A stretch of 61,511 bases of DNA from Roseiflexus sp. (GTDB lineage: Bacteria; Chloroflexota; Chloroflexia; Chloroflexales; Roseiflexaceae): positions 1-61,511 of the forward strand of contig JAGHYV010000018.1 of NCBI GenBank assembly GCA_017743475.1, written 5' to 3'. The notes beneath the pieces are model-generated. The model saw nothing but the letters and a program-made list of their open reading frames with translations. It ran no database searches and was not told the DNA's origin. Made by a program: the position numbers and the translations under genes. This document shows positions 1-61,511 of the stretch, in pieces (positions within the stretch are counted from its first letter, which is position 1; each line of letters opens with the position of its first letter).

Positions 1-1663
1 TGGCGGCGCAGCGGGCTGATTTCAGCAATTTCGGCTCGTTGAAGAGCACTGAAATACGAGACGGGAAGATGCGCTCTGGTCGGTCGTGCACCATTTCAGC
101 AATTTCGGCTCGTTGAAGAGCACTGAAATCGCGCGTTTGACTTTCTCGTACTGCTGCCGTCTGATAATTTCAGCAATTTCGGCTCGTTGAAGAGCACTGA
201 AATCTCAAATGTGTAACGCAAAAGGCAACCTGAAACGGGATTTCAGCAATTTCGGCTCGTTGAAGAGCACTGAAATGTTTGTGGCGCGGCGGCGGGCAGT
301 GGATTGATTTCCTGATTTCAGCAATTTCGGCTCGTTGAAGAGCACTGAAATCGTCGCCGTCGCCGGTAAACGCGCTTACCCAACTGGATTTCAGCAATTT
401 CGGCTCGTTGAAGAGCACTGAAATCTGCGCCGCGCCGTAGGCTCCGCGTTCGTCATCAAGATTTCAGCAATTTCGGCTCGTTGAAGAGCACTGAAATGCG
501 CGCCGCCGCGAGCGGCGTCGCGGGCCGGTTTCGATTTCAGCAATTTCGGCTCGTTGAAGAGCACTGAAATCGCGGCGCGGTTCGACCGTATTCCGCTGTT
601 CGTTAATTTCAGCAATTTCGGCTCGTTGAAGAGCACTGAAATACTGTGTGCTCGAAGAAAGGATTATTGGCATGGGAATTTCAGCAATTTCGGCTCGTTG
701 AAGAGCACTGAAATCGTGCCGACGTGGCGGTTCATTCAGCCAATCGCCAAATTTCAGCAATTTCGGCTCGTTGAAGAGCACTGAAATAACGCCCTCGCTT
801 TGCTGACCAGCGCAATGAGCAGGATTTCAGCAATTTCGGCTCGTTGAAGAGCACTGAAATATTGTTTGAATCGGCGGTTGCCGATCGGCTCGATAAAAGC
901 AATTTCGGCTCGTTGAAGAGCACTGAAATCGCGACCTGCACGCCCGCCTGCAGCGCGTGGCGCAGATTTCAGCAATTTCGGCTCGTTGAAGAGCACTGAA
1001 ATCGACGACGGGGTGATTGCGCTGGCGCTGGCGGCGTGATTTCAGCAATTTCGGCTCGTTGAAGAGCACTGAAATTCAGCCGTCCGCTGGCTGCGCGACC
1101 GGCGGGGGCGATTTCAGCAATTTCGGCTCGTTGAAGAGCACTGAAATGTGGTTATCAGCAGTGTCACAACACTTACTTCTCTTTTATTTCAGCAATTTCG
1201 GCTCGTTGAAGAGCACTGAAATGGCTGGGGCTGTTGCTGACGGCGCTCAACCTGCTGCATTTCAGCAATTTCGGCTCGTTGAAGAGCACTGAAACGGCGC
1301 ACCGCTCCACATCCGGCTCACGCTGCCGACAGATTTCAGCAATTTCGGCTCGTTGAAGAGCACTGAAACAGTCTACCCGCCCAATTAATCGCGGTTTGTA
1401 CATCAAATTTCAGCAATTTCGGCTCGTTGAAGAGCACTGAAACCCCGGAACGCAACCGTGCTGGAGCATGTCATGCCAAATTTCAGCAATTTCGGCTCGT
1501 TGAAGAGCACTGAAACTTTTGCAAATTCGCATAAAACCTGTTCCATAGTTCCTATTTCAGCAATTTCGGCTCGTTGAAGAGCACTGAAACCTTCCAGACG
1601 GCGAGACGGTGGAGCGAGTTTCTTCAGTTTCAGCAATTTTGGCTCGTCGAAGAGTGCCGATAC
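1..1663. CRISPR. CRISPR array, open at the left edge of the window
   Basis: A 37-bp repeat begins ATTTCAGCAATTTCGG and ends AAGAGCACTGAAAT or ...GAAAC, so its ends are inverted complements. Copies start at 19, 93, 167, 240, 315, 388, 461, 534, 606, 678, 751, 824, 893, 966, 1039, 1111, 1186, 1259, 1333, 1407, 1480 and 1554; a degenerate copy lies at 1627-1663. Spacers are 35-38 nt, except 32 nt before the copy at 893, which also has three changed bases (895-897). The first 17 copies end in T, the last five in C. Decay at the right end suggests that this is the leader-distal side and the leader is outside the window; the palindromic repeat ends leave the direction uncertain. No cas gene is present in the window. 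Confidence 0.98.
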
Positions 1664-1730
1664 TATTTTCTATCTCCTCTTTTTCTACCTTCTCGTGCGG
1701 TTTCGGCTCGTTGCGGAGCATCGATACTAT
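1664..1730. repeat. Decayed repeat and pyrimidine-rich trailer of the CRISPR array
   Basis: After the degenerate repeat ending at 1663 comes a pyrimidine-rich stretch (TATTTTCTATCTCC, then CTTTTTCTACCTTCTCGT) and a second, more decayed repeat at about 1691-1727 that still shows TTTCGGCTCGTTG and ends GATAC. This block, from the end of one repeat through the pyrimidine tract, recurs nearly unchanged at 2869-2931. Confidence 0.75.
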
Positions 1731-1820
1731 TTTTTTCTCGTACAGTTTCAGTTTGGGCAACCCGGCAGCGGAGCGGAGAAGCGGTTCGCCCGCTGTTACT
1801 TCCACATCGCATTTGCTCGT

Positions 1821-1909
1821 CACGACGTCCCACGCTCAAGGGACGGCGGATTTGGAGCGCCGACGCGCCAACGCGCAAGCACACGACGTCCCGCGCTCAA
1901 GGGACGGCG
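1821..1909. repeat. Two direct copies of a 28-bp sequence with internal inverted repeat
   Basis: Copies at 1821-1848 and 1882-1909 begin CACGACGTCCC and end AAGGGACGGCG, with one mismatch. Each holds GTCCC...GGGAC, able to form a small stem. They lie inside or next to the transposase remnant. Function unknown. Confidence 0.7.
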
Positions 1910-2170
1910 CACAAGCAGTGCGAAAGGACTGAGGTGCAGCATCTGGAGTGTCTTGTGGCGGATGAAACAGCCATCAAGGATGATAGTGGTGTCGCAATTG
2001 CGCCATGACTGGAGCGGGTCGCAAATGAGCGGGTCGTAGCGTTCATGCGTGTTGATGGCATCGTTGGCAAGCCAGCATCGGATGCGGGCAATGCCCCTCG
2101 CTTCTTTGGCAAGGTCGGGGATGAAGAGTGCGAGCTTCCTGAGATAGACCGAGCGGGCCTGAACAAGACA
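1900..2170 (-). pseudogene. Remnant of an IS4-type transposase (N-terminal part)
   Basis: Read on the minus strand from about 2167, one frame gives VQARSVYLRKLALFIPDLA, then an Arg-rich helix, then TTIILDGCFIRHKTLQML. This resembles the N-terminal half of IS4-type DDE transposases, with ILDG around the first catalytic Asp. There is no start codon: a TGA lies just upstream at about 2168-2170, and the catalytic C-terminal part is missing. A further N-terminal piece may sit in another frame up to about 2270. I infer an old, truncated, frameshifted insertion. The family call is from motif memory only. Confidence 0.55.
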
Positions 2171-2321
2171 GATTCAGTTGTTCAGTTATCGCCAGCGCAA
2201 CGTCGGGTGGTTGCTTCGATATTTCGGGCAATCTGCGGGGCGCGGAGGTCGGAGAGTGTTCAGGCAATGGTGTCTTAACTGGATGCGTGCTAAATTCACG
2301 ATCTGTAGTGGGTAGTACGAA

Positions 2322-2555
2322 ATGACGATCTATAGCTTTACAGTTGTGATTGAACCTGATGAGCAAGGCTTCCACGCCTATGTACCTGCTCTGCCCGGTT
2401 GCCACACGTTTGCCGATACCGTAGATGAAGCTCGCACGAACATCCTGGAAGCGCTTGAACTCCATCTGCACAGTATGCTTGAGGATGGTGAACCTGTCCC
2501 AGTGGAACGCGAGCCGATGTTCATTACCCGTCTCTCCGCGCCGGTAGCCGTATGA
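2322..2555 (+). CDS. hicB: HicB-family antitoxin (short form)
   Basis: A 77-residue protein with the HicB partial RNase H-like fold signature: beta strand YSFTVVIEPDEQGFHAYVP, then the conserved LPGCHTFADTVDEA and a helix AL..HL. No C-terminal DNA-binding domain is visible, as in the short HicB forms. HicB normally binds and neutralises the HicA mRNA interferase. Its stop overlaps the start of the hicA reading frame (ATGA), so the two are translationally coupled. The partner toxin gene carries a nonsense codon, so the antitoxin may now be solitary. Confidence 0.85.
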   Translation: MTIYSFTVVIEPDEQGFHAYVPALPGCHTFADTVDEARTNILEALELHLHSMLEDGEPVPVEREPMFITRLSAPVAV

Positions 2556-2782
2556 GTGAGAAGCTTCCTCGCATAGATTGCCAGGAGTTGATTCGGGCAC
2601 TGGAGCGCGCTGGTTTCGTGAAGAAACGGTAAAAGGGCAGTCACCTGCATACGTGGCGAGAGGCAGATAAGAAACGCGTGACTTTACCTGTTCACCAGGG
2701 GAAGACCGTACCGCTGGGGACGCTGCGTGCTATTCTTCGTGATGTTGACATCAGCATTGAAGAGTTCCGTAAGTTACTCTAG
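2552..2782 (+). pseudogene. hicA: hicA toxin gene interrupted by an in-frame ochre codon
   Basis: The frame starts at ATG 2552 (overlapping the hicB stop) and reads MSEKLPRIDCQELIRALERA, then GFVKKR, then TAA at 2630-2632, and continues in the same frame KGSHLHTW...VTLPVHQGK...GTLRAILRD..IS.EEF to TAG at 2780-2782. In HicA proteins the motif is G-F/Y-x-x-x-R-Q-K-G-S-H, so the TAA sits where Gln (CAA) is expected: one C-to-T change. The catalytic His of GSH lies after the stop, so the toxin should be inactive unless the stop is read through. Family length is about 60-80 residues, matching the full frame. Confidence 0.85.
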
Positions 2783-2868
2783 CAGGCGCTGCCTAACCTG
2801 CGTCTGGAGCGGACGGGATTGTCGGACTGCTGCTCAAGCGCGAGCCATTGGGTAGCTCTGACACCAAC

Positions 2869-2931
2869 ATTTCAGCTCGTTGAAGAGCACCGATACTATT
2901 TTCTATCTCCTCTTTTTCTACCTTCTCGTAC
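2869..2931. repeat. Second copy of the degenerate CRISPR end, outside the array
   Basis: ATTTCAG is joined directly to CTCGTTGAAGAGCAC, a repeat lacking its internal CAATTTCGG, followed by CGATAC and the same pyrimidine tract as at 1664-1696, ending CTTCTCGT. Some 48 bp match the array end at 1649-1697 with one or two differences. The two copies bracket the transposase remnant and hicBA. The rest of the gap 2783-3145 shows only a weak -10-like TATACT at 3083-3088. Confidence 0.75.
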
Positions 2932-2940
2932 AATGCGGGC

Positions 2941-3090
2941 ATGTATGTCCGTGCAGACGCTGCCGGTTGGTCGAGATGGGTGGCAGAGCGCAGCGCGACC
3001 GATGCGACGCTGTGGTTGCTGACCCATCATGAGACTGCACCCAGAGACCACCTGCGCGTATCCTATCCCCCAGCCTCTGTGGTATACTGA
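2941..3090 (+). CDS. Possible small ORF of unknown function
   Basis: ATG 2941 opens a 49-residue frame (MYVRADAAGWSRWVAERSAT ... SYPPASVVY) with ordinary-looking composition and no recognised domain. It directly follows the stray CRISPR-like repeat and has no clear Shine-Dalgarno sequence. It could be a gene remnant or chance. Confidence 0.2.
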   Translation: MYVRADAAGWSRWVAERSATDATLWLLTHHETAPRDHLRVSYPPASVVY

Positions 3091-3145
3091 TAGGCAGGTG
3101 CGGCGCGAACCGCACCAAATTTGTTGTGTTCGTGTGCGAGTGTGC

Positions 3146-4651
3146 ATGGAATATCAACCCGATCTGAAGCGTATAACCGGCGGAGGCGGCGAGATCGCAT
3201 CCGTCGCTCCTGGCAGCATCGCTGCTGAAATCGGACTGCAACCAGGCGATGTGGTGCTGGCAGTGGGTGATTTGCGTCTGCGTGACGTGATCGATTACCG
3301 TTTCGCCATTGCCGAAGAGACTATCGAGTTGCTGGTGCGTCGCGGCGATGAAGAGTTCATCTACGAGATCGAGAAAGACCCTGATGACGACCTGGGTATC
3401 GAGTTCGTCGAGCCGCTCTTTGATCGTCTACGCACCTGCAACAACAAATGCCCGTTCTGCTTTCTAACCCAGATGCCGAAAGGGTTGCGCCGTTCGCTCT
3501 ATCTGAAGGACGATGACTATCGTCTCAGTTTTCTGTACGGCAATTTCGTGACCCTTACCAACCTGACGGAGGAGGACTGGCAGCGGATCGAGCAGCAGCG
3601 TCTCAGCCCGCAGTACATTTCCGTCCACGCAACCGACCGCGCGTTGCGGGCGGTGTTGCTGGGGAAGCCCGATGTGCCGGATGTTCTCGAACAGATCAGG
3701 CGCCTCGGTCGGATCGGCGTGACGGTGCATACCCAGATCGTTGCGCTGCCGCAGATCAACGATGGTGAAGCGCTCCATCAGAGTATTCGCGATCTGGCGG
3801 CGCTCTATCCGATCGTGCAGACGATTGCGGTTGTGCCGGTTGGGTTGACGAAGTATCGCTTCGAGGGGAAGCGACCGCAAACGATCAAAACGGCAATCCA
3901 GATCCATGAGACGCCGGAATGGATCGATGCGACCTGGGAACGGCAACCACGCTGGGACGATGCGCTCCATCTGCACGAACGACGGGTGGCGAACCTGGGG
4001 TATTGCGCACGTCAGATTGTTGCCGCCGATGTGCCGATGCGCTGCTACCGCCCCGACGAAGCGCCGCGCATCATCGATCTTATCGAGGCGTACCAGGCGG
4101 ATTTTCGTCGGCGCTACGGCATCGGTCTCGTGTATGCGTCCGACGAGTTCTACCTGCTCTGTGGGCGTGACCTGCCGCCAGCTGCCGACTATGACGGCAT
4201 GCCCCAGTATTCGAATGGGGTCGGTATGACGCGCGATTTCCTGGATGGATGGGCGAAAGCGCAACGTCGTCTGCCTGCCCGTCTGCCGCAACCCACTGAA
4301 CTGACGATTGTCTGCGGGACGTTGATCGCTCCCATCCTTCAGCGCGTCATCGACCGTCTGAACCGGATCGTCAACCTGCGCGCCCGGTTGCTACCGGTCG
4401 TCAACCGGTTCTTCGGCGAAACGGTGACCGTCTCCGGGTTGCTGATGGGTCAGGATGTCGCACCGGCTATTCGCGCGGCGGGGGCGCGCCGGGTGCTGTT
4501 GCCGCGGGTCATGTTCGATCATACCGGCGCACGCACGATCGATGAGTACACCGTTGAGCGCATTGGCGCTGAAAGCGGCGCCGTGGTTGCTGTCGCTGGC
4601 GAACCGGACGACATTGTGCGCTACGTGCGCGCGTTGAGCGTCGAGCCCTGA
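3146..4651 (+). CDS. PDZ / radical-SAM-like DUF512 family protein
   Basis: A 501-residue protein. Residues about 10-75 form a PDZ-like module (GGEIASVAPGSIAAEIGLQPGD), followed by C98-NNK-C102-PF-C105, a CX3CX2C cluster typical of radical SAM proteins, a TIM-barrel-like middle with TNLTEEDWQRI and ISVHAT, and the C-terminal DUF512 region. The family is found in cyanobacteria, Firmicutes and Chloroflexota; its reaction is not known to me. I chose ATG 3146 because the PDZ module begins right after it; the 39 codons upstream look non-coding and include the TATACT box at 3083. The gene is followed 33 bp later by the HD-GYP gene and may be co-transcribed with it. Confidence 0.85.
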   Translation: MEYQPDLKRITGGGGEIASVAPGSIAAEIGLQPGDVVLAVGDLRLRDVIDYRFAIAEETIELLVRRGDEEFIYEIEKDPDDDLGIEFVEPLFDRLRTCNNKCPFCFLTQMPKGLRRSLYLKDDDYRLSFLYGNFVTLTNLTEEDWQRIEQQRLSPQYISVHATDRALRAVLLGKPDVPDVLEQIRRLGRIGVTVHTQIVALPQINDGEALHQSIRDLAALYPIVQTIAVVPVGLTKYRFEGKRPQTIKTAIQIHETPEWIDATWERQPRWDDALHLHERRVANLGYCARQIVAADVPMRCYRPDEAPRIIDLIEAYQADFRRRYGIGLVYASDEFYLLCGRDLPPAADYDGMPQYSNGVGMTRDFLDGWAKAQRRLPARLPQPTELTIVCGTLIAPILQRVIDRLNRIVNLRARLLPVVNRFFGETVTVSGLLMGQDVAPAIRAAGARRVLLPRVMFDHTGARTIDEYTVERIGAESGAVVAVAGEPDDIVRYVRALSVEP

Positions 4652-4684
4652 GCAACAGTTTCAGGATGGAGCGGAGGGAATACC

Positions 4685-6382
4685 ATGCCGATGCACACCC
4701 TGAGTATTCAACGTGTCCTGAACGTGGTGCAGCGCGCCACCCAGACGGCCGCGCAGGCGAATCTGGCGGCGCTGCTCGACCGGACGCTCGACCTGTTCGT
4801 CGAAGAAGCCCGCGCCGAAGCCGGCACGCTCTACCTGTACGATCCAGAGCGCGATGAACTGGTGTTCCACGTGGTCAAAGGCGATGAGACGAGCCGACGT
4901 CTGCTCGGCATGCGCATCCCGGCGAACCGTGGCGTGGCGGGATCAGCGCTACGCACCCGTGAACCGATCTTTGTCAGCGATGTCGCCAGCGATCCGCGCT
5001 GGGATCGCAGTATCGGCGAACTGGCATCCATCCGCCTGCGCACCATGTACTGCCTTCCGCTGATGATCGAAGAGCGCCCAGTTGGCGTGGTACAGGTCTT
5101 CAACCTGCCCGGCGATGCAGTTGATGCCGAAGAAGAACTGGCACTGTTGCGCATCCTCGGCAATACGATGGTCAGCGTCATCGACAAGACCCGCCTGCTT
5201 GAAGAGACGTATCGCCGCGAACGGCGTCAGCGCGCCCTGGCAGACATCGCCGCGCGCCTGACGACTACGCTCGACCGCCAGCAGTTGTTGACCCTGATCA
5301 TGGACTATGCCCGCGATCTGCTCAACTGCGAAGCAACGTCGGTGTGGGAGATCGACGATAGTGATGAGACCAATCCGGTGTTGCGATCCCACGTCGCCAC
5401 CGGTTCGCGCGGCGAGAAGGTCACCGGTATCACAGTGCCGCCTGGTCAGGGGATCATCGGGCATGTCGTGGCGACCGGTCAGATTGTTCGGGTGGACAAT
5501 GTGCGCGAGGATGCGCGCCACTACCAGGTAGTCGATCAGCAGAGCGGCTTCGTGACGCGCTCGATCCTGTGCGTGCCGCTTCGCGCGCCCAGTATCGAAC
5601 TCGGCGCAGGGCGCGGCCGGGTGGAGGCGCGCATTATTGGTGGCGCGCAGGCGCTCAATAAAATCGATGGTTCTTTCACCGATGATGATGTAAGCCTGTT
5701 CGAGTCGTTCGCCAACCTCTCGGCAACGGTGCTGCAACTATCGCGCCTCTATGCTGATACGCAGAACCTGCTGCTGGGCATGATCAAGGCACTCGTCGAG
5801 GCAGTGGACGCACGCGATCGCAACAATCGGCAGCACTCGCGCCGCGTCTCGGATTTTTCGGTCGCAATTGCAGAAGAACTGGGGCTTTCGGACGAGCAGA
5901 TATTTCACGTGCGCATCGGCAGTCTGTTGCACGATATCGGCAAGATCGGCGTGCCGGACGCAATCCTCGATAAACCGGGGTGTTTGACCCAGGAAGAACT
6001 GATTGAAATGCGCAACCATACGGTCAAGGGGTACGACATCATGAGCCAGGAGGAACTGAAGCGTTTGCTGCGCGTTGAACTACCAGCATTGCTTCAGCAT
6101 CACGAACGACTCGATGGCAATGGCTATCCGCACCGCATCGCCGGTGACCAGATTTCGTGGATTGCGCGCATCGTCGCGGTCGCCGATGTGTTTGATGCGC
6201 TGACCAGCGTTCGACCATACAAAGAACCGTGGAGCGCAGAACAGGCGATTGCCTATCTCCGTGAGCGAAAAGGGATTGAGTTCGATGCCGCGTGCGTTGA
6301 GGCGCTGGCGCGCGCCCGCGCAAAGGGGCATCCGCTTGTGAAGACGCAGGGAGAGCGCGCTGTTGTGAGCCAGGAGAGATGA
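4685..6382 (+). CDS. GAF-GAF-HD-GYP domain protein, probable cyclic-di-GMP phosphodiesterase
   Basis: A 565-residue cytosolic protein with GAF domain 1 at about 28-170, GAF domain 2 at about 198-350, and an HD-GYP domain at about 362-555. The HD doublet lies in LLHDIGKIG (416-417) and the GYP signature in HHERLDGNGYP (472-482), so both metal-site and signature residues are present. HD-GYP proteins hydrolyse cyclic di-GMP; the GAF domains presumably sense a small ligand. A strong Shine-Dalgarno (GGAGGG) precedes ATG 4685. The stop lies 4 bp before der, so the two genes are probably co-transcribed. Confidence 0.9.
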   Translation: MPMHTLSIQRVLNVVQRATQTAAQANLAALLDRTLDLFVEEARAEAGTLYLYDPERDELVFHVVKGDETSRRLLGMRIPANRGVAGSALRTREPIFVSDVASDPRWDRSIGELASIRLRTMYCLPLMIEERPVGVVQVFNLPGDAVDAEEELALLRILGNTMVSVIDKTRLLEETYRRERRQRALADIAARLTTTLDRQQLLTLIMDYARDLLNCEATSVWEIDDSDETNPVLRSHVATGSRGEKVTGITVPPGQGIIGHVVATGQIVRVDNVREDARHYQVVDQQSGFVTRSILCVPLRAPSIELGAGRGRVEARIIGGAQALNKIDGSFTDDDVSLFESFANLSATVLQLSRLYADTQNLLLGMIKALVEAVDARDRNNRQHSRRVSDFSVAIAEELGLSDEQIFHVRIGSLLHDIGKIGVPDAILDKPGCLTQEELIEMRNHTVKGYDIMSQEELKRLLRVELPALLQHHERLDGNGYPHRIAGDQISWIARIVAVADVFDALTSVRPYKEPWSAEQAIAYLRERKGIEFDAACVEALARARAKGHPLVKTQGERAVVSQER

Positions 6383-6386
6383 CCTT

Positions 6387-7868
6387 ATGAAACCAATCGT
6401 TGCTTTGGTAGGGCGCCCGAATGTCGGGAAATCAACATTGTTCAACCGACTGATCGGTGAGCGCCGCGCGATTGTCGAAGATATTCCCGGTACCACACGC
6501 GACCGGTTGTATGGTGATACCGAATGGAACGGTCGCGTGTTCACCGTTGTCGATACTGCCGGTCTGCTCCTCGACGAAGACGACCTGACGCCAGGCACGC
6601 CGCAACTGGAAATTGCCCGGCGCGTGCGTGAACAGGCGGAAATCGCAATCGAAGAAGCTGATGCGATCATCTTCATCGTCGATAGCCGCGAAGGGTTGAC
6701 TGCCGCCGATGCTGCCGTTGCCGAAGTGTTGCGTCATGCTGGCAAACCGGTCGTGCTTGCCGCCAACAAAGCCGACAACCGCGAACGCGCGCTGGATGCG
6801 GTTGAGTTTTACGCACTAAACCTGGGTGAACCCATCCCGATGAGTGCCTACCATGGGATCGGCGTCGGCGATGTGCTCGACCGGGTGACCGAAGTGTTGC
6901 CGATTGTCGAAGTAGAGGAAGAGGATGCTGCGGTCAAGATCGCGATTGTTGGGCGTCCAAACGTTGGCAAGTCGTCGCTGCTTAACCGATTGCTCGGTCA
7001 GGAGCGCAGTGTCGTGAGCGACGTTCCTGGCACGACGCGCGACAGTATTGATACACCGATTGAGATCAATGGCACCAAGGCGTTGTTGATCGACACTGCT
7101 GGAATCCGTCGTCGCGGCAAGATCGAACGCGGCCTCGAACGATATAGTGTGATGCGCGCCCTGCGCGCCATCGAACGCTCCGATGTCGCCCTGCTCCTCA
7201 TCGACGCGACCGAAGGGGTAACTGCGCAGGATACGCATATCGCCGGCATGATTCTCGAATCGCTCAAAGGGGTGGCAATTCTGGTCAACAAATGGGATCT
7301 GGTGGTGAAGGACAACACCACCTTCGATGCCTTTAGCCGTCATGTGCGTGAAGCGTTCAAGTTCATTTCCTACGCGCCGCTGCTGTTCATTTCGGCAAAG
7401 ACCGGACAGCGCGTCGATAAGGTCTTACCGCTGGCGCTGGAGATCGCCCGCAATCGCCAGCGCCGCATCCCGACCTCTGAACTCAACATGCTGCTCCGTC
7501 GCGCGACATATGAGCATCCGCCAACTGCCGTTCACAAGGGTGCACATCTGCGGATCTACTACGCAACCCAGCCGCAGGTCGCGCCGCCGGTCTTTCTGTT
7601 CTTTGCCAATCAGGCGGAACAGGTGCACTGGGGGTATGCGCGCTATCTGGAAAACCGCATTCGTGAGCGATACGACTTCACCGGCACGCCAATCAAGATT
7701 GTCTTCCGCAGTCGCCCCAGGCGTGACGAGCGCGACAGACCAGCCGTCGTCCGGACGCGCGCCACATCCGCAATGCACACTCATAGCGCAGCGCCAGCGG
7801 AGCGCGTTGAAATCTGGGAGAGCGACGATTTCGACGAAGAAGCCGAGGTCTACTGGACGAACGAGTAG
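6387..7868 (+). CDS. der: Ribosome biogenesis GTPase Der (EngA)
   Basis: A 493-residue tandem GTPase. The first G domain has GRPNVGKS (9-16), DTAGL and NKAD (127-130); the second has GRPNVGKS (189-196), DTAGI and NKWD; a KH-like C-terminal domain follows. Der acts in assembly of the 50S ribosomal subunit. The tail after the KH-like domain is about 40 residues longer than in common Der proteins and ends acidic (ESDDFDEEAEVYWTNE). It starts 4 bp after the HD-GYP stop and is probably co-transcribed with it. Confidence 0.97.
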   Translation: MKPIVALVGRPNVGKSTLFNRLIGERRAIVEDIPGTTRDRLYGDTEWNGRVFTVVDTAGLLLDEDDLTPGTPQLEIARRVREQAEIAIEEADAIIFIVDSREGLTAADAAVAEVLRHAGKPVVLAANKADNRERALDAVEFYALNLGEPIPMSAYHGIGVGDVLDRVTEVLPIVEVEEEDAAVKIAIVGRPNVGKSSLLNRLLGQERSVVSDVPGTTRDSIDTPIEINGTKALLIDTAGIRRRGKIERGLERYSVMRALRAIERSDVALLLIDATEGVTAQDTHIAGMILESLKGVAILVNKWDLVVKDNTTFDAFSRHVREAFKFISYAPLLFISAKTGQRVDKVLPLALEIARNRQRRIPTSELNMLLRRATYEHPPTAVHKGAHLRIYYATQPQVAPPVFLFFANQAEQVHWGYARYLENRIRERYDFTGTPIKIVFRSRPRRDERDRPAVVRTRATSAMHTHSAAPAERVEIWESDDFDEEAEVYWTNE

Positions 7869-7870
7869 CG

Positions 7871-8286
7871 TCACTCCGGCAGCACAACAGTTTTCAGCGC
7901 GCTAACCGACGACGGCGCCCCCGGCGCATGGTATGAGACGGTGTACGGACCAATCGTGCAGAACATGCCATCAGTCAGCAAATGGGGTTTGTGGGGCGTC
8001 AGGCAGTGGCCATTAACATAAGGTGCCGTTGGCGTGGCCAATATCCACAACCATTACCCCTTCCGGGCAGGGATGGAACTCGGCGTGACGACGCGAGACC
8101 CCCCTCGTAACTCAACACCAGGTCGTTGCTCGGCGCACGTCCGGCTGTTACAGCAACCTTTCCCAACACAATCCGCTGTTCAATCACGCCGTCGCGATGG
8201 ACAATCAGACGCGCAGCTGGTGAAAGCCTAGCGAAGGACGCACTGCTGTGTGTTTCCGAAGGTTGTTGATCTGAACTGCTGTCCAT
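7871..8286 (-). pseudogene. FHA-domain protein gene with two homopolymer frameshifts
   Basis: From ATG 8286 the frame reads into an FHA domain (AARLIVHRDGVIEQ ... VTAGRAPSNDLVLSYEG). At about 8095-8100 a run of six G shifts the frame: with one G fewer it would continue VSRRHAEFHPCPEGVMVVDI, the FHA core. At about 8020 an extra T in GGCACCTTATG shifts it again: removing it gives NGTYVNGHCLTPHKP and the frame closes at TGA 7871-7873. The intact ancestor would have been about 138 residues and bound phosphothreonine peptides. Two errors in homopolymers could be real decay or sequencing errors. Confidence 0.8.
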
Positions 8287-8356
8287 GGTTGCTCCTGAAA
8301 GTTTTGGTTACTCCGTATGATTGTAGCAAATGGTGAATCGCAGGCACGTATCGTGA

Positions 8357-9364
8357 TCATCGCTTGAAAATCGATGTGCGCAGGTGCAGGTCTGCGCCGC
8401 AACAGGTACAGCGTCCATCCTGAACTCCCGTCATACGTGCGATCCGACCGCTGCGCTCGATCACCACCGATGCGCACGACGGGCATATCGTCTCCTGTCC
8501 CGGTTCCGGTCCGTACACATAGAACAGTCCTGCTTCGGCGCCAGCGCGACGTGCGCGTGCGACTGCTGCTGCCGCTGCCGCACCAGCGTCGCCTGGCAGG
8601 ACGTGCCAGGGGGTGAACGGGCTGAGCGCGGATCGGATCCAGCGGACGAGTTCGTGGATCTGGTCGGCGGCATCATTTACGCCAGGGTGCAGACGAGTCA
8701 CCACTTCGATATGGCAGTGCCAGCGATGAAAGGCATGTTCCGCCACCTCCAGAATGCCCCGCCATTGCTCAACGCCAGCAAGACGCCGGTAGGCGGCATC
8801 ATCGAATGCACGCAATTCCAGGCAGATACCGTCGAGATAATGTCCGATCTGATCGAGCGCTTCAATCGTTAGAAACCCGCTGGTTATCAGCGCCGTGTAT
8901 CGGCTGGCAGCGCGCGCAGTGCGTAGCAGATCGAAGATATACTCATGCGCCACCGAAGGGTCGCTATGGCCCCAGACAATACCGCGGCACAAGCGCTCCA
9001 GCGCGAATGTGGCAGCGCGCTCCGGCGCAAGCCGTCGTCGACGCCGATTATCGGATGGTATGTTGCCATACTGACCACGATGGCCATCCTCAGGGAAAGC
9101 GTAGCCCCACCCTCCTAGCGTCAACACCTGTGTGCCAGGAAAGAAATGCCACAACCGGTGCTCATCAATCGGTCCAACCGTCGCTACGCTGATGAGCCCA
9201 TCGTTATGCACCGCAAGACCGTTATTGTCGCGTACACGCACTCTACAGCGCCCTACCTGGCGTGGTTTCAACGCGCACCGCCACTGACAGACATTGCAAC
9301 GCAACGTCTCATCATCGAGCGCGTCAACGAGACCGGTGTAGCGCATAGGTTCACCTGCTAGCAT
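8357..9364 (-). CDS. AmrS-like radical SAM family protein lacking the Fe-S cysteine motif
   Basis: A 335-residue protein that follows the AmmeMemoRadiSam-type radical SAM enzyme along its length: an N-terminal zinc-ribbon-like CNVCQWRC...GRC, then PIDEHRLWHFFPGT, a central barrel (GHSDPSVAHEYIFDLL, NEPxV-like), EVVTRLHPGVND, and a C-terminal CPSC...CTCCG ribbon preceded by GLFYVYG. Where the family has GCNxxCxxCQN, this protein has GGWGYAFPEDGHRGQYGN, so no CX3CX2C cluster exists. It is therefore unlikely to do radical SAM chemistry. A second ATG at 9346 with AGGTGA upstream is an alternative start. It is transcribed opposite to lepB. Confidence 0.75.
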   Translation of the reverse strand: MLAGEPMRYTGLVDALDDETLRCNVCQWRCALKPRQVGRCRVRVRDNNGLAVHNDGLISVATVGPIDEHRLWHFFPGTQVLTLGGWGYAFPEDGHRGQYGNIPSDNRRRRRLAPERAATFALERLCRGIVWGHSDPSVAHEYIFDLLRTARAASRYTALITSGFLTIEALDQIGHYLDGICLELRAFDDAAYRRLAGVEQWRGILEVAEHAFHRWHCHIEVVTRLHPGVNDAADQIHELVRWIRSALSPFTPWHVLPGDAGAAAAAAVARARRAGAEAGLFYVYGPEPGQETICPSCASVVIERSGRIARMTGVQDGRCTCCGADLHLRTSIFKR

Positions 9365-9496
9365 TCTTGTTCCTGATCGGGTATAATCCCTGACGCATGG
9401 TGCGTATAGTGCAGCACGCCTTGCAGATCGTCATCAATTCCCGAAAATCTGGCGCATTGCCCGTGCGTCAGCACAATCTAGTCTAGTACAGAAGAT

Positions 9497-10228
9497 ATGG
9501 ACGAAACACCACTCCGTCGCCGCCTCGGTCTCGACCGACCATCAATTGCCGAGCATCCGGTCGAAACAACCGACGTCTCAACCGTCGTTTCGCACCCAAT
9601 ACCAGCAGTTCGCAGTGTGGTTCGGGAAATGCTGGAGACTGCCGTCTTCATTCTTCTGATCTTTCTGATTGTGCGCGGCGCGATCCAGAACTTCAAGATC
9701 GAAGGGCAAAGCATGGAGCCGAATCTGCACAGCGGGCAGTATATTCTGGTCAACAAACTGATCTTTTTTCACTTCGACCTGCATGCACCCCTGCGCCTGT
9801 TGCCCGGCAATGCCGATCTGCCGCCGCGCGTTGTCTATCCTTTTCGCCCCCCGCGTCGCGGTGATGTAGTGGTGTTTGAGTATCCGCGTGATATGAGCAA
9901 AGATTATATTAAGCGCGTGATTGCCCTGCCGGGAGAGACGGTTGAGATCCGGGAAGGGCGCGTGTATATCAATGGCATCCTGCTCGATGAGCCGTACCTT
10001 CAGGGAGTTGCTACTACTTGCCGCCTGGAAGACCCGTGTGCGCGCGGTCCTGTTGTGGTTGAGCCAGGCACAGTGTTCGTGATGGGGGACAACCGTGCCA
10101 ATAGCAGCGACTCGCGCGAGTGGAGCAGTTTGCCGCTGGATCGGATCATCGGGCAGGCGTGGATTTCGTACTGGCCGCGTGAGCATTGGGGCGTTATTCC
10201 TTCGCCGACGTATGCTGCATTGCCTTGA
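9497..10228 (+). CDS. lepB: Signal peptidase I
   Basis: A 243-residue membrane protease that cleaves signal peptides from exported proteins. It has one N-terminal membrane span (about 47-62, AVFILLIFLIV), the catalytic serine in GQSMEPN (S72), the general-base lysine in KDYIKRVIALPGE (K139), and the conserved box MGDNRANSSDSR near the C-terminus. A TATAAT box lies at 9382-9387, about 110 bp upstream, with no good -35 element. The glycosyltransferase gene follows 21 bp downstream on the same strand. Confidence 0.97.
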   Translation: MDETPLRRRLGLDRPSIAEHPVETTDVSTVVSHPIPAVRSVVREMLETAVFILLIFLIVRGAIQNFKIEGQSMEPNLHSGQYILVNKLIFFHFDLHAPLRLLPGNADLPPRVVYPFRPPRRGDVVVFEYPRDMSKDYIKRVIALPGETVEIREGRVYINGILLDEPYLQGVATTCRLEDPCARGPVVVEPGTVFVMGDNRANSSDSREWSSLPLDRIIGQAWISYWPREHWGVIPSPTYAALP

Positions 10229-10249
10229 TCTATTATAAACGAACCCCAC

Positions 10250-11443
10250 ATGCATATTGCTATCAATGCGCATCTTCTTGCCCATACGCGCACCTTCCGG
10301 CGCGCAGGGGTCTCGAACTACGTCGAAGCGCTGCTGATCCATCTGGGTGGTATCGACAGGGAGAATCGTTATACGGTCTACACCACTCGCGGTCTCGACA
10401 GCGCTGCGCTGGGGCTGCCGCCCAATTTTCGGGTCAAATCCAGTTGTTTGCCAACCATCAATCCGCGTGTGCGCATTCCATGGGAACAACTGCTGGCACC
10501 GTTGCTGCTGCGTCTCGAAGGCGCAAACGTGTACCATGGCGTGCTCAATGTCGTTCCACTGGCATGCCCGATTCCATCGGTGGTGACGATCCACGATCTG
10601 AGTGCATTTCTGTTCCCGCAGACGTTCCGCCGGGTCAATCGGGCGTACACACAATGGGCGATCCGGGTTGCAGCGCGACGCGCCCGGTATCTGCTGGCCG
10701 TATCAGAGTTTACCAGACGCGAGATTGTGCGCTGGCTCCATGTTCCACCGGATCGCGTGGTGGTGACGCCCAACGCCGCTGATGCGCGCTTCGCGCCACC
10801 CGATCCTGTCCAGCTCGAAGCTTTTCGTCGGCGCACTGGCCTGCCTGATCGATTCATCCTGTTTCTCGGCACGCTTGAACCGCGCAAGAACCTGCCGCTG
10901 CTGCTCGAGGCGTATGCCCGGATTGCGCGTCATGTCGATGCGCCGCTCATCATCGGCGGCGCAAAAGGCTGGCTGTATGAGCCGATCCTGAAGCGCGCCG
11001 AGCAACTTGATCTCGGAGATCGGCTCCGCTTTGTTGGTTACATCGATCAGGACGATCAGGCGCTCTGGTACGCCGCTGCCACCATGTTCGTCTTTCCCTC
11101 GCTGTACGAAGGGTTTGGCATGCCGCCGCTGGAAGCTATGGCGTGCGGTACGCCGGTCATTGTCAGCAATAGCAGCAGTCTCCCCGAAGTCGTCGGCGCA
11201 ACACCGGGATCGCCGGATCAGGCGGCAGCGTTGATCGTTCCGCCTGATGATGCCGACGCGCTGGCGCAGGCGATGCTGTGTCTCCTCTCCGACGCCGACC
11301 TGCGCACTGAGTTGCGTGCACGCGGGTTGGCGCGTGCGCGCTGCTTCTCCTGGCGCACGACCGCAGAGCGAACACTGGCGGTATATCATGCTGCAGCGAT
11401 GGGGACGCCGCTGCATATCGAATACGGGTATGCTGAACGTTGA
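10250..11443 (+). CDS. Glycosyltransferase family 4 (GT-B fold)
   Basis: A 397-residue protein that opens [20 protein letters not shown], a typical GT4 N-terminus. The C-terminal Rossmann domain has [17 protein letters not shown] and the ExxFGxxxLE-type signature in [19 protein letters not shown]. These enzymes transfer a sugar from a nucleotide-activated donor; donor and acceptor cannot be read from the sequence. The 3' end overlaps the next gene if that starts at 11430. Confidence 0.93.
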
Positions 11444-12341
11444 ACGCTCCAGGCGATCTGCGAAACTGCGGCATTTCGTTGCTCGATTTCCGTTTTCCGG
11501 TTTCAGACTGCTGGTTTTCATCATGCTGACCACGTTGCTCGCCAGCGCTCTGACAGCATCCATAACCGTCCCATCACACGCGCAACCCTTCGTGCGACCG
11601 GCGTTTGCGCGACAGATGGAAGCATTGCGTCCGGTGATCATCAATGCGGCGGCGCGTCACAACGATCCGACCGTTTCCGGGATGGATGATGCTGCATTTG
11701 CGGAAGTGATTGCACTGGTGCTCTACAACGAGCATTTCGGATGGCTGGAGGAAGCGGTGCCGCCGTTGCGCCCGTTGACGCCGTGGTATCAGGCGGCGCA
11801 GATGGTGATCAACGCCTGCGGCGCAAACCTGACAGTCTGGCCCAGCAACATTCGTCCTTCGGTGGCGCTCGAAATGCTGCGTGGCGAACTTCCGGTCAAA
11901 GGCGTATCGGGACACCTCTTCATGCCGCTGCGCATCGAGGGGAGCCGGATTGATCCGGAACGCTACCGCACGCAGACGGAGTTGTACGCCGCGATCAACC
12001 GTGAATTGATCCAGCCGGCGCTGGCGGTCGAATACCTTGCCGCCAACCTGGAGCGTGGCGTCCATCGCGCGCGGCACGAAGGCGTGCCGGTGACCTGGCA
12101 GGCGCTCGCCGCCTGGCACAACCAGGGGATCGTCGCTCCGGAGGATATCGCCGCCAACCCGACCGCGCGCGACTACGTGCGACGGGCCGCTGTCTATCGC
12201 GATCTCGCGCGGGCGTTTATTGCCGCAGATCCGGTGGTACGGCATAGTCGCGCACAGCCCAGTAGATCGCCTTCGGCGTTCCATCCGCAGCCACAAAATT
12301 CCAGTTATCCTGATAGGTGCGCGCCTGCCAGGGCGTGCTGA
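11430..12341 (+). CDS. Secreted protein with lytic-transglycosylase-like pattern
   Basis: A signal peptide spans about residues 20-52 (GFRLLVFIMLTTLLASALTA, cleavage near SHAQ). The mature part has ALVLYNEHFGWLEEAVPP, then WPSNIRPSVALEML, and INRELIQPALAVEYLAANL followed by TWQALAAWHNQGIV. The order of a lone Glu, an NI..A..YLA..L helix and an ALAAWHNQG loop recalls SLT-type lytic transglycosylases, but I cannot confirm this. ATG 11430 overlaps the end of the glycosyltransferase gene; ATG 11523 is a shorter alternative. The last 125 bp run antisense through the glycoside hydrolase gene, and the tail there (Pro/Ser/Arg-rich) looks unconserved, as if the native stop had been lost. Confidence 0.7.
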   Translation: MLNVERSRRSAKLRHFVARFPFSGFRLLVFIMLTTLLASALTASITVPSHAQPFVRPAFARQMEALRPVIINAAARHNDPTVSGMDDAAFAEVIALVLYNEHFGWLEEAVPPLRPLTPWYQAAQMVINACGANLTVWPSNIRPSVALEMLRGELPVKGVSGHLFMPLRIEGSRIDPERYRTQTELYAAINRELIQPALAVEYLAANLERGVHRARHEGVPVTWQALAAWHNQGIVAPEDIAANPTARDYVRRAAVYRDLARAFIAADPVVRHSRAQPSRSPSAFHPQPQNSSYPDRCAPARAC

Positions 12342-13395
12342 ATTGCCACAGGCACATTGCTTCCAGCCATGTCCACTCCAGCGCCATCTGGTACGCACCA
12401 ATCGTCCAGCGCACGCGCTGTGCCGGACGCACCGCCGCCGACCAGCGCGGGTGATCGTTCCATCCCCCTTCAGTGATGAAGATTGGTTTGTGGCGATCAC
12501 CCAGGTATACCAGTAGATCACGGATCAGTTCGACACGTCGGAAGTTGACTTCTTCCGGGGCAGGCGGAGCGTCGTGCGGTTGTTGTGCCCCGTAGTTGTG
12601 CACTGCCCAGGCATCGAACCATGGAGCGGCGCCAGCAGCGTACAGTTCGGTGATGTAGCGCAAATCCCCCATCCGCACTTCAGCCTGGTCACCCAGGTCG
12701 CCGCCCGGCGAAAGTGCCCCGGCGATCACCACGGCATCGGGCACGGCAGCCTTGACCCGCGGGTACACCGCCTTCAGTAGTGCAGCATATCCAGCAGGAT
12801 CGGGGGGGCGCCGCCCCCACTCGAATGCCAGATTTGGCTCGTTCCAGACAATGATATGCCGCACTCCATCAGCGCGGTAGCGTTGGAGGAACGCTGCTGC
12901 ATAATTGGCGAAGTCGGCATAGTGCGCTTCATCGAGGTACCGGTCGCTCGAATTGCGAGGACGCGCCCACTGCGGGACGATGTCGAGCCGGGCGATAACC
13001 TGCAATCCCTGGCGCACTGCATGGCGCACGACCATATCGGCGCCTGCCCAGTCGTACCCGAAGCGGGAGCGCGGCTGGACGTATGCCCAGGGAAACAGAT
13101 CAACGATCCAGCGTGCCCCCATTTCACGCACCCGTTCCAGCGTCCGCCGGATGTATCCCTCGTCACCAATGCCGGTGAGACGGGTATGGATGCCGATCTT
13201 CGGGTTGAGCGTCACAACCTGCTGCTGTGGGGGAAGGTGGAGCGACCGCGGTGCACGCAGCGCCCAGAACTCAGCTGCTGCAACGCCTATTAACAGTGGT
13301 GCGCCGATCAACAGCCGCCGATGACGTCGCCAGGCGGAATTGCTGGTGTCGCAGCGCTTCCCGCTCACGGGGTTATTCTGGTATTCATCTATCAT
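12217..13395 (-). CDS. Membrane-anchored glycoside hydrolase, clan GH-A type
   Basis: A 392-residue protein with an N-terminal anchor (about 28-44, LLIGAPLLIGVAAAEFWAL) and an extracellular TIM-barrel. The acid/base Glu lies in IIVWNEPNLAFEW and the nucleophile Glu in PIFITEGGWNDHP, the spacing expected of GH5/GH39-like enzymes. Substrate unknown. Its 3' end overlaps the convergent gene by 125 bp. It is divergent from the L,D-transpeptidase gene, whose consensus promoter starts 13 bp beyond its start codon. Confidence 0.88.
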   Translation of the reverse strand: MIDEYQNNPVSGKRCDTSNSAWRRHRRLLIGAPLLIGVAAAEFWALRAPRSLHLPPQQQVVTLNPKIGIHTRLTGIGDEGYIRRTLERVREMGARWIVDLFPWAYVQPRSRFGYDWAGADMVVRHAVRQGLQVIARLDIVPQWARPRNSSDRYLDEAHYADFANYAAAFLQRYRADGVRHIIVWNEPNLAFEWGRRPPDPAGYAALLKAVYPRVKAAVPDAVVIAGALSPGGDLGDQAEVRMGDLRYITELYAAGAAPWFDAWAVHNYGAQQPHDAPPAPEEVNFRRVELIRDLLVYLGDRHKPIFITEGGWNDHPRWSAAVRPAQRVRWTIGAYQMALEWTWLEAMCLWQFSTPWQARTYQDNWNFVAADGTPKAIYWAVRDYAVPPDLRQ

Positions 13396-13407
13396 AAACC
13401 TGCATGC

Positions 13408-13435
13408 TTGACATCGCGTGAGTAGACGTTATAAT
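13408..13435 (+). promoter_or_regulatory. Consensus sigma-70-type promoter for the L,D-transpeptidase gene
   Basis: TTGACA at 13408-13413, a 16-bp spacer and TATAAT at 13430-13435. Both hexamers match the consensus perfectly. Transcription would start near 13442, giving a leader of about 75 nt before ATG 13517. Confidence 0.8.
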
Positions 13436-13516
13436 CGGCTCAGGCGTCTTCGCAACGATCCTCCCTCTTCGTTTTCAATCGTCCTTGCCAGCGACGGCAG
13501 CTGCCGGGGAACATCC

Positions 13517-14710
13517 ATGATGCGCCACGTTGTTCGCTTGACCATCATCGTACTGCTGATCGTCGCTCTGGCGGCAACATATGCAGCGACGCCGGCGTTT
13601 GCCCGGGCAGGTGCACTCTATTTTCCACGCACAGGTCATCACCTGACCGATGATCACGGTTTCCTGAGTTTCTGGCGCAGCCACGATGGACCGCGTCTGC
13701 TCGGTTTCCCCGTGACCGAGACGTTGATCGTCGAAGGGATCGGTCCGACGCAATACTTTGAGAAGGGACGTCTGGAGCGCGTTGCTGCTGCCGACGGAAC
13801 ACCAGTTGTTCGGACCGGCGCTGTGGTTGCTGAGTATGTTGCTGCGCTCTACCGCACCTTCCCGCCGCGCCCTGATCGTCAGCCGGTGGAGGGTGAACTG
13901 CTCTTTGCGGAAACCGGTCACAGCGTACGCGAGCCGTTCATCAGTTTCTGGCAGGCAGCGGGTGGTGTCGAGTTCTTTGGGATGCCGATCAGCGAACCAC
14001 TGTGGGAACAGACTTCCGCTGGATTGCGTCAAGTGCAGTACTTCGAGCGCGCCCGCCTGGAGCGCGTTCCAACGCTCACAGGTACTCTCGATGAGATTCA
14101 GGTCAGTGATATCGGTCGCGCACTGGCGGAATTGCGCGGATTGAACACTGCCCCCGTGCCCAACCGTGGATTCGAGACCTTCGGACCACCTGCGTCTGTT
14201 ACACCGGATGTCGCTCTGCTCGACGCACCATCTGGCGCACCCACCCCGCCGCATGCACGTCCTTCGCCTTCACTGCGCACTCCTGCACCATCCCCACCTA
14301 CCAATCGAGCCAGCGCTCCCGCTCCGCGTTCTTCGGGCAAAGCCAAACGGATTGTCGTCAACCTGAGCAAGCAGTGGCTCTACGCATACGAGGATGACCG
14401 TCTCGTCTTCGATGCGCCGGTCGCTACTGGGCGCGATGGTATGAATACGCCCACCGGCAACTTTCAGATTTACGCCAAATTGCCGGTGCAAACGATGGAT
14501 GGCATCACCGATGGCAAATACTGGGTTGTGCCGAATGTGCCACACGTTATGTATTTCTCCGGCGGCGTCGCGCTCCACGGAACCTACTGGCACAACCTCT
14601 TCGGAACCGGCGTGCGTCCTTCGCACGGGTGCGTGAACCTGCCGTTGAAATCGGCAGCCTGGCTCTATGAGTGGGCGCCGGTTGGCACACCAGTGCATGT
14701 AACTTACTAA
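13517..14710 (+). CDS. L,D-transpeptidase (YkuD domain) with signal peptide
   Basis: A 397-residue exported protein. A signal sequence (MMRHVVRLTIIVLLIVALAA) is followed by two similar modules around FPRTGHHLTDDHGFLSFW and FAETGHSVREPFISFW, LGFP-like repeats that each carry a Y-F-E-[KR] segment. A Pro/Ala/Ser-rich linker follows, then the YkuD domain (about 275-397) with HGTYWHN and the catalytic SHGCVN (Cys near 372). Such enzymes form 3-3 peptide cross-links in peptidoglycan or anchor proteins to it. ATG 13517 lies downstream of a perfect promoter (13408-13435), which rules out the longer upstream frame. Confidence 0.93.
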   Translation: MMRHVVRLTIIVLLIVALAATYAATPAFARAGALYFPRTGHHLTDDHGFLSFWRSHDGPRLLGFPVTETLIVEGIGPTQYFEKGRLERVAAADGTPVVRTGAVVAEYVAALYRTFPPRPDRQPVEGELLFAETGHSVREPFISFWQAAGGVEFFGMPISEPLWEQTSAGLRQVQYFERARLERVPTLTGTLDEIQVSDIGRALAELRGLNTAPVPNRGFETFGPPASVTPDVALLDAPSGAPTPPHARPSPSLRTPAPSPPTNRASAPAPRSSGKAKRIVVNLSKQWLYAYEDDRLVFDAPVATGRDGMNTPTGNFQIYAKLPVQTMDGITDGKYWVVPNVPHVMYFSGGVALHGTYWHNLFGTGVRPSHGCVNLPLKSAAWLYEWAPVGTPVHVTY

Positions 14711-14715
14711 TCCGC

Positions 14716-17700
14716 TCACGACGACCCAGCACGTCCAGCGCGATAAATAGTGACACCGGCGTCACGACCGGCTACTGCGAGTTGCACTCCATCGGGACTG
14801 AACGCCAGCGCCATAATGCCGAACTGCTGCTCAACGCGCCCCATCTCCGCACCGTTTGCCGGGTTCCAGAATTGTATGACGCCGGTAGGGGTGCCGGTTG
14901 CGAGAAGCGCGCCATCCGGCGAGAATGCCAGAGCGGTAAACCAGCCATCCTCTGGCGCGGCACGAATATTGCGTTCGGATACGCCGGTCTGATAGTTCCA
15001 CATCCGCAACACCCCATCGGTTCCCGTGGCGGCAAACAATGTTCCGCCCGGCTGGAACGCAATGCTGGTAATCGCGTTCTGCATGCCGCTCAAAGTTTGT
15101 ACCCGCTGACCATCCGAAACGCGCCAGATCTCAATCCGTGGATCGTTTGGCGTCCCGGATGCTGCCACAAACTCACCATCGGAACTGAGCGCCACCAGAA
15201 ACACAGCTGGCAGATCAGTCTTGAGCGAACGCGACAATCGACCGGTCGAACCATCCCACAGCACCACCGTTCCATCGCTCGTGCCAACCGCCACGACAGA
15301 TCCGCCGAGATCGGCTGCAATGCAGAGCGGTGTTCCTGTCATCCCCGACAGGTCACTGGTCGCTTCCTGAACGAAATCGATCAGTCTCACTGTATCCTGC
15401 TCAGTGATCGTTACCAGGCGGCCATTGGGCAGGAAAGCCAGTGATTGAACCGATGTGGCCGAGCCAGCGAACTGACGCACCTGGTCATTCGCCAGCAGTC
15501 GCAACTGAATGATCCCGTTATAGCCAACCGAGCCGAGCACCTCGCTATCCGGCGAAAAAACAAGCGATGTGATCAGTCCAAGACCGATTCGCAGGTTCAA
15601 GTCAGGACGCTGCTTCATCAGATCCCAGACGATAACGCGCCCCTCCTGATCGCTGACCGAAGCCAGGCGCTCACCGTCGGGGCTGATAGCAATACTGAAG
15701 ATATCAAGCCGATGCACATCGAGCATTGCGGTCTGCACACCACGGGCTACATCCCAGACGCGCACAGTGGCATCCAGCCCTGCCGAATAGAGCGTTTTCC
15801 CATCTGGCGAAAATGCCAGTCCGCGAATAACAATCCAGTTCGTATGACCACGTAACTGATGGATGATCTGACCGCTCTTGGCATCGACCAGGTACACCAC
15901 CCCCTCGGTCGAGCCGACTGCCAGCATCTTGCCGTCGGGCGAGAATGTGACGCCTGTCGCCCAGTGGCGCAGATTCGTGTCTGGGTCGAGAGCAGTGCGG
16001 AAACTGAAGCTGCTGATTTCTTTCCCGGATGCCACATCCCACAAACGAGCACTTCCGTCGCGCGAGGCGGATGCCAGCGTCGTACCGTCGGGCGAGAACG
16101 CGACGCCGCCAATAAAACCAGTATGACCGCGAAGCGTTGCCAGCAGTTGACCAGTAGCGGCATCCCATATGCGCACCGTCTGATCAGTACTCCCCGAAGC
16201 CAGCAATGTTCCATTGGGAGCAAAGGCAAGACTGCGGATCCAGCCGGTGTGCCCGCTCAGGCGTCGGATGACCTTACCGGTTGCCACATCCCAGATTCGG
16301 ATATCGTTATCATCGCTGGCGCCCGATGCAAGGAGCGTGCTATCGGCAGACCAGGCAAGCGACGTAATTTTCCCCGTATGGTCGAACCAGGTGCCGCGAT
16401 CATCGAGGGTCGTCGCATCATGCAGGCTCACGGCCTCACTCACCCCAACCGCCAGCAAACGACCATCGGGTGAATAGGCGACCGGACCAAGCACCGACAT
16501 CGATAATTGTCGGGTTGCAGTAATTGCAGCGATGTTCCGGGGTGAAATCGCGTTCGGACTGAGCGTCGTCGATCCGTCGACCGGGATCGGGGTAGGAGGC
16601 GGAACAGTTGGTTCAACGCTTGCGCCGCTCTCCTCAGTTGGCGTTACTGTCGCTGCGGGCGTCGCAGTCGGGACAGGGGCAGGCCCGGCGATGCCGAGCA
16701 TCTGGCGCAACGGGCTTCCTGGCAGGAACACCGCAATTGCCAAGCACACGCTGATCGCCGCAACGGTCAGCAGAACTGCCGAGGTGATCAGACACCCGGT
16801 GCTCAATCCCTGCTGCTGCGGAACCGGGACATAACCGGGGGGATATGCGCCCGGCTGTGAGTACGGTGGAGAAGCGGCAGGTGTGGGAGCGGGTGCAACC
16901 GGTGACGCTGCCGGTGGTGAAACATTCGATGGTGCAACTAACGTTTCGGGCGGATCGGTGACCGGCGTCTGCGCCGCCCGACCTCCAGCAGCTGTCACCT
17001 GGGTGATCACATCGGGACCGAGGCCGAGCGAACGTCCGCCCATCATCTGCGCTGTTTCCAGCGCGATCCGCATTTCACGCGCCTGCTGAAACCGATTGAC
17101 CGGTTTCAGTTGGAGCGCGCGCAACAATACCTGCTCAACCAGCGGGGAGATCTGCGGGTTGAGCGACCGTGGTCCCGGCAGCGGCATGCCTGCGTTCTGC
17201 TGCTCCGGCGTCGGTGGTGCCCAACCCGTCAATGCGTGGTATATTAGCGCGCCGATTGTATAGACATCGCTCACCGTCGTCGGTTCCGCATCGGTGCGTG
17301 CCAGTTCAGGAGCGCGGTAGGGCGACGGCGTCTGCCCGATTGGTACTGCCAGGGTGAACGGAGTCACCATCCAGACGCCCTGATCGGTGATCCAGACATC
17401 GGTAACTGCCAGGTCGCCGAGGAACAGAGACGGACGCTGACTGTGCAGATGTTCCAGAAGCAGGAGTAAACGGGTTGCCTGCGCCAGAACATCAGCTTCC
17501 GTCAACGGACCGCCGCGTGCCCGGATCGACCGCTCCAGATCCTGACCGCCCGGATCAACGCACACCATAAAGTAGTGCGAGTCCCCGGCAAAATGATCGC
17601 GCAGCGGCAACAGTGCTTCGTGACTCACTGCCGCGATCTGTTTTGCGAGAATTGCCAGATCGCTCCGCGCCTTATCATCGACTGTGAACTCTGCAACCAG

Positions 17701-17814
17701 CGTCAACTCGCCGCTCTGTTCATCGCGACACCGATATGTTTTCATACCGGGTCGCTCGTCGATCGTATAGATCGTGCGGTAGCGATCATGGATAACCTTC
17801 TCGCCTGAACTCAT
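14716..17814 (-). CDS. Pseudokinase - transmembrane - WD40 repeat protein
   Basis: A 1032-residue protein. Residues about 10-260 have the Ser/Thr kinase fold layout, but the ATP-binding lysine of VAIK is absent (LVAEF near 39-43), the catalytic loop reads LGDLAVTDVW (K and N lost) and DFG is replaced by TPF (151-153); YRAPE is kept. A Pro/Ala-rich segment and one membrane span (LITSAVLLTVAAISVCLAIAV) follow. A Thr/Pro-rich extracytoplasmic linker leads to about a dozen WD40 repeats (for example LAFSPDG, VRIWDAATG), probably one or two seven-bladed propellers. Probable role: a signalling or scaffold receptor without kinase activity. It is convergent with the L,D-transpeptidase gene, only 5 bp apart. 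Confidence 0.9.
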   Translation of the reverse strand: MSSGEKVIHDRYRTIYTIDERPGMKTYRCRDEQSGELTLVAEFTVDDKARSDLAILAKQIAAVSHEALLPLRDHFAGDSHYFMVCVDPGGQDLERSIRARGGPLTEADVLAQATRLLLLLEHLHSQRPSLFLGDLAVTDVWITDQGVWMVTPFTLAVPIGQTPSPYRAPELARTDAEPTTVSDVYTIGALIYHALTGWAPPTPEQQNAGMPLPGPRSLNPQISPLVEQVLLRALQLKPVNRFQQAREMRIALETAQMMGGRSLGLGPDVITQVTAAGGRAAQTPVTDPPETLVAPSNVSPPAASPVAPAPTPAASPPYSQPGAYPPGYVPVPQQQGLSTGCLITSAVLLTVAAISVCLAIAVFLPGSPLRQMLGIAGPAPVPTATPAATVTPTEESGASVEPTVPPPTPIPVDGSTTLSPNAISPRNIAAITATRQLSMSVLGPVAYSPDGRLLAVGVSEAVSLHDATTLDDRGTWFDHTGKITSLAWSADSTLLASGASDDNDIRIWDVATGKVIRRLSGHTGWIRSLAFAPNGTLLASGSTDQTVRIWDAATGQLLATLRGHTGFIGGVAFSPDGTTLASASRDGSARLWDVASGKEISSFSFRTALDPDTNLRHWATGVTFSPDGKMLAVGSTEGVVYLVDAKSGQIIHQLRGHTNWIVIRGLAFSPDGKTLYSAGLDATVRVWDVARGVQTAMLDVHRLDIFSIAISPDGERLASVSDQEGRVIVWDLMKQRPDLNLRIGLGLITSLVFSPDSEVLGSVGYNGIIQLRLLANDQVRQFAGSATSVQSLAFLPNGRLVTITEQDTVRLIDFVQEATSDLSGMTGTPLCIAADLGGSVVAVGTSDGTVVLWDGSTGRLSRSLKTDLPAVFLVALSSDGEFVAASGTPNDPRIEIWRVSDGQRVQTLSGMQNAITSIAFQPGGTLFAATGTDGVLRMWNYQTGVSERNIRAAPEDGWFTALAFSPDGALLATGTPTGVIQFWNPANGAEMGRVEQQFGIMALAFSPDGVQLAVAGRDAGVTIYRAGRAGSS

Positions 17815-17846
17815 GGAAGCCTCGTCGTGATGCAGATGATCCGCCG

Positions 17847-19508
17847 CTACCGTATTGCCTGCAATGACTCTGGCGCACGGTGCACGATCGATTCAGGAAT
17901 GCCGTAGTCCTGCGCGATAATCCGCGCCGTCATCTTCGCCGACATCATCACCGACGGCGTGCCGCCGCCTGGTTGGACACCTGCGCCGACCAGGTAGAGG
18001 CGTTCGATATCTTCGCTCCGGTTGTGTGGGCGGAAGTACGCCGACTGGATCAGCAGCGGTTCGACGCCAAAGCCATTCCCCAGCCAGCTGTTGAGCGTGC
18101 GCTCGAAATAGTCAGGCGTGATGTAACTCTTGTGCACCAGACGATCCATCAGACCCGGTAGATAGCCGCGCTCATCGAGAAACCGCAGCACCCGATCCAC
18201 AAATGGTTCTGCAATTTGCGACCAGTTCAAGCCAGAACCATTATGGGGAACCGGCACAAGCGTATATGCCGCATGGTGACCGGGAGGCGCCAGACTCGGA
18301 TCAGTAAGTGTCGGGATGTGCAGGTACTGCGAAAAATCATCCGCCAGTATCTTGCGATTGAAAATATCCTCCAGCAACCCCTCGTAGCGCGGACCAAAGA
18401 TGATATTATGATGCCGCAACTGCGCATCGCGCGGATCAGCGCGGAAACCAAAGTAGATGACGACTAGCGACATCGACTGACGCGCCAGGCGTACCCGCAG
18501 GTCATTATTAATCCGCCGGTGCGAGCGATCAATCAGGCGGAGGTAAGTCATCGCGTAATCGCCGTTCGACACAACCACATCCGCTTCAATACGGGTTCCA
18601 TCAACCAGTTCGACGCCGCGGGCAATGCGCCGCGCACGCAGGCCACGCGGTTCACGACCGTGCTCATCGGTCACAATAATGCGTCGCACCTCACTATTGT
18701 ACCGCATTGTCCCGCCCAATTCCTCGAACTTCCGCACCAGGCCCCGCACCAATGCACCAGTGCCGCCACGCGCGAAGTGGATGCCCCACGTCTTTTCGAC
18801 AAAGTGAATCATGGCATAGATTGCTGGAACCTGCAATGGATTGCCCCCGATCAGCAGCGGCTCAAAGCTGAAGACCCGCTGCATCTTGGGATTGCGGAAG
18901 TAGCGCTTAACGAACGAGAAGAGCGGACGCACCGCATCGAGACGTACCAGATCGGGCACAACTCGCAGCATCGTTCCGATGTCGCCGAAGTAGGTGTACC
19001 CTAGTTCGAGAAAACCGCGCTTGAAGATTGCTTCAGCAGCGGCGTGGAACTGTTCATACCCTTCCAGGTCTTCTGGCGCCAGCCGACGAATCTGCTCACG
19101 GGTATGTTCTGGATCCCCGTCATAGTCGAAGAAGGTCCCATCATCAAAGTAGATCCGGTAGAAAGGAATAACAGGTATGAGCGTCACGTATTTCGATGTA
19201 GCAGGACCGCTGCTGACACCGCGTGTAACACGCGCTCCCGGCGCAAGCACGTCTGGCGGAAAATCCGGTGCGGCAAGGTTCGCCGCGTCGCGTTCGAGCG
19301 CAAACAGTTCCTCAATGAAGTGCGGAACAGTGATGACTGTCGGACCCATATCGAAGGTAAAACCATCGACGCGCTTCACATACGCGCGTCCTCCGGGTCC
19401 GTCCAGTTTCTCGACAATGATGGTGTCGAAGCCAAGGCTTTGCAGGCGAATACCCATCGCCAGACCGCCAAAACCGGCGCCGATAACCACTGCGCGTTTG
19501 CGTTGCAT
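17847..19508 (-). CDS. crtI: CrtI-type carotenoid (phytoene) desaturase
   Basis: A 553-residue FAD-dependent oxidoreductase. It has an N-terminal dinucleotide fold [20 protein letters not shown] and a C-terminal FAD/substrate signature [20 protein letters not shown], as in bacterial CrtI enzymes that desaturate phytoene. The start was set at ATG 19508 because GAGFGG must lie close to the N-terminus; the 22 codons upstream look non-coding. A related CrtI-family activity (CrtN or CrtO type) is not excluded. It fits a carotenoid-making phototroph. No other carotenoid gene is adjacent. Confidence 0.85.
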
Positions 19509-19766
19509 AGGCGTTCTATATTCTTCTGTACACAGGCAATACGTAGAGACTGGGCAAACCGGAGTCCCCTGCACTTTTCATACGCGCCCTGAGCTGTCCT
19601 GGATGCGACGGGTGAATCATACCACGAAATACTGACGGTGCGCTGTGCGCGGCAGTATCTGGTACAATACCATTCGGAAACGATGACTGCAAAGGTTCGT
19701 GCTACTACTGGGTGCCTCGTGGCGCATTGAGTGGTTAGTCTAATTGAGATCTGCAGGAGGAGTGCC

Positions 19767-20330
19767 ATGCCAGCAACATCCGAAACATCGACTGTGCTGA
19801 CGCTAGGTGCAACAGCGCCCGATTTCACCCTGACCGATACTGTTTCGGGGAGGCAGATGTCGCTGAATGAACTGAAATCGTCGAAAGCGACGGTTGTTAT
19901 GTTCATCTGCAATCACTGCCCGTACGTCAAACATGTCAGTCATGCGCTGGTGCGCCTGGCGAACGACTATATGCCGAAGGGGGTATCGTTCATCGCCATC
20001 AGTTCCAACGATCCTGTCCAGTACCCCGAAGATGCACCCGATAAGATGCGTGAGGAGGCGTTGCGCGTCGGATACCCCTTCCCTTATCTCTTCGACGAGA
20101 CCCAGGATGTCGCGCGCGCATATGGCGCTGCCTGCACCCCCGACACCTTTATCTTCGACGGCGACCTGCGCCTGGTTTACCGTGGTCAACTGGATGACAC
20201 CCGCCCGGACAGTGGCATGGAAGCAACCGCAGCCGATGTGCGTGCAGCGCTTGATGCCATTCTGGCAGGTCAGCCGGTGAACCCCGTGCAGAAACCGAGC
20301 GTTGGTTGCAGTATTAAGTGGAAACGGTAG
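19767..20330 (+). CDS. Thioredoxin-fold peroxiredoxin/TlpA-like protein
   Basis: A 187-residue protein that opens with APDFTLTDTVSGRQMSLNEL, the AhpC/TSA-type start, and has the redox motif CNHCPYVKH in place of the classic CGPC, followed by cis-Pro region AACTPDTFIFD. It belongs to the thioredoxin family protein group common next to other redox genes. ATG 19767 follows a strong GGAGGAG ribosome-binding site. Its physiological partner is unknown. The yjbQ-like gene follows 20 bp downstream and is probably co-transcribed. Confidence 0.88.
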   Translation: MPATSETSTVLTLGATAPDFTLTDTVSGRQMSLNELKSSKATVVMFICNHCPYVKHVSHALVRLANDYMPKGVSFIAISSNDPVQYPEDAPDKMREEALRVGYPFPYLFDETQDVARAYGAACTPDTFIFDGDLRLVYRGQLDDTRPDSGMEATAADVRAALDAILAGQPVNPVQKPSVGCSIKWKR

Positions 20331-20350
20331 AATGACGGAGGCATGCGCCT

Positions 20351-20770
20351 ATGCGCTCATACCGTGAGGAACTCTGGTTCAACACGCCAACCCGGATTGC
20401 ATTCGTGCGCATCACCGATCAGGTTGCTGCCGCAGTACGCAAATCGGGAGTGCGCGAAGGATTGTGTCTGGTGAACGCCATGCACATCACTGCTAGCGTC
20501 TTCGTGAACGACAACGAATCGGGTTTGTGGCACGACTTCGAGCGCTGGCTGGAAAAACTCGCGCCGCATGCGCCAGTGTCGCAGTATCGCCATAACGATA
20601 CCGGCGAGGACAATGCCGATGCACATCTGAAGCGCACCATTATGGGGCGCGAGGTGGTGCTGGCGATTACCGACGGAAAGCTCGATCTTGGACCATGGGA
20701 AGAGGTGTTCTACGGCGAGTTCGACGGTCAACGGCGCAAGCGCGTGCTGATCAAAATTATTGGGGAGTAG
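20351..20770 (+). CDS. yjbQ: YjbQ/UPF0047 family protein
   Basis: A 139-residue protein with the family landmarks [21 protein letters not shown]...[10 protein letters not shown] and the C-terminal [14 protein letters not shown]. The family is a small beta-rich fold; the E. coli and archaeal members show weak thiamine-phosphate synthase activity, so it is often called secondary thiamine-phosphate synthase. A strong hairpin overlaps its stop codon. Confidence 0.92.
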
Positions 20771-20793
20771 CGATGGTTGCTGGCAACATCGCT
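20769..20793. terminator. Hairpin between convergent genes
   Basis: AGCGATG at 20769-20775 pairs with CATCGCT at 20787-20793, and TTGC/GCAA extends the stem with one bulged base. It is followed on the plus strand by TCTCCCC rather than a T run, so it is an imperfect intrinsic terminator. It lies between the convergent yjbQ and DUF1501 genes. Confidence 0.5.
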
Positions 20794-20830
20794 TCTCCCC
20801 TCACCTGACATTGCTGCGCCCCTTGACCGA

Positions 20831-22150
20831 TCAGCGGGTCACGAGCGGCAGGTTCACCCGATGCGGACGCTCGATCGTTTCGCCGGGAGAGTAGGCGAGT
20901 CCGAGCAGTGATCCGCGAAAGCCGGGAAAGACCTGATCGACTGTCTGAAGCGCTCCACGCTTGATCAGAATCTCTGCCAGCACCGCACGATAGTCGGTGG
21001 TGATCGCCAGGTCCACGCCATTATCGAGTTGCTCGGTCGCTAGTCCGGGCCAGACACCGTACATCTTCCCGCCGCGGATACCCTCGCCAAGCACAAGCAT
21101 GACGTTGCCATGCCCGTGATCGGTGCCGCCACTGCGGTTGGCTTTGAGTCGCCGCCCAAATTCGCTCATGACCACCACCGTCAACCGATCATGGTACCGC
21201 CAGAGATCGTTGTAGAATGCGTATAACCCTTCTGCGAGCCCCGCAACCAGTTCAGGGAAAATCCATCTCTGCCCTTCGTGCGTATCCCACCCGCCATAAT
21301 CCACCGTTGCAGCAAGCAGACCGATATCCATTTTGATCAGACTTGCTACTGTGCGCAGAGCGTTGCCGAGACTGGCGCCGCGTCCGCCTGGATATCTGAC
21401 GCCTGTCTCCGGTGTGTAGGGAATGACCCTGCCCTGCGAGTCACGTGGCAGACGCTCATTGATCCTGGCAATCGCCGTCAGTGTGGTGCGTCCCGCCTGC
21501 TGGACAGGCGAATCACCAGAGTAGAACGCATCAAGCGCCTGGTTGAGTTGTGAGCGATAGCGCCACGAATTCCAGCTCAGGTTAAATGAAGTCGGATCGG
21601 TCAACGCAGCAGCATCGTTGAAGCCAACCATCGAGAACGGCACACGTGTTCCGGCTGCCACTGCCGGGAGATAGCCACTGGCGTTAATACTATTCAGATA
21701 GCGGGCAAGCCATCCATTCGCTGGCACGCCACTCTCTGGGATCCCGCCTTCCATGTAGTCCATCGCTTCGAAGTGGCTGCGTGTGCCATTTCTCAGACCA
21801 CATGCGTGGACGATTGCCAGCGAACGATTAATGTACAGTGACTGAAGCAGCGTAGCGCGTGGATGCAGGCGGAAATCTGCGCCGGGAATAGTGTTGCTCA
21901 ACAATAGTCCGGCGTTCTGCCCGCTTTCTTCAACCCGCAGTTCACCGCGCGCTCCCTTGTAGAACGGATCATTCACCGGTGCGACGAGGCTCAGACCGTC
22001 GCAACCGCCACGCAGAAACACTACAACCAGAATATCGCGGCGAGTGGTGTCGCCAGGTTGAGCAAACGCAAGCCCGCGCACCGCGCTGCCGGTCATGGCG
22101 GCAATCGCGGCGCTGCACCCAACAATGAAGGTCCGTCGTGAAACAGTCAT
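20831..22150 (-). CDS. DUF1501 domain protein, Tat-exported
   Basis: A 439-residue protein with a twin-arginine signal at the N-terminus (SRRTFIVGCSAAIAAMTGSA). The body has VVFLRGGCDGLSLVAPVNDP and the sulfatase-like MSEFGRRLKAN..GGTDHGHGNVM. DUF1501 proteins are related to the alkaline phosphatase/sulfatase superfamily; function unknown. It is encoded 8 bp after a DUF1800 gene, the usual partner arrangement, so the two probably act together outside the membrane. Confidence 0.92.
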   Translation of the reverse strand: MTVSRRTFIVGCSAAIAAMTGSAVRGLAFAQPGDTTRRDILVVVFLRGGCDGLSLVAPVNDPFYKGARGELRVEESGQNAGLLLSNTIPGADFRLHPRATLLQSLYINRSLAIVHACGLRNGTRSHFEAMDYMEGGIPESGVPANGWLARYLNSINASGYLPAVAAGTRVPFSMVGFNDAAALTDPTSFNLSWNSWRYRSQLNQALDAFYSGDSPVQQAGRTTLTAIARINERLPRDSQGRVIPYTPETGVRYPGGRGASLGNALRTVASLIKMDIGLLAATVDYGGWDTHEGQRWIFPELVAGLAEGLYAFYNDLWRYHDRLTVVVMSEFGRRLKANRSGGTDHGHGNVMLVLGEGIRGGKMYGVWPGLATEQLDNGVDLAITTDYRAVLAEILIKRGALQTVDQVFPGFRGSLLGLAYSPGETIERPHRVNLPLVTR

Positions 22151-22158
22151 AGTCTCCT

Positions 22159-23856
22159 CTATCGCAGTTGAAACTCAGGCGTCATTGCAATCAACGTCAC
22201 AACACTCCTGATACGGTCAGCAATCTCGTCGGCGCTTCCGGTCGGCGGAGCGTCCGCCGAACCGTTCTGACGCATCAGGTCGATCAATCGGTTCATCGTT
22301 GATGTCGGAGGTGGCACAGCCAGCAGGCGCCCAACCCAGAACTCCACGATCTGCCGAGCCGTCAACCCTGGCGGCGTCTGCCCTGGCAGATCAAACGTTG
22401 CGGCTTTGAGCCAGGAACTCTGCAGGTAGTTGATGATATTCCAGCGCCGGAGCATGCCATTCGTGCTTAACCACGCCGCACTCTCCTCCGGATGTCCGGT
22501 TGGCGGTCCCCAGTTGAACATCCGATACCCCATCTCCTGCAACTGCCAGAAGAGATCGCGGTTGGGCGTGACCTCTGCATTCGTGGCGCGCAGGAATGAA
22601 ACCACCACTTCAAACGGTCGTTTTACCTTTCTGCCGAATGTACTAGCGAATTCGTCCGATAGAAGGAGGGCGCGAACTGTTATGGCGATCTGATTGGATG
22701 CGTCCTTATTCTCAAGCCAGATGCGAGCAAGCCTGTTCACCAGCGAGTCAGGCGGATCGTCGGCGAGCAGGCGGCGGCAGAGTTTGCGGCAGATGTGCCG
22801 TGCTGTGCCGGGATGCTCGCTTACCAGACGAATGACCGTTTCTCCATCTGATAATGGGGGCTGGTTCGGATCGATCTCGAAGGCAAGCACCCGTTTCTGC
22901 GCATTGTCGTGCCAGAGATCAACATACGCAAATTCGCCTGTATCTGGCAGACGCAGACTGCCGCTGATCGTCTGCCCGTGTGCGATCGTCCATCCAGTAA
23001 ATGCGCGCGCTGCCTCGTACACGTCCTGATCGATGTAGCCGATTGGATTCCCTTCAAGCGCGCCGGGAACATCGCGCCAGCGGTTGTACAGGTGATTGAG
23101 ATAGTTCTCCTGCCCCAGCGTGTGCAACTCGAACAGTTCGCGGGCATAGTTCTCATTTGCCGGACCGTCGCGGCTGAAGGCGTTATCGAGATAGAACCCC
23201 ATAGCGATGCTCTTTGCGACATCCCGCACCATGTTCCGAAAATTGCCCAGGCAGTGCCGTCGGATGACATCACGGTCGTACAGGGGCCAGGTTGCGCTGA
23301 TACGGGTGTCAGAGTAGGCATCGACGTTGAAGTGGTTGTGCCAGAACTCAACCAGCACCTCACGCAGCTGCCATTTGCTGTAGACGGCGCGGATCAGCGT
23401 GGCGGCGCGCACCTCCTCAACAGGACGGATGCGCTCCTGATATGCCGGATGCTTTGTCAGGGGCCAGAGTTGCGCCAGTCCCCAGTTTTCAATAATCGTG
23501 CGCAGCAGGCGCATTTCATCGACTGCCGGATACCCCATACCGGCATCGTACTGGATGCGCAGACGTGCGCTGGTAAGTTTCGATGCACACAGCGCATCGT
23601 CTGCATCGTTGGGGTTGAGTTGTTCATCAACATATGCGGTAAATCCCATCTGTCGGACACGTGCGACATCGCCGGGGCGAGGTCCGTATGCCATGCGATT
23701 GAGCGCAATTAGTTCGATCGGGGGAGTTGCCGCCAGATCTGTCTGCGAATGTGTCTGAAAGGTGATGCTGCTGGTGTGTTTTCCGGGAAAATCAACTATT
23801 CCTGCGCCTGCCATGGTTGCACTGGCACCTAGAAAACGACGCCGTGACCAGATCAT
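22159..23856 (-). CDS. DUF1800 domain protein, Tat-exported
   Basis: A 565-residue protein beginning MIWSRRRFLGASATMAGAG, a twin-arginine signal. Family features visible are ALNRMAYGPRPGDVARVR, LVEFWHNHFNVDA, DNAFSRDGPANENYARELFE and YEAARAFTGWTI. Function unknown. First gene of the pair with the DUF1501 gene. No clear promoter was found in the 537-bp gap upstream. Confidence 0.92.
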   Translation of the reverse strand: MIWSRRRFLGASATMAGAGIVDFPGKHTSSITFQTHSQTDLAATPPIELIALNRMAYGPRPGDVARVRQMGFTAYVDEQLNPNDADDALCASKLTSARLRIQYDAGMGYPAVDEMRLLRTIIENWGLAQLWPLTKHPAYQERIRPVEEVRAATLIRAVYSKWQLREVLVEFWHNHFNVDAYSDTRISATWPLYDRDVIRRHCLGNFRNMVRDVAKSIAMGFYLDNAFSRDGPANENYARELFELHTLGQENYLNHLYNRWRDVPGALEGNPIGYIDQDVYEAARAFTGWTIAHGQTISGSLRLPDTGEFAYVDLWHDNAQKRVLAFEIDPNQPPLSDGETVIRLVSEHPGTARHICRKLCRRLLADDPPDSLVNRLARIWLENKDASNQIAITVRALLLSDEFASTFGRKVKRPFEVVVSFLRATNAEVTPNRDLFWQLQEMGYRMFNWGPPTGHPEESAAWLSTNGMLRRWNIINYLQSSWLKAATFDLPGQTPPGLTARQIVEFWVGRLLAVPPPTSTMNRLIDLMRQNGSADAPPTGSADEIADRIRSVVTLIAMTPEFQLR

Positions 23857-24200
23857 TGTGTGTCTTCTCCTTCACCGTTCGCGTTGATATGAAACTGGTA
23901 CGTTGTCGAATGCACGCACGCCAGGGATCGAGCGAGATCCATCCGGTCGTAACGGTGACAGTACTCAGTGTAAGGTATGACTCGTCTGGCATGGATGACA
24001 GGTGTATCACAATATAGAAGCACTATATGATACTTTATATCAAAATGTGGCGGAACACGATGCGCAGCACACCAGTGTTTGTTCACGATCTGCGCTGCGT
24101 ACTATGGAGCAAGGGTGTCCTGCCCTCGTGGGGTGGCCCTTTCAGAGGTGAAGTTTTTGGGAGAGATGAGCAGTTTTTCGCATTCCCGTGCGATTTTGCT

Positions 24201-24357
24201 CCTCATCCCCCCAACCCCCTTCTCCCACAACGGGAGAAGGGGGAGTCCGGGTGTCGTGATGCCTGAAACAGGAGATGGCACGCAGGGGTTTCCAAAAAAA
24301 CCTGCCTCCGTGAGCAATCCCCTTCTCCCACAAGGGGAGAAGGGGGGAGTCTGGGCG
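24201..24357 (+). repeat. Dispersed palindromic element, copy 1
   Basis: About 155 bp bounded by two palindromes of the type CTTCTCCCaca..GGGAGAAGG (24219-24241 and 24321-24344), with the unique core GATGCCTGAAACAGGAGATG between them. An inverted copy of the whole unit lies at 51208-51373. It looks like a small non-autonomous mobile element (MITE-like). The rest of the gap 23857-24393 shows nothing I recognise. Confidence 0.8.
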
Positions 24358-24393
24358 TCCTGCTGATATGGTGAGGACCAATGCCGCTTCGGG

Positions 24394-25299
24394 CTAATGT
24401 TGTCGGGCGTTGACGTGGAGATGTGCGTTGTAACTCGAACGCACCAGCGGACCGCTTTCGACGTGGCGAAAACCACGTTCCAGCGCATACCTGCGGAATT
24501 CGGCAAACTCTGCGGGGGTGACGTAACGATGCACTGGCCAGTAACTTGCGCCTGGTGAGAGGTATTGACCGATGGTTAGCACATTCACATCGACATCACG
24601 CAGGCGATCAATGACCTGATACACTTCTTCGTTCGTCTCACCGGCGCCGACCATCATCCCGCTCTTGGTTACCAGATATGGTCGTGCAGCGCGCGCGCGC
24701 GCCAGCAGTTCGATGCTCCGCTCAAAGCGGGCGCGTGGACGGAAGCGACGAAAGAGACGCGGTACGGTCTCGATATTATGGTTGAGAACATCCGGTTCAG
24801 CAGCTAGCACTGTTTCGAGCGCTGCCCAATTGCCGTCGAAATCGGGGATCAGAACCTCGACCTTGCAATCGGGCACTTTTTGTCGAATCAGTTCAATCGT
24901 GCGGGCGAAGATAGACGCGCCGCCATCGGGAACATCGTCGCGGTTGACCGATGTCAGGACGGCAAATTTCAACTTCAAGTACGCAACCGACTCGGCAACC
25001 CGCTCCGGTTCATGCTCGTCGATTGGTTCGGGCTTCCCCTTGCCGATAGCACAGTAGCGACAGCCACGGGTGCATATGTTTCCAAGCAACAGGAAGGTAG
25101 CAGTACGGTGATTCCAGCACTCGCCAATGTTCGGGCAGTGTGCTTCTTCGCACACCGTATGAAGATTCTGCTCGCGTACGAGACGGAAGACGTCGTGATA
25201 GTTTGGGCCGCCCGGCGCTCGTACTTTGAGCCATTCGGGCCGACGCGCCCGACTTGAGGGTGATGAATTGGTTGCAATCAATGGGATCAATTCTGTCAT
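24394..25299 (-). CDS. lipA: Lipoyl synthase
   Basis: A 301-residue radical SAM enzyme that inserts two sulfurs into protein-bound octanoyl groups. It has the auxiliary cluster CX4CX5C (CEEAHCPNIGEC), the radical SAM cluster CTRGCRYC and the C-terminal RSSYNA box (VRSSYNAHLH). Start set at ATG 25299 (MTELIPLIAT); the 13 codons upstream look non-coding. lipB lies 88 bp upstream on the same strand, so the pair covers the de novo lipoylation pathway. Confidence 0.97.
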   Translation of the reverse strand: MTELIPLIATNSSPSSRARRPEWLKVRAPGGPNYHDVFRLVREQNLHTVCEEAHCPNIGECWNHRTATFLLLGNICTRGCRYCAIGKGKPEPIDEHEPERVAESVAYLKLKFAVLTSVNRDDVPDGGASIFARTIELIRQKVPDCKVEVLIPDFDGNWAALETVLAAEPDVLNHNIETVPRLFRRFRPRARFERSIELLARARAARPYLVTKSGMMVGAGETNEEVYQVIDRLRDVDVNVLTIGQYLSPGASYWPVHRYVTPAEFAEFRRYALERGFRHVESGPLVRSSYNAHLHVNARQH

Positions 25300-25387
25300 C
25301 GATGATCTCACATTCCAGCCGTCGTCAATCATAACCAACGACGTGATCCAGTTGTCGGTTGTCTGTCATGCTGTATTGTAGCGCACA

Positions 25388-26110
25388 TTATGAATGTGTG
25401 CCTGTCTTGATCTCGGCTACCGGAAGATGCGCCTTCCACTGCTCGGCAGTGACAACCACGGCTGGTTCCAGGTCGAAGACGGCGCAGAGATGCCCGATCA
25501 GCCGTTCAGCCACCGAACTCATTGCCAGGACCTCACCCAGTTCGGCAGCCATTGAGGTGACGCCGCGCCCCTGCACGCCGCAGGGGACAATCAGATCAAA
25601 GCCGCGCATATCGATGTTGACATTTAGCGCCAGCCCGTGAGTGGTCACACCACCTGCACTCACCTTGATGCCGATAGCACAGATTTTTGCAGCACCATTA
25701 CGAACCCAGACGCCAGTGAAGCCGGGTACGCGATCACCGATCAGGCCGTAATCGCGCAGGACACGAATGACGCTCTCTTCCAGGCCGCGTAAATATCTGC
25801 CAATATCACGTCCATGCTGCGAGAGTTTGAAGATTGGGTAGGCAACGATTTGCCCAGGCGCGTGGTAGGTCGCCCCGCCGCCGCGGTCACTCTGGATCAC
25901 GGTCACTCCTTCAGCGCTGAGGTGTTCCGCCGGGATGAGCAGATGTTCGGCACGGGCTTTACTGCCCAGAGTAATCGTTGGCGGGTGTTCGAGCAGCAGC
26001 AGGGTGTCGCCGACCTGACCGGCGGAGCGTGCGCGAGCAATTCGGCGCTGCAAATCCCACGCAGTGAGATAGTCGATGAGACCCAGGTGGTAGATCGTCA
26101 GTGTCCGCAT
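25388..26110 (-). CDS. lipB: Octanoyl-[acyl-carrier-protein]:protein N-octanoyltransferase
   Basis: A 240-residue protein that transfers octanoate from ACP to lipoyl domains, the step before LipA. It has the family motifs LLLEHPPTITLG, QSDRGGGATYHAPGQIVAYPI, the KICAIGIKVSAGGVTTHGLALNV segment with the catalytic lysine, and IVPCGVQGRGVTSM with the catalytic cysteine. In the 199-bp gap towards acpS the minus strand carries a short open stretch (EYNRLVATVDGTSQRINLL) without a start codon, perhaps a gene remnant. Confidence 0.97.
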   Translation of the reverse strand: MRTLTIYHLGLIDYLTAWDLQRRIARARSAGQVGDTLLLLEHPPTITLGSKARAEHLLIPAEHLSAEGVTVIQSDRGGGATYHAPGQIVAYPIFKLSQHGRDIGRYLRGLEESVIRVLRDYGLIGDRVPGFTGVWVRNGAAKICAIGIKVSAGGVTTHGLALNVNIDMRGFDLIVPCGVQGRGVTSMAAELGEVLAMSSVAERLIGHLCAVFDLEPAVVVTAEQWKAHLPVAEIKTGTHS

Positions 26111-26309
26111 TGCACCAGGCGCCTCCCTTCCTCACTGCAGCGTTCTCCTTACTGTTCAGACGCTACAGGTCGCGCAGCAGATTGATCCGCTGACTGGTTC
26201 CATCCACCGTCGCGACCAGGCGGTTATACTCCGACACAGCCGACGACGACGATAAATGTTACGCCAGGGATGAGACAGGAGAGTGGTATGCATCCCCAGC
26301 GACGAACGG

Positions 26310-26723
26310 TTACCATGGCATCCTCTTTCTGGCTGCGCCTGAAGCCGACGCGACGGCAACCGCAATTGCCAGACCATGATTGTGCGACAGACTGATACAG
26401 ATGCTATCAATGCGCAGTTCACGAGCGCGCGCGAGCGCCGCTCCGCTGAGCGTCACAGCTGGACGCCCGTCGTCATCAGTGAGCGTCTCGATGTTGCGGA
26501 ACGCAACGCTGTGTGCGCTGCTTCCGGGGCCGTGCATCCCGACGCCCAGCAGTTTGGCGACCGCTTCCTTTGCCGCCCAGCGCGCCGCCAGCGACTCGAT
26601 CCGCCCGGCGCACAGCGCGATCTCAGCAGGAGAGTAGATCCGCTGTACGAATCGGTCGCCCCAACGCTCGACCGCGCGTTTGATCCGCGCTATCTCCACA
26701 ATATCGATACCAGTGTATATCAC
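26310..26723 (-). CDS. acpS: Holo-[acyl-carrier-protein] synthase
   Basis: A 137-residue 4'-phosphopantetheinyl transferase that activates acyl carrier protein. Family motifs: GIDIVEIARIKRAVERWGDR with the metal-binding Asp, and RWAAKEAVAKLLG with the second metal/base residues; C-terminal ISLSHNHGLAIAVAV. It lies 4 bp after the FecR-like gene and ends the minus-strand run that begins at ftsY. Confidence 0.95.
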   Translation of the reverse strand: MIYTGIDIVEIARIKRAVERWGDRFVQRIYSPAEIALCAGRIESLAARWAAKEAVAKLLGVGMHGPGSSAHSVAFRNIETLTDDDGRPAVTLSGAALARARELRIDSICISLSHNHGLAIAVAVASASGAARKRMPW

Positions 26724-26727
26724 GCAA

Positions 26728-28155
26728 TCACTGCCTGCCGATTAGTGAGATGCCGGTCACTTCTGAGAGATAATCGTGTCCGCGCGCCTCAATGCGGATG
26801 CTCTGGATATAACGCGCCTGGCGCAAGAGCGCATCGTCGCGCAGTTCAACATTCAGACGATACCACTGAAACTGCGGTACCTGCCGATACCGGATCTCTC
26901 CTGCGTCCTCGCTGTTGGAGACCTCGCCGCTGCCGGTGTAGATGCAGAAATAACGATTCGCTTCCTGATCGGTCGGACTGGTAGGTTTGTAAGTGATCCG
27001 CACCATCACCGGGCATTCAGACCCGGCGACTCCTGCGAGTTGCACCGTTTGGGTCAATACTCGCACCCACATGCTCAGGCGCAGCGAGGGAAACTCCGAA
27101 ACATCAGCATCAATGGTTTGCTCGATGCCAACAGTGAAGGGGCGGGTTTGCGAACCATCGCGGCGGAACTGCCCGATCAATACCTGATCATCTGGCGTGC
27201 AGAAGTCGGGCGTTTCAGGGCGGCAGGAGCGCACGACGGTAAACCGTCCGTTGTGCTCTTCGGGCGCCATGCCCGGTGCGTTCGGAAGTGCGTATTTGCG
27301 CCAGGTTTTGGACGTCCCATCATACCGTTTCTGGTCCGTATACTGTTCAAACCCGCCATCGCGGATCAATTCCCAGCGAGCTTCGCCTGGTCCAACGAGA
27401 GTGCCAGCAGCATCGATCTGCACCAGTTGACCGGATTGCACATCGACCGTGTTGTCCCGATGTTCGATGATTGCAGAACCGGCACGGGTAGCGACCTCGA
27501 CCCGGATTGGCTCTCCGGTGGTAGCAAGTACAGGCGCTGATCTGCTCGCATCGGTGAGCACATTAATAGAATAACTCCCGCCAGGCGTAAGGCGGACTCG
27601 CGTTCGATTACCCACGTCAACCACATAGTCGACCTGATCGTAGGGTTGCCCGGCAGCAATGTCGTAGCGCAGGTAGCCAGCATTCTGGCGCATCACTGCC
27701 TCAAGACGCCCGTTATGCCATGCAGTCGCGCGATAACTGATCAACGCCAGTTCTGCACCCCCAGGATGCGCCCAGAAGTCGATCTGCGTCCGATCAGCCA
27801 GCACCAGCGATGCGACAGGACCATACCCTGCTTCGGTTTTGGTGCGGATCACACTTCCTTCTGCGACCGTTGCGCAAATATCGAGTTCACCGGGGCACGG
27901 ATCATGTTCCGGCGGCAGGCGTTCGATACTTTCGGCAACCAGCCGACCACGCGGCTGGATAGAGACGCCGGCATTCACATGGCTGCGCAGCACTGCCCCT
28001 TCGACAGGATTCATCGCCGTCGCATAGTACTGCCAGCCGCTGTAACCGGCAACGGCAACCAGCACGCAGAACAGAGCGAAGAACACGAGCAACCACGTCC
28101 ACGCGACGCGCTGGTAGTAGACTTGTTCCGGTTGTGGTCTGGCAGCATGTGCCAT
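26728..28155 (-). CDS. Membrane-anchored FecR-like/extracellular protein of unknown function
   Basis: A 475-residue protein with one N-terminal membrane span (TWLLVFFALFCVLVAVAGYS) and a large outside part. The first part (about 50-240) resembles FecR-type beta domains (GSVIRTK..., LVLADRTQIDFW, VRLTPGGSYSINVL, VDVQSGQLVQIDAAG). The second part (about 250-470) begins WELIRDGGFEQYTD, a carbohydrate-binding-like jelly-roll opening. ATG 28155 was chosen because the longer frame would overlap the end of glnA. A cell-surface role is likely; the exact function is unknown. Confidence 0.75.
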   Translation of the reverse strand: MAHAARPQPEQVYYQRVAWTWLLVFFALFCVLVAVAGYSGWQYYATAMNPVEGAVLRSHVNAGVSIQPRGRLVAESIERLPPEHDPCPGELDICATVAEGSVIRTKTEAGYGPVASLVLADRTQIDFWAHPGGAELALISYRATAWHNGRLEAVMRQNAGYLRYDIAAGQPYDQVDYVVDVGNRTRVRLTPGGSYSINVLTDASRSAPVLATTGEPIRVEVATRAGSAIIEHRDNTVDVQSGQLVQIDAAGTLVGPGEARWELIRDGGFEQYTDQKRYDGTSKTWRKYALPNAPGMAPEEHNGRFTVVRSCRPETPDFCTPDDQVLIGQFRRDGSQTRPFTVGIEQTIDADVSEFPSLRLSMWVRVLTQTVQLAGVAGSECPVMVRITYKPTSPTDQEANRYFCIYTGSGEVSNSEDAGEIRYRQVPQFQWYRLNVELRDDALLRQARYIQSIRIEARGHDYLSEVTGISLIGRQ

Positions 28156-28192
28156 AGTTTGTGGTATCTGAGCGGGCGTCGAATCCGAAACG

Positions 28193-29527
28193 CTAGTAGA
28201 CCGGCAGATACCGGTCGAGTTCCCACTGACTGATCGCGTGGCTATACTCTTCCCACTCACGCGCGCGAGCTTCGATGAAACGTTCGAGTATATGCGGACC
28301 GAGCGCTTCGGTGATCACATCATCGCGCTGCAACTCCTCGAGCGCCGTGCCGAGGGTCGATGGCAGCACTTCAAACTGACGCGCGCGCAGATCGACTTCG
28401 AACAGATCCTCTTCAACTGGCGGCGGCAACGGCAGCTCGCGCCGGATACCATCGAGACCGGCTGCCAGAATGACTGCCAGCGCCAGATACGGATTGCACG
28501 ACGGATCGGCGCAGCGCAGTTCGACCCGTGCCGACTGCGGTCGAGCGGTGCTGATACGTGGTACCCGCACCAGTTGCGCGCGGTTGGTACGCCCCCAGAT
28601 TAGGTAGACCGGCGCTTCAAAGCCGGGCACCAGGCGTTTATACGAGTTCACCAGCGGCGCCAGGACGGCGATCATACCGCGCGCGTGCGCTAGCAACCCA
28701 GCGATGAAATGCCGCGCCAGTTTCGAGATGCAGTACGGGTCGTGTGCATCGAAGAACAGATTGTGACCGCTGGCTGCGTCGACCAGACTCAGATGCATAT
28801 GCAGCCCGTTCCCATTCAAATGGGCAATTGGTTTGGGCATAAACGTGGCATAGAGGTTCTGTTGTTGCGCTATTGCCTTGAGAGTCGCGCGGGTGGTCAC
28901 CAGATTATCGGCGGCGCGCAGACCGTGCGTATGGCGCAGATCGATTTCGTGCTGACCAAGCGCGCCTTCATGGTGGGTTGCTTCGACTTCGATGCCGAAC
29001 GCTTGCAATGCGCGCACCATGCGACGGCGAATATGGGTGGCGGCATCGGTGGTGGCATCGAAGTATCCAGCAACATCGTTGGGGATCAACGCCGGACGAC
29101 CGTCTGGTCCAGAGCGAAACAGAAAGAACTCAACCTCTGGACCAACGAGAAAGGTCATCCCCATGCGCTGCACTGCATCGAGTGCACGCCGCAGCGCATA
29201 GCGCGGGTCGCCAGCGAACGGCTTCCCCTCTGGCGTATGGACATCGCAGATCATGCGCGCTGTCACAATTCCTGCTGCCTCATCCCATGGAACAATCGCA
29301 AATGTATCGAGATCGGGCACAAGATACATGTCACTTTCGGCGACGCGGGCAAACCCTTCGAGCGAGGATCCGTCGAACCAGACGCCGTGGTCGAGGCAAT
29401 CGGGAAGCTCGGATACCGGGATGGTGACGTTCTTCACCATGCCAACAATATCAGTATACTGGAGGCTGACGAACTCAACCTGGCGTTCCGCAGCCTGCTT
29501 GAGAATAGTTTCAGGAGAGACTGTCAT
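28193..29527 (-). CDS. glnA: Glutamine synthetase, type I
   Basis: A 444-residue enzyme making glutamine from glutamate, ammonia and ATP; the length matches the GSI-alpha class. Motifs: WFDGSSLEGFARVAESDMYL, metal ligands in GPEVEFFLF, HHEGALGQHEIDL, NGNGLHMHLSL and the ATP/glutamate site NRAQLVRVPR. Its start overlaps the stop of the upstream lipoprotein gene by 4 bp (ATGA), so translation is probably coupled. No adenylylation-type Tyr site was sought in detail. Confidence 0.97.
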   Translation of the reverse strand: MTVSPETILKQAAERQVEFVSLQYTDIVGMVKNVTIPVSELPDCLDHGVWFDGSSLEGFARVAESDMYLVPDLDTFAIVPWDEAAGIVTARMICDVHTPEGKPFAGDPRYALRRALDAVQRMGMTFLVGPEVEFFLFRSGPDGRPALIPNDVAGYFDATTDAATHIRRRMVRALQAFGIEVEATHHEGALGQHEIDLRHTHGLRAADNLVTTRATLKAIAQQQNLYATFMPKPIAHLNGNGLHMHLSLVDAASGHNLFFDAHDPYCISKLARHFIAGLLAHARGMIAVLAPLVNSYKRLVPGFEAPVYLIWGRTNRAQLVRVPRISTARPQSARVELRCADPSCNPYLALAVILAAGLDGIRRELPLPPPVEEDLFEVDLRARQFEVLPSTLGTALEELQRDDVITEALGPHILERFIEARAREWEEYSHAISQWELDRYLPVY

Positions 29528-29958
29528 TGGTTCTTCTGTACTCTCTGATACAAAATCTGATAACTGCCGTCACGTGCGCCACGTGCGGTGACACGGTAGC
29601 GCAGCACGCCGTTTTCGTCGAGACGCACCATACCAGATCGCGATACCTGATCGCCAGGACGACCCTGGACGGCGAATGCAACGCTCCCCCCAGCATTCAA
29701 CAGTTCCAGGCGTATTTCCCCCTGCTGGAGTTCGAGGATTGCAATCACCCGGAGCAGCGCTTCGCCATCACCAAGAGAGATGGTAGACACTTCAGATCCT
29801 TCGGCGCCCAGAAATGTGTGGGTCACATTTCCCGCATCGGGACGTACATCGATTGACGTCCGCTCTCCCGACACCAGCATACATGCCTGGAGAAACAGGA
29901 TCGTTGCCGCACCGATCAGCGCCAGGTATCGTCGTTTTCGGCACAAGAACGGTTGCAC
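29524..29958 (-). CDS. Small lipoprotein of unknown function
   Basis: A 144-residue protein from a GTG start. The signal sequence ends in a lipobox (ILFLQAC), so the mature protein should be lipid-anchored at Cys26. The remainder is a predicted beta-rich domain of unknown family (VSTISLGDGEALLRVI, GRPGDQVSRSGMVRL). It lies between the LysW-like gene and glnA, overlapping glnA by 4 bp. Confidence 0.75.
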   Translation of the reverse strand: MQPFLCRKRRYLALIGAATILFLQACMLVSGERTSIDVRPDAGNVTHTFLGAEGSEVSTISLGDGEALLRVIAILELQQGEIRLELLNAGGSVAFAVQGRPGDQVSRSGMVRLDENGVLRYRVTARGARDGSYQILYQRVQKNQ

Positions 29959-29961
29959 TCT

Positions 29962-30159
29962 TTATCCATACGACTCCGGGCGATCATCCGCATTGTACGT
30001 TGCCTCTTCTGGTACGAGTTTCAATCGCACCGGACGGCGCGCTTCGACATACAGATTACTCTCACAGTCGGTGCACACCAGGCGCGTGCCTGGAGTCACA
30101 TACTCTTGCAGTGCCAGTTTTCGCCCGCAAACTGGGCACGTCGTCACTTCAAGCGGCAT
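29962..30159 (-). CDS. LysW-like zinc-ribbon protein
   Basis: A 65-residue protein with CPVC-X17-CTDC, exactly the spacing found in the LysW of this window (CPEC-X17-CPDC), followed by a similar L-[EY]-V...P..L stretch. It lacks the C-terminal EDWGE whose terminal Glu carries the amino group in true LysW; it ends DDRPESYG. It is therefore a structural paralog rather than the amino-group carrier. ATG 30159 was chosen; a TTG at 30180 overlapping the ftsY stop would add 7 residues. It lies between ftsY and a lipoprotein gene in the glnA run. Confidence 0.75.
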   Translation of the reverse strand: MPLEVTTCPVCGRKLALQEYVTPGTRLVCTDCESNLYVEARRPVRLKLVPEEATYNADDRPESYG

Positions 30160-30176
30160 TGTTGTATTGCGATGAC

Positions 30177-31157
30177 TCAATCCTGGGCAAACAACGACTC
30201 CACGAACGTTTCGGCATCGAAGAGTGCCAGATCGGTCATCTTCTCACCGGTGCCAACGTAGCGGATTGGGCGCTCGATATCCTGCGCAATGGCAAAGGCA
30301 ATCCCTCCTTTGGCGGTGCCATCAAGTTTGGTGACCGCCACGTGGGTCACATCGACTGCCTTCAGGAATGATTTTGCCTGCAACACGCCGTTCTGACCGG
30401 TTGTGGCATCGATCACCAGCAGCACCTCGTGCGGTGCATCCGGGAAGCGTCGCCGGATGATATTGCGCAACTTTTGCAATTCCAGCATCAGGTTCGTCTT
30501 GGAATGCAGGCGCCCGGCGGTATCAATGATCAAGACATCAACATTATCTTTGGACACCGCCTCGATCGCATCGTATACCACTGCGCCGGGATCGGCGCCC
30601 TGGCCTCGTGAGATTACCGGCACACCCACACGCTCCGCCCATGTTTCCAGTTGCTCGGTCGCTGCAGCACGGAAGGTGTCGCCAGCTGCCAGCAGAACGC
30701 GTTTGCCGAACTGGTTCTTCAGGCGGTACGCTAGTTTAGCGATTAGGGTCGTCTTGCCAGAGCCATTGACGCCAACTACCAATATGATGTACGGGTGCGC
30801 ATCGATCTGGGGATGACGTTCCTGTTCCTGAAGGACGCGTACCATCTCCGCCTTCAGCATATCGCGCGCCTCGCGCGCCCGCTTGACGCCATAACGGTTG
30901 CAACGGTCCTTGGTGCGGTTGACCAGATACATCGTTGTTTCGACGCCGACATCCGCCTGGATCAACAGCGCCTCGAGATCGTCCCACAGATCATCGGTGA
31001 TCGGGTCATTGGTGGCGAACAGGCTGGCGATCTGTCCAAACAGGCCACGGCGCGCTTTCGCGGTTGCCTGATCGATCTTTTGCTCTTCCTGTCGTGCTTC
31101 TTCCTCAGTGCGCGGCGCATCCTGCCCGCGACCGAACATCCGCTTGAAAAATCCCAT
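30177..31157 (-). CDS. ftsY: Signal recognition particle receptor FtsY
   Basis: A 326-residue SRP GTPase that delivers ribosomes making membrane proteins to the translocon. N domain at about 35-115, G domain after it with VGVNGSGKTTLIAKLA (P-loop), DTAGRLHSK, TKLDGTAKGG and the closing GTGEKMTDLALF. The acidic N-terminal A domain is short. ATG 31157 (MGFFKRMFGRG) follows a GGAGATC ribosome-binding site; the ten codons upstream look non-coding. First gene of a minus-strand run reaching acpS. Confidence 0.96.
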   Translation of the reverse strand: MGFFKRMFGRGQDAPRTEEEARQEEQKIDQATAKARRGLFGQIASLFATNDPITDDLWDDLEALLIQADVGVETTMYLVNRTKDRCNRYGVKRAREARDMLKAEMVRVLQEQERHPQIDAHPYIILVVGVNGSGKTTLIAKLAYRLKNQFGKRVLLAAGDTFRAAATEQLETWAERVGVPVISRGQGADPGAVVYDAIEAVSKDNVDVLIIDTAGRLHSKTNLMLELQKLRNIIRRRFPDAPHEVLLVIDATTGQNGVLQAKSFLKAVDVTHVAVTKLDGTAKGGIAFAIAQDIERPIRYVGTGEKMTDLALFDAETFVESLFAQD

Positions 31158-31293
31158 GATCTCCTCGCGATCTCGCCCGCGTTGCACACGTGTCTAACCC
31201 GTATTGTACCACGTTGCCGCCGGAGATCGACAAATCGGTCTGTCGGGACGTAGAACGCCCCGCATCTTGCACATGATCTGCACGATTTTCATC

Positions 31294-31322
31294 TTGCTTC
31301 TGCAAAATCTTCATGGTATAGT
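31294..31322 (+). promoter_or_regulatory. Probable promoter of the small lipoprotein gene
   Basis: TTGCTT at 31294-31299, a 17-bp spacer and TATAGT at 31317-31322. The -35 box matches 4 of 6 consensus positions and the -10 box 5 of 6. The coding sequence begins at 31399. Confidence 0.5.
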
Positions 31323-31398
31323 TGAGACAAGTCCACACACAAGGTATCCAGAATCGAAACGCAAGCGCAATAGTCACATCAGAAGGGAGTAAAGTCAC

Positions 31399-31761
31399 AT
31401 GCTGCGAACCATCAAACGCCGCGGAGTGGCGCTGATCGCCGGTTTGGGTCTGGTGCTGAGCATTGCAGCCTGCGCAAGTCAGGCAAAGGTGCAGGATCAA
31501 CCGTTGCTGAACCAGTTAATGGCGCCGAACGGCTTCGTCATTCAGCAGCCAGCGCAGTCTCCAGCGCAGTTGAATCAGACGGACGTAAACACAGTGCCCT
31601 TGCTTGATCGCGTTGAGCAGGCGCCCGCTGCCCCCGCCAGCGATGCACAGGTGACGTTTGATCGTACAGAAAAGGCGCCAGCTGCCGCACCTGCGAGCAA
31701 GTCGCAGCACGCAACGGAAACGAAGAAGGACGCTGCTATGTCCATGGGGTGTGGAAAGTAA
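31399..31761 (+). CDS. Small secreted lipoprotein, Pro/Ala/Gln-rich
   Basis: A 120-residue protein with a signal sequence ending in a lipobox (LSIAACAS), so it should be lipid-anchored at Cys25. The mature part is low-complexity (QPAQSPAQLNQT, two similar segments VPLLDRVEQAPAAPAS and VTFDRTEKAPAAAPAS) and ends MGCGK. No family was recognised. It has its own promoter upstream and an intrinsic terminator downstream, so it is a single-gene unit. Confidence 0.8.
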   Translation: MLRTIKRRGVALIAGLGLVLSIAACASQAKVQDQPLLNQLMAPNGFVIQQPAQSPAQLNQTDVNTVPLLDRVEQAPAAPASDAQVTFDRTEKAPAAAPASKSQHATETKKDAAMSMGCGK

Positions 31762-31788
31762 CGTCGCCACTTCATAGACGTGAAACGA

Positions 31789-31822
31789 AACAGGGGTAGA
31801 CACGGGTTTACCCCTGTTTTGT
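31789..31822 (+). terminator. Intrinsic terminator after the lipoprotein gene
   Basis: ACAGGGGTA pairs with TTACCCCTGT around a short loop and is followed by TTTTGTCTTC. It lies about 30 bp after the lipoprotein stop codon. Confidence 0.85.
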
Positions 31823-31849
31823 CTTCTGTTGCCAGGTTGAACTGGCCGT

Positions 31850-32345
31850 GGGGCTGATGGCGATTGAGAAATAAATCCGCTATCCCGCGCAAGCCGTCGG
31901 GGTGAACCCCTCGGCTATCCAGGGCAAAGCCCGCCTGCGCGGGCTGGCGCGCGCCGTCGGGGTGAACCCCTCGGCTATACGGGGCAAGGCCCGTCTGCGC
32001 AGGCGCGACGTTGCGCATGCGGGCTGAAGCCCTCCCTGAGCGCGTGGAAGCCCCTGCGGGGCTATGGCGTGCTCACCGCTGAGAGCGATGGGCAGCATGA
32101 TTGAACCACATGCGTCCTGGGTGCGCGGGCGTCCCCGCCCGCATGCGGAGACTGCGGGCTAGTGGAGATTGAGAAATAAATCCGCTATCCCGCGCCAGCC
32201 ATCGGGCTGAAGCCCTCGGCTATCCAGGGCGAAGCCCGCCTGCGCAGGCTGGATTGGGGCACGGCGATGCTACGCCGAAGCGGCACCGTTAGGGCACGGC
32301 ATGCCGTGCCCCGACCTGCCGTACCCCGACCTGCAGCCGGAAACA
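31850..32345. repeat. Cluster of dispersed GC-rich repeats in the gap before def
   Basis: At least three related units of the type GAACCCCTCGGCTAT followed by GGGCRAAGCCCGCCTGCGC occur (near 31900, 31960 and 32210), two of them preceded by GATTGAGAAATAAATCCGC. A piece starting TGATTGAACCACATGCGTCC (32098) matches the elements at 37568 and 41847. CTGAAGCCCTCCCTGAGCGC (32025) recurs inverted near 55710. A perfect palindrome GGCACGGCATGCCGTGCC is at 32288. No gene is seen between 31823 and 32529. Confidence 0.75.
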
Positions 32346-32529
32346 GGCGCCTCGCGCGATACGGCAGGCCTAGACTATTCCAGACAAAACTCATCACAAG
32401 GGTTTTCATCTTTGTCAGTCATGGGTTATCTGGCGCATCGCGCCGTAGCGAACATTCACATCAGGCACATCGCACCAGGGCGAACGCTCAAACCTTCAAC
32501 CTTCAACCTTCCCGCCTTCAACTCCCGCC

Positions 32530-33087
32530 TCACTCCGCTGCCGTCGGTGCCATCTCTTCGCTGTAATCCTTCAGTGTTGAGAGATCGCGGATGCGCTCGG
32601 TGAACAGAATGCCGTCCAGGTGATCGATCTCGTGCTGCAAGGCGCGCCCAAGCAATCCCGTTGCCCGGCGGATGCGCTGCCGCCGCCCGTTGAGATCGGT
32701 GTACTCGACGGTAACCCACGCTGCGCGTGGTACTTCACCGTACCAGCCCGGCAGGCTGAGGCACCCTTCCAGCCCCACGTCTTCCTGATCGCTGGCTTTA
32801 ATAATTTCGGGATTGATTAGCACAAAGTTTTGCTCCGGCGCCACTTCGATCTTTGAACCGTCGGGGCGCTCTTCGACCACCGGCGGGATTGAAATGACCG
32901 CCAGGCGCTGCAAAACGCCGATCTGGGGCGCTGCGAGTCCAACGCCGTTAGCGGCGCGCATCGTCTCGACCATATCGGCCACCAGTTGTTTCAGCGCCGG
33001 GTTTGGCAACCGCACCGGATGGCAGCGCGTCGTCAGGATTTTCTTGTCGTCGGGGTTATCAATACGCAAAATGCGGCGCAGCGCCAT
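32530..33087 (-). CDS. def: Peptide deformylase
   Basis: A 185-residue metalloenzyme that removes formyl groups from new protein N-termini. All three motifs are present: GVGLAAPQIG, EGCLSLPG with the Cys ligand, and HEIDHLDG (HEXXH). ATG 33087 was chosen because the residues before it do not resemble the family. The ISAs1 element inserted about 100 bp upstream. Confidence 0.97.
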   Translation of the reverse strand: MALRRILRIDNPDDKKILTTRCHPVRLPNPALKQLVADMVETMRAANGVGLAAPQIGVLQRLAVISIPPVVEERPDGSKIEVAPEQNFVLINPEIIKASDQEDVGLEGCLSLPGWYGEVPRAAWVTVEYTDLNGRRQRIRRATGLLGRALQHEIDHLDGILFTERIRDLSTLKDYSEEMAPTAAE

Positions 33088-33185
33088 AGCGTCCTGTCCT
33101 CCACAGAAGTTGCAGCACTCTCGATTGCGGTGCATTGGAACAATTATAGCATGGCGGCGCGAAGCGTGGACTTGCCGCAACGCCG

Positions 33186-34367
33186 TAGGGCTTTTCAGGG
33201 TTTTCATCTTTTGGTATCATGAGCGTCGCTTCGCAGCAACGATAGGGAGGGACACGACGATGAATGTCATCCAGGCGCTCAAGACGATCCCCGACCCGCG
33301 CAGTCGCCGCGGCCGCCAATATCCGCTCTTCGGCCTCCTCGCCATCGTGCTGCTCGCGGCCATGCACGGGGAACGGTCGTTACGCGGGATGTGGCTGTGG
33401 GCGCGTGCGCGCCAGGACGACCTGCTCACCCATCCGGCGCTCGGCTTGCGCGCCGTGCGACGGATTCCGAGCCTGGCGACGTTCTGGTATGCGGTGCGCA
33501 CGACGCCCGCCGGGGAACTGGAGCGGGCGCTGGCCCCCCTGCTGTCGGCGGAACGCGATCTGGCCCTTGATGGGAAATGGCTGCGTGGGAGCAAGCGGGA
33601 CGCAACCGACGCCCTTCGGGTGGTGACCCTCGCCGGGGTGACGGCGGGACAGGTCTGGGCGCAACGCGCCGTGCCGGACGGCGACGAATTGGCGGCGGCG
33701 CTGGCCCTCCTGGAAGCGTTCCCGCTTGAGGGCAAGGTCATCAGCGCCGATGCCGGTCTGCTGCGTCCGCCCTTCGTCCAGAACGCGGTGGAAAAAAAGG
33801 GGGTTACATTGGGCTCATCAAGCCCAATCAGCCCGACCTCCATCAGGCCCTCGTGAACTGGATCGGGATGCCGGACGCGCGGGCGCCAGATCGCGTGCAG
33901 ACGGTCAAACGCCACGGACGGGTCGAGCGCCGGTCGCTGTGGATGGCGCCGTGCGGCGACCTCAGCCCGTATCTGGAACAAGCGTGCGCCTGGCCCGGCG
34001 CGCAGTGGTGCGGCTGGATCGAACGGACGCGCTGGCGCGCCGGACGGGAAGAAACGCACTGCCACGTCTGGATTGCCGGCGCTGCCTTTCCCTGGCCCTT
34101 GACCCCAGACGACGCGCTCGCCCGGCTGCAGGCCCACTGGACGATTGAAAACCGGGTCTTTCGGGTGCGTGATGTCACGTATGATGAGGACCGCTTGCAC
34201 GGACGAATGATCGGGCATGGGTTGAGCAGTATTCGGAACGGCGCCATCACGCTCCTGCGTCAACTGGACTATCGGTACATTCCCGATGCGCAACGGGCGA
34301 TTGCCGCGCAGCCCGCGTTGGCGTTCGCTCTCCTGGGAGGATAAGATGAGAACTTTGAAAAGCCCTA
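33186..34367 (+). mobile_element. ISAs1-family insertion sequence, 1182 bp, with 8-bp target duplication
   Basis: The ends are imperfect inverted repeats: left TAGGGCTTTTCAGGGTTTTC (33186 on), right (read inward) TAGGGCTTTTCAAAGTTCTC, both leading into CATCTT. The 8-bp CAACGCCG flanks both sides (33178-33185 and 34368-34375), a perfect target-site duplication, so the insertion is recent. It carries one transposase gene in two frames. It sits between def (divergent) and the lysine promoter, whose -35 box begins 17 bp after the element ends. Confidence 0.92.
33260..34344 (+). CDS. ISAs1-family transposase, two frames joined by a -1 shift
   Basis: The first frame (33260-33856) reads MNVIQALKTIPDPRSRRGRQ, the usual ISAs1 opening, then LALDGKWLRGSK with the first catalytic Asp and VISADAGLL with the second. 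At 33792-33799 the sequence A AAA AAG, read in frame as GAA AAA AAG, is a classic slippery heptamer. A -1 slip there continues EKKGGYIGLIKPNQPDLHQA and then HWTIENRVFRVRDVTYDEDR with the catalytic Glu, to the stop at 34344. The joined product is 361 residues, normal for the family. It may be programmed frameshifting, transcriptional slippage on A7, or a simple one-base deletion. A GGGAGGG ribosome-binding site precedes ATG 33260. Confidence 0.88.
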
Positions 34368-34384
34368 CAACGCCGCGCCCACAC

Positions 34385-34413
34385 TTGACAGCCCGGCGTC
34401 CTAGTGGTACACT
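34385..34413 (+). promoter_or_regulatory. Promoter of the lysine biosynthesis block
   Basis: TTGACA at 34385-34390, a 17-bp spacer and TACACT at 34408-34413. Transcription would start near 34420, about 28 nt before the leader-peptide ATG. Confidence 0.8.
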
Positions 34414-34447
34414 GCGCAATGCATTATCGCACAAGTTAGAGTTCGGT

Positions 34448-34510
34448 ATGCATTCCCTGTTCGCCAAGCAGGTCAAGCAGAGCAAACAGCCGGACTCCTG
34501 GTCTGGTTAG
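34448..34510 (+). CDS. Leader peptide with clustered Lys codons, probable lysine attenuator
   Basis: A 20-codon frame from ATG 34448 to TAG 34508-34510. Lys codons are at positions 7, 10 and 13 (34466, 34475, 34484) in the segment AKQVKQSKQ. The last four codons (tcc tgg tct ggt) overlap the first strand of the antiterminator. It fits a ribosome-stalling sensor of charged tRNA-Lys. The ribosome-binding site is weak (AGTTAGAG upstream). Inference from position and structure; there is no homology to lean on. Confidence 0.65.
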   Translation: MHSLFAKQVKQSKQPDSWSG

Positions 34511-34561
34511 GCTCGCTTGTCCCGCAGTGTGGTAGACGGGCGCCCGCTTCGCCAGACCAGG
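34497..34561 (+). promoter_or_regulatory. Antiterminator hairpin of the lysine attenuator
   Basis: CCTGGTCTGG at 34497-34506 is perfectly complementary to CCAGACCAGG at 34552-34561, which lies in the loop of the downstream terminator. A ribosome stalled at the Lys codons (34466-34486) would leave 34497-34506 free to pair, blocking the terminator; one that finishes at the TAG would cover it and let the terminator form. Confidence 0.7.
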
Positions 34562-34580
34562 TGAAGCGGGCTTTCTGTTT
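34542..34580 (+). terminator. Intrinsic terminator in the leader of the lysine block
   Basis: GCCCGCTTC at 34542-34550 pairs with GAAGCGGGC at 34563-34571 (9 bp, perfect), followed by TTTCTGTTT. It ends 18 bp before the homoaconitase start codon, so it must be conditional for the gene to be transcribed from the upstream promoter. Confidence 0.85.
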
Positions 34581-34598
34581 GCGTCTCAGGAGGGTATC

Positions 34599-35864
34599 GT
34601 GGGGCAAACGCTTGCAGAGCAGATCCTTTCGCACGCTGCCGGGCGTCCGGTCGCTGCCGGCGAGAATATCGTCGCCAGGATTGATCTGGCGATGATGCAC
34701 GACAGCATCTCACCGAGCATCATCAAAGTCCTGCACCACGAATTGGGTGCCGAACGGGTGTGGGATCGCGACCGTGTGGCAGTGGTGGTGGACCACGTTG
34801 CACCGGCGGCGACGATCCAGAATGCTGAGCATCAACTGGCGTTGCGACGGTGGGTGCGTCAGCAGCAGATCACGCATTTCTTCGATGTCGGGCGCGGCAT
34901 CTCGCATCCGGTGCTGATCGAAGAGGGGCTGGCGCGTCCCGGTATGCTGATTATCGGCAGCGACTCGCACTCAACAGCGTATGGCGCGGTCGGGGCGTTT
35001 GGCACCGGCATGGGTTCCACCGATATGGCGCTGGCGCTGGCGACCGGGCAGACGTGGCTGCGTGTGCCGGAGACGGTGCGCATTCTGGCGCGTGGGCGGT
35101 TTCAACCCGGCGTCGGCGCGAAGGATTTGGGGCTGCGCGTAGCGCGTCTGATCGGTGCCGATGGCGCGACCTATCAGTCAGTTGAGTGGCACGGCGTCGA
35201 GGAATTGAGCATCGGCGAACGGATGACGCTTGCTACGCTCTCTGTTGAAATCGGTGCGAAGGCGGGGATCATTCCGCCCGTCGGTCCCGGTTGGGAGGAA
35301 CACGCAAACCGTCGCGGCATCACCGTCCCGTCATGGTTGCGCGTCGAAGAAGGAGCGCGCTACAGTCGCACCGTGGAGGTCGATCTCAACACCCTTGAGC
35401 CACAGGTGAGCGTGCCGCACTTCGTGGACAATGTGCGCGACCTGAGCGATCTAGGGCGTGTTGATGTGGATGTGGTCTATATCGGTACCTGCACGAACGG
35501 TCACGCAAATGACCTTGCTGCTGCTGCGCGCATCCTAAAGGGGCGCAAAGTGGCGCGCGGCGTGCGCCTCCTAGTCGTGCCAGCGTCGAGCGAGGCGTTG
35601 CAGCAGGCGACAGCGGATGGAACGCTGGCGATACTCCTTGAAGCCGGCGCAGCCATTGGCACCCCCGGATGCGGCGCGTGTATTGGTCGGCACATGGGCG
35701 TCCTGGCGCCCGGCGAGGTCTGCCTGTTCACCGGCAACCGCAACTTCCGCGGGCGCATGGGATCGCCAGAGGCGCAGATCTACCTGGCGTCGCCTGAAGT
35801 TGCGGCGGCGACAGCAGTGCTGGGGTATATCGCTCACCCAGCGGAGGTTATGGATGGGCGGTAA
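34599..35864 (+). CDS. lysT: Homoaconitase / 3-isopropylmalate dehydratase family, large subunit
   Basis: A 421-residue iron-sulfur enzyme subunit from a GTG start behind AGGAGGG. Family features: DSHSTAYGAVGAFGTGMGST, IGTCTNGHANDL with one cluster Cys, and GTPGCGACIGRHMG with the other two. In this locus it most likely converts homocitrate to homoisocitrate in the alpha-aminoadipate route to lysine. The leucine-pathway role (LeuC) cannot be excluded from sequence alone. Expression is probably set by the attenuator upstream. Its small subunit lies 2 kb downstream beyond a PLP enzyme and a repeat region. Confidence 0.88.
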   Translation: MGQTLAEQILSHAAGRPVAAGENIVARIDLAMMHDSISPSIIKVLHHELGAERVWDRDRVAVVVDHVAPAATIQNAEHQLALRRWVRQQQITHFFDVGRGISHPVLIEEGLARPGMLIIGSDSHSTAYGAVGAFGTGMGSTDMALALATGQTWLRVPETVRILARGRFQPGVGAKDLGLRVARLIGADGATYQSVEWHGVEELSIGERMTLATLSVEIGAKAGIIPPVGPGWEEHANRRGITVPSWLRVEEGARYSRTVEVDLNTLEPQVSVPHFVDNVRDLSDLGRVDVDVVYIGTCTNGHANDLAAAARILKGRKVARGVRLLVVPASSEALQQATADGTLAILLEAGAAIGTPGCGACIGRHMGVLAPGEVCLFTGNRNFRGRMGSPEAQIYLASPEVAAATAVLGYIAHPAEVMDGR

Positions 35865-35937
35865 TGGGTTGCCATCGCCGCGATCAGTGCCCTGACGATT
35901 GGCAGTCTGTCAGGCTCAGGGTAGAGGGAGACGACCG

Positions 35938-37080
35938 GTGCATCTCGAAACAATCTCCATCCACGCCGGGCAGGAGATCGATCCGGCAACCGGATCGGTC
36001 ATCCCGCCGATCTACCTGACGACAACCTTCGAGCGTGCGCCCGATGGGAGTTTTCCGCACGGGTACATCTACACCCGCAACGGCAACCCCAATCGCGCAA
36101 TGCTCGAAACCTGTCTGGCGACGCTTGAAGGCGGCACGACCTGCGTGGCGTTCAGTTCGGGGCTTGCGGCGGCAATGAGCATCTTTCAGGCGTTGCGTCC
36201 CGGTGACCACGTCATTGCGCCCGACGATGCCTACCACGGGGTGACGCGATTGTTGCGCGACATCATGGCGCCGTGGGGTCTGGAGTATACCCGTGTCGAT
36301 ATGCGCGATCCGCAGAACGTTGCGGCTGCGCTGCGCCCGAATACGCGCCTGGTCTGGATCGAAACTCCTTCCAACCCGCTGCTCAAAATTGCTGATATTG
36401 CTGCGATTGCAAACATTGCCCATCAGGCAGGCGCGCTATGTGCGGTCGATAACACCTGGGCAACGCCAGTGCAGCAGCGTCCGCTCGAACTCGGCGCGGA
36501 TATGGTAATGCACGCAACAACCAAATATATCAGCGGGCACAGCGATGTGCTTGGCGGTGCAGTCGTTTTTCGCGAGAACGATGCGTTTGCGGAAAGGGTG
36601 CGCTTCTTGCAGATCAACGGCAGGGCGGTTCCGTCACCGTTCGACTGCTGGTTGACATTGCGCGGTATTCAGACGCTGACGTACCGGGTGCGCGCCCACG
36701 CTGCCAGTGCAATGCGGGTCGCCCGTTTTCTGGCAACCCATCCGCGCATCGAGCGTGTCCACTATCCGGGGCTGGAAACCCATCCCGGTCATGCGGTCGC
36801 CACCCGGCAGATGCGCAGTTTCGGCAGCATGATATCGATTGAGGTTCAGGGCGGCGAAGCGGCGGCAATGGCAGTCGCAGCGCGGGTGCGGATCATCACC
36901 CGCGCCACGAGTCTGGGCGGCGTCGAAAGCCTGATCGAACATCGCGCATCGGTTGAGGGACCGGAGAGCGTTACCCCGCCCAACCTGCTGCGTATCTCGG
37001 TCGGTCTTGAGCATCCTGATGACCTGATCGCCGACCTGACGCAGGCGCTGGAGGTTGATGGCGTTTCGCCGCAGAGGTGA
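35938..37080 (+). CDS. PLP-dependent Cys/Met metabolism enzyme (cystathionine gamma-synthase/lyase type)
   Basis: A 380-residue fold-type I PLP enzyme of the transsulfuration family. Visible: the N-terminal GSVIPPIYLTTTFE with YTRNGNPNR, the cofactor region SSGLAAAMSIF, VDNTWATPVQQRPLELGADM and the PLP lysine in HATTKYISGHSDVLGG. GTG 35938 (VHLETISIHAGQ) was taken as start; upstream codons look non-coding. Which reaction it catalyses cannot be told from sequence. It lies 73 bp after lysT and is probably on the same transcript, although it has no known step in the aminoadipate pathway. Confidence 0.88.
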   Translation: MHLETISIHAGQEIDPATGSVIPPIYLTTTFERAPDGSFPHGYIYTRNGNPNRAMLETCLATLEGGTTCVAFSSGLAAAMSIFQALRPGDHVIAPDDAYHGVTRLLRDIMAPWGLEYTRVDMRDPQNVAAALRPNTRLVWIETPSNPLLKIADIAAIANIAHQAGALCAVDNTWATPVQQRPLELGADMVMHATTKYISGHSDVLGGAVVFRENDAFAERVRFLQINGRAVPSPFDCWLTLRGIQTLTYRVRAHAASAMRVARFLATHPRIERVHYPGLETHPGHAVATRQMRSFGSMISIEVQGGEAAAMAVAARVRIITRATSLGGVESLIEHRASVEGPESVTPPNLLRISVGLEHPDDLIADLTQALEVDGVSPQR

Positions 37081-37094
37081 ATGGGTTCTTATAT

Positions 37095-37500
37095 AAATCC
37101 GGTCTGGTCTGCGCAGGCGGGCTTCGCACTGTGGGGCCGAGGGTTTATCGTGGCCGATAGCCGATAGCCGATAGCCGATGGTCGATAGGGTCGCCATTGG
37201 AGTTCGCGTTCCGCGCAGGCGGGCTTCACCCTGGCTAGCTGAGGGCTTATGGTCTTTGTGTCATTATTCCGCTCTAGCCCGCGCAGGCGGGCTTCGCCCT
37301 GGAAGCCGGAAGAGAACACGGATCGGCACGGATGCTACGGATCAGCACGGATGAAGGTTTGCCGGGAATCGCCCGCGCAGACGGGCGTCGCCCTAGATAG
37401 CCGAGGGCTTATGATCTTTATTAAGTCCGGTATAGCCTGCGCAGGCGCGCTTTGCCCAGTATAGTCGAGGGCTTCAGCCCCACGGCAAGAGGCGAATACC
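37095..37500. repeat. Dispersed repeats with short CCGATAG heptamer array
   Basis: Four units of about TGCGCAGGCGGGCTTCGCC followed by a [CG]CCGAGGGCTT box lie near 37111, 37205, 37280 and 37375. A short CCGATAG tandem array lies at 37141-37176. The stretch after it (GAGTTCGCGTTCCGC ... GGGCTTATGGTCTTTG) recurs inverted at about 42140-42215. No gene is seen in the gap 37081-37854. Confidence 0.75.
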
Positions 37501-37544
37501 GGTTTATACTCTTAATTTTCATTAGCCCCACGGCTCATTCGGCA

Positions 37545-37772
37545 TAGCGGATTATAGCAGTGCACAGAATGATTGAACCACCTGCATCCTGGGTGCGCGG
37601 GCGTCCTCGCCCGCATGCGGCGACTGCATCGCTCCGTGTCCTCCACATCTCCGCGTGCATCAGAGCGGCTCACGCGGAGGCGCGGAGGCGCGGCGCTGGG
37701 GAGCGCAGCGGATGCGAGCGCCTGGTGCGACATGGCAGACCCGGGCAAGGGTCAACGTATCTGAGAAGTGCT
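37545..37772 (+). repeat. About 215-bp dispersed repeat, copy A, upstream of lysU
   Basis: From CAGAATGATTGAACCACCTG to GGTCAACGTATCTGAGAA this matches 41834-42047 in the same orientation, with roughly 20 differences by eye. It ends about 80 bp before the homoaconitase small-subunit gene. It contains the hairpin-prone GTGCGCGGGCGTCC/CGCCCGCATGCGG and GGAGGCGCGGAGGCGCGGCG. A related fragment is at 32098. Confidence 0.85.
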
Positions 37773-37854
37773 GTAAATTCTCAATATAAGCCCGACGGCA
37801 CGAGGCGAATACCGGTTTCTATTCTCATCGATGAGATGCAGAAAGGACAGAACA

Positions 37855-38355
37855 ATGGCTCGAATCTGGCGTTTTGGCGCCAATGTCAATACCGATCAGA
37901 TCGTTCCCGGTCGTTACGCACCCTATATGCTGAAGAGCGAGGAAGAACTGCGTAACTACCCATTCATTGAGGCACGCCCGGAGTTTGCTTCGACCGTGCG
38001 CCCTGGCGACCTGATCATTGCTGGTCCGAACTTCGGGTGTGGCTCATCGCGCGAATACGCGCCGCTGGCACTCAAGATGGTCGGCATCGGAGCGATTATC
38101 GCGCCGCTCTTTGCGCGCATTTTCTACCGCAACGCGCTCAACCTGGGCATTCCGCTGTTCGAGGCGGATCTGACTAATCAACTGGAGGATGGGCAGGAAG
38201 TTGAGTTCAACGTCGAGATCGGTGTTATCATTGCCGATGGGCGCACCATTCAGTTGCCGCCGCCGCCTGAATGGATGCGCGAGGTCTGGCGCGAGAGCGG
38301 CATCATTCCGTTTTACCGCAAGTATCGACGCTTCCCTGGAGCCGTAACGGTATGA
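37855..38355 (+). CDS. lysU: Homoaconitase / isopropylmalate dehydratase family, small subunit
   Basis: A 166-residue swivel-domain subunit. Features: GANVNTDQIVPGRY, GPNFGCGSSREYAPLALK and the substrate-loop region LFARIFYRNALNLGIPL. Pairs with the large subunit at 34599. ATG 37855 follows AAAGGAC; the eight codons upstream of it are non-coding. Its stop overlaps the homoisocitrate dehydrogenase start (ATGA). Confidence 0.9.
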   Translation: MARIWRFGANVNTDQIVPGRYAPYMLKSEEELRNYPFIEARPEFASTVRPGDLIIAGPNFGCGSSREYAPLALKMVGIGAIIAPLFARIFYRNALNLGIPLFEADLTNQLEDGQEVEFNVEIGVIIADGRTIQLPPPPEWMREVWRESGIIPFYRKYRRFPGAVTV

Positions 38356-39440
38356 ACGCAGCGCCGTACACTATTCTGGTCATCCCCGGCGACGGCATTG
38401 GGCGTGAAGTGATCCCGGCAGCGGTCGCAGTCTTGCGCGCTACCGGCTTGCCCTTGCACTTCGAGAACGCCGATGCCGGATGGGAATGTTTCCAGCGCCA
38501 GGGGGAGGCGCTCCCGCTGGCCACGCTTGCCGCTGCGCGGACGGCAGACGCGATCCTGTTTGGCGCCGTCGCATCGCCCATCTACCCGGTCGTCGGGTAT
38601 CGCAGCCCGATTGTCCGGTTGCGCCGCGAACTCGATCTGTACGCCAATATCCGCCCAGTCTTCGACGACCTGCCGGAGAATGGCAGCAACCCTCAGCGGC
38701 GGAAGATTGATCTCGTCGTGGTGCGCGAGAACACGGAAGATGTGTACGCCGGACGCGAACGTGTCGAGGACGATGGGGCGACTGCGATTGCCGAGCGTGT
38801 CATCACCCGGCGTGCCAGCGCACGCATCATGCGCGTCGCCTGCGACCTTGCGCGCGCCCGGCGCAGCGCGCGTGGCGGATCAGACGCGCCGCCAGGAAAG
38901 GTGACCATCGTTCACAAAGCGAATGTGTTGCGCGAAACATGCGGACTGTTCCGCTCCGTCGCGCTTGAGGTCGCACAGGCGTACCCCGATCTCCAGATCG
39001 ATGAGATGCTGGTCGATACCTGCGCACTCCAACTCGCCACCCGACCTGAACGGTTCGATGTTATCGTCACCACCAACCTGTTCGGCGATATTCTGTCGGA
39101 CGTTGCATGCGCCTGGGGTGGCGGATTGGGTCTGGCACCATCGGCGAACCTGGGTGAACGGCATGCGCTGTTCGAGCCAGTGCACGGCGCAGCACCTGAT
39201 ATTGCCGGGAAAGGTATTGCCAATCCGCTGGCGGCGATTGGATGCACTGCGCTGCTTCTCGACCATCTTGCCGGTCGTGCACCGGCAGACCTGGCTTCCG
39301 CCATGCGCGGTTGGAGCGCATGCATCCAGCGCGCCATTCGCCACGTGCGCGCTGCTGGTCCACACACGCCCGACCTGGGTGGCATCGCAACCACCACCGA
39401 TGTTACCAACGTGGTACTTTCACATATGTTTAATACCTGA
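38352..39440 (+). CDS. Homoisocitrate dehydrogenase
   Basis: A 362-residue beta-decarboxylating dehydrogenase of the isocitrate/isopropylmalate family, oxidising homoisocitrate to 2-oxoadipate with NAD+. Motifs: IPGDGIGREVIPAA, the substrate loop VGYRSPIVRLRRELDLYANI with the RxxxxRRxLDLYAN pattern, VVRENTEDVYAG, VHKANVLR, DTCALQLA and NLFGDILSD. The lys-gene context favours homoisocitrate over isopropylmalate. Overlaps lysU by 4 bp and precedes lysW by 15 bp. Confidence 0.87.
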   Translation: MNAAPYTILVIPGDGIGREVIPAAVAVLRATGLPLHFENADAGWECFQRQGEALPLATLAAARTADAILFGAVASPIYPVVGYRSPIVRLRRELDLYANIRPVFDDLPENGSNPQRRKIDLVVVRENTEDVYAGRERVEDDGATAIAERVITRRASARIMRVACDLARARRSARGGSDAPPGKVTIVHKANVLRETCGLFRSVALEVAQAYPDLQIDEMLVDTCALQLATRPERFDVIVTTNLFGDILSDVACAWGGGLGLAPSANLGERHALFEPVHGAAPDIAGKGIANPLAAIGCTALLLDHLAGRAPADLASAMRGWSACIQRAIRHVRAAGPHTPDLGGIATTTDVTNVVLSHMFNT

Positions 39441-39455
39441 GAAAGGATCATCGTT

Positions 39456-39623
39456 ATGCGCGCCACATGCCCGGAGTGCGAAGCCGAAATCACCCTTCCC
39501 GAAGGCACAGTCGAAGGCGAGATCCTCACATGTCCCGACTGCGCTGCCGAACTGGAAGTCATCAGTATCAATCCGCCAGAACTGGCGCTTGCGCCGGAAG
39601 TTGAAGAGGACTGGGGAGAGTAA
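39456..39623 (+). CDS. lysW: Alpha-aminoadipate/amino-group carrier protein LysW
   Basis: A 55-residue acidic protein. A zinc site is formed by C5-PE-C8 and C26-PD-C29, and the C-terminus is the diagnostic EDWGE, whose last Glu side chain is coupled to the amino group of alpha-aminoadipate. All intermediates from LysX to LysJ are carried on it. It lies 15 bp after the homoisocitrate dehydrogenase gene and 3 bp before lysX. Confidence 0.97.
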
Positions 39624-39626
39624 CGT

Positions 39627-40475
39627 ATGCGAGTTGGCGTTCTTTGCTCACGCATCCGTGTCGAAGAGAAACTACTCTTCGCGGAACTGGAACGACGCGG
39701 CATCGCCTATGAACGTATCGACGACAATGATGTCGTTTTCGACCTCAATGAAGGACGCTACGAGTACGATGTCGTGCTCGAACGAAGCATTCACCATTCA
39801 CGCGCGCTCTATGCGCTGAAGGTCTTCAACGACGCTGGCGTTCCAACGGTCAATACCGCGTATGTCGCCGACATCTGCGGCGACAAGTTCAAGACTACCC
39901 AGGCGCTGATCCGCGCTGGCGTGCCGACGCCGCGCACCCGGATGGCGTTTACGCCGGAATCGGCGCTGCGCGCTATCGAAGACCTCGGCTATCCGGTCGT
40001 TCTCAAACCTGCCATTGGCTCCTGGGGACGCCTGATCGCTAAGGTCAACGACCGCGAGGCAGCGGAAGCATTGCTCGAACACAAACAGATCCTCGGTTCA
40101 TACCATCATTCGATCTTCTACATTCAGGAGTACATTCCCAAACCGCACCGACGCGACATCCGCGCCTTCGTCGTCGGCGACGAGTGCATCTGCGCGATTT
40201 ACCGCACGAGTGAGCACTGGATCACCAACACTGCGCGCGGCGGGATCGCAAGTGCTTGCCCGGTGACGCCAGCACTGGCAGACCTGTGCGTCAGCGCAGC
40301 GTATGCCGTTGGTGGCGGAGTGGTGGCTATCGACGTGCTCGAAGCACCCGATGGCAGGCTGCTGGTGAACGAAGTGAACTACACCATGGAGTTTCGCAAC
40401 AGCATCGCACCAACCGGCGTAGACATCCCGGCGCGGATCATCGATTACACACTGGCGGCGGCAAGGAAGGGATAA
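39627..40475 (+). CDS. lysX: Alpha-aminoadipate-LysW ligase LysX
   Basis: A 282-residue ATP-grasp ligase that joins alpha-aminoadipate to the C-terminal Glu of LysW. It starts [20 protein letters not shown]-grasp features are [39 protein letters not shown] and the metal-binding [14 protein letters not shown]. It starts 3 bp after the lysW stop. Confidence 0.95.
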
Positions 40476-40492
40476 CCGGGAGGAGTGTTCGC

Positions 40493-41539
40493 ATGAGCGT
40501 CCGTGTCTCTATCGTCGGTGGCAGCGGCTACGTCGGCGGTGAACTCCTGCGGTTGCTCCTCTTTCATCCGCTGGTAACCGTCGCGCAGGCGACCTCCGAG
40601 CGTCTGGCGGGCAAGCCGATCACCGTTGCCCATCCGAACCTGCGTGGCATTCCCGCAGCGCGCGAGGTGCAGTTTACCTCGCAGGATCGACTGACGCCGT
40701 GCGATGTCCTGTTTCTGGCGCTGCCGCACGGCGACGCTGCCCGCGCTATCGACCGCTTTGCGCAGCTTGCACCAAAGATTATTGATTGTTCCGCCGATTT
40801 TCGTCTGCGCGATCCGGCGCTGTACGCTCGCTGGTACGGCGAAACGCACCCGGCGCCACACTGGCTGGAGCGGTTCGTGTACGGTCTGCCGGAACTGCAC
40901 CGCGACGCTATCCGCACCGCCAGGTACGTCAGCGGCGTCGGATGCAACGCGACTGCGACCAACCTGGCGTTGCTGCCGCTGGTGCGTGCCGGACTGATCG
41001 ACCCTACGCGCGATGTGATTGTCGAAGTGAAAGTCGGCTCGTCGGAGGGTGGCGCGCAGCCGGGTGAATCATCGCACCACCCGGAGCGGAGTGGGGCAGT
41101 GCGCTCGTTTGCGCCCGTCGGTCACCGGCACACTGCCGAGGTCGTGCAGGAACTCGGGCTATCGCGGGTGCACCTGTCGATCACGAGCGTCGAGTTAGTG
41201 CGTGGTGCGCTTGCCACTGCGCACGCATTCGCCGGCGCACCGGTGAGCGAAAAAGACCTGTGGCGCGCATTCCGCGCTACGTATGGCAGTGAGCCGTTCG
41301 TGCGCATTGTGCGTGAAAAGCAGGGGGTGTACCGCCTGCCTGAACCGAAAATCCTGGCGGGAAGCAACTACGCCGATGTCGGGTTCGCCGTTGATGAAGA
41401 GACCGGACGGATCGTAGCGATCTGCGCCATCGACAACCTGATGAAAGGCGCAGCCGGAACCGCTGTCCAATGTATGAACCTGATGTGCGGCTTCGACGAG
41501 CGTACCGGTCTGGAGTTCCCCGGATTACATCCTATTTAG
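40493..41539 (+). CDS. lysY: [LysW]-aminoadipyl phosphate reductase (ArgC family)
   Basis: A 348-residue NADPH-dependent reductase, the third LysW-bound step. It begins VSIVGGSGYVGGELLRLLL and has the catalytic cysteine at about 151 (YVSGVGCNATATNLALLPLV), with VHLSITSVELVRG and GSNYADVGFAVDEE towards the C-terminus. ATG 40493 follows GGGAGGAG. Its TAG stop directly abuts a heptanucleotide tandem array. An ArgC role in arginine synthesis is less likely given its position next to lysWX. Confidence 0.93.
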   Translation: MSVRVSIVGGSGYVGGELLRLLLFHPLVTVAQATSERLAGKPITVAHPNLRGIPAAREVQFTSQDRLTPCDVLFLALPHGDAARAIDRFAQLAPKIIDCSADFRLRDPALYARWYGETHPAPHWLERFVYGLPELHRDAIRTARYVSGVGCNATATNLALLPLVRAGLIDPTRDVIVEVKVGSSEGGAQPGESSHHPERSGAVRSFAPVGHRHTAEVVQELGLSRVHLSITSVELVRGALATAHAFAGAPVSEKDLWRAFRATYGSEPFVRIVREKQGVYRLPEPKILAGSNYADVGFAVDEETGRIVAICAIDNLMKGAAGTAVQCMNLMCGFDERTGLEFPGLHPI

Positions 41540-41540
41540 G

Positions 41541-41790
41541 AGAACCAAGAACCGAGAACCGAGAACCAAGAACCAAGAACCAAGAACCAAGAACCGAGGA
41601 CTGAGGACTGAGGACTGAGAACTGAGGACTGAGAACTGAGGACTGAGGACTGAGGACTGAGAACTGAGGACTGAGGACTAAGGACTGAGAACTGAGAACT
41701 GAGAACTGAGAACTGAGAACTGAGAACCGGATGTTGTGCAGAGACCGGTCGTGCGTCTAGCTGGCGGTTGATGAAGAATGAGGAAATAGA
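41541..41790 (+). repeat. Heptanucleotide tandem array plus flanking element, copy 1
   Basis: About 26 seven-base units (GAACCAA, GAACTGA, GGACTGA variants) run from 41541 to 41728, starting right after the lysY stop. They continue into GATGTTGTGCAGAGACCGG and GGCGGTTGATGAAGAAT (41730-41778). The entire arrangement recurs inverted at 44990-45160. Confidence 0.9.
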
Positions 41791-41814
41791 CTGATATTCG
41801 TCTCGTGCCGTCGG

Positions 41815-42047
41815 GATCGTATTGAGCATTATAGCGGTGCGCAGAATGATTGAACCACCTGCATCCTGGGTGCGCGGGCGTCCCTGCCCGCATGCGGCGA
41901 CTGCATCCCTCCGCGTCTTCCACATCTCCGCATGCATTGGGCCGGCTCACGCGGAGGTGCGGAGGCGCGGCGCTGGGGAGCGCAGCGGATGCGCGCGCCT
42001 GGTGCGACACGGCAGATCCAGACAAGGGTCAACGTATCTGAGAACTG
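41815..42047 (+). repeat. About 215-bp dispersed repeat, copy B, upstream of the homocitrate synthase-like gene
   Basis: Same sequence and orientation as 37555-37772: CAGAATGATTGAACCACCTG to GGTCAACGTATCTGAGAA. Together with the heptamer arrays it fills the gap 41540-42302; no gene is seen there. Confidence 0.85.
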
Positions 42048-42059
42048 CTATGATCCGGT

Positions 42060-42292
42060 ACGCGCCGCGTGCCGTCAGGCTCAAGCCCTCGGCTATACAA
42101 GGCAACGCCCGCCTGCGTAGGCTATGGCTAAATAATTTCTCAAAGACCATAAGCCCTCGGCTATGGAACGCGAACGCACCTGCACGGAACGCGAACTTCA
42201 ACGGTGACCCTATCGTCTATCGCCTATCGCCTATCGTCTATCGCCTATCGCCTATCACCATCACCTATCGCCTATCACCTATCACCTATCGC
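42060..42292. repeat. Inverted partner of the 37.1-kb repeat and CTATCGC tandem array
   Basis: Twelve seven-base units CTATCGC/CTATCAC/CTATCGT at 42210-42292 end 11 bp before the next start codon. The sequence just before them (AACGCGAACTTCAACGG, ...CAAAGACCATAAGCCCTCGG) is the inverted copy of 37169-37256. Confidence 0.85.
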
Positions 42293-42302
42293 CTAGAGAC
42301 AT

Positions 42303-43814
42303 ATGGACATGTCACCAATACCAGAGTTCTTGCGCAGCGAAAACCCGGCACAGCCGCGTTACCACGAAGCGATCGAACTGTTTGCCCTATTCGATTATCT
42401 GAAAGCCGTGCGCTGGGGCGTCTTCAGCATCCGCGAGTCCCTCCAGGCAGTCGGCGAATGCCGCGACGGGACGCTTCAGGGATTCCACCTGACCGTCGAT
42501 GAAGCATGGGAAGCCGTGCGCGGCATGGACTCGCTCGGAGTCGGGGTGATCGAACTTCCGGCATTTCCCGCCAACCCACCCGGTCAGGCGTTCAACCGCC
42601 GTCTGCTGGAGCGCGCGGCAGCTCATGGGTTGACAACTACCTTCGCCGCACACGCGCGCTGCGTGATGTCCGACATCCGCACTGCTGCCGAAACCGGATT
42701 CCGTCGCCTCCACCTCTACATTGGCGTTAGTCCGATCAAGCAGGCAACGGTGCGCGCAAACGCAACCCAACTTGCCGACAAAGCGTTCGAGTCCATTCGC
42801 CTGGCGCGCGAACTCGGTTTCGACTGTGTGCGCATCAGCACCGAAGACGCCTACCGCACGCCGCTGGAGGACTACCGCGCCTTCTATGAGCGCTTGCAGG
42901 ATCACCTGATCCGTCACAACCTGCACGTTGACGGTATCGGCATCCCCGACACCGTTGGCGTCGGTACAATCGACGACCTTGGCGACCGGATCGCCATTCT
43001 GCAGCATATTGGCATCCGATTTGCCTTTCTCGAATGTCACATCCACAATGACATCGGGCACGCCGATCGGTTATACGTTGATACGTTGCTCCTCTGCATG
43101 CGGCTTGGCATTATAATGCTTCCCGATTTCTCGATCCTGGGGATTGGTGAGCGCAACGGCACGATCGGTCTCAGTTCGCTAATTGAAGCTATCTACCGGC
43201 GTTTGCTGCTCCTCTACCCGCGGTCGATGCCCGCCATCCGTCAGGCAGTGCGCGAGAAGCTTGGCGTCCTGCCCGACGGTGAACTGTTCGTCAACCGCTA
43301 CCGTGACCTCGATTCATTCTTCTACCGGATTCTGGCGCGCAGCGGCTTTGTGTTCGACCGAAGCCCGTTTTCATCGAACACTGAGTACGATGGTTCCGGT
43401 GTCCATGCCGACACCACCCTGCGCGCGTTTCGTCTGGCGCTGGAAAACGGCTATGAAGGGCAGCGGGCGATTGATCTGGGCAACAGCGCCTACGCCGGGG
43501 CGCTGCCGCCCTACGACATGCCGCTGCGCACGCCGGTGCTTGCCTGCTTCGGATGCGGCAAGAGCAACGTGCGCTTCTGGCGCGAACGGGAACACCTGGT
43601 CCTGCGTCATCCCGACGATATTCGCCTCAGAATTGCGCCCTACGCCGATGATCTTGCCGAAGAGAGCCAGCACATCCCAACCGACGAGGCAACCGCCGAT
43701 GAACTCGCTGCGCGGCTGATCCGCTGCGCCAGCGTGCGCGAAGGCGGGATCACCCATCACCAGGCAATGGAGATCGTCCGACTCTTCTACCGTCCAAAGG
43801 AGGCATGCGCATGA
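42303..43814 (+). CDS. Divergent homocitrate synthase-like protein (DRE-TIM metallolyase fold)
   Basis: A 503-residue protein. The barrel end has the metal-binding HIHNDIGHADRLYVDT and the LNGIGER-like ILGIGERNGTIGLSSLIEA, both typical of homocitrate/isopropylmalate synthases. The N-terminal signature that normally reads D-x-T-L-R-[ED]-G-x-Q is here RDGTLQGFHLT, with the catalytic Arg replaced by Gln. The C-terminal part (about 400-500) has a CFGCGKSN ribbon-like piece. By position between lysY and lysZ, and because no other homocitrate synthase is in the locus, it is the likely first enzyme of the pathway, but this is inference. ATG 42303 sits 11 bp after a heptamer array; ATG 42309 is an alternative. 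Confidence 0.7.
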   Translation: MDMSPIPEFLRSENPAQPRYHEAIELFALFDYLKAVRWGVFSIRESLQAVGECRDGTLQGFHLTVDEAWEAVRGMDSLGVGVIELPAFPANPPGQAFNRRLLERAAAHGLTTTFAAHARCVMSDIRTAAETGFRRLHLYIGVSPIKQATVRANATQLADKAFESIRLARELGFDCVRISTEDAYRTPLEDYRAFYERLQDHLIRHNLHVDGIGIPDTVGVGTIDDLGDRIAILQHIGIRFAFLECHIHNDIGHADRLYVDTLLLCMRLGIIMLPDFSILGIGERNGTIGLSSLIEAIYRRLLLLYPRSMPAIRQAVREKLGVLPDGELFVNRYRDLDSFFYRILARSGFVFDRSPFSSNTEYDGSGVHADTTLRAFRLALENGYEGQRAIDLGNSAYAGALPPYDMPLRTPVLACFGCGKSNVRFWREREHLVLRHPDDIRLRIAPYADDLAEESQHIPTDEATADELAARLIRCASVREGGITHHQAMEIVRLFYRPKEACA

Positions 43815-44614
43815 TCGTCGTCAAAGTCGGCGGTGGCGCCGGCATCGCCTATGACACACTCTGCAACGACCTGGCGGCGCTGACACGCACCGGTCAGCGT
43901 TTCGTGCTGGTGCACGGCGGCTCCCACGAAACCAACACCCTTGCCGAACGGCTCGGACATCCACCTCGCTTCGTGACATCACCCTCCGGGTACACCAGCC
44001 GTTACACTGACCGTGTGACCCTGGAACTCTTTCTGATGGCGACCGCCGGCAAAGTCAACAAACTGATCGTTGAGCGTCTCCAGCGATTGGGAGTGAACGC
44101 CATCGGTCTCTCCGGTCTCGACGGGCGCATCCTTCAGGGACAGCGCAAGGCAGTCATTCGCATCGTCGAAAACGGCAAACAGAAAATCCTGCGTGACGAC
44201 TGGACCGGAACGGTCGAACAGGTCAACACTGACCTGCTGCGTCTGCTGCTGGACGCCGGACTGTTTCCGGTCATTGCACCGATTGCCGTCAGCACTATCG
44301 GCGAAGCGCTCAATGTTGACGGCGACCGTGCAGCGGCGGCGATTGCGGCAGCGCTTGGCGCCGACACGCTCGTGCTGCTGACCAACGTTCCCGGTCTGTT
44401 GCGCGCCTTTCCCGACGAAAGCACCCTTGTGCGGCACATTCCGCGCGCCGATGTCGAAGCGTACCTGCCGCTAGCGCAGGGGCGGATGAAGAAGAAAATC
44501 CTGGGCGCATCCGAAGCACTCAGCCAGGGCGTGGGGCGGGTCATCCTCGGTGACGCGCGCGTATCCGAACCGGTCTCACACGCGCTTGCAGGCGAAGGCA
44601 CGGTCATCGCATGA
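43811..44614 (+). CDS. lysZ: [LysW]-aminoadipate kinase
   Basis: A 267-residue amino acid kinase phosphorylating LysW-bound aminoadipate before LysY acts. Features: IVVKVGGGAGIAYD, LVHGGSHETNTLAERLG, YTSRYTDRVTLELFLMATAG, NVDGDRAAAAIAAALGADTL and GRMKKKILGASEAL. ATG 43811 was preferred to 43805 because AAAGGAGG ends only one base before the latter. It overlaps the end of the upstream gene by 4 bp. Confidence 0.95.
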   Translation: MIVVKVGGGAGIAYDTLCNDLAALTRTGQRFVLVHGGSHETNTLAERLGHPPRFVTSPSGYTSRYTDRVTLELFLMATAGKVNKLIVERLQRLGVNAIGLSGLDGRILQGQRKAVIRIVENGKQKILRDDWTGTVEQVNTDLLRLLLDAGLFPVIAPIAVSTIGEALNVDGDRAAAAIAAALGADTLVLLTNVPGLLRAFPDESTLVRHIPRADVEAYLPLAQGRMKKKILGASEALSQGVGRVILGDARVSEPVSHALAGEGTVIA

Positions 44615-44740
44615 CACGTCGGCGACAACGCTCTTCATCCTGGTTGCCGCTCAACTGGTAGCAGCCGTCGGCTTCGGTATGCCCTTCCCATTTCTGCCGC
44701 TGTATGTCAAGCGCCTTGGTACGAATACCGGCTTGTGGAG
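44613..44740 (+). pseudogene. N-terminal fragment of an MFS transporter, cut off by a repeat
   Basis: In one frame just after lysZ the sequence reads TLFILVAAQLVAAVGFGMPF, then PFLPLYVKRLGTNTGL, the first membrane span and loop of a major facilitator protein. It then runs into GTGGAGATTGAGAATTTACAG, the edge of a dispersed repeat (similar to GTGGAGATTGAGAAATAAAT at 32163). The remaining some 350 residues are missing. Confidence 0.7.
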
Positions 44741-45160
44741 ATTGAGAATTTACAGCAGTTCTCACAGAGGTTGAACCTGTTGGACAAGGCTAAACACTTT
44801 TGGACGACCGCAACGAACATCACGCACCACGCCGTGACCGAAATGAATTTCGGTCTACCCTCTGCCGGCAGCAGGCGCCTCGTGCGATATGGCCAGATAG
44901 GAACGATGGTCAACGTACTTCATCAGCCCCACAGACAGAACGTTCTTCATGAGCCGCCAGGCTATCAGACACATACCGGTTTATATTCTTCTTCATCAAA
45001 CGCCGGGTAGAGGCACAACCAGTCTCTGCACAACGTCCGGTTCCCGGTTCTCAGTTCCTGGTTCCTGGTTCTCAGTTCTCGGTTCCAGGTTCCAAGTCCT
45101 TGGTTCTCGGTTCTCGATTCTTGGTTCTCGGTTCCCGGTCCTCAGTTCTCACGTCTCAAC
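44741..45160 (-). repeat. Dispersed repeats and inverted heptanucleotide array, copy 2
   Basis: From 44992 to 45160 the complement of the 41541-41790 unit appears: TTCATCAAACGCC, CAGTCTCTGCACAACGTCCGG, then about 17 units of GGTTCTC/GGTTCCC type (45038-45160). The stretch 44741-44990 shares short pieces with other repeats (GGCGCCTCGTGCGATA, ATACCGGTTTATATTC). No gene is seen before ppdK. Confidence 0.8.
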
Positions 45161-45329
45161 TCATTGTACACGTTTCTCTTCTCCTGCCCGCGATTATGTC
45201 TGTTGCGCAATTCTTCATACTGATGTAATATCCTAATCAAACTCCAATGGCTGTAGCGTTCATAAATGCTCCGCTCTCTTGTGCTACAGCACGCCGGGAC
45301 ACAGGCAGTTCTGCGAAGGGAGAAACACC

Positions 45330-48002
45330 ATGTCAAAGAAGTGGGTCTACCTTTTTACCGAGGGTAACGCGTCGATGCGCGATCTTCTTGGTGGCAAAGG
45401 CGCTGGTGTGGCTGAGATGACCCGTACCGGCGTTCCCGTTCCCCCCGGTTTCACTATCACAACTGAAGCATGTAATGAATACTACGCGCGCGGCAGGCAG
45501 TTTCCCGAAGGATTGTGGGAACAGACCCTCGAAGCGCTGAAGGTGATCGAAGCGCAGGTTGGGAAAAAGTTCGGTGACCCGACCAATCCGCTGCTGGTAT
45601 CGGTTCGCTCCGGTGCGCGTGAATCGATGCCCGGCATGATGGACACTGTGCTTAACCTCGGTCTCAACAAAGAAACGCTCGAAGGTCTTGCCCGCCTGAC
45701 CGACAATCGGCGCTTTGCTGCCGATGCCTACCGACGGTTCATTCAGTTGTTTGGCAAGATTGTGCTCGGTGTCGATGGCGAGAAGTTCGAGCATGTGATG
45801 AACGAAGCCAAAGGGAAGGATCGCCAGGATACCGACCTGACAGCCGACGAGCTAATGCAGATAGCTGAGACATTCAAGACGATCATCAAGGAAGATACCG
45901 GTATCGATTTCCCGGAAGACCCTTACGAGCAGTTGCGCATGGCAATCACTGCCGTCTTCAATTCCTGGATGGGACGCCGCGCTGTCGATTATCGCCGTGT
46001 CTATAAGATTCCCGATACGTTGGGCACTGGCGTCAATGTACAGATGATGGTCTTCGGCAATATGGGGAACGACAGCGCTACGGGTGTCGCCTTCACGCGC
46101 AACCCGGCTACTGGCGAGGATGAACTGTACGGTGAGTACCTGGTCAATGCGCAGGGCGAAGATGTGGTTGCTGGCATTCGCACCCCGAAGCCACTTAGCA
46201 AACTGCGCGAAGAGATGCCCGAAGTCTACCAGCAGTTCTCCGAGATCGCTAAGATGCTCGAGCGTCACTACAAAGATGTACAGGACGTCGAGTTCACCAT
46301 CGAGCGTGGCAAACTCTGGATGCTGCAAACGCGCAACGGCAAGCGCACCGGTATGGCAGCAGTCAAGATCGCGGTTGATATGGTCAACGAAGGGTTGATC
46401 GACAAGCACACCGCGCTCCGTCGAGTGCAGCCAGAGATGCTCAATCAGTTCCTCTTCCCCATTGTTGATCCCCGCGCCGCTGAACATGCCACCAAGCTGG
46501 CACGCGGTCTCGCAGCCGGTCCCGGTGCTGCGCAGGGGCGAATCGTGCTTGATCCCGACGAAGCAGCAGCGCGCGCGGAGCAGGGTGAGCGCGTGATCCT
46601 GGTGCGTACCGAGACGGCGCCAGAAGACTTCCATGGGATGGTCGCTTCCCAGGCGATCCTGACCGCACGTGGCGGTCTTACGAGCCACGCCGCAGTGGTG
46701 GCGCGTCAACTCGGGAAGTGCTGTGTCTGCGGTTGCGGTGATCTGGAGATCGACTACAAAGCTGGCACGATCCACGTCCATGGAACGGACACAGTACTTA
46801 AGGCGGGCGATTGGATCACGGTAGATGGTCACTCCGGGTGGGTGTATGCCGGTCAGGTCGAGACGCGAGAAGCCGAGGTCGTTCAGGTCATTCGTGGCCA
46901 GATGAAGCCCGAGGACTCGAAACTCTACGGCTACTTCAGCACATTCCTGAGCTGGGCGGATGAAGTACGGCGCCTGGGCGTGCGCGCTAACGCCGATACG
47001 CCAGCCGATGCACGGATTGCGCGATTGTTCGGCGCTGAAGGCATTGGTCTTTGCCGGACTGAGCACATGTTCTTCGAGGGAAACCGCATCGATGCAGTGC
47101 GTGAGATGATTGTGGCGGAGACTGCTGAGGATCGTCGCAAAGCGCTGGCAAAGATTGAACCGTTACAGCAGGGTGATTTCGAGGGTATCTTCGAGGTCAT
47201 GGACGGTCTGCCGGTAACGATCCGCACCCTTGATCCGCCGCTCCACGAGTTTCTGCCGCACGGTGACCGGGAAATTGAGGAACTGGCGCATAAAATGGGT
47301 ATCGACCCCGCTCAGCTCAAAGCAAAAGTGGAAAGTCTGCGCGAGGCGAACCCGATGCTTGGGTTCCGCGGCTGCCGTCTCGGTATCGAATATCCGGAGA
47401 TTACTGAGATGCAGGCGCGCGCCATCTTCCGCGCCGCTGCTAAATGCCAGGCGCGCGGCATTCGCGTTCATCCCGAAATCATGATTCCACTCGTCGGTGA
47501 TGTAAGCGAACTGCGAATGCAGGGGGACATCGTCCGGCGGGTTGCTGATGAGGTGATGGCAGAAACCGGGCAAAAGATCGACTATTTGCTTGGCACTATG
47601 ATCGAGGTGCCGCGCGCCGCGCTAACTGCCGACAAGATCGCAACAGTTGCTGAGTTCTTCTCCTTTGGCACCAACGACCTGACCCAGATGACATTCGGTA
47701 TGAGCCGGGATGATGCTGGACGCTTCCTGCCCGTCTACGTCGAAAGCAAACTGCTCAAGGACGATCCTTTCGAGGTGCTGGATCAGGAGGGCGTTGGGCA
47801 ACTGGTGCGGATGGCTGTCGAGCGTGGGCGTAGCACCCGACCTGACTTGAAGACCGGTATCTGTGGCGAACACGGCGGTGAGCCGGAAAGTGTCAAGTTC
47901 TGCCACCGTGTCGGTCTCAACTATGTCTCGTGCAGCCCGTATCGCATCGTCATTGCTCGCCTTGCGGCAGCGCAGGCAGTGCTGGAGGAGCAGAAGGGTT
48001 AG
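45330..48002 (+). CDS. ppdK: Pyruvate, phosphate dikinase
   Basis: An 890-residue enzyme interconverting pyruvate + ATP + Pi and phosphoenolpyruvate + AMP + PPi. N-terminal nucleotide domain (LLGGKGAGVAEMTRTGVPVP, SVRSGARESMPGMMDTVLN), central phosphohistidine domain (GGLTSHAAVVARQLGKCCVC, catalytic His), and C-terminal barrel (GLCRTEHMFF, FSFGTNDLTQMTFGMSRDD, GICGEHGGEP). Full length for the family. ATG 45330 follows GAAGGGAG. It stands alone; with the malic enzyme at 57082 it fits C3/C4 carbon interconversion. Confidence 0.97.
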   Translation: MSKKWVYLFTEGNASMRDLLGGKGAGVAEMTRTGVPVPPGFTITTEACNEYYARGRQFPEGLWEQTLEALKVIEAQVGKKFGDPTNPLLVSVRSGARESMPGMMDTVLNLGLNKETLEGLARLTDNRRFAADAYRRFIQLFGKIVLGVDGEKFEHVMNEAKGKDRQDTDLTADELMQIAETFKTIIKEDTGIDFPEDPYEQLRMAITAVFNSWMGRRAVDYRRVYKIPDTLGTGVNVQMMVFGNMGNDSATGVAFTRNPATGEDELYGEYLVNAQGEDVVAGIRTPKPLSKLREEMPEVYQQFSEIAKMLERHYKDVQDVEFTIERGKLWMLQTRNGKRTGMAAVKIAVDMVNEGLIDKHTALRRVQPEMLNQFLFPIVDPRAAEHATKLARGLAAGPGAAQGRIVLDPDEAAARAEQGERVILVRTETAPEDFHGMVASQAILTARGGLTSHAAVVARQLGKCCVCGCGDLEIDYKAGTIHVHGTDTVLKAGDWITVDGHSGWVYAGQVETREAEVVQVIRGQMKPEDSKLYGYFSTFLSWADEVRRLGVRANADTPADARIARLFGAEGIGLCRTEHMFFEGNRIDAVREMIVAETAEDRRKALAKIEPLQQGDFEGIFEVMDGLPVTIRTLDPPLHEFLPHGDREIEELAHKMGIDPAQLKAKVESLREANPMLGFRGCRLGIEYPEITEMQARAIFRAAAKCQARGIRVHPEIMIPLVGDVSELRMQGDIVRRVADEVMAETGQKIDYLLGTMIEVPRAALTADKIATVAEFFSFGTNDLTQMTFGMSRDDAGRFLPVYVESKLLKDDPFEVLDQEGVGQLVRMAVERGRSTRPDLKTGICGEHGGEPESVKFCHRVGLNYVSCSPYRIVIARLAAAQAVLEEQKG

Positions 48003-48055
48003 GCAGTCGGCGCTGACAGGTCTGGCTGAGTAATACGCGCCAAATGGAAGACGGC

Positions 48056-48088
48056 GCGATCTCTCGGGGGTAGTTACCGGGAGATTGC
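48056..48088. terminator. Hairpin between ppdK and the convergent glycosyltransferase gene
   Basis: GCGATCTC-TCGG pairs with CCGG-GAGATTGC around a GGGTAGTTA-type loop, with one G-T pair. On the plus strand it is followed by GTCGTCGCTTTGTTT. It may serve both convergent genes. Confidence 0.5.
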
Positions 48089-48168
48089 GTCGTCGCTTTG
48101 TTTATCGCAGTGCTACGGGGTACGCAGCATACGGAGGGCAAGAGCGGTCCGCTGCGCCTCAGATCGCT

Positions 48169-49413
48169 CTACCCATACGTCGCTGCGAACTGGAACGCTG
48201 GAACCATGCGCGGATGACGTTGCACCTGGCGCCACTCGTCGCAAACCCGGCGATAGATGCCAAGTGTCATTTGTGCAATTGAGTGCCAGTTGTACCGGGT
48301 GCAGACATCCTGGAACGCATTGAGCGCGCGCGCCTGGGACCAGTGGGGGTGTGCCAGTGTATGCGTAATCCCCCACACTAGCGAGTCGACATTGTTGGGA
48401 TACACTGTTAGCCCGGTTTCGTGCAACTTCACCACTTCTGCCAGACCGCCGGTGTGCGCCACGATGACCGGACATCTGGCTGCCATTGCCTCTAGTGCCA
48501 CGATGCCAAAGGGTTCATACAGCGACGGAAAGACGGCTGCATCGGCTGCGTGATACAGGCGGTCACGCTCCTCATCGCTGATGCGACCGGTGAACGTTAC
48601 ATAATCAGCTACACCGGCATTCCGCGCACGCTGACGAAGTGTATCGAGATACCCGCCAGTGCCAGCGATGACCAGGTGAGCATCGGGAAACCGTGCCAGC
48701 ACGCGCGACCAGGCGTCGATCAACAGGTGCAACCCCTTCTCGTACACGATCCGTCCAACAGAGAAGACAAGTGGTTGATCGTCGCGCACAAAGCGACGGC
48801 GAAACGCCACGCGCTCCTCATCGCTTCGAAATGGGGAAGAGCGCACGACCACGCCGTTTGGGACAATATCGATCTTTTCATATGGTGTATCGAAGGCGGT
48901 GTGAACCTCCTGCGCCATATAGTGCGAACAGGTAATGACGCGATGCGCCTCGACCGTCAACAAGCGTTCCACACGGTCGATCTGAAATGAGAGATCGTTC
49001 GTCAGATGCCCCTGATGCCGCCCGCGTTCGGTTGCGTGGATCGTTGCCAGGAGGGGGAGATGACAAAGGTGTTTGAGGGCGATGCCTGCCTGCGCGACGA
49101 GCCAGTCGTGCGCGTGGATGAGATCAAAGCCGCCAGCGTGACGCTGCACATCGAGGGCAGCGTGCTTCAGCGCAATGTTTAGTTCCTGGGTCAGCGGAAA
49201 GAGCATGCGATCAGCAATTGGCGGGACGGCGACGCGATAGATATGAACGCCATGCGCAGTGCGCTCGTACCGACTGCCCTCCTTGAGTTGAGGAGTGATG
49301 ATGTGAACTTCAATGCCGATCTGCGCCAGGGCATCGGTCAGATCAGTGACGTGACGTCCCAGGCCGCCGATGATGTGTGGCGGGTACTCCCAGGATAACA
49401 TCAAGATACGCAT
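48169..49413 (-). CDS. Glycosyltransferase family 4, glycogen/starch-synthase-like
   Basis: A 414-residue GT-B enzyme. N-terminal MRILMLSWEYPPHIIGGLGR and LIHAHDWLVAQAGIALK are typical of the glycogen-synthase-like GT4 group; the C-terminal domain has VFSVGRIVYEKGLHLLIDAW and the ExxFGxxxLE signature in LYEPFGIVALEAMAARCPVI. A role in making an alpha-glucan or another polysaccharide is plausible. It is alone on its strand, convergent with ppdK. Confidence 0.92.
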   Translation of the reverse strand: MRILMLSWEYPPHIIGGLGRHVTDLTDALAQIGIEVHIITPQLKEGSRYERTAHGVHIYRVAVPPIADRMLFPLTQELNIALKHAALDVQRHAGGFDLIHAHDWLVAQAGIALKHLCHLPLLATIHATERGRHQGHLTNDLSFQIDRVERLLTVEAHRVITCSHYMAQEVHTAFDTPYEKIDIVPNGVVVRSSPFRSDEERVAFRRRFVRDDQPLVFSVGRIVYEKGLHLLIDAWSRVLARFPDAHLVIAGTGGYLDTLRQRARNAGVADYVTFTGRISDEERDRLYHAADAAVFPSLYEPFGIVALEAMAARCPVIVAHTGGLAEVVKLHETGLTVYPNNVDSLVWGITHTLAHPHWSQARALNAFQDVCTRYNWHSIAQMTLGIYRRVCDEWRQVQRHPRMVPAFQFAATYG

Positions 49414-49722
49414 AGTCCCTCGACATGAAAAACCGACCGCTGTTCTTCGGCGTGTGGATGCATAAACGCTGGCTGGTGCGCGTCATCACGCAATAAGAAC
49501 AACGGCCGGGACGATCATCGCACCAAGGCGAATCTAATGTTAAGCAATTATAGCATAACCGGTTTAGTATGTCACCTTTCAATCAAATGACAATCATATG
49601 GCGTCGATCTTGTATAATTGGTCATCTTCGACTCCTATCCCGGTGTCGGCGAGGTCTGGTCGCCGGAAAGGGGTATTGTGTCGCTGGAAGCGTTCTTTGA
49701 TTGAAAACGAAGGTCTCCGTCT
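49414..49722. other. 309-bp divergent intergenic region
   Basis: AT-richer than the surroundings. A TATAAT box lies at 49613-49618 on the plus strand without a clear -35 element, about 105 bp before the MFS gene. Nothing else was recognised. Confidence 0.4.
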
Positions 49723-50898
49723 GTGCTTAAGAATCGTCTTCTGCTTTCGATCAGCGCCGGTCACTTTGCGGTTGATGTTCTCAACAGCGTTCTGCCAGTT
49801 TTGCTAGCGGCGCTGGCAGTGCCGCTGGCACTCAGCAATGCCCAGATTGGTATTGCGCTCACGATCCAGATCTTTGCCGGTGCGCTGTCACAACCGCTCT
49901 TTGGTTGGCTGGCGGATCGCTTTAGCGCGCGACCAGCTGCGCTGGCAGGCTGCGGTGTTGTGTGGATGGCAATCTGCCTGGCTGCCATTGCGCTTTCGAT
50001 GAACTGGACCCTGATCATTCTTCTAGTGGGGTTAATGGCGCTTGGATCTGGTCTCTTCCACCCGATCGGTACAGCGAGCGCTGCGGCTTCTGCACCGTCA
50101 CGCGCTGCGAGTGCAACTGCCATCTTCTTCTTCAGCGGGCAACTTGGTCTTTCGCTGGGTCCGCTGCTGGGCGGCGCGTTGCTCACGACGCCAGATGGCA
50201 TACGTTTGATGCCGGTGCTTGCAGCGTTGATGCTTGCGCCAGCAGTGCTGCTGTTTGCTGCGCCCCATCCTGTGATACCCGTGGGAGGCACGGCATGCGC
50301 TGCCCGTGCTGTAGTGCGCGTTGGGATTGCGATCCTGGCAGCGTTTATTGTGCTGGTGGCGATCCGTTCATCTATTCAGTCAGTATTCATGGCGTTCCTG
50401 CCCAAACTGTTTGCTGACCGCGGCTGGGAGCCGGTCGCCTATGGTGCGATTGCCGGGACATTCATGTTTACCGCTGCAATCGGCAATATCATTGCTGGTG
50501 ATATTGCCGATCGCTTTGGTATGCGTGCCGCGACGATCTGGCCCCTCCTGATTAGCGTGCCAGCCGGTCTGGTCTGCGTATGGTCGCCTTCACCACTCAC
50601 GGCATTCATTGCATGCAGTGTTGCTGGTATGGTTATCGGTGGGCAGCACAGTGTGCTGGTGGTGCATGCGCAACGGTTACTGCCGGTACGACAGGGGTTT
50701 GCCGCCGGGTTGATCCTAGGGTTCACTTTCGCAACAGGCGGCATCGGCACCGCGCTGGTCGGTGCGCTGGCTGATACGGTCGGTCTGTTCACGGCGATGC
50801 AGGCCACAGTACTGCTGGCGATCCCCGCGGCAGTGCTGGCGCTGACATTGCCGGGACGCGAATCTGTCGTTTCAGCAATCACAGTAGCAGAGGCGTGA
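49723..50898 (+). CDS. MFS transporter, fosmidomycin-resistance-like
   Basis: A 391-residue protein with about 12 membrane spans from a GTG start. SISAGHFAVDVLNSVLPVLL and LMALGSGLFHPIGTASA resemble the Fsr/fosmidomycin-resistance branch of MFS; the loop PLFGWLADRFSARP is the MFS loop 2-3 signature, repeated in the second half as IIAGDIADRFGMRA. Substrate unknown. No ribosome-binding site of note was seen. Confidence 0.88.
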   Translation: MLKNRLLLSISAGHFAVDVLNSVLPVLLAALAVPLALSNAQIGIALTIQIFAGALSQPLFGWLADRFSARPAALAGCGVVWMAICLAAIALSMNWTLIILLVGLMALGSGLFHPIGTASAAASAPSRAASATAIFFFSGQLGLSLGPLLGGALLTTPDGIRLMPVLAALMLAPAVLLFAAPHPVIPVGGTACAARAVVRVGIAILAAFIVLVAIRSSIQSVFMAFLPKLFADRGWEPVAYGAIAGTFMFTAAIGNIIAGDIADRFGMRAATIWPLLISVPAGLVCVWSPSPLTAFIACSVAGMVIGGQHSVLVVHAQRLLPVRQGFAAGLILGFTFATGGIGTALVGALADTVGLFTAMQATVLLAIPAAVLALTLPGRESVVSAITVAEA

Positions 50899-51207
50899 TG
50901 CTCTGGTGGGCTCTTATGTAACCACGGATGGGCACGAGGCGTCCCAGCACGGTAGCAAGTCTCGTGCGTCGTTGCAACGACGAGATGCTACATGTACCGT
51001 CATTGCCCGTGAGGGCGCGGCATGCCATGCCCCGACGACTCCGCTTCGGCGTGGCATTGCCGTAGTCCTGCTCCGCAATGATCACGAGGTGATCCCATCA
51101 TGCCGCATCTGAGTGCGCCAGCGCGCCGCGTCGGCATACGAGCGGGAGCAATGACGGGACGCATCAGGTTGCATACTTTGTTGAAATGGCCATATCTGTC
51201 GTAGCCG
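50899..51207. repeat. Gap with palindromes and repeat fragments after the MFS gene
   Basis: Holds the palindrome GTCGTTGCAACGAC (near 50973) and GGCATGCCATGCCCCGACGA followed by CTCCGCTTCGGCGTGGCATT, related to the GGCACGGCATGCCGTGCC region at 32264-32345. No gene was recognised. Confidence 0.5.
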
Positions 51208-51373
51208 TCCTGGCTCCCCCTTTTCCCCTTGTGGGAGAAGGAGGTCGGGGCTCACAGGAACAGGTTTTTGGGGAAGCCCCTGCGTGCCATCTCCCGTTTC
51301 AGGCATCAGGATGCCCGCACCCCCCTACTTCCCTTGTGAGAGAAGGGGGTTGGGGGGATGAGGGGCAAACAGG
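51208..51373 (-). repeat. Dispersed palindromic element, copy 2 (inverted)
   Basis: Reverse complement of the unit at 24201-24357: CTCCTTCTCCC-type palindromes at both ends and CATCTCCCGTTTCAGGCATC as core. It lies directly at the 3' end of the AI-2E permease gene. Confidence 0.8.
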
Positions 51374-51374
51374 A

Positions 51375-52649
51375 TTACGCATCGCTTCCCCTTTTGACGG
51401 GATGCTGCGGAAGGAGCGGCGCGTGACGTTCAGCGACCCGGCGATGACTCTCTTCGGGTGAATGTCCCTCCAAACGCAGGTAGGCGTATTTGAACAGGTC
51501 GCGGGTGGTTGCGACCGCTGGCGCAGCCAGCAGAATGCCAAGCAGACCGAACAATGTACCCATCACGATCATGGCAACGGTCAGCACCGCTGGATGGACC
51601 CCAACACTGTCGCCAATGATACGTGGTACCAACAAACTGTTTTCCAGTTGTTGCACCGCAATGTACAGTGCAAGGACAGCAAAGCCCGCCGTCGGCGAAA
51701 TGCCAAAACCAAGGATGACCCCCGGAATAGCGCCAATAGTCGGACCGAGTACCGGAATAAATTCGGTGACGCCAGCGATCAATGCCAGCACCAGAACATA
51801 GTCGCCGAGTGGGAACCCAAGCATCTCCAGCCCTACCAGTCCGATGCCAACTGCCAGACCCACCGTGACGCAGAGAATGATCTGCCCGCGAATATAACCA
51901 CCCAGCACGTTGTTGATAATTTCCCACACATTCCAGAAATCGGCACGGGCGCGTGGATGCACCAGTTGGTTGAAGAAGACCCGCCCCTGCTGCTTGTCGT
52001 ACAACACGTAAAAGAGCCAGATCGGCAAAGAGATGAAACCCAGAATAAACGTTACCGTGTTGAGCAACTGGATCAATTGATTGAGGAGGAACGCTCCTCC
52101 TCGCTGTAGATATGTATCGATGTTATTCTGCAACGAGCGTAGCAGATTCGCCAGACTATCTTCGATAGGTTGCTGCAGCGACGGGGGTACCTGATCACGG
52201 TACTGTTTGACGACCGAGTCCACAAACATTTGCACTTCGCTGAAACTGGGCAACTGGCGAATCAGCCGTGCTACCTGCTCAATTAGCGGCGGGATGATGA
52301 GCGCAAACGTTGCTGCAATGCCCAGAAAGCCCAGCGCATAGACGGCGAGGATTGCCAGCCAGCGCGGCATCCAGCGATCAAAAAAGTCAACCGCTGGTGC
52401 CATCAGATATGCCAGCACCAGACCGATTACAAATGGGATCAATACCGGGCGAGTTGACCATAACACTGAGCCGATGATATACAGTGCCAGCGCCACCAGC
52501 GACCAGCGTGCGATCAGTCGCAGGAGCGGATTGGTCGCCCTTGTCGTGCGTGCGCTCTGGTCTGTTTCAGTCATACCAGCCTTATCCGGCATGGCAGACG
52601 CTTCTATCGCCTCTTCCTGGAGTTCTTCCTGCGGTTCAACTGCTCTCAT
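51375..52649 (-). CDS. AI-2E family transporter (PerM/UPF0118)
   Basis: A 424-residue membrane protein with about 8 spans. N-terminal acidic, then SLVALALYIIGSVLWSTRPV; the conserved LIAGVTEFIPVLGPTIGAIP and QQLENSLLVPRIIGDSVGVHP are the family's C-terminal core. Members are proposed exporters of AI-2 or Na+/H+ antiporters; the substrate here is unknown. The 3' end abuts the palindromic repeat at 51208-51373. Confidence 0.93.
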   Translation of the reverse strand: MRAVEPQEELQEEAIEASAMPDKAGMTETDQSARTTRATNPLLRLIARWSLVALALYIIGSVLWSTRPVLIPFVIGLVLAYLMAPAVDFFDRWMPRWLAILAVYALGFLGIAATFALIIPPLIEQVARLIRQLPSFSEVQMFVDSVVKQYRDQVPPSLQQPIEDSLANLLRSLQNNIDTYLQRGGAFLLNQLIQLLNTVTFILGFISLPIWLFYVLYDKQQGRVFFNQLVHPRARADFWNVWEIINNVLGGYIRGQIILCVTVGLAVGIGLVGLEMLGFPLGDYVLVLALIAGVTEFIPVLGPTIGAIPGVILGFGISPTAGFAVLALYIAVQQLENSLLVPRIIGDSVGVHPAVLTVAMIVMGTLFGLLGILLAAPAVATTRDLFKYAYLRLEGHSPEESHRRVAERHAPLLPQHPVKRGSDA

Positions 52650-52760
52650 GACATCTTGTTATCCTGTATAGCACGCGATCTTCCTATCGGATCACAGCTA
52701 TGCCGCCATACGTTACAATGTTGCATGCAATGTGTCAAGGCTTATAGTACGGTGGGATAT

Positions 52761-53672
52761 ATGATCCGTCTTCTTCTCGACACCGACATCGGCACCGACG
52801 TCGATGATTGTCTGGCGCTGGCGCTCATTTTGACCTCGCCCGAACTTCACCTTGAAGGTGTGACCTGTGTGTATGGTGATGTACTGCTCCGCAGCCGCAT
52901 GGTACGAAAGCTGCTAGACCTCCGCGGTTCCATCTCGACGCCGGTTTTTGCTGGTGCAACTCAACCAATCCTTGGGTTGCAGCCAGTATACTGGGGAGGG
53001 CATGAGGGGGCTGGCTTGCTCGATGCAAATGACCAGATCCTCGCGCCGGAGCCAGAGCATGCGGTCGATTACCTGGTGCGTACGGTCATGAACAATCCAG
53101 GGCAGATCCATCTCGCTGCGATCGGTCCGTTGACCAACATTGCGCTGGCGCTGAAGCGTGAGCCACGCCTGGCGCACGCGCTTGCCGGCTTGACGATTAT
53201 GGGCGGTGCGTGCCGGAGCTACGACTCGCTGCATATTGCGTATGTCGAGCACAACATCCGCTGCGATCCAGAGGCAGCCCATATTGTGTTCAGTTCTGGC
53301 GCTCCCATTTCACTTGTCCCGCTCGATGTCACCCTTCAGACGCGCATCCGATCCGCTGATGTCGAACGGATCCGGGGTGTGGGGACGCCGTTTCATATGG
53401 CGGTTGCCGATCAGGTAGCGCTATACCCGCCGTTCCGAGCGCGCGGGTTTACCTATCTGCACGATCCACTGGCAGTTGCAACAATCCTGGCACCCGATCT
53501 GGTCACCTGGCGCACGCTGCGTGTCGATGTCGAAATGAGCGGACGTCTGACCACTGGTATGACGCTTATGCGCGAACCATCCGATGCTGCGCCCGCTAAT
53601 GCCCGGGTTGCACTCCAGGTCGATGCAGCACGCTTCGAGGAGTGGTTCTTGTCGCGGGTTGCTGCGAAATAA
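52761..53672 (+). CDS. Nucleoside hydrolase (inosine-uridine preferring family)
   Basis: A 303-residue enzyme splitting ribonucleosides into base and ribose. It starts MIRLLLDTDIGTDVDD with the Ca2+-binding Asp cluster (D7, D9, D13, D15, D16), and has IHLAAIGPLTNIALAL, IMGGACR, EHNIRCDPEAAHIVF and the late LHDPLAVATIL with the catalytic Asp. ATG 52761 was chosen because the Asp cluster lies near the N-terminus in the family; the earlier frame is non-coding. Confidence 0.93.
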   Translation: MIRLLLDTDIGTDVDDCLALALILTSPELHLEGVTCVYGDVLLRSRMVRKLLDLRGSISTPVFAGATQPILGLQPVYWGGHEGAGLLDANDQILAPEPEHAVDYLVRTVMNNPGQIHLAAIGPLTNIALALKREPRLAHALAGLTIMGGACRSYDSLHIAYVEHNIRCDPEAAHIVFSSGAPISLVPLDVTLQTRIRSADVERIRGVGTPFHMAVADQVALYPPFRARGFTYLHDPLAVATILAPDLVTWRTLRVDVEMSGRLTTGMTLMREPSDAAPANARVALQVDAARFEEWFLSRVAAK

Positions 53673-53684
53673 CAGGTTGAGGCG

Positions 53685-54359
53685 TCATTCTTCGCGCAGA
53701 ATATAACCGACGCCGCGCACGGTATGGATCAGACGCGGTTCGCCGTGCGCCTCGAGTTTCTGGCGCAGATAGCGGACGTACACTTCGATAATGTTGCTCT
53801 CTCCGCCGAAGTTGTAGCCCCATACGCGGTCGTAGATGACATCGCGGGTGAGGACCTGTTGCGGATGACGCATGAACAGTTCGAGTAGATCGTACTCTTT
53901 GGCAGTGAGATCGACCCGTCGGTTGCCAACGGTAACCTGGTGCGCAGCCAGATCCATTGTTAGGGGACCGTAGCGCAACACGGTTGTGGCGTCTTCTCGC
54001 TGACGACGACGGAGCTGGACACGAATACGCGCCAGCAGTTCTTCAAAAGCGAACGGTTTGATCAGATAGTCATCCGCACCAGCTTCAAGACCGGCAACCC
54101 GATCTGGAATGGCGTCACGTGCCGTCAGCATAATGATCGGCACATCCGATGCAGCGCGCAACCGCCGTGCAACCTCCAACCCATCAATGCCTGGCAGCAT
54201 CAGATCGAGCACCACCAGATCAGGCGGCTGTTCACGGGCAATGTCGAGCGCCTGGCGTCCATCACTTGCAATCTCGACTGTGTACCCTTCAAATGTTAGC
54301 CCGCGCCGGAGATACCCTGCAATCTCGGCTTCATCTTCGACGATTAAAATAGTGCTCAT
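53685..54359 (-). CDS. OmpR/PhoB-family response regulator, orphan
   Basis: A 224-residue two-domain regulator. Receiver domain with [11 protein letters not shown], phospho-acceptor Asp52 in [13 protein letters not shown] and the conserved Lys in [11 protein letters not shown]; winged-helix output domain ([48 protein letters not shown]). No histidine kinase gene is next to it. ATG 54359 was chosen; six further codons upstream are possible. Confidence 0.93.
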
Positions 54360-54462
54360 AGGGCAGTGCAGAGACAATGGCGGCGAACCGCACTGCTGAA
54401 TAGGTCAAGTTTATTCTGCATTGTACCATAGACTGGAATGCTGTTGGAATATCGCCCTAGAC

Positions 54463-54570
54463 GGTAAGTGTTCACACTGGGAGCGAGGGCAAGATGCCCT
54501 TGGAGACGTGAAGAGGGCGGGACGCCCTTGCTCCCAGGTGCGTGTGTTACCCCAGGTGTGAACAGTTACC
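54463..54570. repeat. Nested inverted repeats upstream of fabG
   Basis: Outer arms: GGTAAGTGTTCACACTGG at 54463-54480 and its near complement at 54552-54570. Inner arms: CTGGGAGCGAGGGC (54477-54490) and GCCCTTGCTCCCAG (54524-54537). The 108-bp unit can fold into one long hairpin and ends 6 bp before the fabG ribosome-binding site. It may be a small mobile palindrome or affect translation. Confidence 0.7.
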
Positions 54571-54589
54571 CTGGATGGAGGATTGGCGC

Positions 54590-55345
54590 ATGATCGGCGA
54601 TGAATTGCGGGACCAGGTTGCACTTGTAACCGGTGCATCGCGGGGAATAGGGCGGGCGATTGCGCTGGCGATCGCGGCGCGCGGTGGGCGTGTTCTCGTT
54701 AACTATCAGCGCAATGCCGCTGCTGCCGTGGAGGTCGTTGACAAGATTGCGGCAATGGGCAGTGAGGCGCTGGCGTTTGCCGCTAATGTGGCTGACGAGT
54801 CGGCTGTTAACGCAATGGTCGCGGCGTGCCTTGAACGCTGGAACCGACTCGATGCGCTGGTCAACAACGCCGGTCTGACCGATGATGCGCCATTTGTGCG
54901 TATGCGTTTTGATCAGTGGCGATCGGTCATTGATGCTGATCTGACCGGTGCATTTTTGTGTAGCCGTGCCGTGCTGGCGCCAATGCGTGCACGCGGTTAC
55001 GGGCGTATTGTGATGATCGGGTCGCTGGCCGGTCTGGCAGGAAATGTCGGTCAGGCAAATTATGCTGCTGCCAAGGCTGGTCTGGTTGGTCTTGCACGTT
55101 CACTGGCGCGCGAGACGGCGCGCGATGGTATTACAGTCAATGTGGTGGCGCCGGGATATATCGAAACCGACCTGTTGGCAGCGTTGCCGGAAGCACGGCG
55201 ACAGTGGGCGCTCGATGCCATTGCAATGGGACGTTTCGGTACGCCGGAAGAGGTTGCAGCAGCCGTTGTTTTTCTGATCTCGCCAGCTGCATCGTACATC
55301 ACTGGTCAGGTGCTGGCAGTCGATGGCGGTTGGGTTATGCCGTAG
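54590..55345 (+). CDS. fabG: 3-oxoacyl-ACP reductase-like SDR
   Basis: A 251-residue short-chain dehydrogenase. VTGASRGIGRAIALAIAARG is the NADP site, LVNNAG, and the catalytic IGSLAGLAGNVGQANYAAAK contains Ser, Tyr and Lys; C-terminal YITGQVLAVDGGW is typical of FabG. FabG reduces 3-oxoacyl-ACP in fatty acid synthesis; as it is isolated from other fab genes, a related polyhydroxyalkanoate-type role is possible. ATG 54590 follows GGAGG at 54577. Confidence 0.85.
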   Translation: MIGDELRDQVALVTGASRGIGRAIALAIAARGGRVLVNYQRNAAAAVEVVDKIAAMGSEALAFAANVADESAVNAMVAACLERWNRLDALVNNAGLTDDAPFVRMRFDQWRSVIDADLTGAFLCSRAVLAPMRARGYGRIVMIGSLAGLAGNVGQANYAAAKAGLVGLARSLARETARDGITVNVVAPGYIETDLLAALPEARRQWALDAIAMGRFGTPEEVAAAVVFLISPAASYITGQVLAVDGGWVMP

Positions 55346-55359
55346 CACAGACCTGACCG

Positions 55360-55760
55360 GTATTCGTGATCCATGTGTGGCTTATAGTCTTTGAATAAAT
55401 AATCGGTATAGCCTGCGCAGGCGGGCTTCGCCTCGCATAGTCGAGGGCTTTAGCCTAACGGCTCGTTCGGGATAGCGGACTTAATGCTCAATCTCCATTA
55501 GCCCGACAGCATAAGGAGCATACCGGATTATAACAGTTCTCAGATACGTTGACCTTGTCTGGATTTCTGGAGCGTTCCATCGTCGGACGCCTGTGGCAGG
55601 CTAAAGCCCTGTCTGAGGTTGGGCAAGCCCTGAGGGCTGGATCAACCCGGCGCCCCTCAGCCTAGGGAAGGGTGACGGACACGCCAGCCCTGCAGGGGCT
55701 TCCATGCGCTCAGGGAAGGGTTTTAGCCCGCACGAGCGGAGTCGCGCCTGACGACGGATG
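55360..55760. repeat. Dispersed repeat cluster between fabG and the M23 gene
   Basis: Contains GCCTGCGCAGGCGGGCTTCG with ATAGTCGAGGGCTTTAGCC (near 55412), ATACCGGATTATAACAG and CTCAGATACGTTGACCTTG (55520-55560, inverted end of the 215-bp repeat), and CAGGGCTTTAGCCTG-type pieces that match 32025-32065 inverted. No gene is seen in the gap 55346-55990. Confidence 0.7.
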
Positions 55761-55990
55761 ATGGTTGATGTCTTCTCTCCAATTGCCACGCATGGCGGTT
55801 GCCGCACTTGGAGCGCAAGAGTGACTGTGCTTGTTTGAGGAGGTTCAACCTCCGCGAGAACTGCTATAAGTTCTCAATATCCATCAGGCAGGTAGCAGGG
55901 CATGTAAGCATGTTGTCATGCACATCGGCAATGTTCTGATGTATGCTCGGTGCAGGTATTCGCACCCATTGTTGAACATTGTTGCCCTGT

Positions 55991-56989
55991 ATGACTGCTA
56001 CGCTCCGAACCCTCCGACGCAGTCGCGGATTGACCCTGACCGATCTGGCACTCCTTACCGGTATTCCAGCGCGCAATCTCGGCGCTATCGAACTTGGCGC
56101 CCTGACCCTCGATAGCATTACCCGCGCACAACTGGCGAGCGTTCTGGAAGTAGCGCCTGAAACATTTCCCGTCACGCTCCAGATTGCAGCACCCTCCCCG
56201 CGCCTCTTCGATCTTCAACGTCTGACGACGCCATTTGCCATCGTGATAACGACAGTTGCTCTGACGACATCGCTGTTATCTCACATCGAGTCTCTGCCCG
56301 CCCTGCATCAATCGGTTGAATCGCCGTCCGATCCGCCTGCTGCATCTGTTGAACGCCTTTCGGAAGCAGCACCTGTCGGCGGGGCGCTATCGGTTACAAT
56401 GTTTGTTGAGGCAATCCTGGACACTGCCACTGATCCTCAATCTCGTCAGGAAGTGCTGCCGCCACTTCTAATCAAAGAACCGTCTACGCCAGTCGTCGAA
56501 CCGACATCAGTGGCGCCTGCCATGACCGTTGGCGCAAAACTCGGCGACCGTGCTGCACCGCGTGGTTACCCGCTCATTGCACCAGTTGGGCAGATCGTTG
56601 TCACGCAGGGGTACGGTAAAGGAACGCATGCACCTGCAACGATCTGGGGCGCGCTCGACTTCGCCATTGATAGTGACGGCGACGGATATGCTGAGCCAGG
56701 AGCGACGCGTAGCGCACCGGTAATCGCCACCCACGACGGGATTGCGCGCGTGTATCCCGGCAGCTGGCCCGGCGGCAACTTTGTCCGGATCGAAAACCGT
56801 GAAACGGGATGGATTACCGCATATGGGCATTTAGAGAGTATCATGGTCAGCGAAGGACAGGTCGTGCAACGTGGCGCACAGATCGGCACGGTCGGCAGCA
56901 CTGGCTACGCGACCGGACCCCATCTTCACTACGAGATCTGGTGGCAGGGGATCAACATCGATCCAACGCCGTTCGTGTTCGGGCAGTAG
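55991..56989 (+). CDS. HTH - transmembrane - M23 (LytM-like) protein
   Basis: A 332-residue protein. Residues about 3-60 form a Cro/C1-type helix-turn-helix (LRRSRGLTLTDLALLTGIPA), followed by a membrane span (TTPFAIVITTVALTTSLLSH), a Pro/Ser-rich linker, and an M23 domain (about 190-330). In M23 enzymes zinc is held by H-x(3)-D and HxH; here the first site reads IWGALDFAID with no His, while GHLESIMV and GPHLHYEIWW are kept. It is probably a non-catalytic cell-wall regulator (EnvC/RodZ-like). ATG 55991 was taken. Confidence 0.8.
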   Translation: MTATLRTLRRSRGLTLTDLALLTGIPARNLGAIELGALTLDSITRAQLASVLEVAPETFPVTLQIAAPSPRLFDLQRLTTPFAIVITTVALTTSLLSHIESLPALHQSVESPSDPPAASVERLSEAAPVGGALSVTMFVEAILDTATDPQSRQEVLPPLLIKEPSTPVVEPTSVAPAMTVGAKLGDRAAPRGYPLIAPVGQIVVTQGYGKGTHAPATIWGALDFAIDSDGDGYAEPGATRSAPVIATHDGIARVYPGSWPGGNFVRIENRETGWITAYGHLESIMVSEGQVVQRGAQIGTVGSTGYATGPHLHYEIWWQGINIDPTPFVFGQ

Positions 56990-57081
56990 ACTGCGCCCGT
57001 ATTCTTTATTCACTGTCAGCGTGTCCTCACATGTGTCGTATAATTGGGCAATGGTGATACCCCATAAGGACAGGAGCGCCC

Positions 57082-58500
57082 ATGACTGTGTCGAATCAAG
57101 GAATTGCCTATACGCTGACAATCCGCTGTCAGATCGAAAATCGTCCCGGTATGCTAGGGACAATAGCTACTGCGATTGGTGAAAATGGCGGGAATATCGG
57201 CGCCATTGACATTGTACGCGTTGACCGCAAGCACATTGTACGCGACATTACTGTTCGTGTGCAGGATGAACTTCACGGCGACCGCATCGTTCGCCGTGTC
57301 AACGCTATTCCCGGTGTTGTAGTCACTAATGTAAGCGACCGGGTATTTTCATTGCATCAGGGCGGCAAGATTTCCATTCATAGTCGCACGCCGCTCAAAA
57401 GCCGCGATGATCTCTCGCTGATCTACACTCCTGGCGTTGCCCGTGTCTGCCGTGCGATTGCACGTGATGAAGAAAACGCCTTTTCGCTCACTATCAAGAG
57501 AAACAGCCTGGCAGTTGTTAGCGACGGGAGCGCGGTGCTGGGGTTAGGCAACCTCGGTGCAGCAGCTGCGATCCCGGTGATGGAAGGGAAGGCTGTGCTC
57601 TTTAAGGAACTGGCAGACATTGACGCATTCCCGATCTGTTTGAAAAGCCAGGATCCAGATGTGATTGTTGAGACAGTCGAGCAAATTTCGCCAGTATTTG
57701 GCGCCATTAATCTGGAAGATATTGCTGCGCCAAAGTGCTTCGATATCGAAGAGCGGCTGGTCGAGCGTCTCGACATTCCGGTAATGCACGATGATCAGCA
57801 TGGTACAGCGGTCGTGGTACTAGCAGGGTTGCGTAACGCTGCAACGCTGGTCGGGAAGCGTCTTGATCAGATGCGGATAGTTGTGAATGGCGTCGGTGCT
57901 GCAGGAACCGCTATTATTCGCAACCTGCTTAGCGCCGGGGTGGGCGAAATTACTGCTGTTGATCGGGTAGGCATTCTGAATGCCGACGAGGATCAGCCGC
58001 TCAATCCCTTTCAACGTCAGATCGCTGCAATGACCAACCGCGAACGACGTCGTGGCGGTCTGGCGGAAGCACTCATTGGTGCTGATGCGTTTATTGGCGT
58101 CTCGACAGGAAATATCCTCACCGTTGATATGGTGCGGAGTATGGGGAGCGACCCTATCGTCTTTGCACTTGCCAATCCCATTCCCGAAGGTGACCCGGAA
58201 ATGTTACAGCACTACGCGCGTGTTGTTGCAACCGGGCGCTCCGATTTCCCCAACCAAATCAACAATGTCCTTAGTTTCCCCGGCATCTTTCGCGGAGCGC
58301 TCGATGTGCGCGCGGCAAAGATTACTCAGGGGATGCGCCTGGCTGCTGCTGAAGGTCTGGCAAGCGTTATCAGTCGCGAGGAACTGACCGAGGAGTACAT
58401 CGTTCCCAGCGTCTTCAATCGCGACATCGTGCCCGCCATTGCGTCGGCGGTAGCACGCGCAGCGCAAGCGGAAGGGGTCGCGCGCGCAGAAAAGGTGTAA
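57082..58500 (+). CDS. NAD-dependent malic enzyme with N-terminal ACT domain
   Basis: A 472-residue enzyme decarboxylating malate to pyruvate. ACT-type sensor at about 10-85 (IENRPGMLGTIATAIGENGG), then the malic domain (SLIYTPGVARVC, SDGSAVLGLGNLG with cofactor and metal site, MHDDQHGTAVVVLAGLRNA) and the NAD domain (VVNGVGAAGTAIIRNLL). The ACT domain suggests allosteric control by an amino acid. A TATAAT box lies at 57039-57044. Confidence 0.95.
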   Translation: MTVSNQGIAYTLTIRCQIENRPGMLGTIATAIGENGGNIGAIDIVRVDRKHIVRDITVRVQDELHGDRIVRRVNAIPGVVVTNVSDRVFSLHQGGKISIHSRTPLKSRDDLSLIYTPGVARVCRAIARDEENAFSLTIKRNSLAVVSDGSAVLGLGNLGAAAAIPVMEGKAVLFKELADIDAFPICLKSQDPDVIVETVEQISPVFGAINLEDIAAPKCFDIEERLVERLDIPVMHDDQHGTAVVVLAGLRNAATLVGKRLDQMRIVVNGVGAAGTAIIRNLLSAGVGEITAVDRVGILNADEDQPLNPFQRQIAAMTNRERRRGGLAEALIGADAFIGVSTGNILTVDMVRSMGSDPIVFALANPIPEGDPEMLQHYARVVATGRSDFPNQINNVLSFPGIFRGALDVRAAKITQGMRLAAAEGLASVISREELTEEYIVPSVFNRDIVPAIASAVARAAQAEGVARAEKV

Positions 58501-58609
58501 CCCCTGTCCGATCGGGCGCACTCACTCCTGTCATTGTGTAACCTGAAGCGCAGTCGCTTCATCTTATGATCGCGGGTTGCCTGGTACAGCATCAACGAGG
58601 AGTGCGCCC

Positions 58610-59638
58610 ATGATAGACCAGTCGTCGATCCACGTTTCGACAGGTGATCAGCACAAAGTGGATGTGCGCATACGGCTAAAGTATATGCCGGTCTCGTTCT
58701 TTGCAGCCGTGCTTGGACTGACCGGTGCAACAATTGCATTACAGCGAGCAGAACGTCTGTTGGGGCTACCCTTTGCAATCAGCGGTATAGCGCTCATCCT
58801 TTCGCTGACAGCCTTTCTGTCAATTGCAACCATCTATGCTCTGAAGACTGCGCGACATTTCGATGCGGTCAAACGTGAGTTTGCGCACCCAGTCAAAATC
58901 AACTTCTTTCCCACAATTTCGATCAGTTTGCTGTTGTTTAGTATAGCGTTTCTGCGTCTCAACTACGATATTTCGCGCTATGTATGGATCGTGGGCACTA
59001 TAGCGCATCTGGCGCTTACTATTGCGATACTATCCGCGTGGATGCAACGATCGACATTGCAGATCCAGCATATCAACCCTGCATGGTTCATCCCGGTCGT
59101 GGGTAATATCATCGTGCCAATTGCGGGGATTGACCATGCTCCCGCCGAAGTTTCGTGGTTTTTCTTCAGCGTCGGTCTGATCTTCTAGATAGCACTTTTT
59201 ACACTCGTGCTGTACCGGCTTATTTTTCATCAACCGCAGCTCTCAGAGCGTCTTATCCCGACGTTGTTTATCATGATGGCGCCTCCTACGATTGGGTTCA
59301 TTTCATACATCAAACTGATGGAGCATGCAATCAGCAGCTTTGAACTAGATAGTTTTGCACGAATCCTGTACTATGTCGGGCTGTTCTTGTTCATGCTGCT
59401 GCTTGTTCAGTACCGTCAATTTGTGAAGATCCCCTTCTATCTTTCGTGGTGGGCATACTCATTTCCAACAGCGGCAATCACCATTGCAACCGTGCTGATG
59501 GCGGCGAAGACAGGGTTGCTATTCTTCCAGGCGCTGGCGTATATCCTGCTTGTTGCGCTGATAGCGCTGATCACCCTGCTCCTCGTTCGGACATTCTCCG
59601 CGATTATCAATAAGAAGATTGGCGTTGAAGAGGAGTGA
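58610..59638 (+). pseudogene. SLAC1/TehA-type transporter gene with in-frame amber codon
   Basis: One frame runs from ATG 58610 (after GAGGAG) to TGA 59638, about 342 codons with some ten membrane spans (KYMPVSFFAAVLGLTGAT, NPAWFIPVVGNIIVPIAG, LFIMMAPPTIGFISYI). It is broken by TAG at 59186-59188, in VSWFFFSVGLIF-stop-IALFTLVLYRLIF. The family has Trp there (TGG to TAG, a single change). The upstream half (192 residues) and the downstream half are in the same frame, so no frameshift is involved. Such proteins conduct anions or small organic acids. It may be non-functional or read through. Confidence 0.85.
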
Positions 59639-60013
59639 TGAGTCTTTAACCAGGCCAGCGCAAAACAACAATTTCTTCGCGCAGCTGTGTCCGGGTTGCA
59701 GTGGCGATCCGGGTTTGGAAAAGGTTAATGCCGACCAGATCATATCCCAAATGTTGGGCGATATCGGCAAGCAGAACGCCAGTCTGGATCATGACGCGGA
59801 AGTATGACGCCTGATCGCCAACAACATAGGCAAGCTGCGCCCCTGGACGAAGGACAGTGCGGAGTTGGGCAAGGTGTCGCGCCATACCGCCAAAGTAGAG
59901 CCTGGTGACTCGCGCGTAGAGGCGCTCAAAACCCGATGTCTTCCCCAACTCACGCCGACGTGACTCAATCGTGTCAGCAAGTTGCTGAATATGAGGATGG
60001 TGCGCAATCCATT

Positions 60014-61034
60014 AGACTTCATCAAGATTTGTTTTGATTTTCGGAATGCTTTTTGCGTTTCAATCGAATTCGGAAGTTATGAAATCCACGACATGTTTCC
60101 ATGACCATATCCCGAAATTCGGAACAACTGAAACAGATAATGTTGTGAATAATCCGATACCTCTTGATATCGCCGATACCATGTTCGATACGGACGCGAA
60201 CGGATGAGATACGCCGGTTCTCCTCCTTTTCCTGCGGCGTGAGCGTTCTATTGCGCGACCTCTTCTTTGGCTGCACGATCTGCACGCCAGGCAGGTTAAA
60301 TCCTTGAAACCCGGCATCTTGATAGAGCATACTCGCGTTCGGAAGGGTGTATCCCGCTTCATCCGCGATACATTTATCATGCACCCTTCCTTCGTATGTA
60401 TCGCTCAGAAAGTGAATAGAGCCAAACTCATCGACGATGAGAACATTCTTAAGCGTATGTCGTTTCTTCTTGCCGCTGTAATACAACTCTCGGTCAACTT
60501 TGTCGCTTGGACGGCAAATGGGACGTTCTACGCCGTCATGGATAAAAAGGGGGATGTTTCCGTCGAATGCGGCGGTTCTTCCCGCAATCGCTGCGCCAGT
60601 TCGTCGGCAGTGCGCGCTGACAGGAGATTGTGCGGTGAAAGCGCATAATTAAGCGCTCCATGCAAAAGGTGCACCCATTTGCTCACGTTCGATCGGCTGA
60701 AGATGTGTCCGTGCATCACGTGCGTTGGATTTTGTTTTGGGAAGGTCAAAATCAAAATAAAGAGCAATTCATCTTCCGTTGTCGGAAGCGGCGAGTTTGC
60801 ATAAGAAACATAGCGTCGGTACTATCGGACGTGACCATCAATGGTTCGACGTTTCATATACGCTTCAAATGCAGTGTGGAAGATCGGAACCGGCGCGTGG
60901 AACGCATCAGAGGTCAATCCGATCATAAAGCGTCATTTTTCGGGATTTTCAATAATGGATCGATACTTGCACATTGCTTTTCTCCGTCTTCAGGTTGTAC
61001 AAAAATAGTATATCACTAAGTCTTGATGATGTCT
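60014..61034 (-). mobile_element. Decayed IS5-family (ISL2/IS427-like) element, 1021 bp
   Basis: The ends are AGACTTCATCAAGA (60014 on) and, read inward from the right, AGACATCATCAAGA, with 13 of 14 matching. ATT flanks both sides (60011-60013 and 61035-61037), consistent with a 3-bp target duplication. It interrupts the methyltransferase gene. The transposase inside is broken. Confidence 0.75.
60022..60974 (-). pseudogene. IS5-family transposase gene with several frame breaks
   Basis: From about 60974: MCKYRSIIENPEK, a stop, then LTSDAFHAPVPIFHTAFEAY and MKRRTIDGHVR, an amber, YRRYVSYANSPLPTTEDELL, HGHIFSRSNVSKWVHLLHGA. A further frame break near 60530 is followed by YYSGKKKRHTLKNVLIVDEF (catalytic Asp), DTYEGRVHDKCIADEAGYTL, YQDAGFQGF and ISSVRVRIEHGIGDIKRYRI (catalytic Glu) to the stop at 60022. 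The parts join into a full-length IS5-type transposase, but at least three breaks make it inactive. Confidence 0.8.
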
Positions 61035-61511
61035 ATTGCGAGTATTTGAGCGTATAAGGTGATGCTTGAGCGCTCGAAGGTCTGATTTGCTGCGAATAAA
61101 ACCGAGAAGCACGCTCTCAAGCCACGTTGTTCGTGTGTAGTCCTTTTCATTTGGGTAGGGTGGCGACGTAATAACCGCATCAATTGAAGCAGGTTCTAAC
61201 ACATCTCCAATGCTTCGGGAGTCTGCGTGGTAAATCATGGCTTCAGTATGATTGAGATGTCTTAAGTGGCGCAGATCTCGTGCAATCGCAGCCACGCCTT
61301 CCAGCCACGCAGCAATCAATCACTGGAGTGTCAGGCTTCGCCGGTCCGACGCCAACCTCCGGACCGAAATGAAGGTTACCAATTGAGTTGGGGAGCGCCT
61401 TTGCCAGCGCAAGGCGCTGGTGGCGCTCAAATCGTTGATCGGCATACGTCTTGAGCGTATCGAGGAGGACAAGAAATGCAAGGGAAGCGGGCTAATGGAG
61501 TTTTTTCAGTA

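Follow-up and report, generated by a model that had tools for sequence, protein, structure and literature searches.

A Putative Lysine Attenuator Upstream of lysT in Roseiflexus and Its Relatives with Other Sensor Codons in Chloroflexota

Our results make it highly probable that the leader upstream of lysT in Roseiflexus sp. is a ribosome-mediated transcription attenuator of the trp/his type, which senses charged lysyl-tRNA. We observe the anatomy of the leader, its conservation, the covariation of its helices and a match between its codons and the downstream pathway. Translation of the open reading frame (ORF), termination, the response to lysine and kinetic control are inferred. The leader lies in a stretch of 61,511 nucleotides (contig JAGHYV010000018.1), which we call the window.

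A lysine attenuator had been proposed here from the window alone. The comparative evidence supports this reading, but its scope was too narrow: the leader appears to be one member of a phylum-wide family with Lys, Arg, Pro and Gln versions. We think it likely, with some reservations, that Chloroflexota carry a single homologous and modular scaffold, consisting of protector, antiterminator and terminator strands and a fixed ...SG-stop end, and that the sensed amino acid was switched several times by exchanging codons of the ORF. Lys versions would serve lysT, homocitrate synthase (HCS) or lysX, Arg versions argG, argJ or argC, Pro versions proS operons and Gln versions LysE-type transporters.

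Anatomy of the lysT Leader

The strands of the window leader have the four-strand layout of classical attenuators (Table 1). The promoter, described as near consensus in the original prediction, indeed scores 10/12, and shuffled sequences would be expected to give 0.2 such sites. The 20-codon ORF with three Lys codons also stands. The Lys codons are codons 7, 10 and 13 (34466-34468, 34475-34477 and 34484-34486) and span seven positions, not the eight that had been counted. Most related leaders have a fourth Lys (KK, codons 13-14), which is changed to Gln in the window genome. The Shine-Dalgarno match of the ORF is weak.

Strands 2 and 3 are perfectly complementary over 10 bp, which confirms the proposed hairpin that overlaps the last codons of the ORF. 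The terminator stem can be extended to 12 bp (GCCCGCTTCGCC/GGTGAAGCGGGC). Hence, the antiterminator strand, correctly placed in the terminator loop before, also reaches into both arms. The proposed mutual exclusion of the two helices is supported by steric reasoning, because a pseudoknot linker of 1 nt cannot span a 10-bp helix. An element missing from the earlier description is the protector strand CCGGAC. The hairpin that it can form with strand 2 would become longer if CAAGCAGAGC, a run that spans the Lys codons, paired with GCTCGCTTG just 3' of the stop, which is possible. Overall, the window leader folds more stably than shuffled sequences (z = -4.5). The gene behind it had been called a homoaconitase in a lysine locus, and both parts of that claim agree with the NCBIfam matches of lysT and with the LysW-pathway genes downstream.

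Table 1. Positions of the leader elements and of the lysine locus in the window.
Feature	Position	Strand	Remarks
Sigma-70-type promoter	34385..34413	+	-35 TTGACA (34385-34390), 17-bp spacer, -10 TACACT (34408-34413)
Leader peptide ORF	34448..34510	+	MHSLFAKQVKQSKQPDSWSG and stop; 20 codons; ATG 34448, TAG 34508-34510
Strand 1, protector	34490..34495	+	CCGGAC; codons 15-16; can pair with GGTCTGG (hairpin 1:2)
Strand 2, antiterminator 5' arm	34497..34506	+	CCTGGTCTGG; last ORF codons; based on complementarity, conservation and covariation
Conserved post-stop segment	34511..34523	+	GCTCGCTTGTCC; potential pairing with CAAGCAGAGC across the Lys codons
Predicted intrinsic terminator	34542..34580	+	stem 34542-34571, 9-12 bp, then TTTCTGTTT
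Strand 3, antiterminator 3' arm	34552..34561	+	CCAGACCAGG; in terminator loop and inner arms
lysT, homoaconitase large subunit	34599..35864	+	GTG start; TIGR01343 homoaconitate hydratase family and TIGR02086, above cut-off
Remaining lysine locus	35899..44614	+	common transcript for all genes not established
PLP enzyme	35899-37080	+	lysine locus
lysU	37831-38355	+	lysine locus
Isopropylmalate/isohomocitrate dehydrogenase-family gene	38352-39440	+	probably homoisocitrate dehydrogenase
lysX	39627-40475	+	lysine locus
lysY/argC	40496-41539	+	lysine locus
Homocitrate/isopropylmalate-synthase-like protein	42303-43814	+	lysine locus
lysZ	43805-44614	+	lysine locus

Conservation and Covariation

The leader stands upstream of lysT in every Roseiflexus genome that has this gene; in one genome without it, the leader lies at the end of a contig. 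A DNA similarity search recovers it from all six genomes of the genus and from nine others, which belong to other genera of the family and to one other family. These homologues show an ORF of exactly 20 codons, the ...SG-stop end and the Lys codons, kept in all but one. A covariance model trained on 14 Lys-type leaders (R1) matches 63 of the 158 genomes of the class, and among the matches listed all fall in the order Chloroflexales. The genes behind these Lys-type leaders are lysT, homocitrate synthase or lysX-lysY (the latter as second copies in two genomes). Promoters scoring at least 9/12 precede 84 of 104 related leaders, compared with 2.8 expected from shuffles. Because the leader is conserved across many genera, a chance origin can be excluded. 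It should be noted that phylogenetic independence was handled only at the level of the genus.

In the window genome, R1 and the second model R2 (see below) have only one match, the lysT leader itself. Weak matches elsewhere that lacked the scaffold or a sensible downstream gene were counted as chance; eleven matches in nine genomes, together with some others, were set aside in this way. One R1 match is unexplained (L102, G067:C528:4040-4168; 5.6e-7). It lies upstream of gltX, and its ORF (MNTFFTWQNERRIYQRWGCE and stop) lacks the strand-2 motif.

The original prediction named compensatory pairing in both stems as a test of itself, and this is what we find. Across 64 leaders, 92% of the cells of the antiterminator (2:3) and terminator helices are paired. 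The figure for shuffles is 82.7%, and sliding the helices gives no more than 49%. In 12 of the 16 pairs both sides have changed, and not one of 500 shuffles reaches any of the measures. The terminator stem contributes changes on both sides in eight of nine pairs. For helix 2:3 the figure is four of seven, with 94.9% of cells paired. The compensatory changes in the antiterminator (G-C to C-G, U-A to C-G at two positions and G-C to U-A) are seen in unrelated genera, with five genera as examples. The protector helix 1:2 is paired in 87% of cells, but its covariation is no greater than that of shuffles. This is in part because the leaders of one family (f2) are shifted by one base in that block of columns.

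One could also argue that the hairpin is merely the terminator of an upstream transcript, or the remains of an insertion sequence (IS), next to a fortuitous ORF. An IS-like element does end only 17 bp before the -35 of the leader promoter. The closest relative (G002) has no such element and keeps the leader at 93% identity, from which it follows that the leader is not derived from the IS. An IS-borne leader is also ruled out by the position of the element, which ends before the promoter. Furthermore, this reading is refuted by the conservation and covariation of the leader in dozens of genera; we give it practically no credence.

The IS-like element itself (about 33185-34368) has imperfect 20-bp inverted ends (GTAGGGCTTTTCA...) and lies between the leader promoter and def, which is on the opposite strand. 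We take it to be ISAs1-like. Its transposase-like ORFs (32813-33856 and 33853-34344, the second without a Pfam match) differ in frame, and the element is therefore probably broken.

Sensor Codons Follow the Pathway

R1 was trained on Lys leaders, and it also matches second copies that have Arg codons instead of Lys codons, for example MNRPHATPRRLRRTQPDQTSG and MHRQTYNLHSTPRRRRTKPDTTSG, each followed by a stop. These copies precede argininosuccinate synthase (argG) or a phosphatase-argJ pair. Many more leaders were found with R2, a covariance model from which the sensor codons were left out. Downstream genes were assigned by sequence motifs and spot-checked with NCBIfam.

The codons follow the pathway closely. 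In the 52 lysine-pathway leaders (27 genera), Lys accounts for 28.6% and Arg for 7.4% of the 13 codons before the scaffold; in the 32 arginine-pathway leaders (16 genera), the shares are 1.0% for Lys and 36.1% for Arg. All 52 lysine-pathway leaders have at least two Lys in these codons (two to four each), so the expectation that homologues keep both the ORF and its Lys codons is met. At least three Arg are found in all 32 arginine-pathway leaders. No association as strong appears in 20,000 permutations of the labels of the 84 leaders, and the same is true if only one leader is kept per genus and class. In genomes that carry both a Lys and an Arg leader, the codon matches the pathway in 25 of 25 cases (13 genera). 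There is good support for homology between the Lys and the Arg versions found within the order.

The sequence that is conserved is that of the RNA and not that of the peptide, because family f2 (KKSRTIASG and KKGRTSGSG, each followed by a stop) keeps the strand CCGGAC and reads it in a different frame, and because in two genomes the stop comes several codons later. This bears on the idea of a nascent-peptide arrest leader of the TnaC/SecM type, in which the peptide KQxKRxKKPDxxSG would itself stall the ribosome as a reaction to lysine or to a different signal. Within Roseiflexaceae and Chloroflexaceae the peptide is strongly conserved, as one would expect of an arrest sequence. Yet RNA strands 1 and 2 determine its PDxxSG end, the frame change in f2 speaks against arrest, and the peptides of the Arg, Pro and Gln versions are unrelated although the RNA is kept. 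We consider an arrest peptide very unlikely.

Another possibility is that the RNA binds a metabolite or a tRNA, as a lysine riboswitch or a tRNA-Lys T-box, and that the short ORF is incidental. A terminator/antiterminator pair in front of an amino-acid gene would suit such an RNA, and T-box RNAs have been reported from Chloroflexi (PMC3766115). However, neither the lysine riboswitch (RF00168) nor the T-box (RF00230) has a covariance-model match in the window at gathering scores or in ten related loci at E values up to 1, and both readings were dropped for lack of Rfam support. An aptamer would also leave unexplained why the identity of the ORF codons tracks the downstream pathway. It is extremely unlikely that this explanation is correct.

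It is less clear whether the attenuator we propose senses lysine alone. Gln codons (KQ pairs) could count as well, so that the supply of Lys and Gln would be integrated. Most leaders of Roseiflexaceae and Chloroflexaceae retain a Gln next to the first Lys, and Gln-rich leaders on the same scaffold stand before LysE-type genes. The CAG codon, however, is also part of the AAGCAGGTCAAGC RNA run, which is able to pair downstream. Lys leaders of family f2 (KKSASKK) have no Gln among their Lys codons, and the codons nearest to the stop are Lys. Integration of both signals remains conceivable, but we regard it as unlikely.

Versions Outside the Class

Beyond the class, a sample of 400 genomes of the phylum was searched with strict filters; absences in this search therefore mean little. 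R2 matches are weaker here (E values from 8e-9 to 1e-5). Arg-codon leaders precede argC in two genomes. In six of the six cases examined, Pro-codon leaders (MLMNPNPSPRMCNSSRSG and stop) are followed by proline-tRNA ligase, either immediately or as part of a short operon. It is likely, but more weakly supported than within the order, that the Pro and argC versions are homologous and not convergent.

The Pro leaders begin with MNPNPSPR and have three Pro codons (six loci), and the operon, where one lies behind them, comprises a small conserved gene, a LOG-like protein and proS. The Pro-codon leader may be an attenuator that senses proline-tRNA and controls the synthetase for this tRNA. The scaffold also occurs with Gln-rich codons (for example ...SSPQQQQNLGFVSDRRSG and stop) before a LysE-type translocator in several families; ten loci bear on this gene. 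Within one genus (g8) the codons range from Gln-rich to Lys-rich before the same LysE-type gene. The Gln-rich leaders suggest a glutamine-linked transporter.

Proposed Mechanism

How would such a leader work? Transcription of the lysT leader is predicted to start about 28 nt before the ORF, which would be translated behind RNA polymerase. If lysine is plentiful, the ribosome would sit at the stop and cover strand 2. Strand 3 would be left free, the terminator could form and the transcript would stop before lysT. If charged tRNA-Lys is short, the ribosome would stall at the last Lys codon (34484) and cover strand 1 instead. Strand 2 would then be open to pair with strand 3 before the 3' arm of the terminator exists, and RNA polymerase could enter lysT. 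Without any translation, strand 2 and the segment just 3' of it may be taken up by strand 1 and the Lys-codon run, which would favour termination. Leaders in which this scaffold carries Arg, Pro or Gln codons would serve other genes.

The geometry fits this proposal if we assume a ribosome footprint from -15 to +15 around the P-site. Stalled at the last Lys codon, a ribosome hides strand 1 but most of strand 2 stays accessible; at the stop it covers strand 2. Of the 49 Lys leaders modelled, all except one have the stop seven to eight codons after the last Lys codon. In transcripts that still lack strand 4, the 3' arm of the terminator, the mean predicted probability of the antiterminator in these leaders is 0.98 when the ribosome is stalled, 0.0 when it is at the stop and 0.5 when there is none. 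The value of 0.0 is directly imposed by the assumed footprint.

Equilibrium folding of the full-length leader gives a mixed picture. For the window leader, the predicted terminator probability is 0.01 in the stalled state versus 0.79 at the stop. Over the 49 Lys leaders, stalling makes the terminator less likely in 26 and more likely in 10. Being only partly consistent over homologues, this model was abandoned as proof of switching and replaced by folding before the 3' arm of the terminator is made. Kinetic control must therefore be assumed, and in these models the decision between terminator and antiterminator is probably kinetic.

Comparison with Known Attenuators

Leader-peptide attenuation is a classical mechanism. 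A leader-peptide attenuator was reportedly described for the lysine gene cluster of Thermus thermophilus by Tsubouchi and colleagues in the Journal of Biological Chemistry in 2005. It reportedly shares with our leader a peptide with Lys codons and, as inferred here, attenuation before LysW-pathway genes. It belongs to a different phylum, and the Chloroflexota scaffold GGTCTGG...TAG...GCTTG...CCAGACC with its Arg, Pro and Gln versions is not known to be part of the Thermus description. If the inferred response holds, leader-peptide control of lysine synthesis by the LysW pathway would extend beyond Thermus.

Enterobacterial attenuators (the His, Leu, Thr and Trp leaders of Rfam) also have a short ORF rich in codons of the end product, overlapping and exclusive RNA strands and an intrinsic terminator. 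By analogy, the Chloroflexota leaders probably follow the same working principle. The corresponding covariance models (RF00506, RF00512, RF00513 and RF00514) have no match in the window or in ten related loci. Two differences stand out. In Chloroflexota most of the strand-3 motif falls within the loop and the inner arms of the terminator, and one sequence-conserved scaffold is shared across amino-acid specificities.

Amino-acid attenuators are usually regarded as separate inventions for each operon. Here, leaders across the phylum share one recognisable scaffold but differ in their sensor codons, and a Lys and an Arg version occur together in 25 genomes. This makes the evolution of leader-peptide specificity, by codon swaps on a shared scaffold, directly testable. 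The covariance model could also be used as it stands to annotate amino-acid genes, and transporters whose substrate is unknown, in Chloroflexota.

Comparative genomics has predicted leader-peptide attenuators outside Proteobacteria before, in Actinobacteria (PMC1262725) and, for His, in Firmicutes (PMC9413887), in taxa and genes different from ours. A survey of cis-regulatory RNAs in Chloroflexi considers Rfam families only (PMC3766115). No Rfam family matches the leader in the window or its relatives at ten related loci, and our literature searches found no description of such a leader in Chloroflexota. Hence, we regard it as a new family of a known mechanism: new is the attenuator family on one scaffold with exchangeable sensor codons.

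Other Observations in the Window

The PLP enzyme within the lysine locus belongs to the cystathionine gamma-synthase type. Genus g8, for which no close lysT turned up, has a homologue with 57% identity; it follows a leader with Lys or Gln codons and is accompanied by a LysE-type translocator. Six loci bear on this enzyme. The arrangement in g8 hints at a lysine-linked role of the cystathionine gamma-synthase-type enzyme.

At one end of the window (19-1590) there is a CRISPR array of about 22 repeats (Rfam CRISPR-DR19). Single isolated matches to CRISPR-DR28 (31923-31946 and 37275-37298) lie inside repeated intergenic sequence and are probably dispersed repeats, not arrays.
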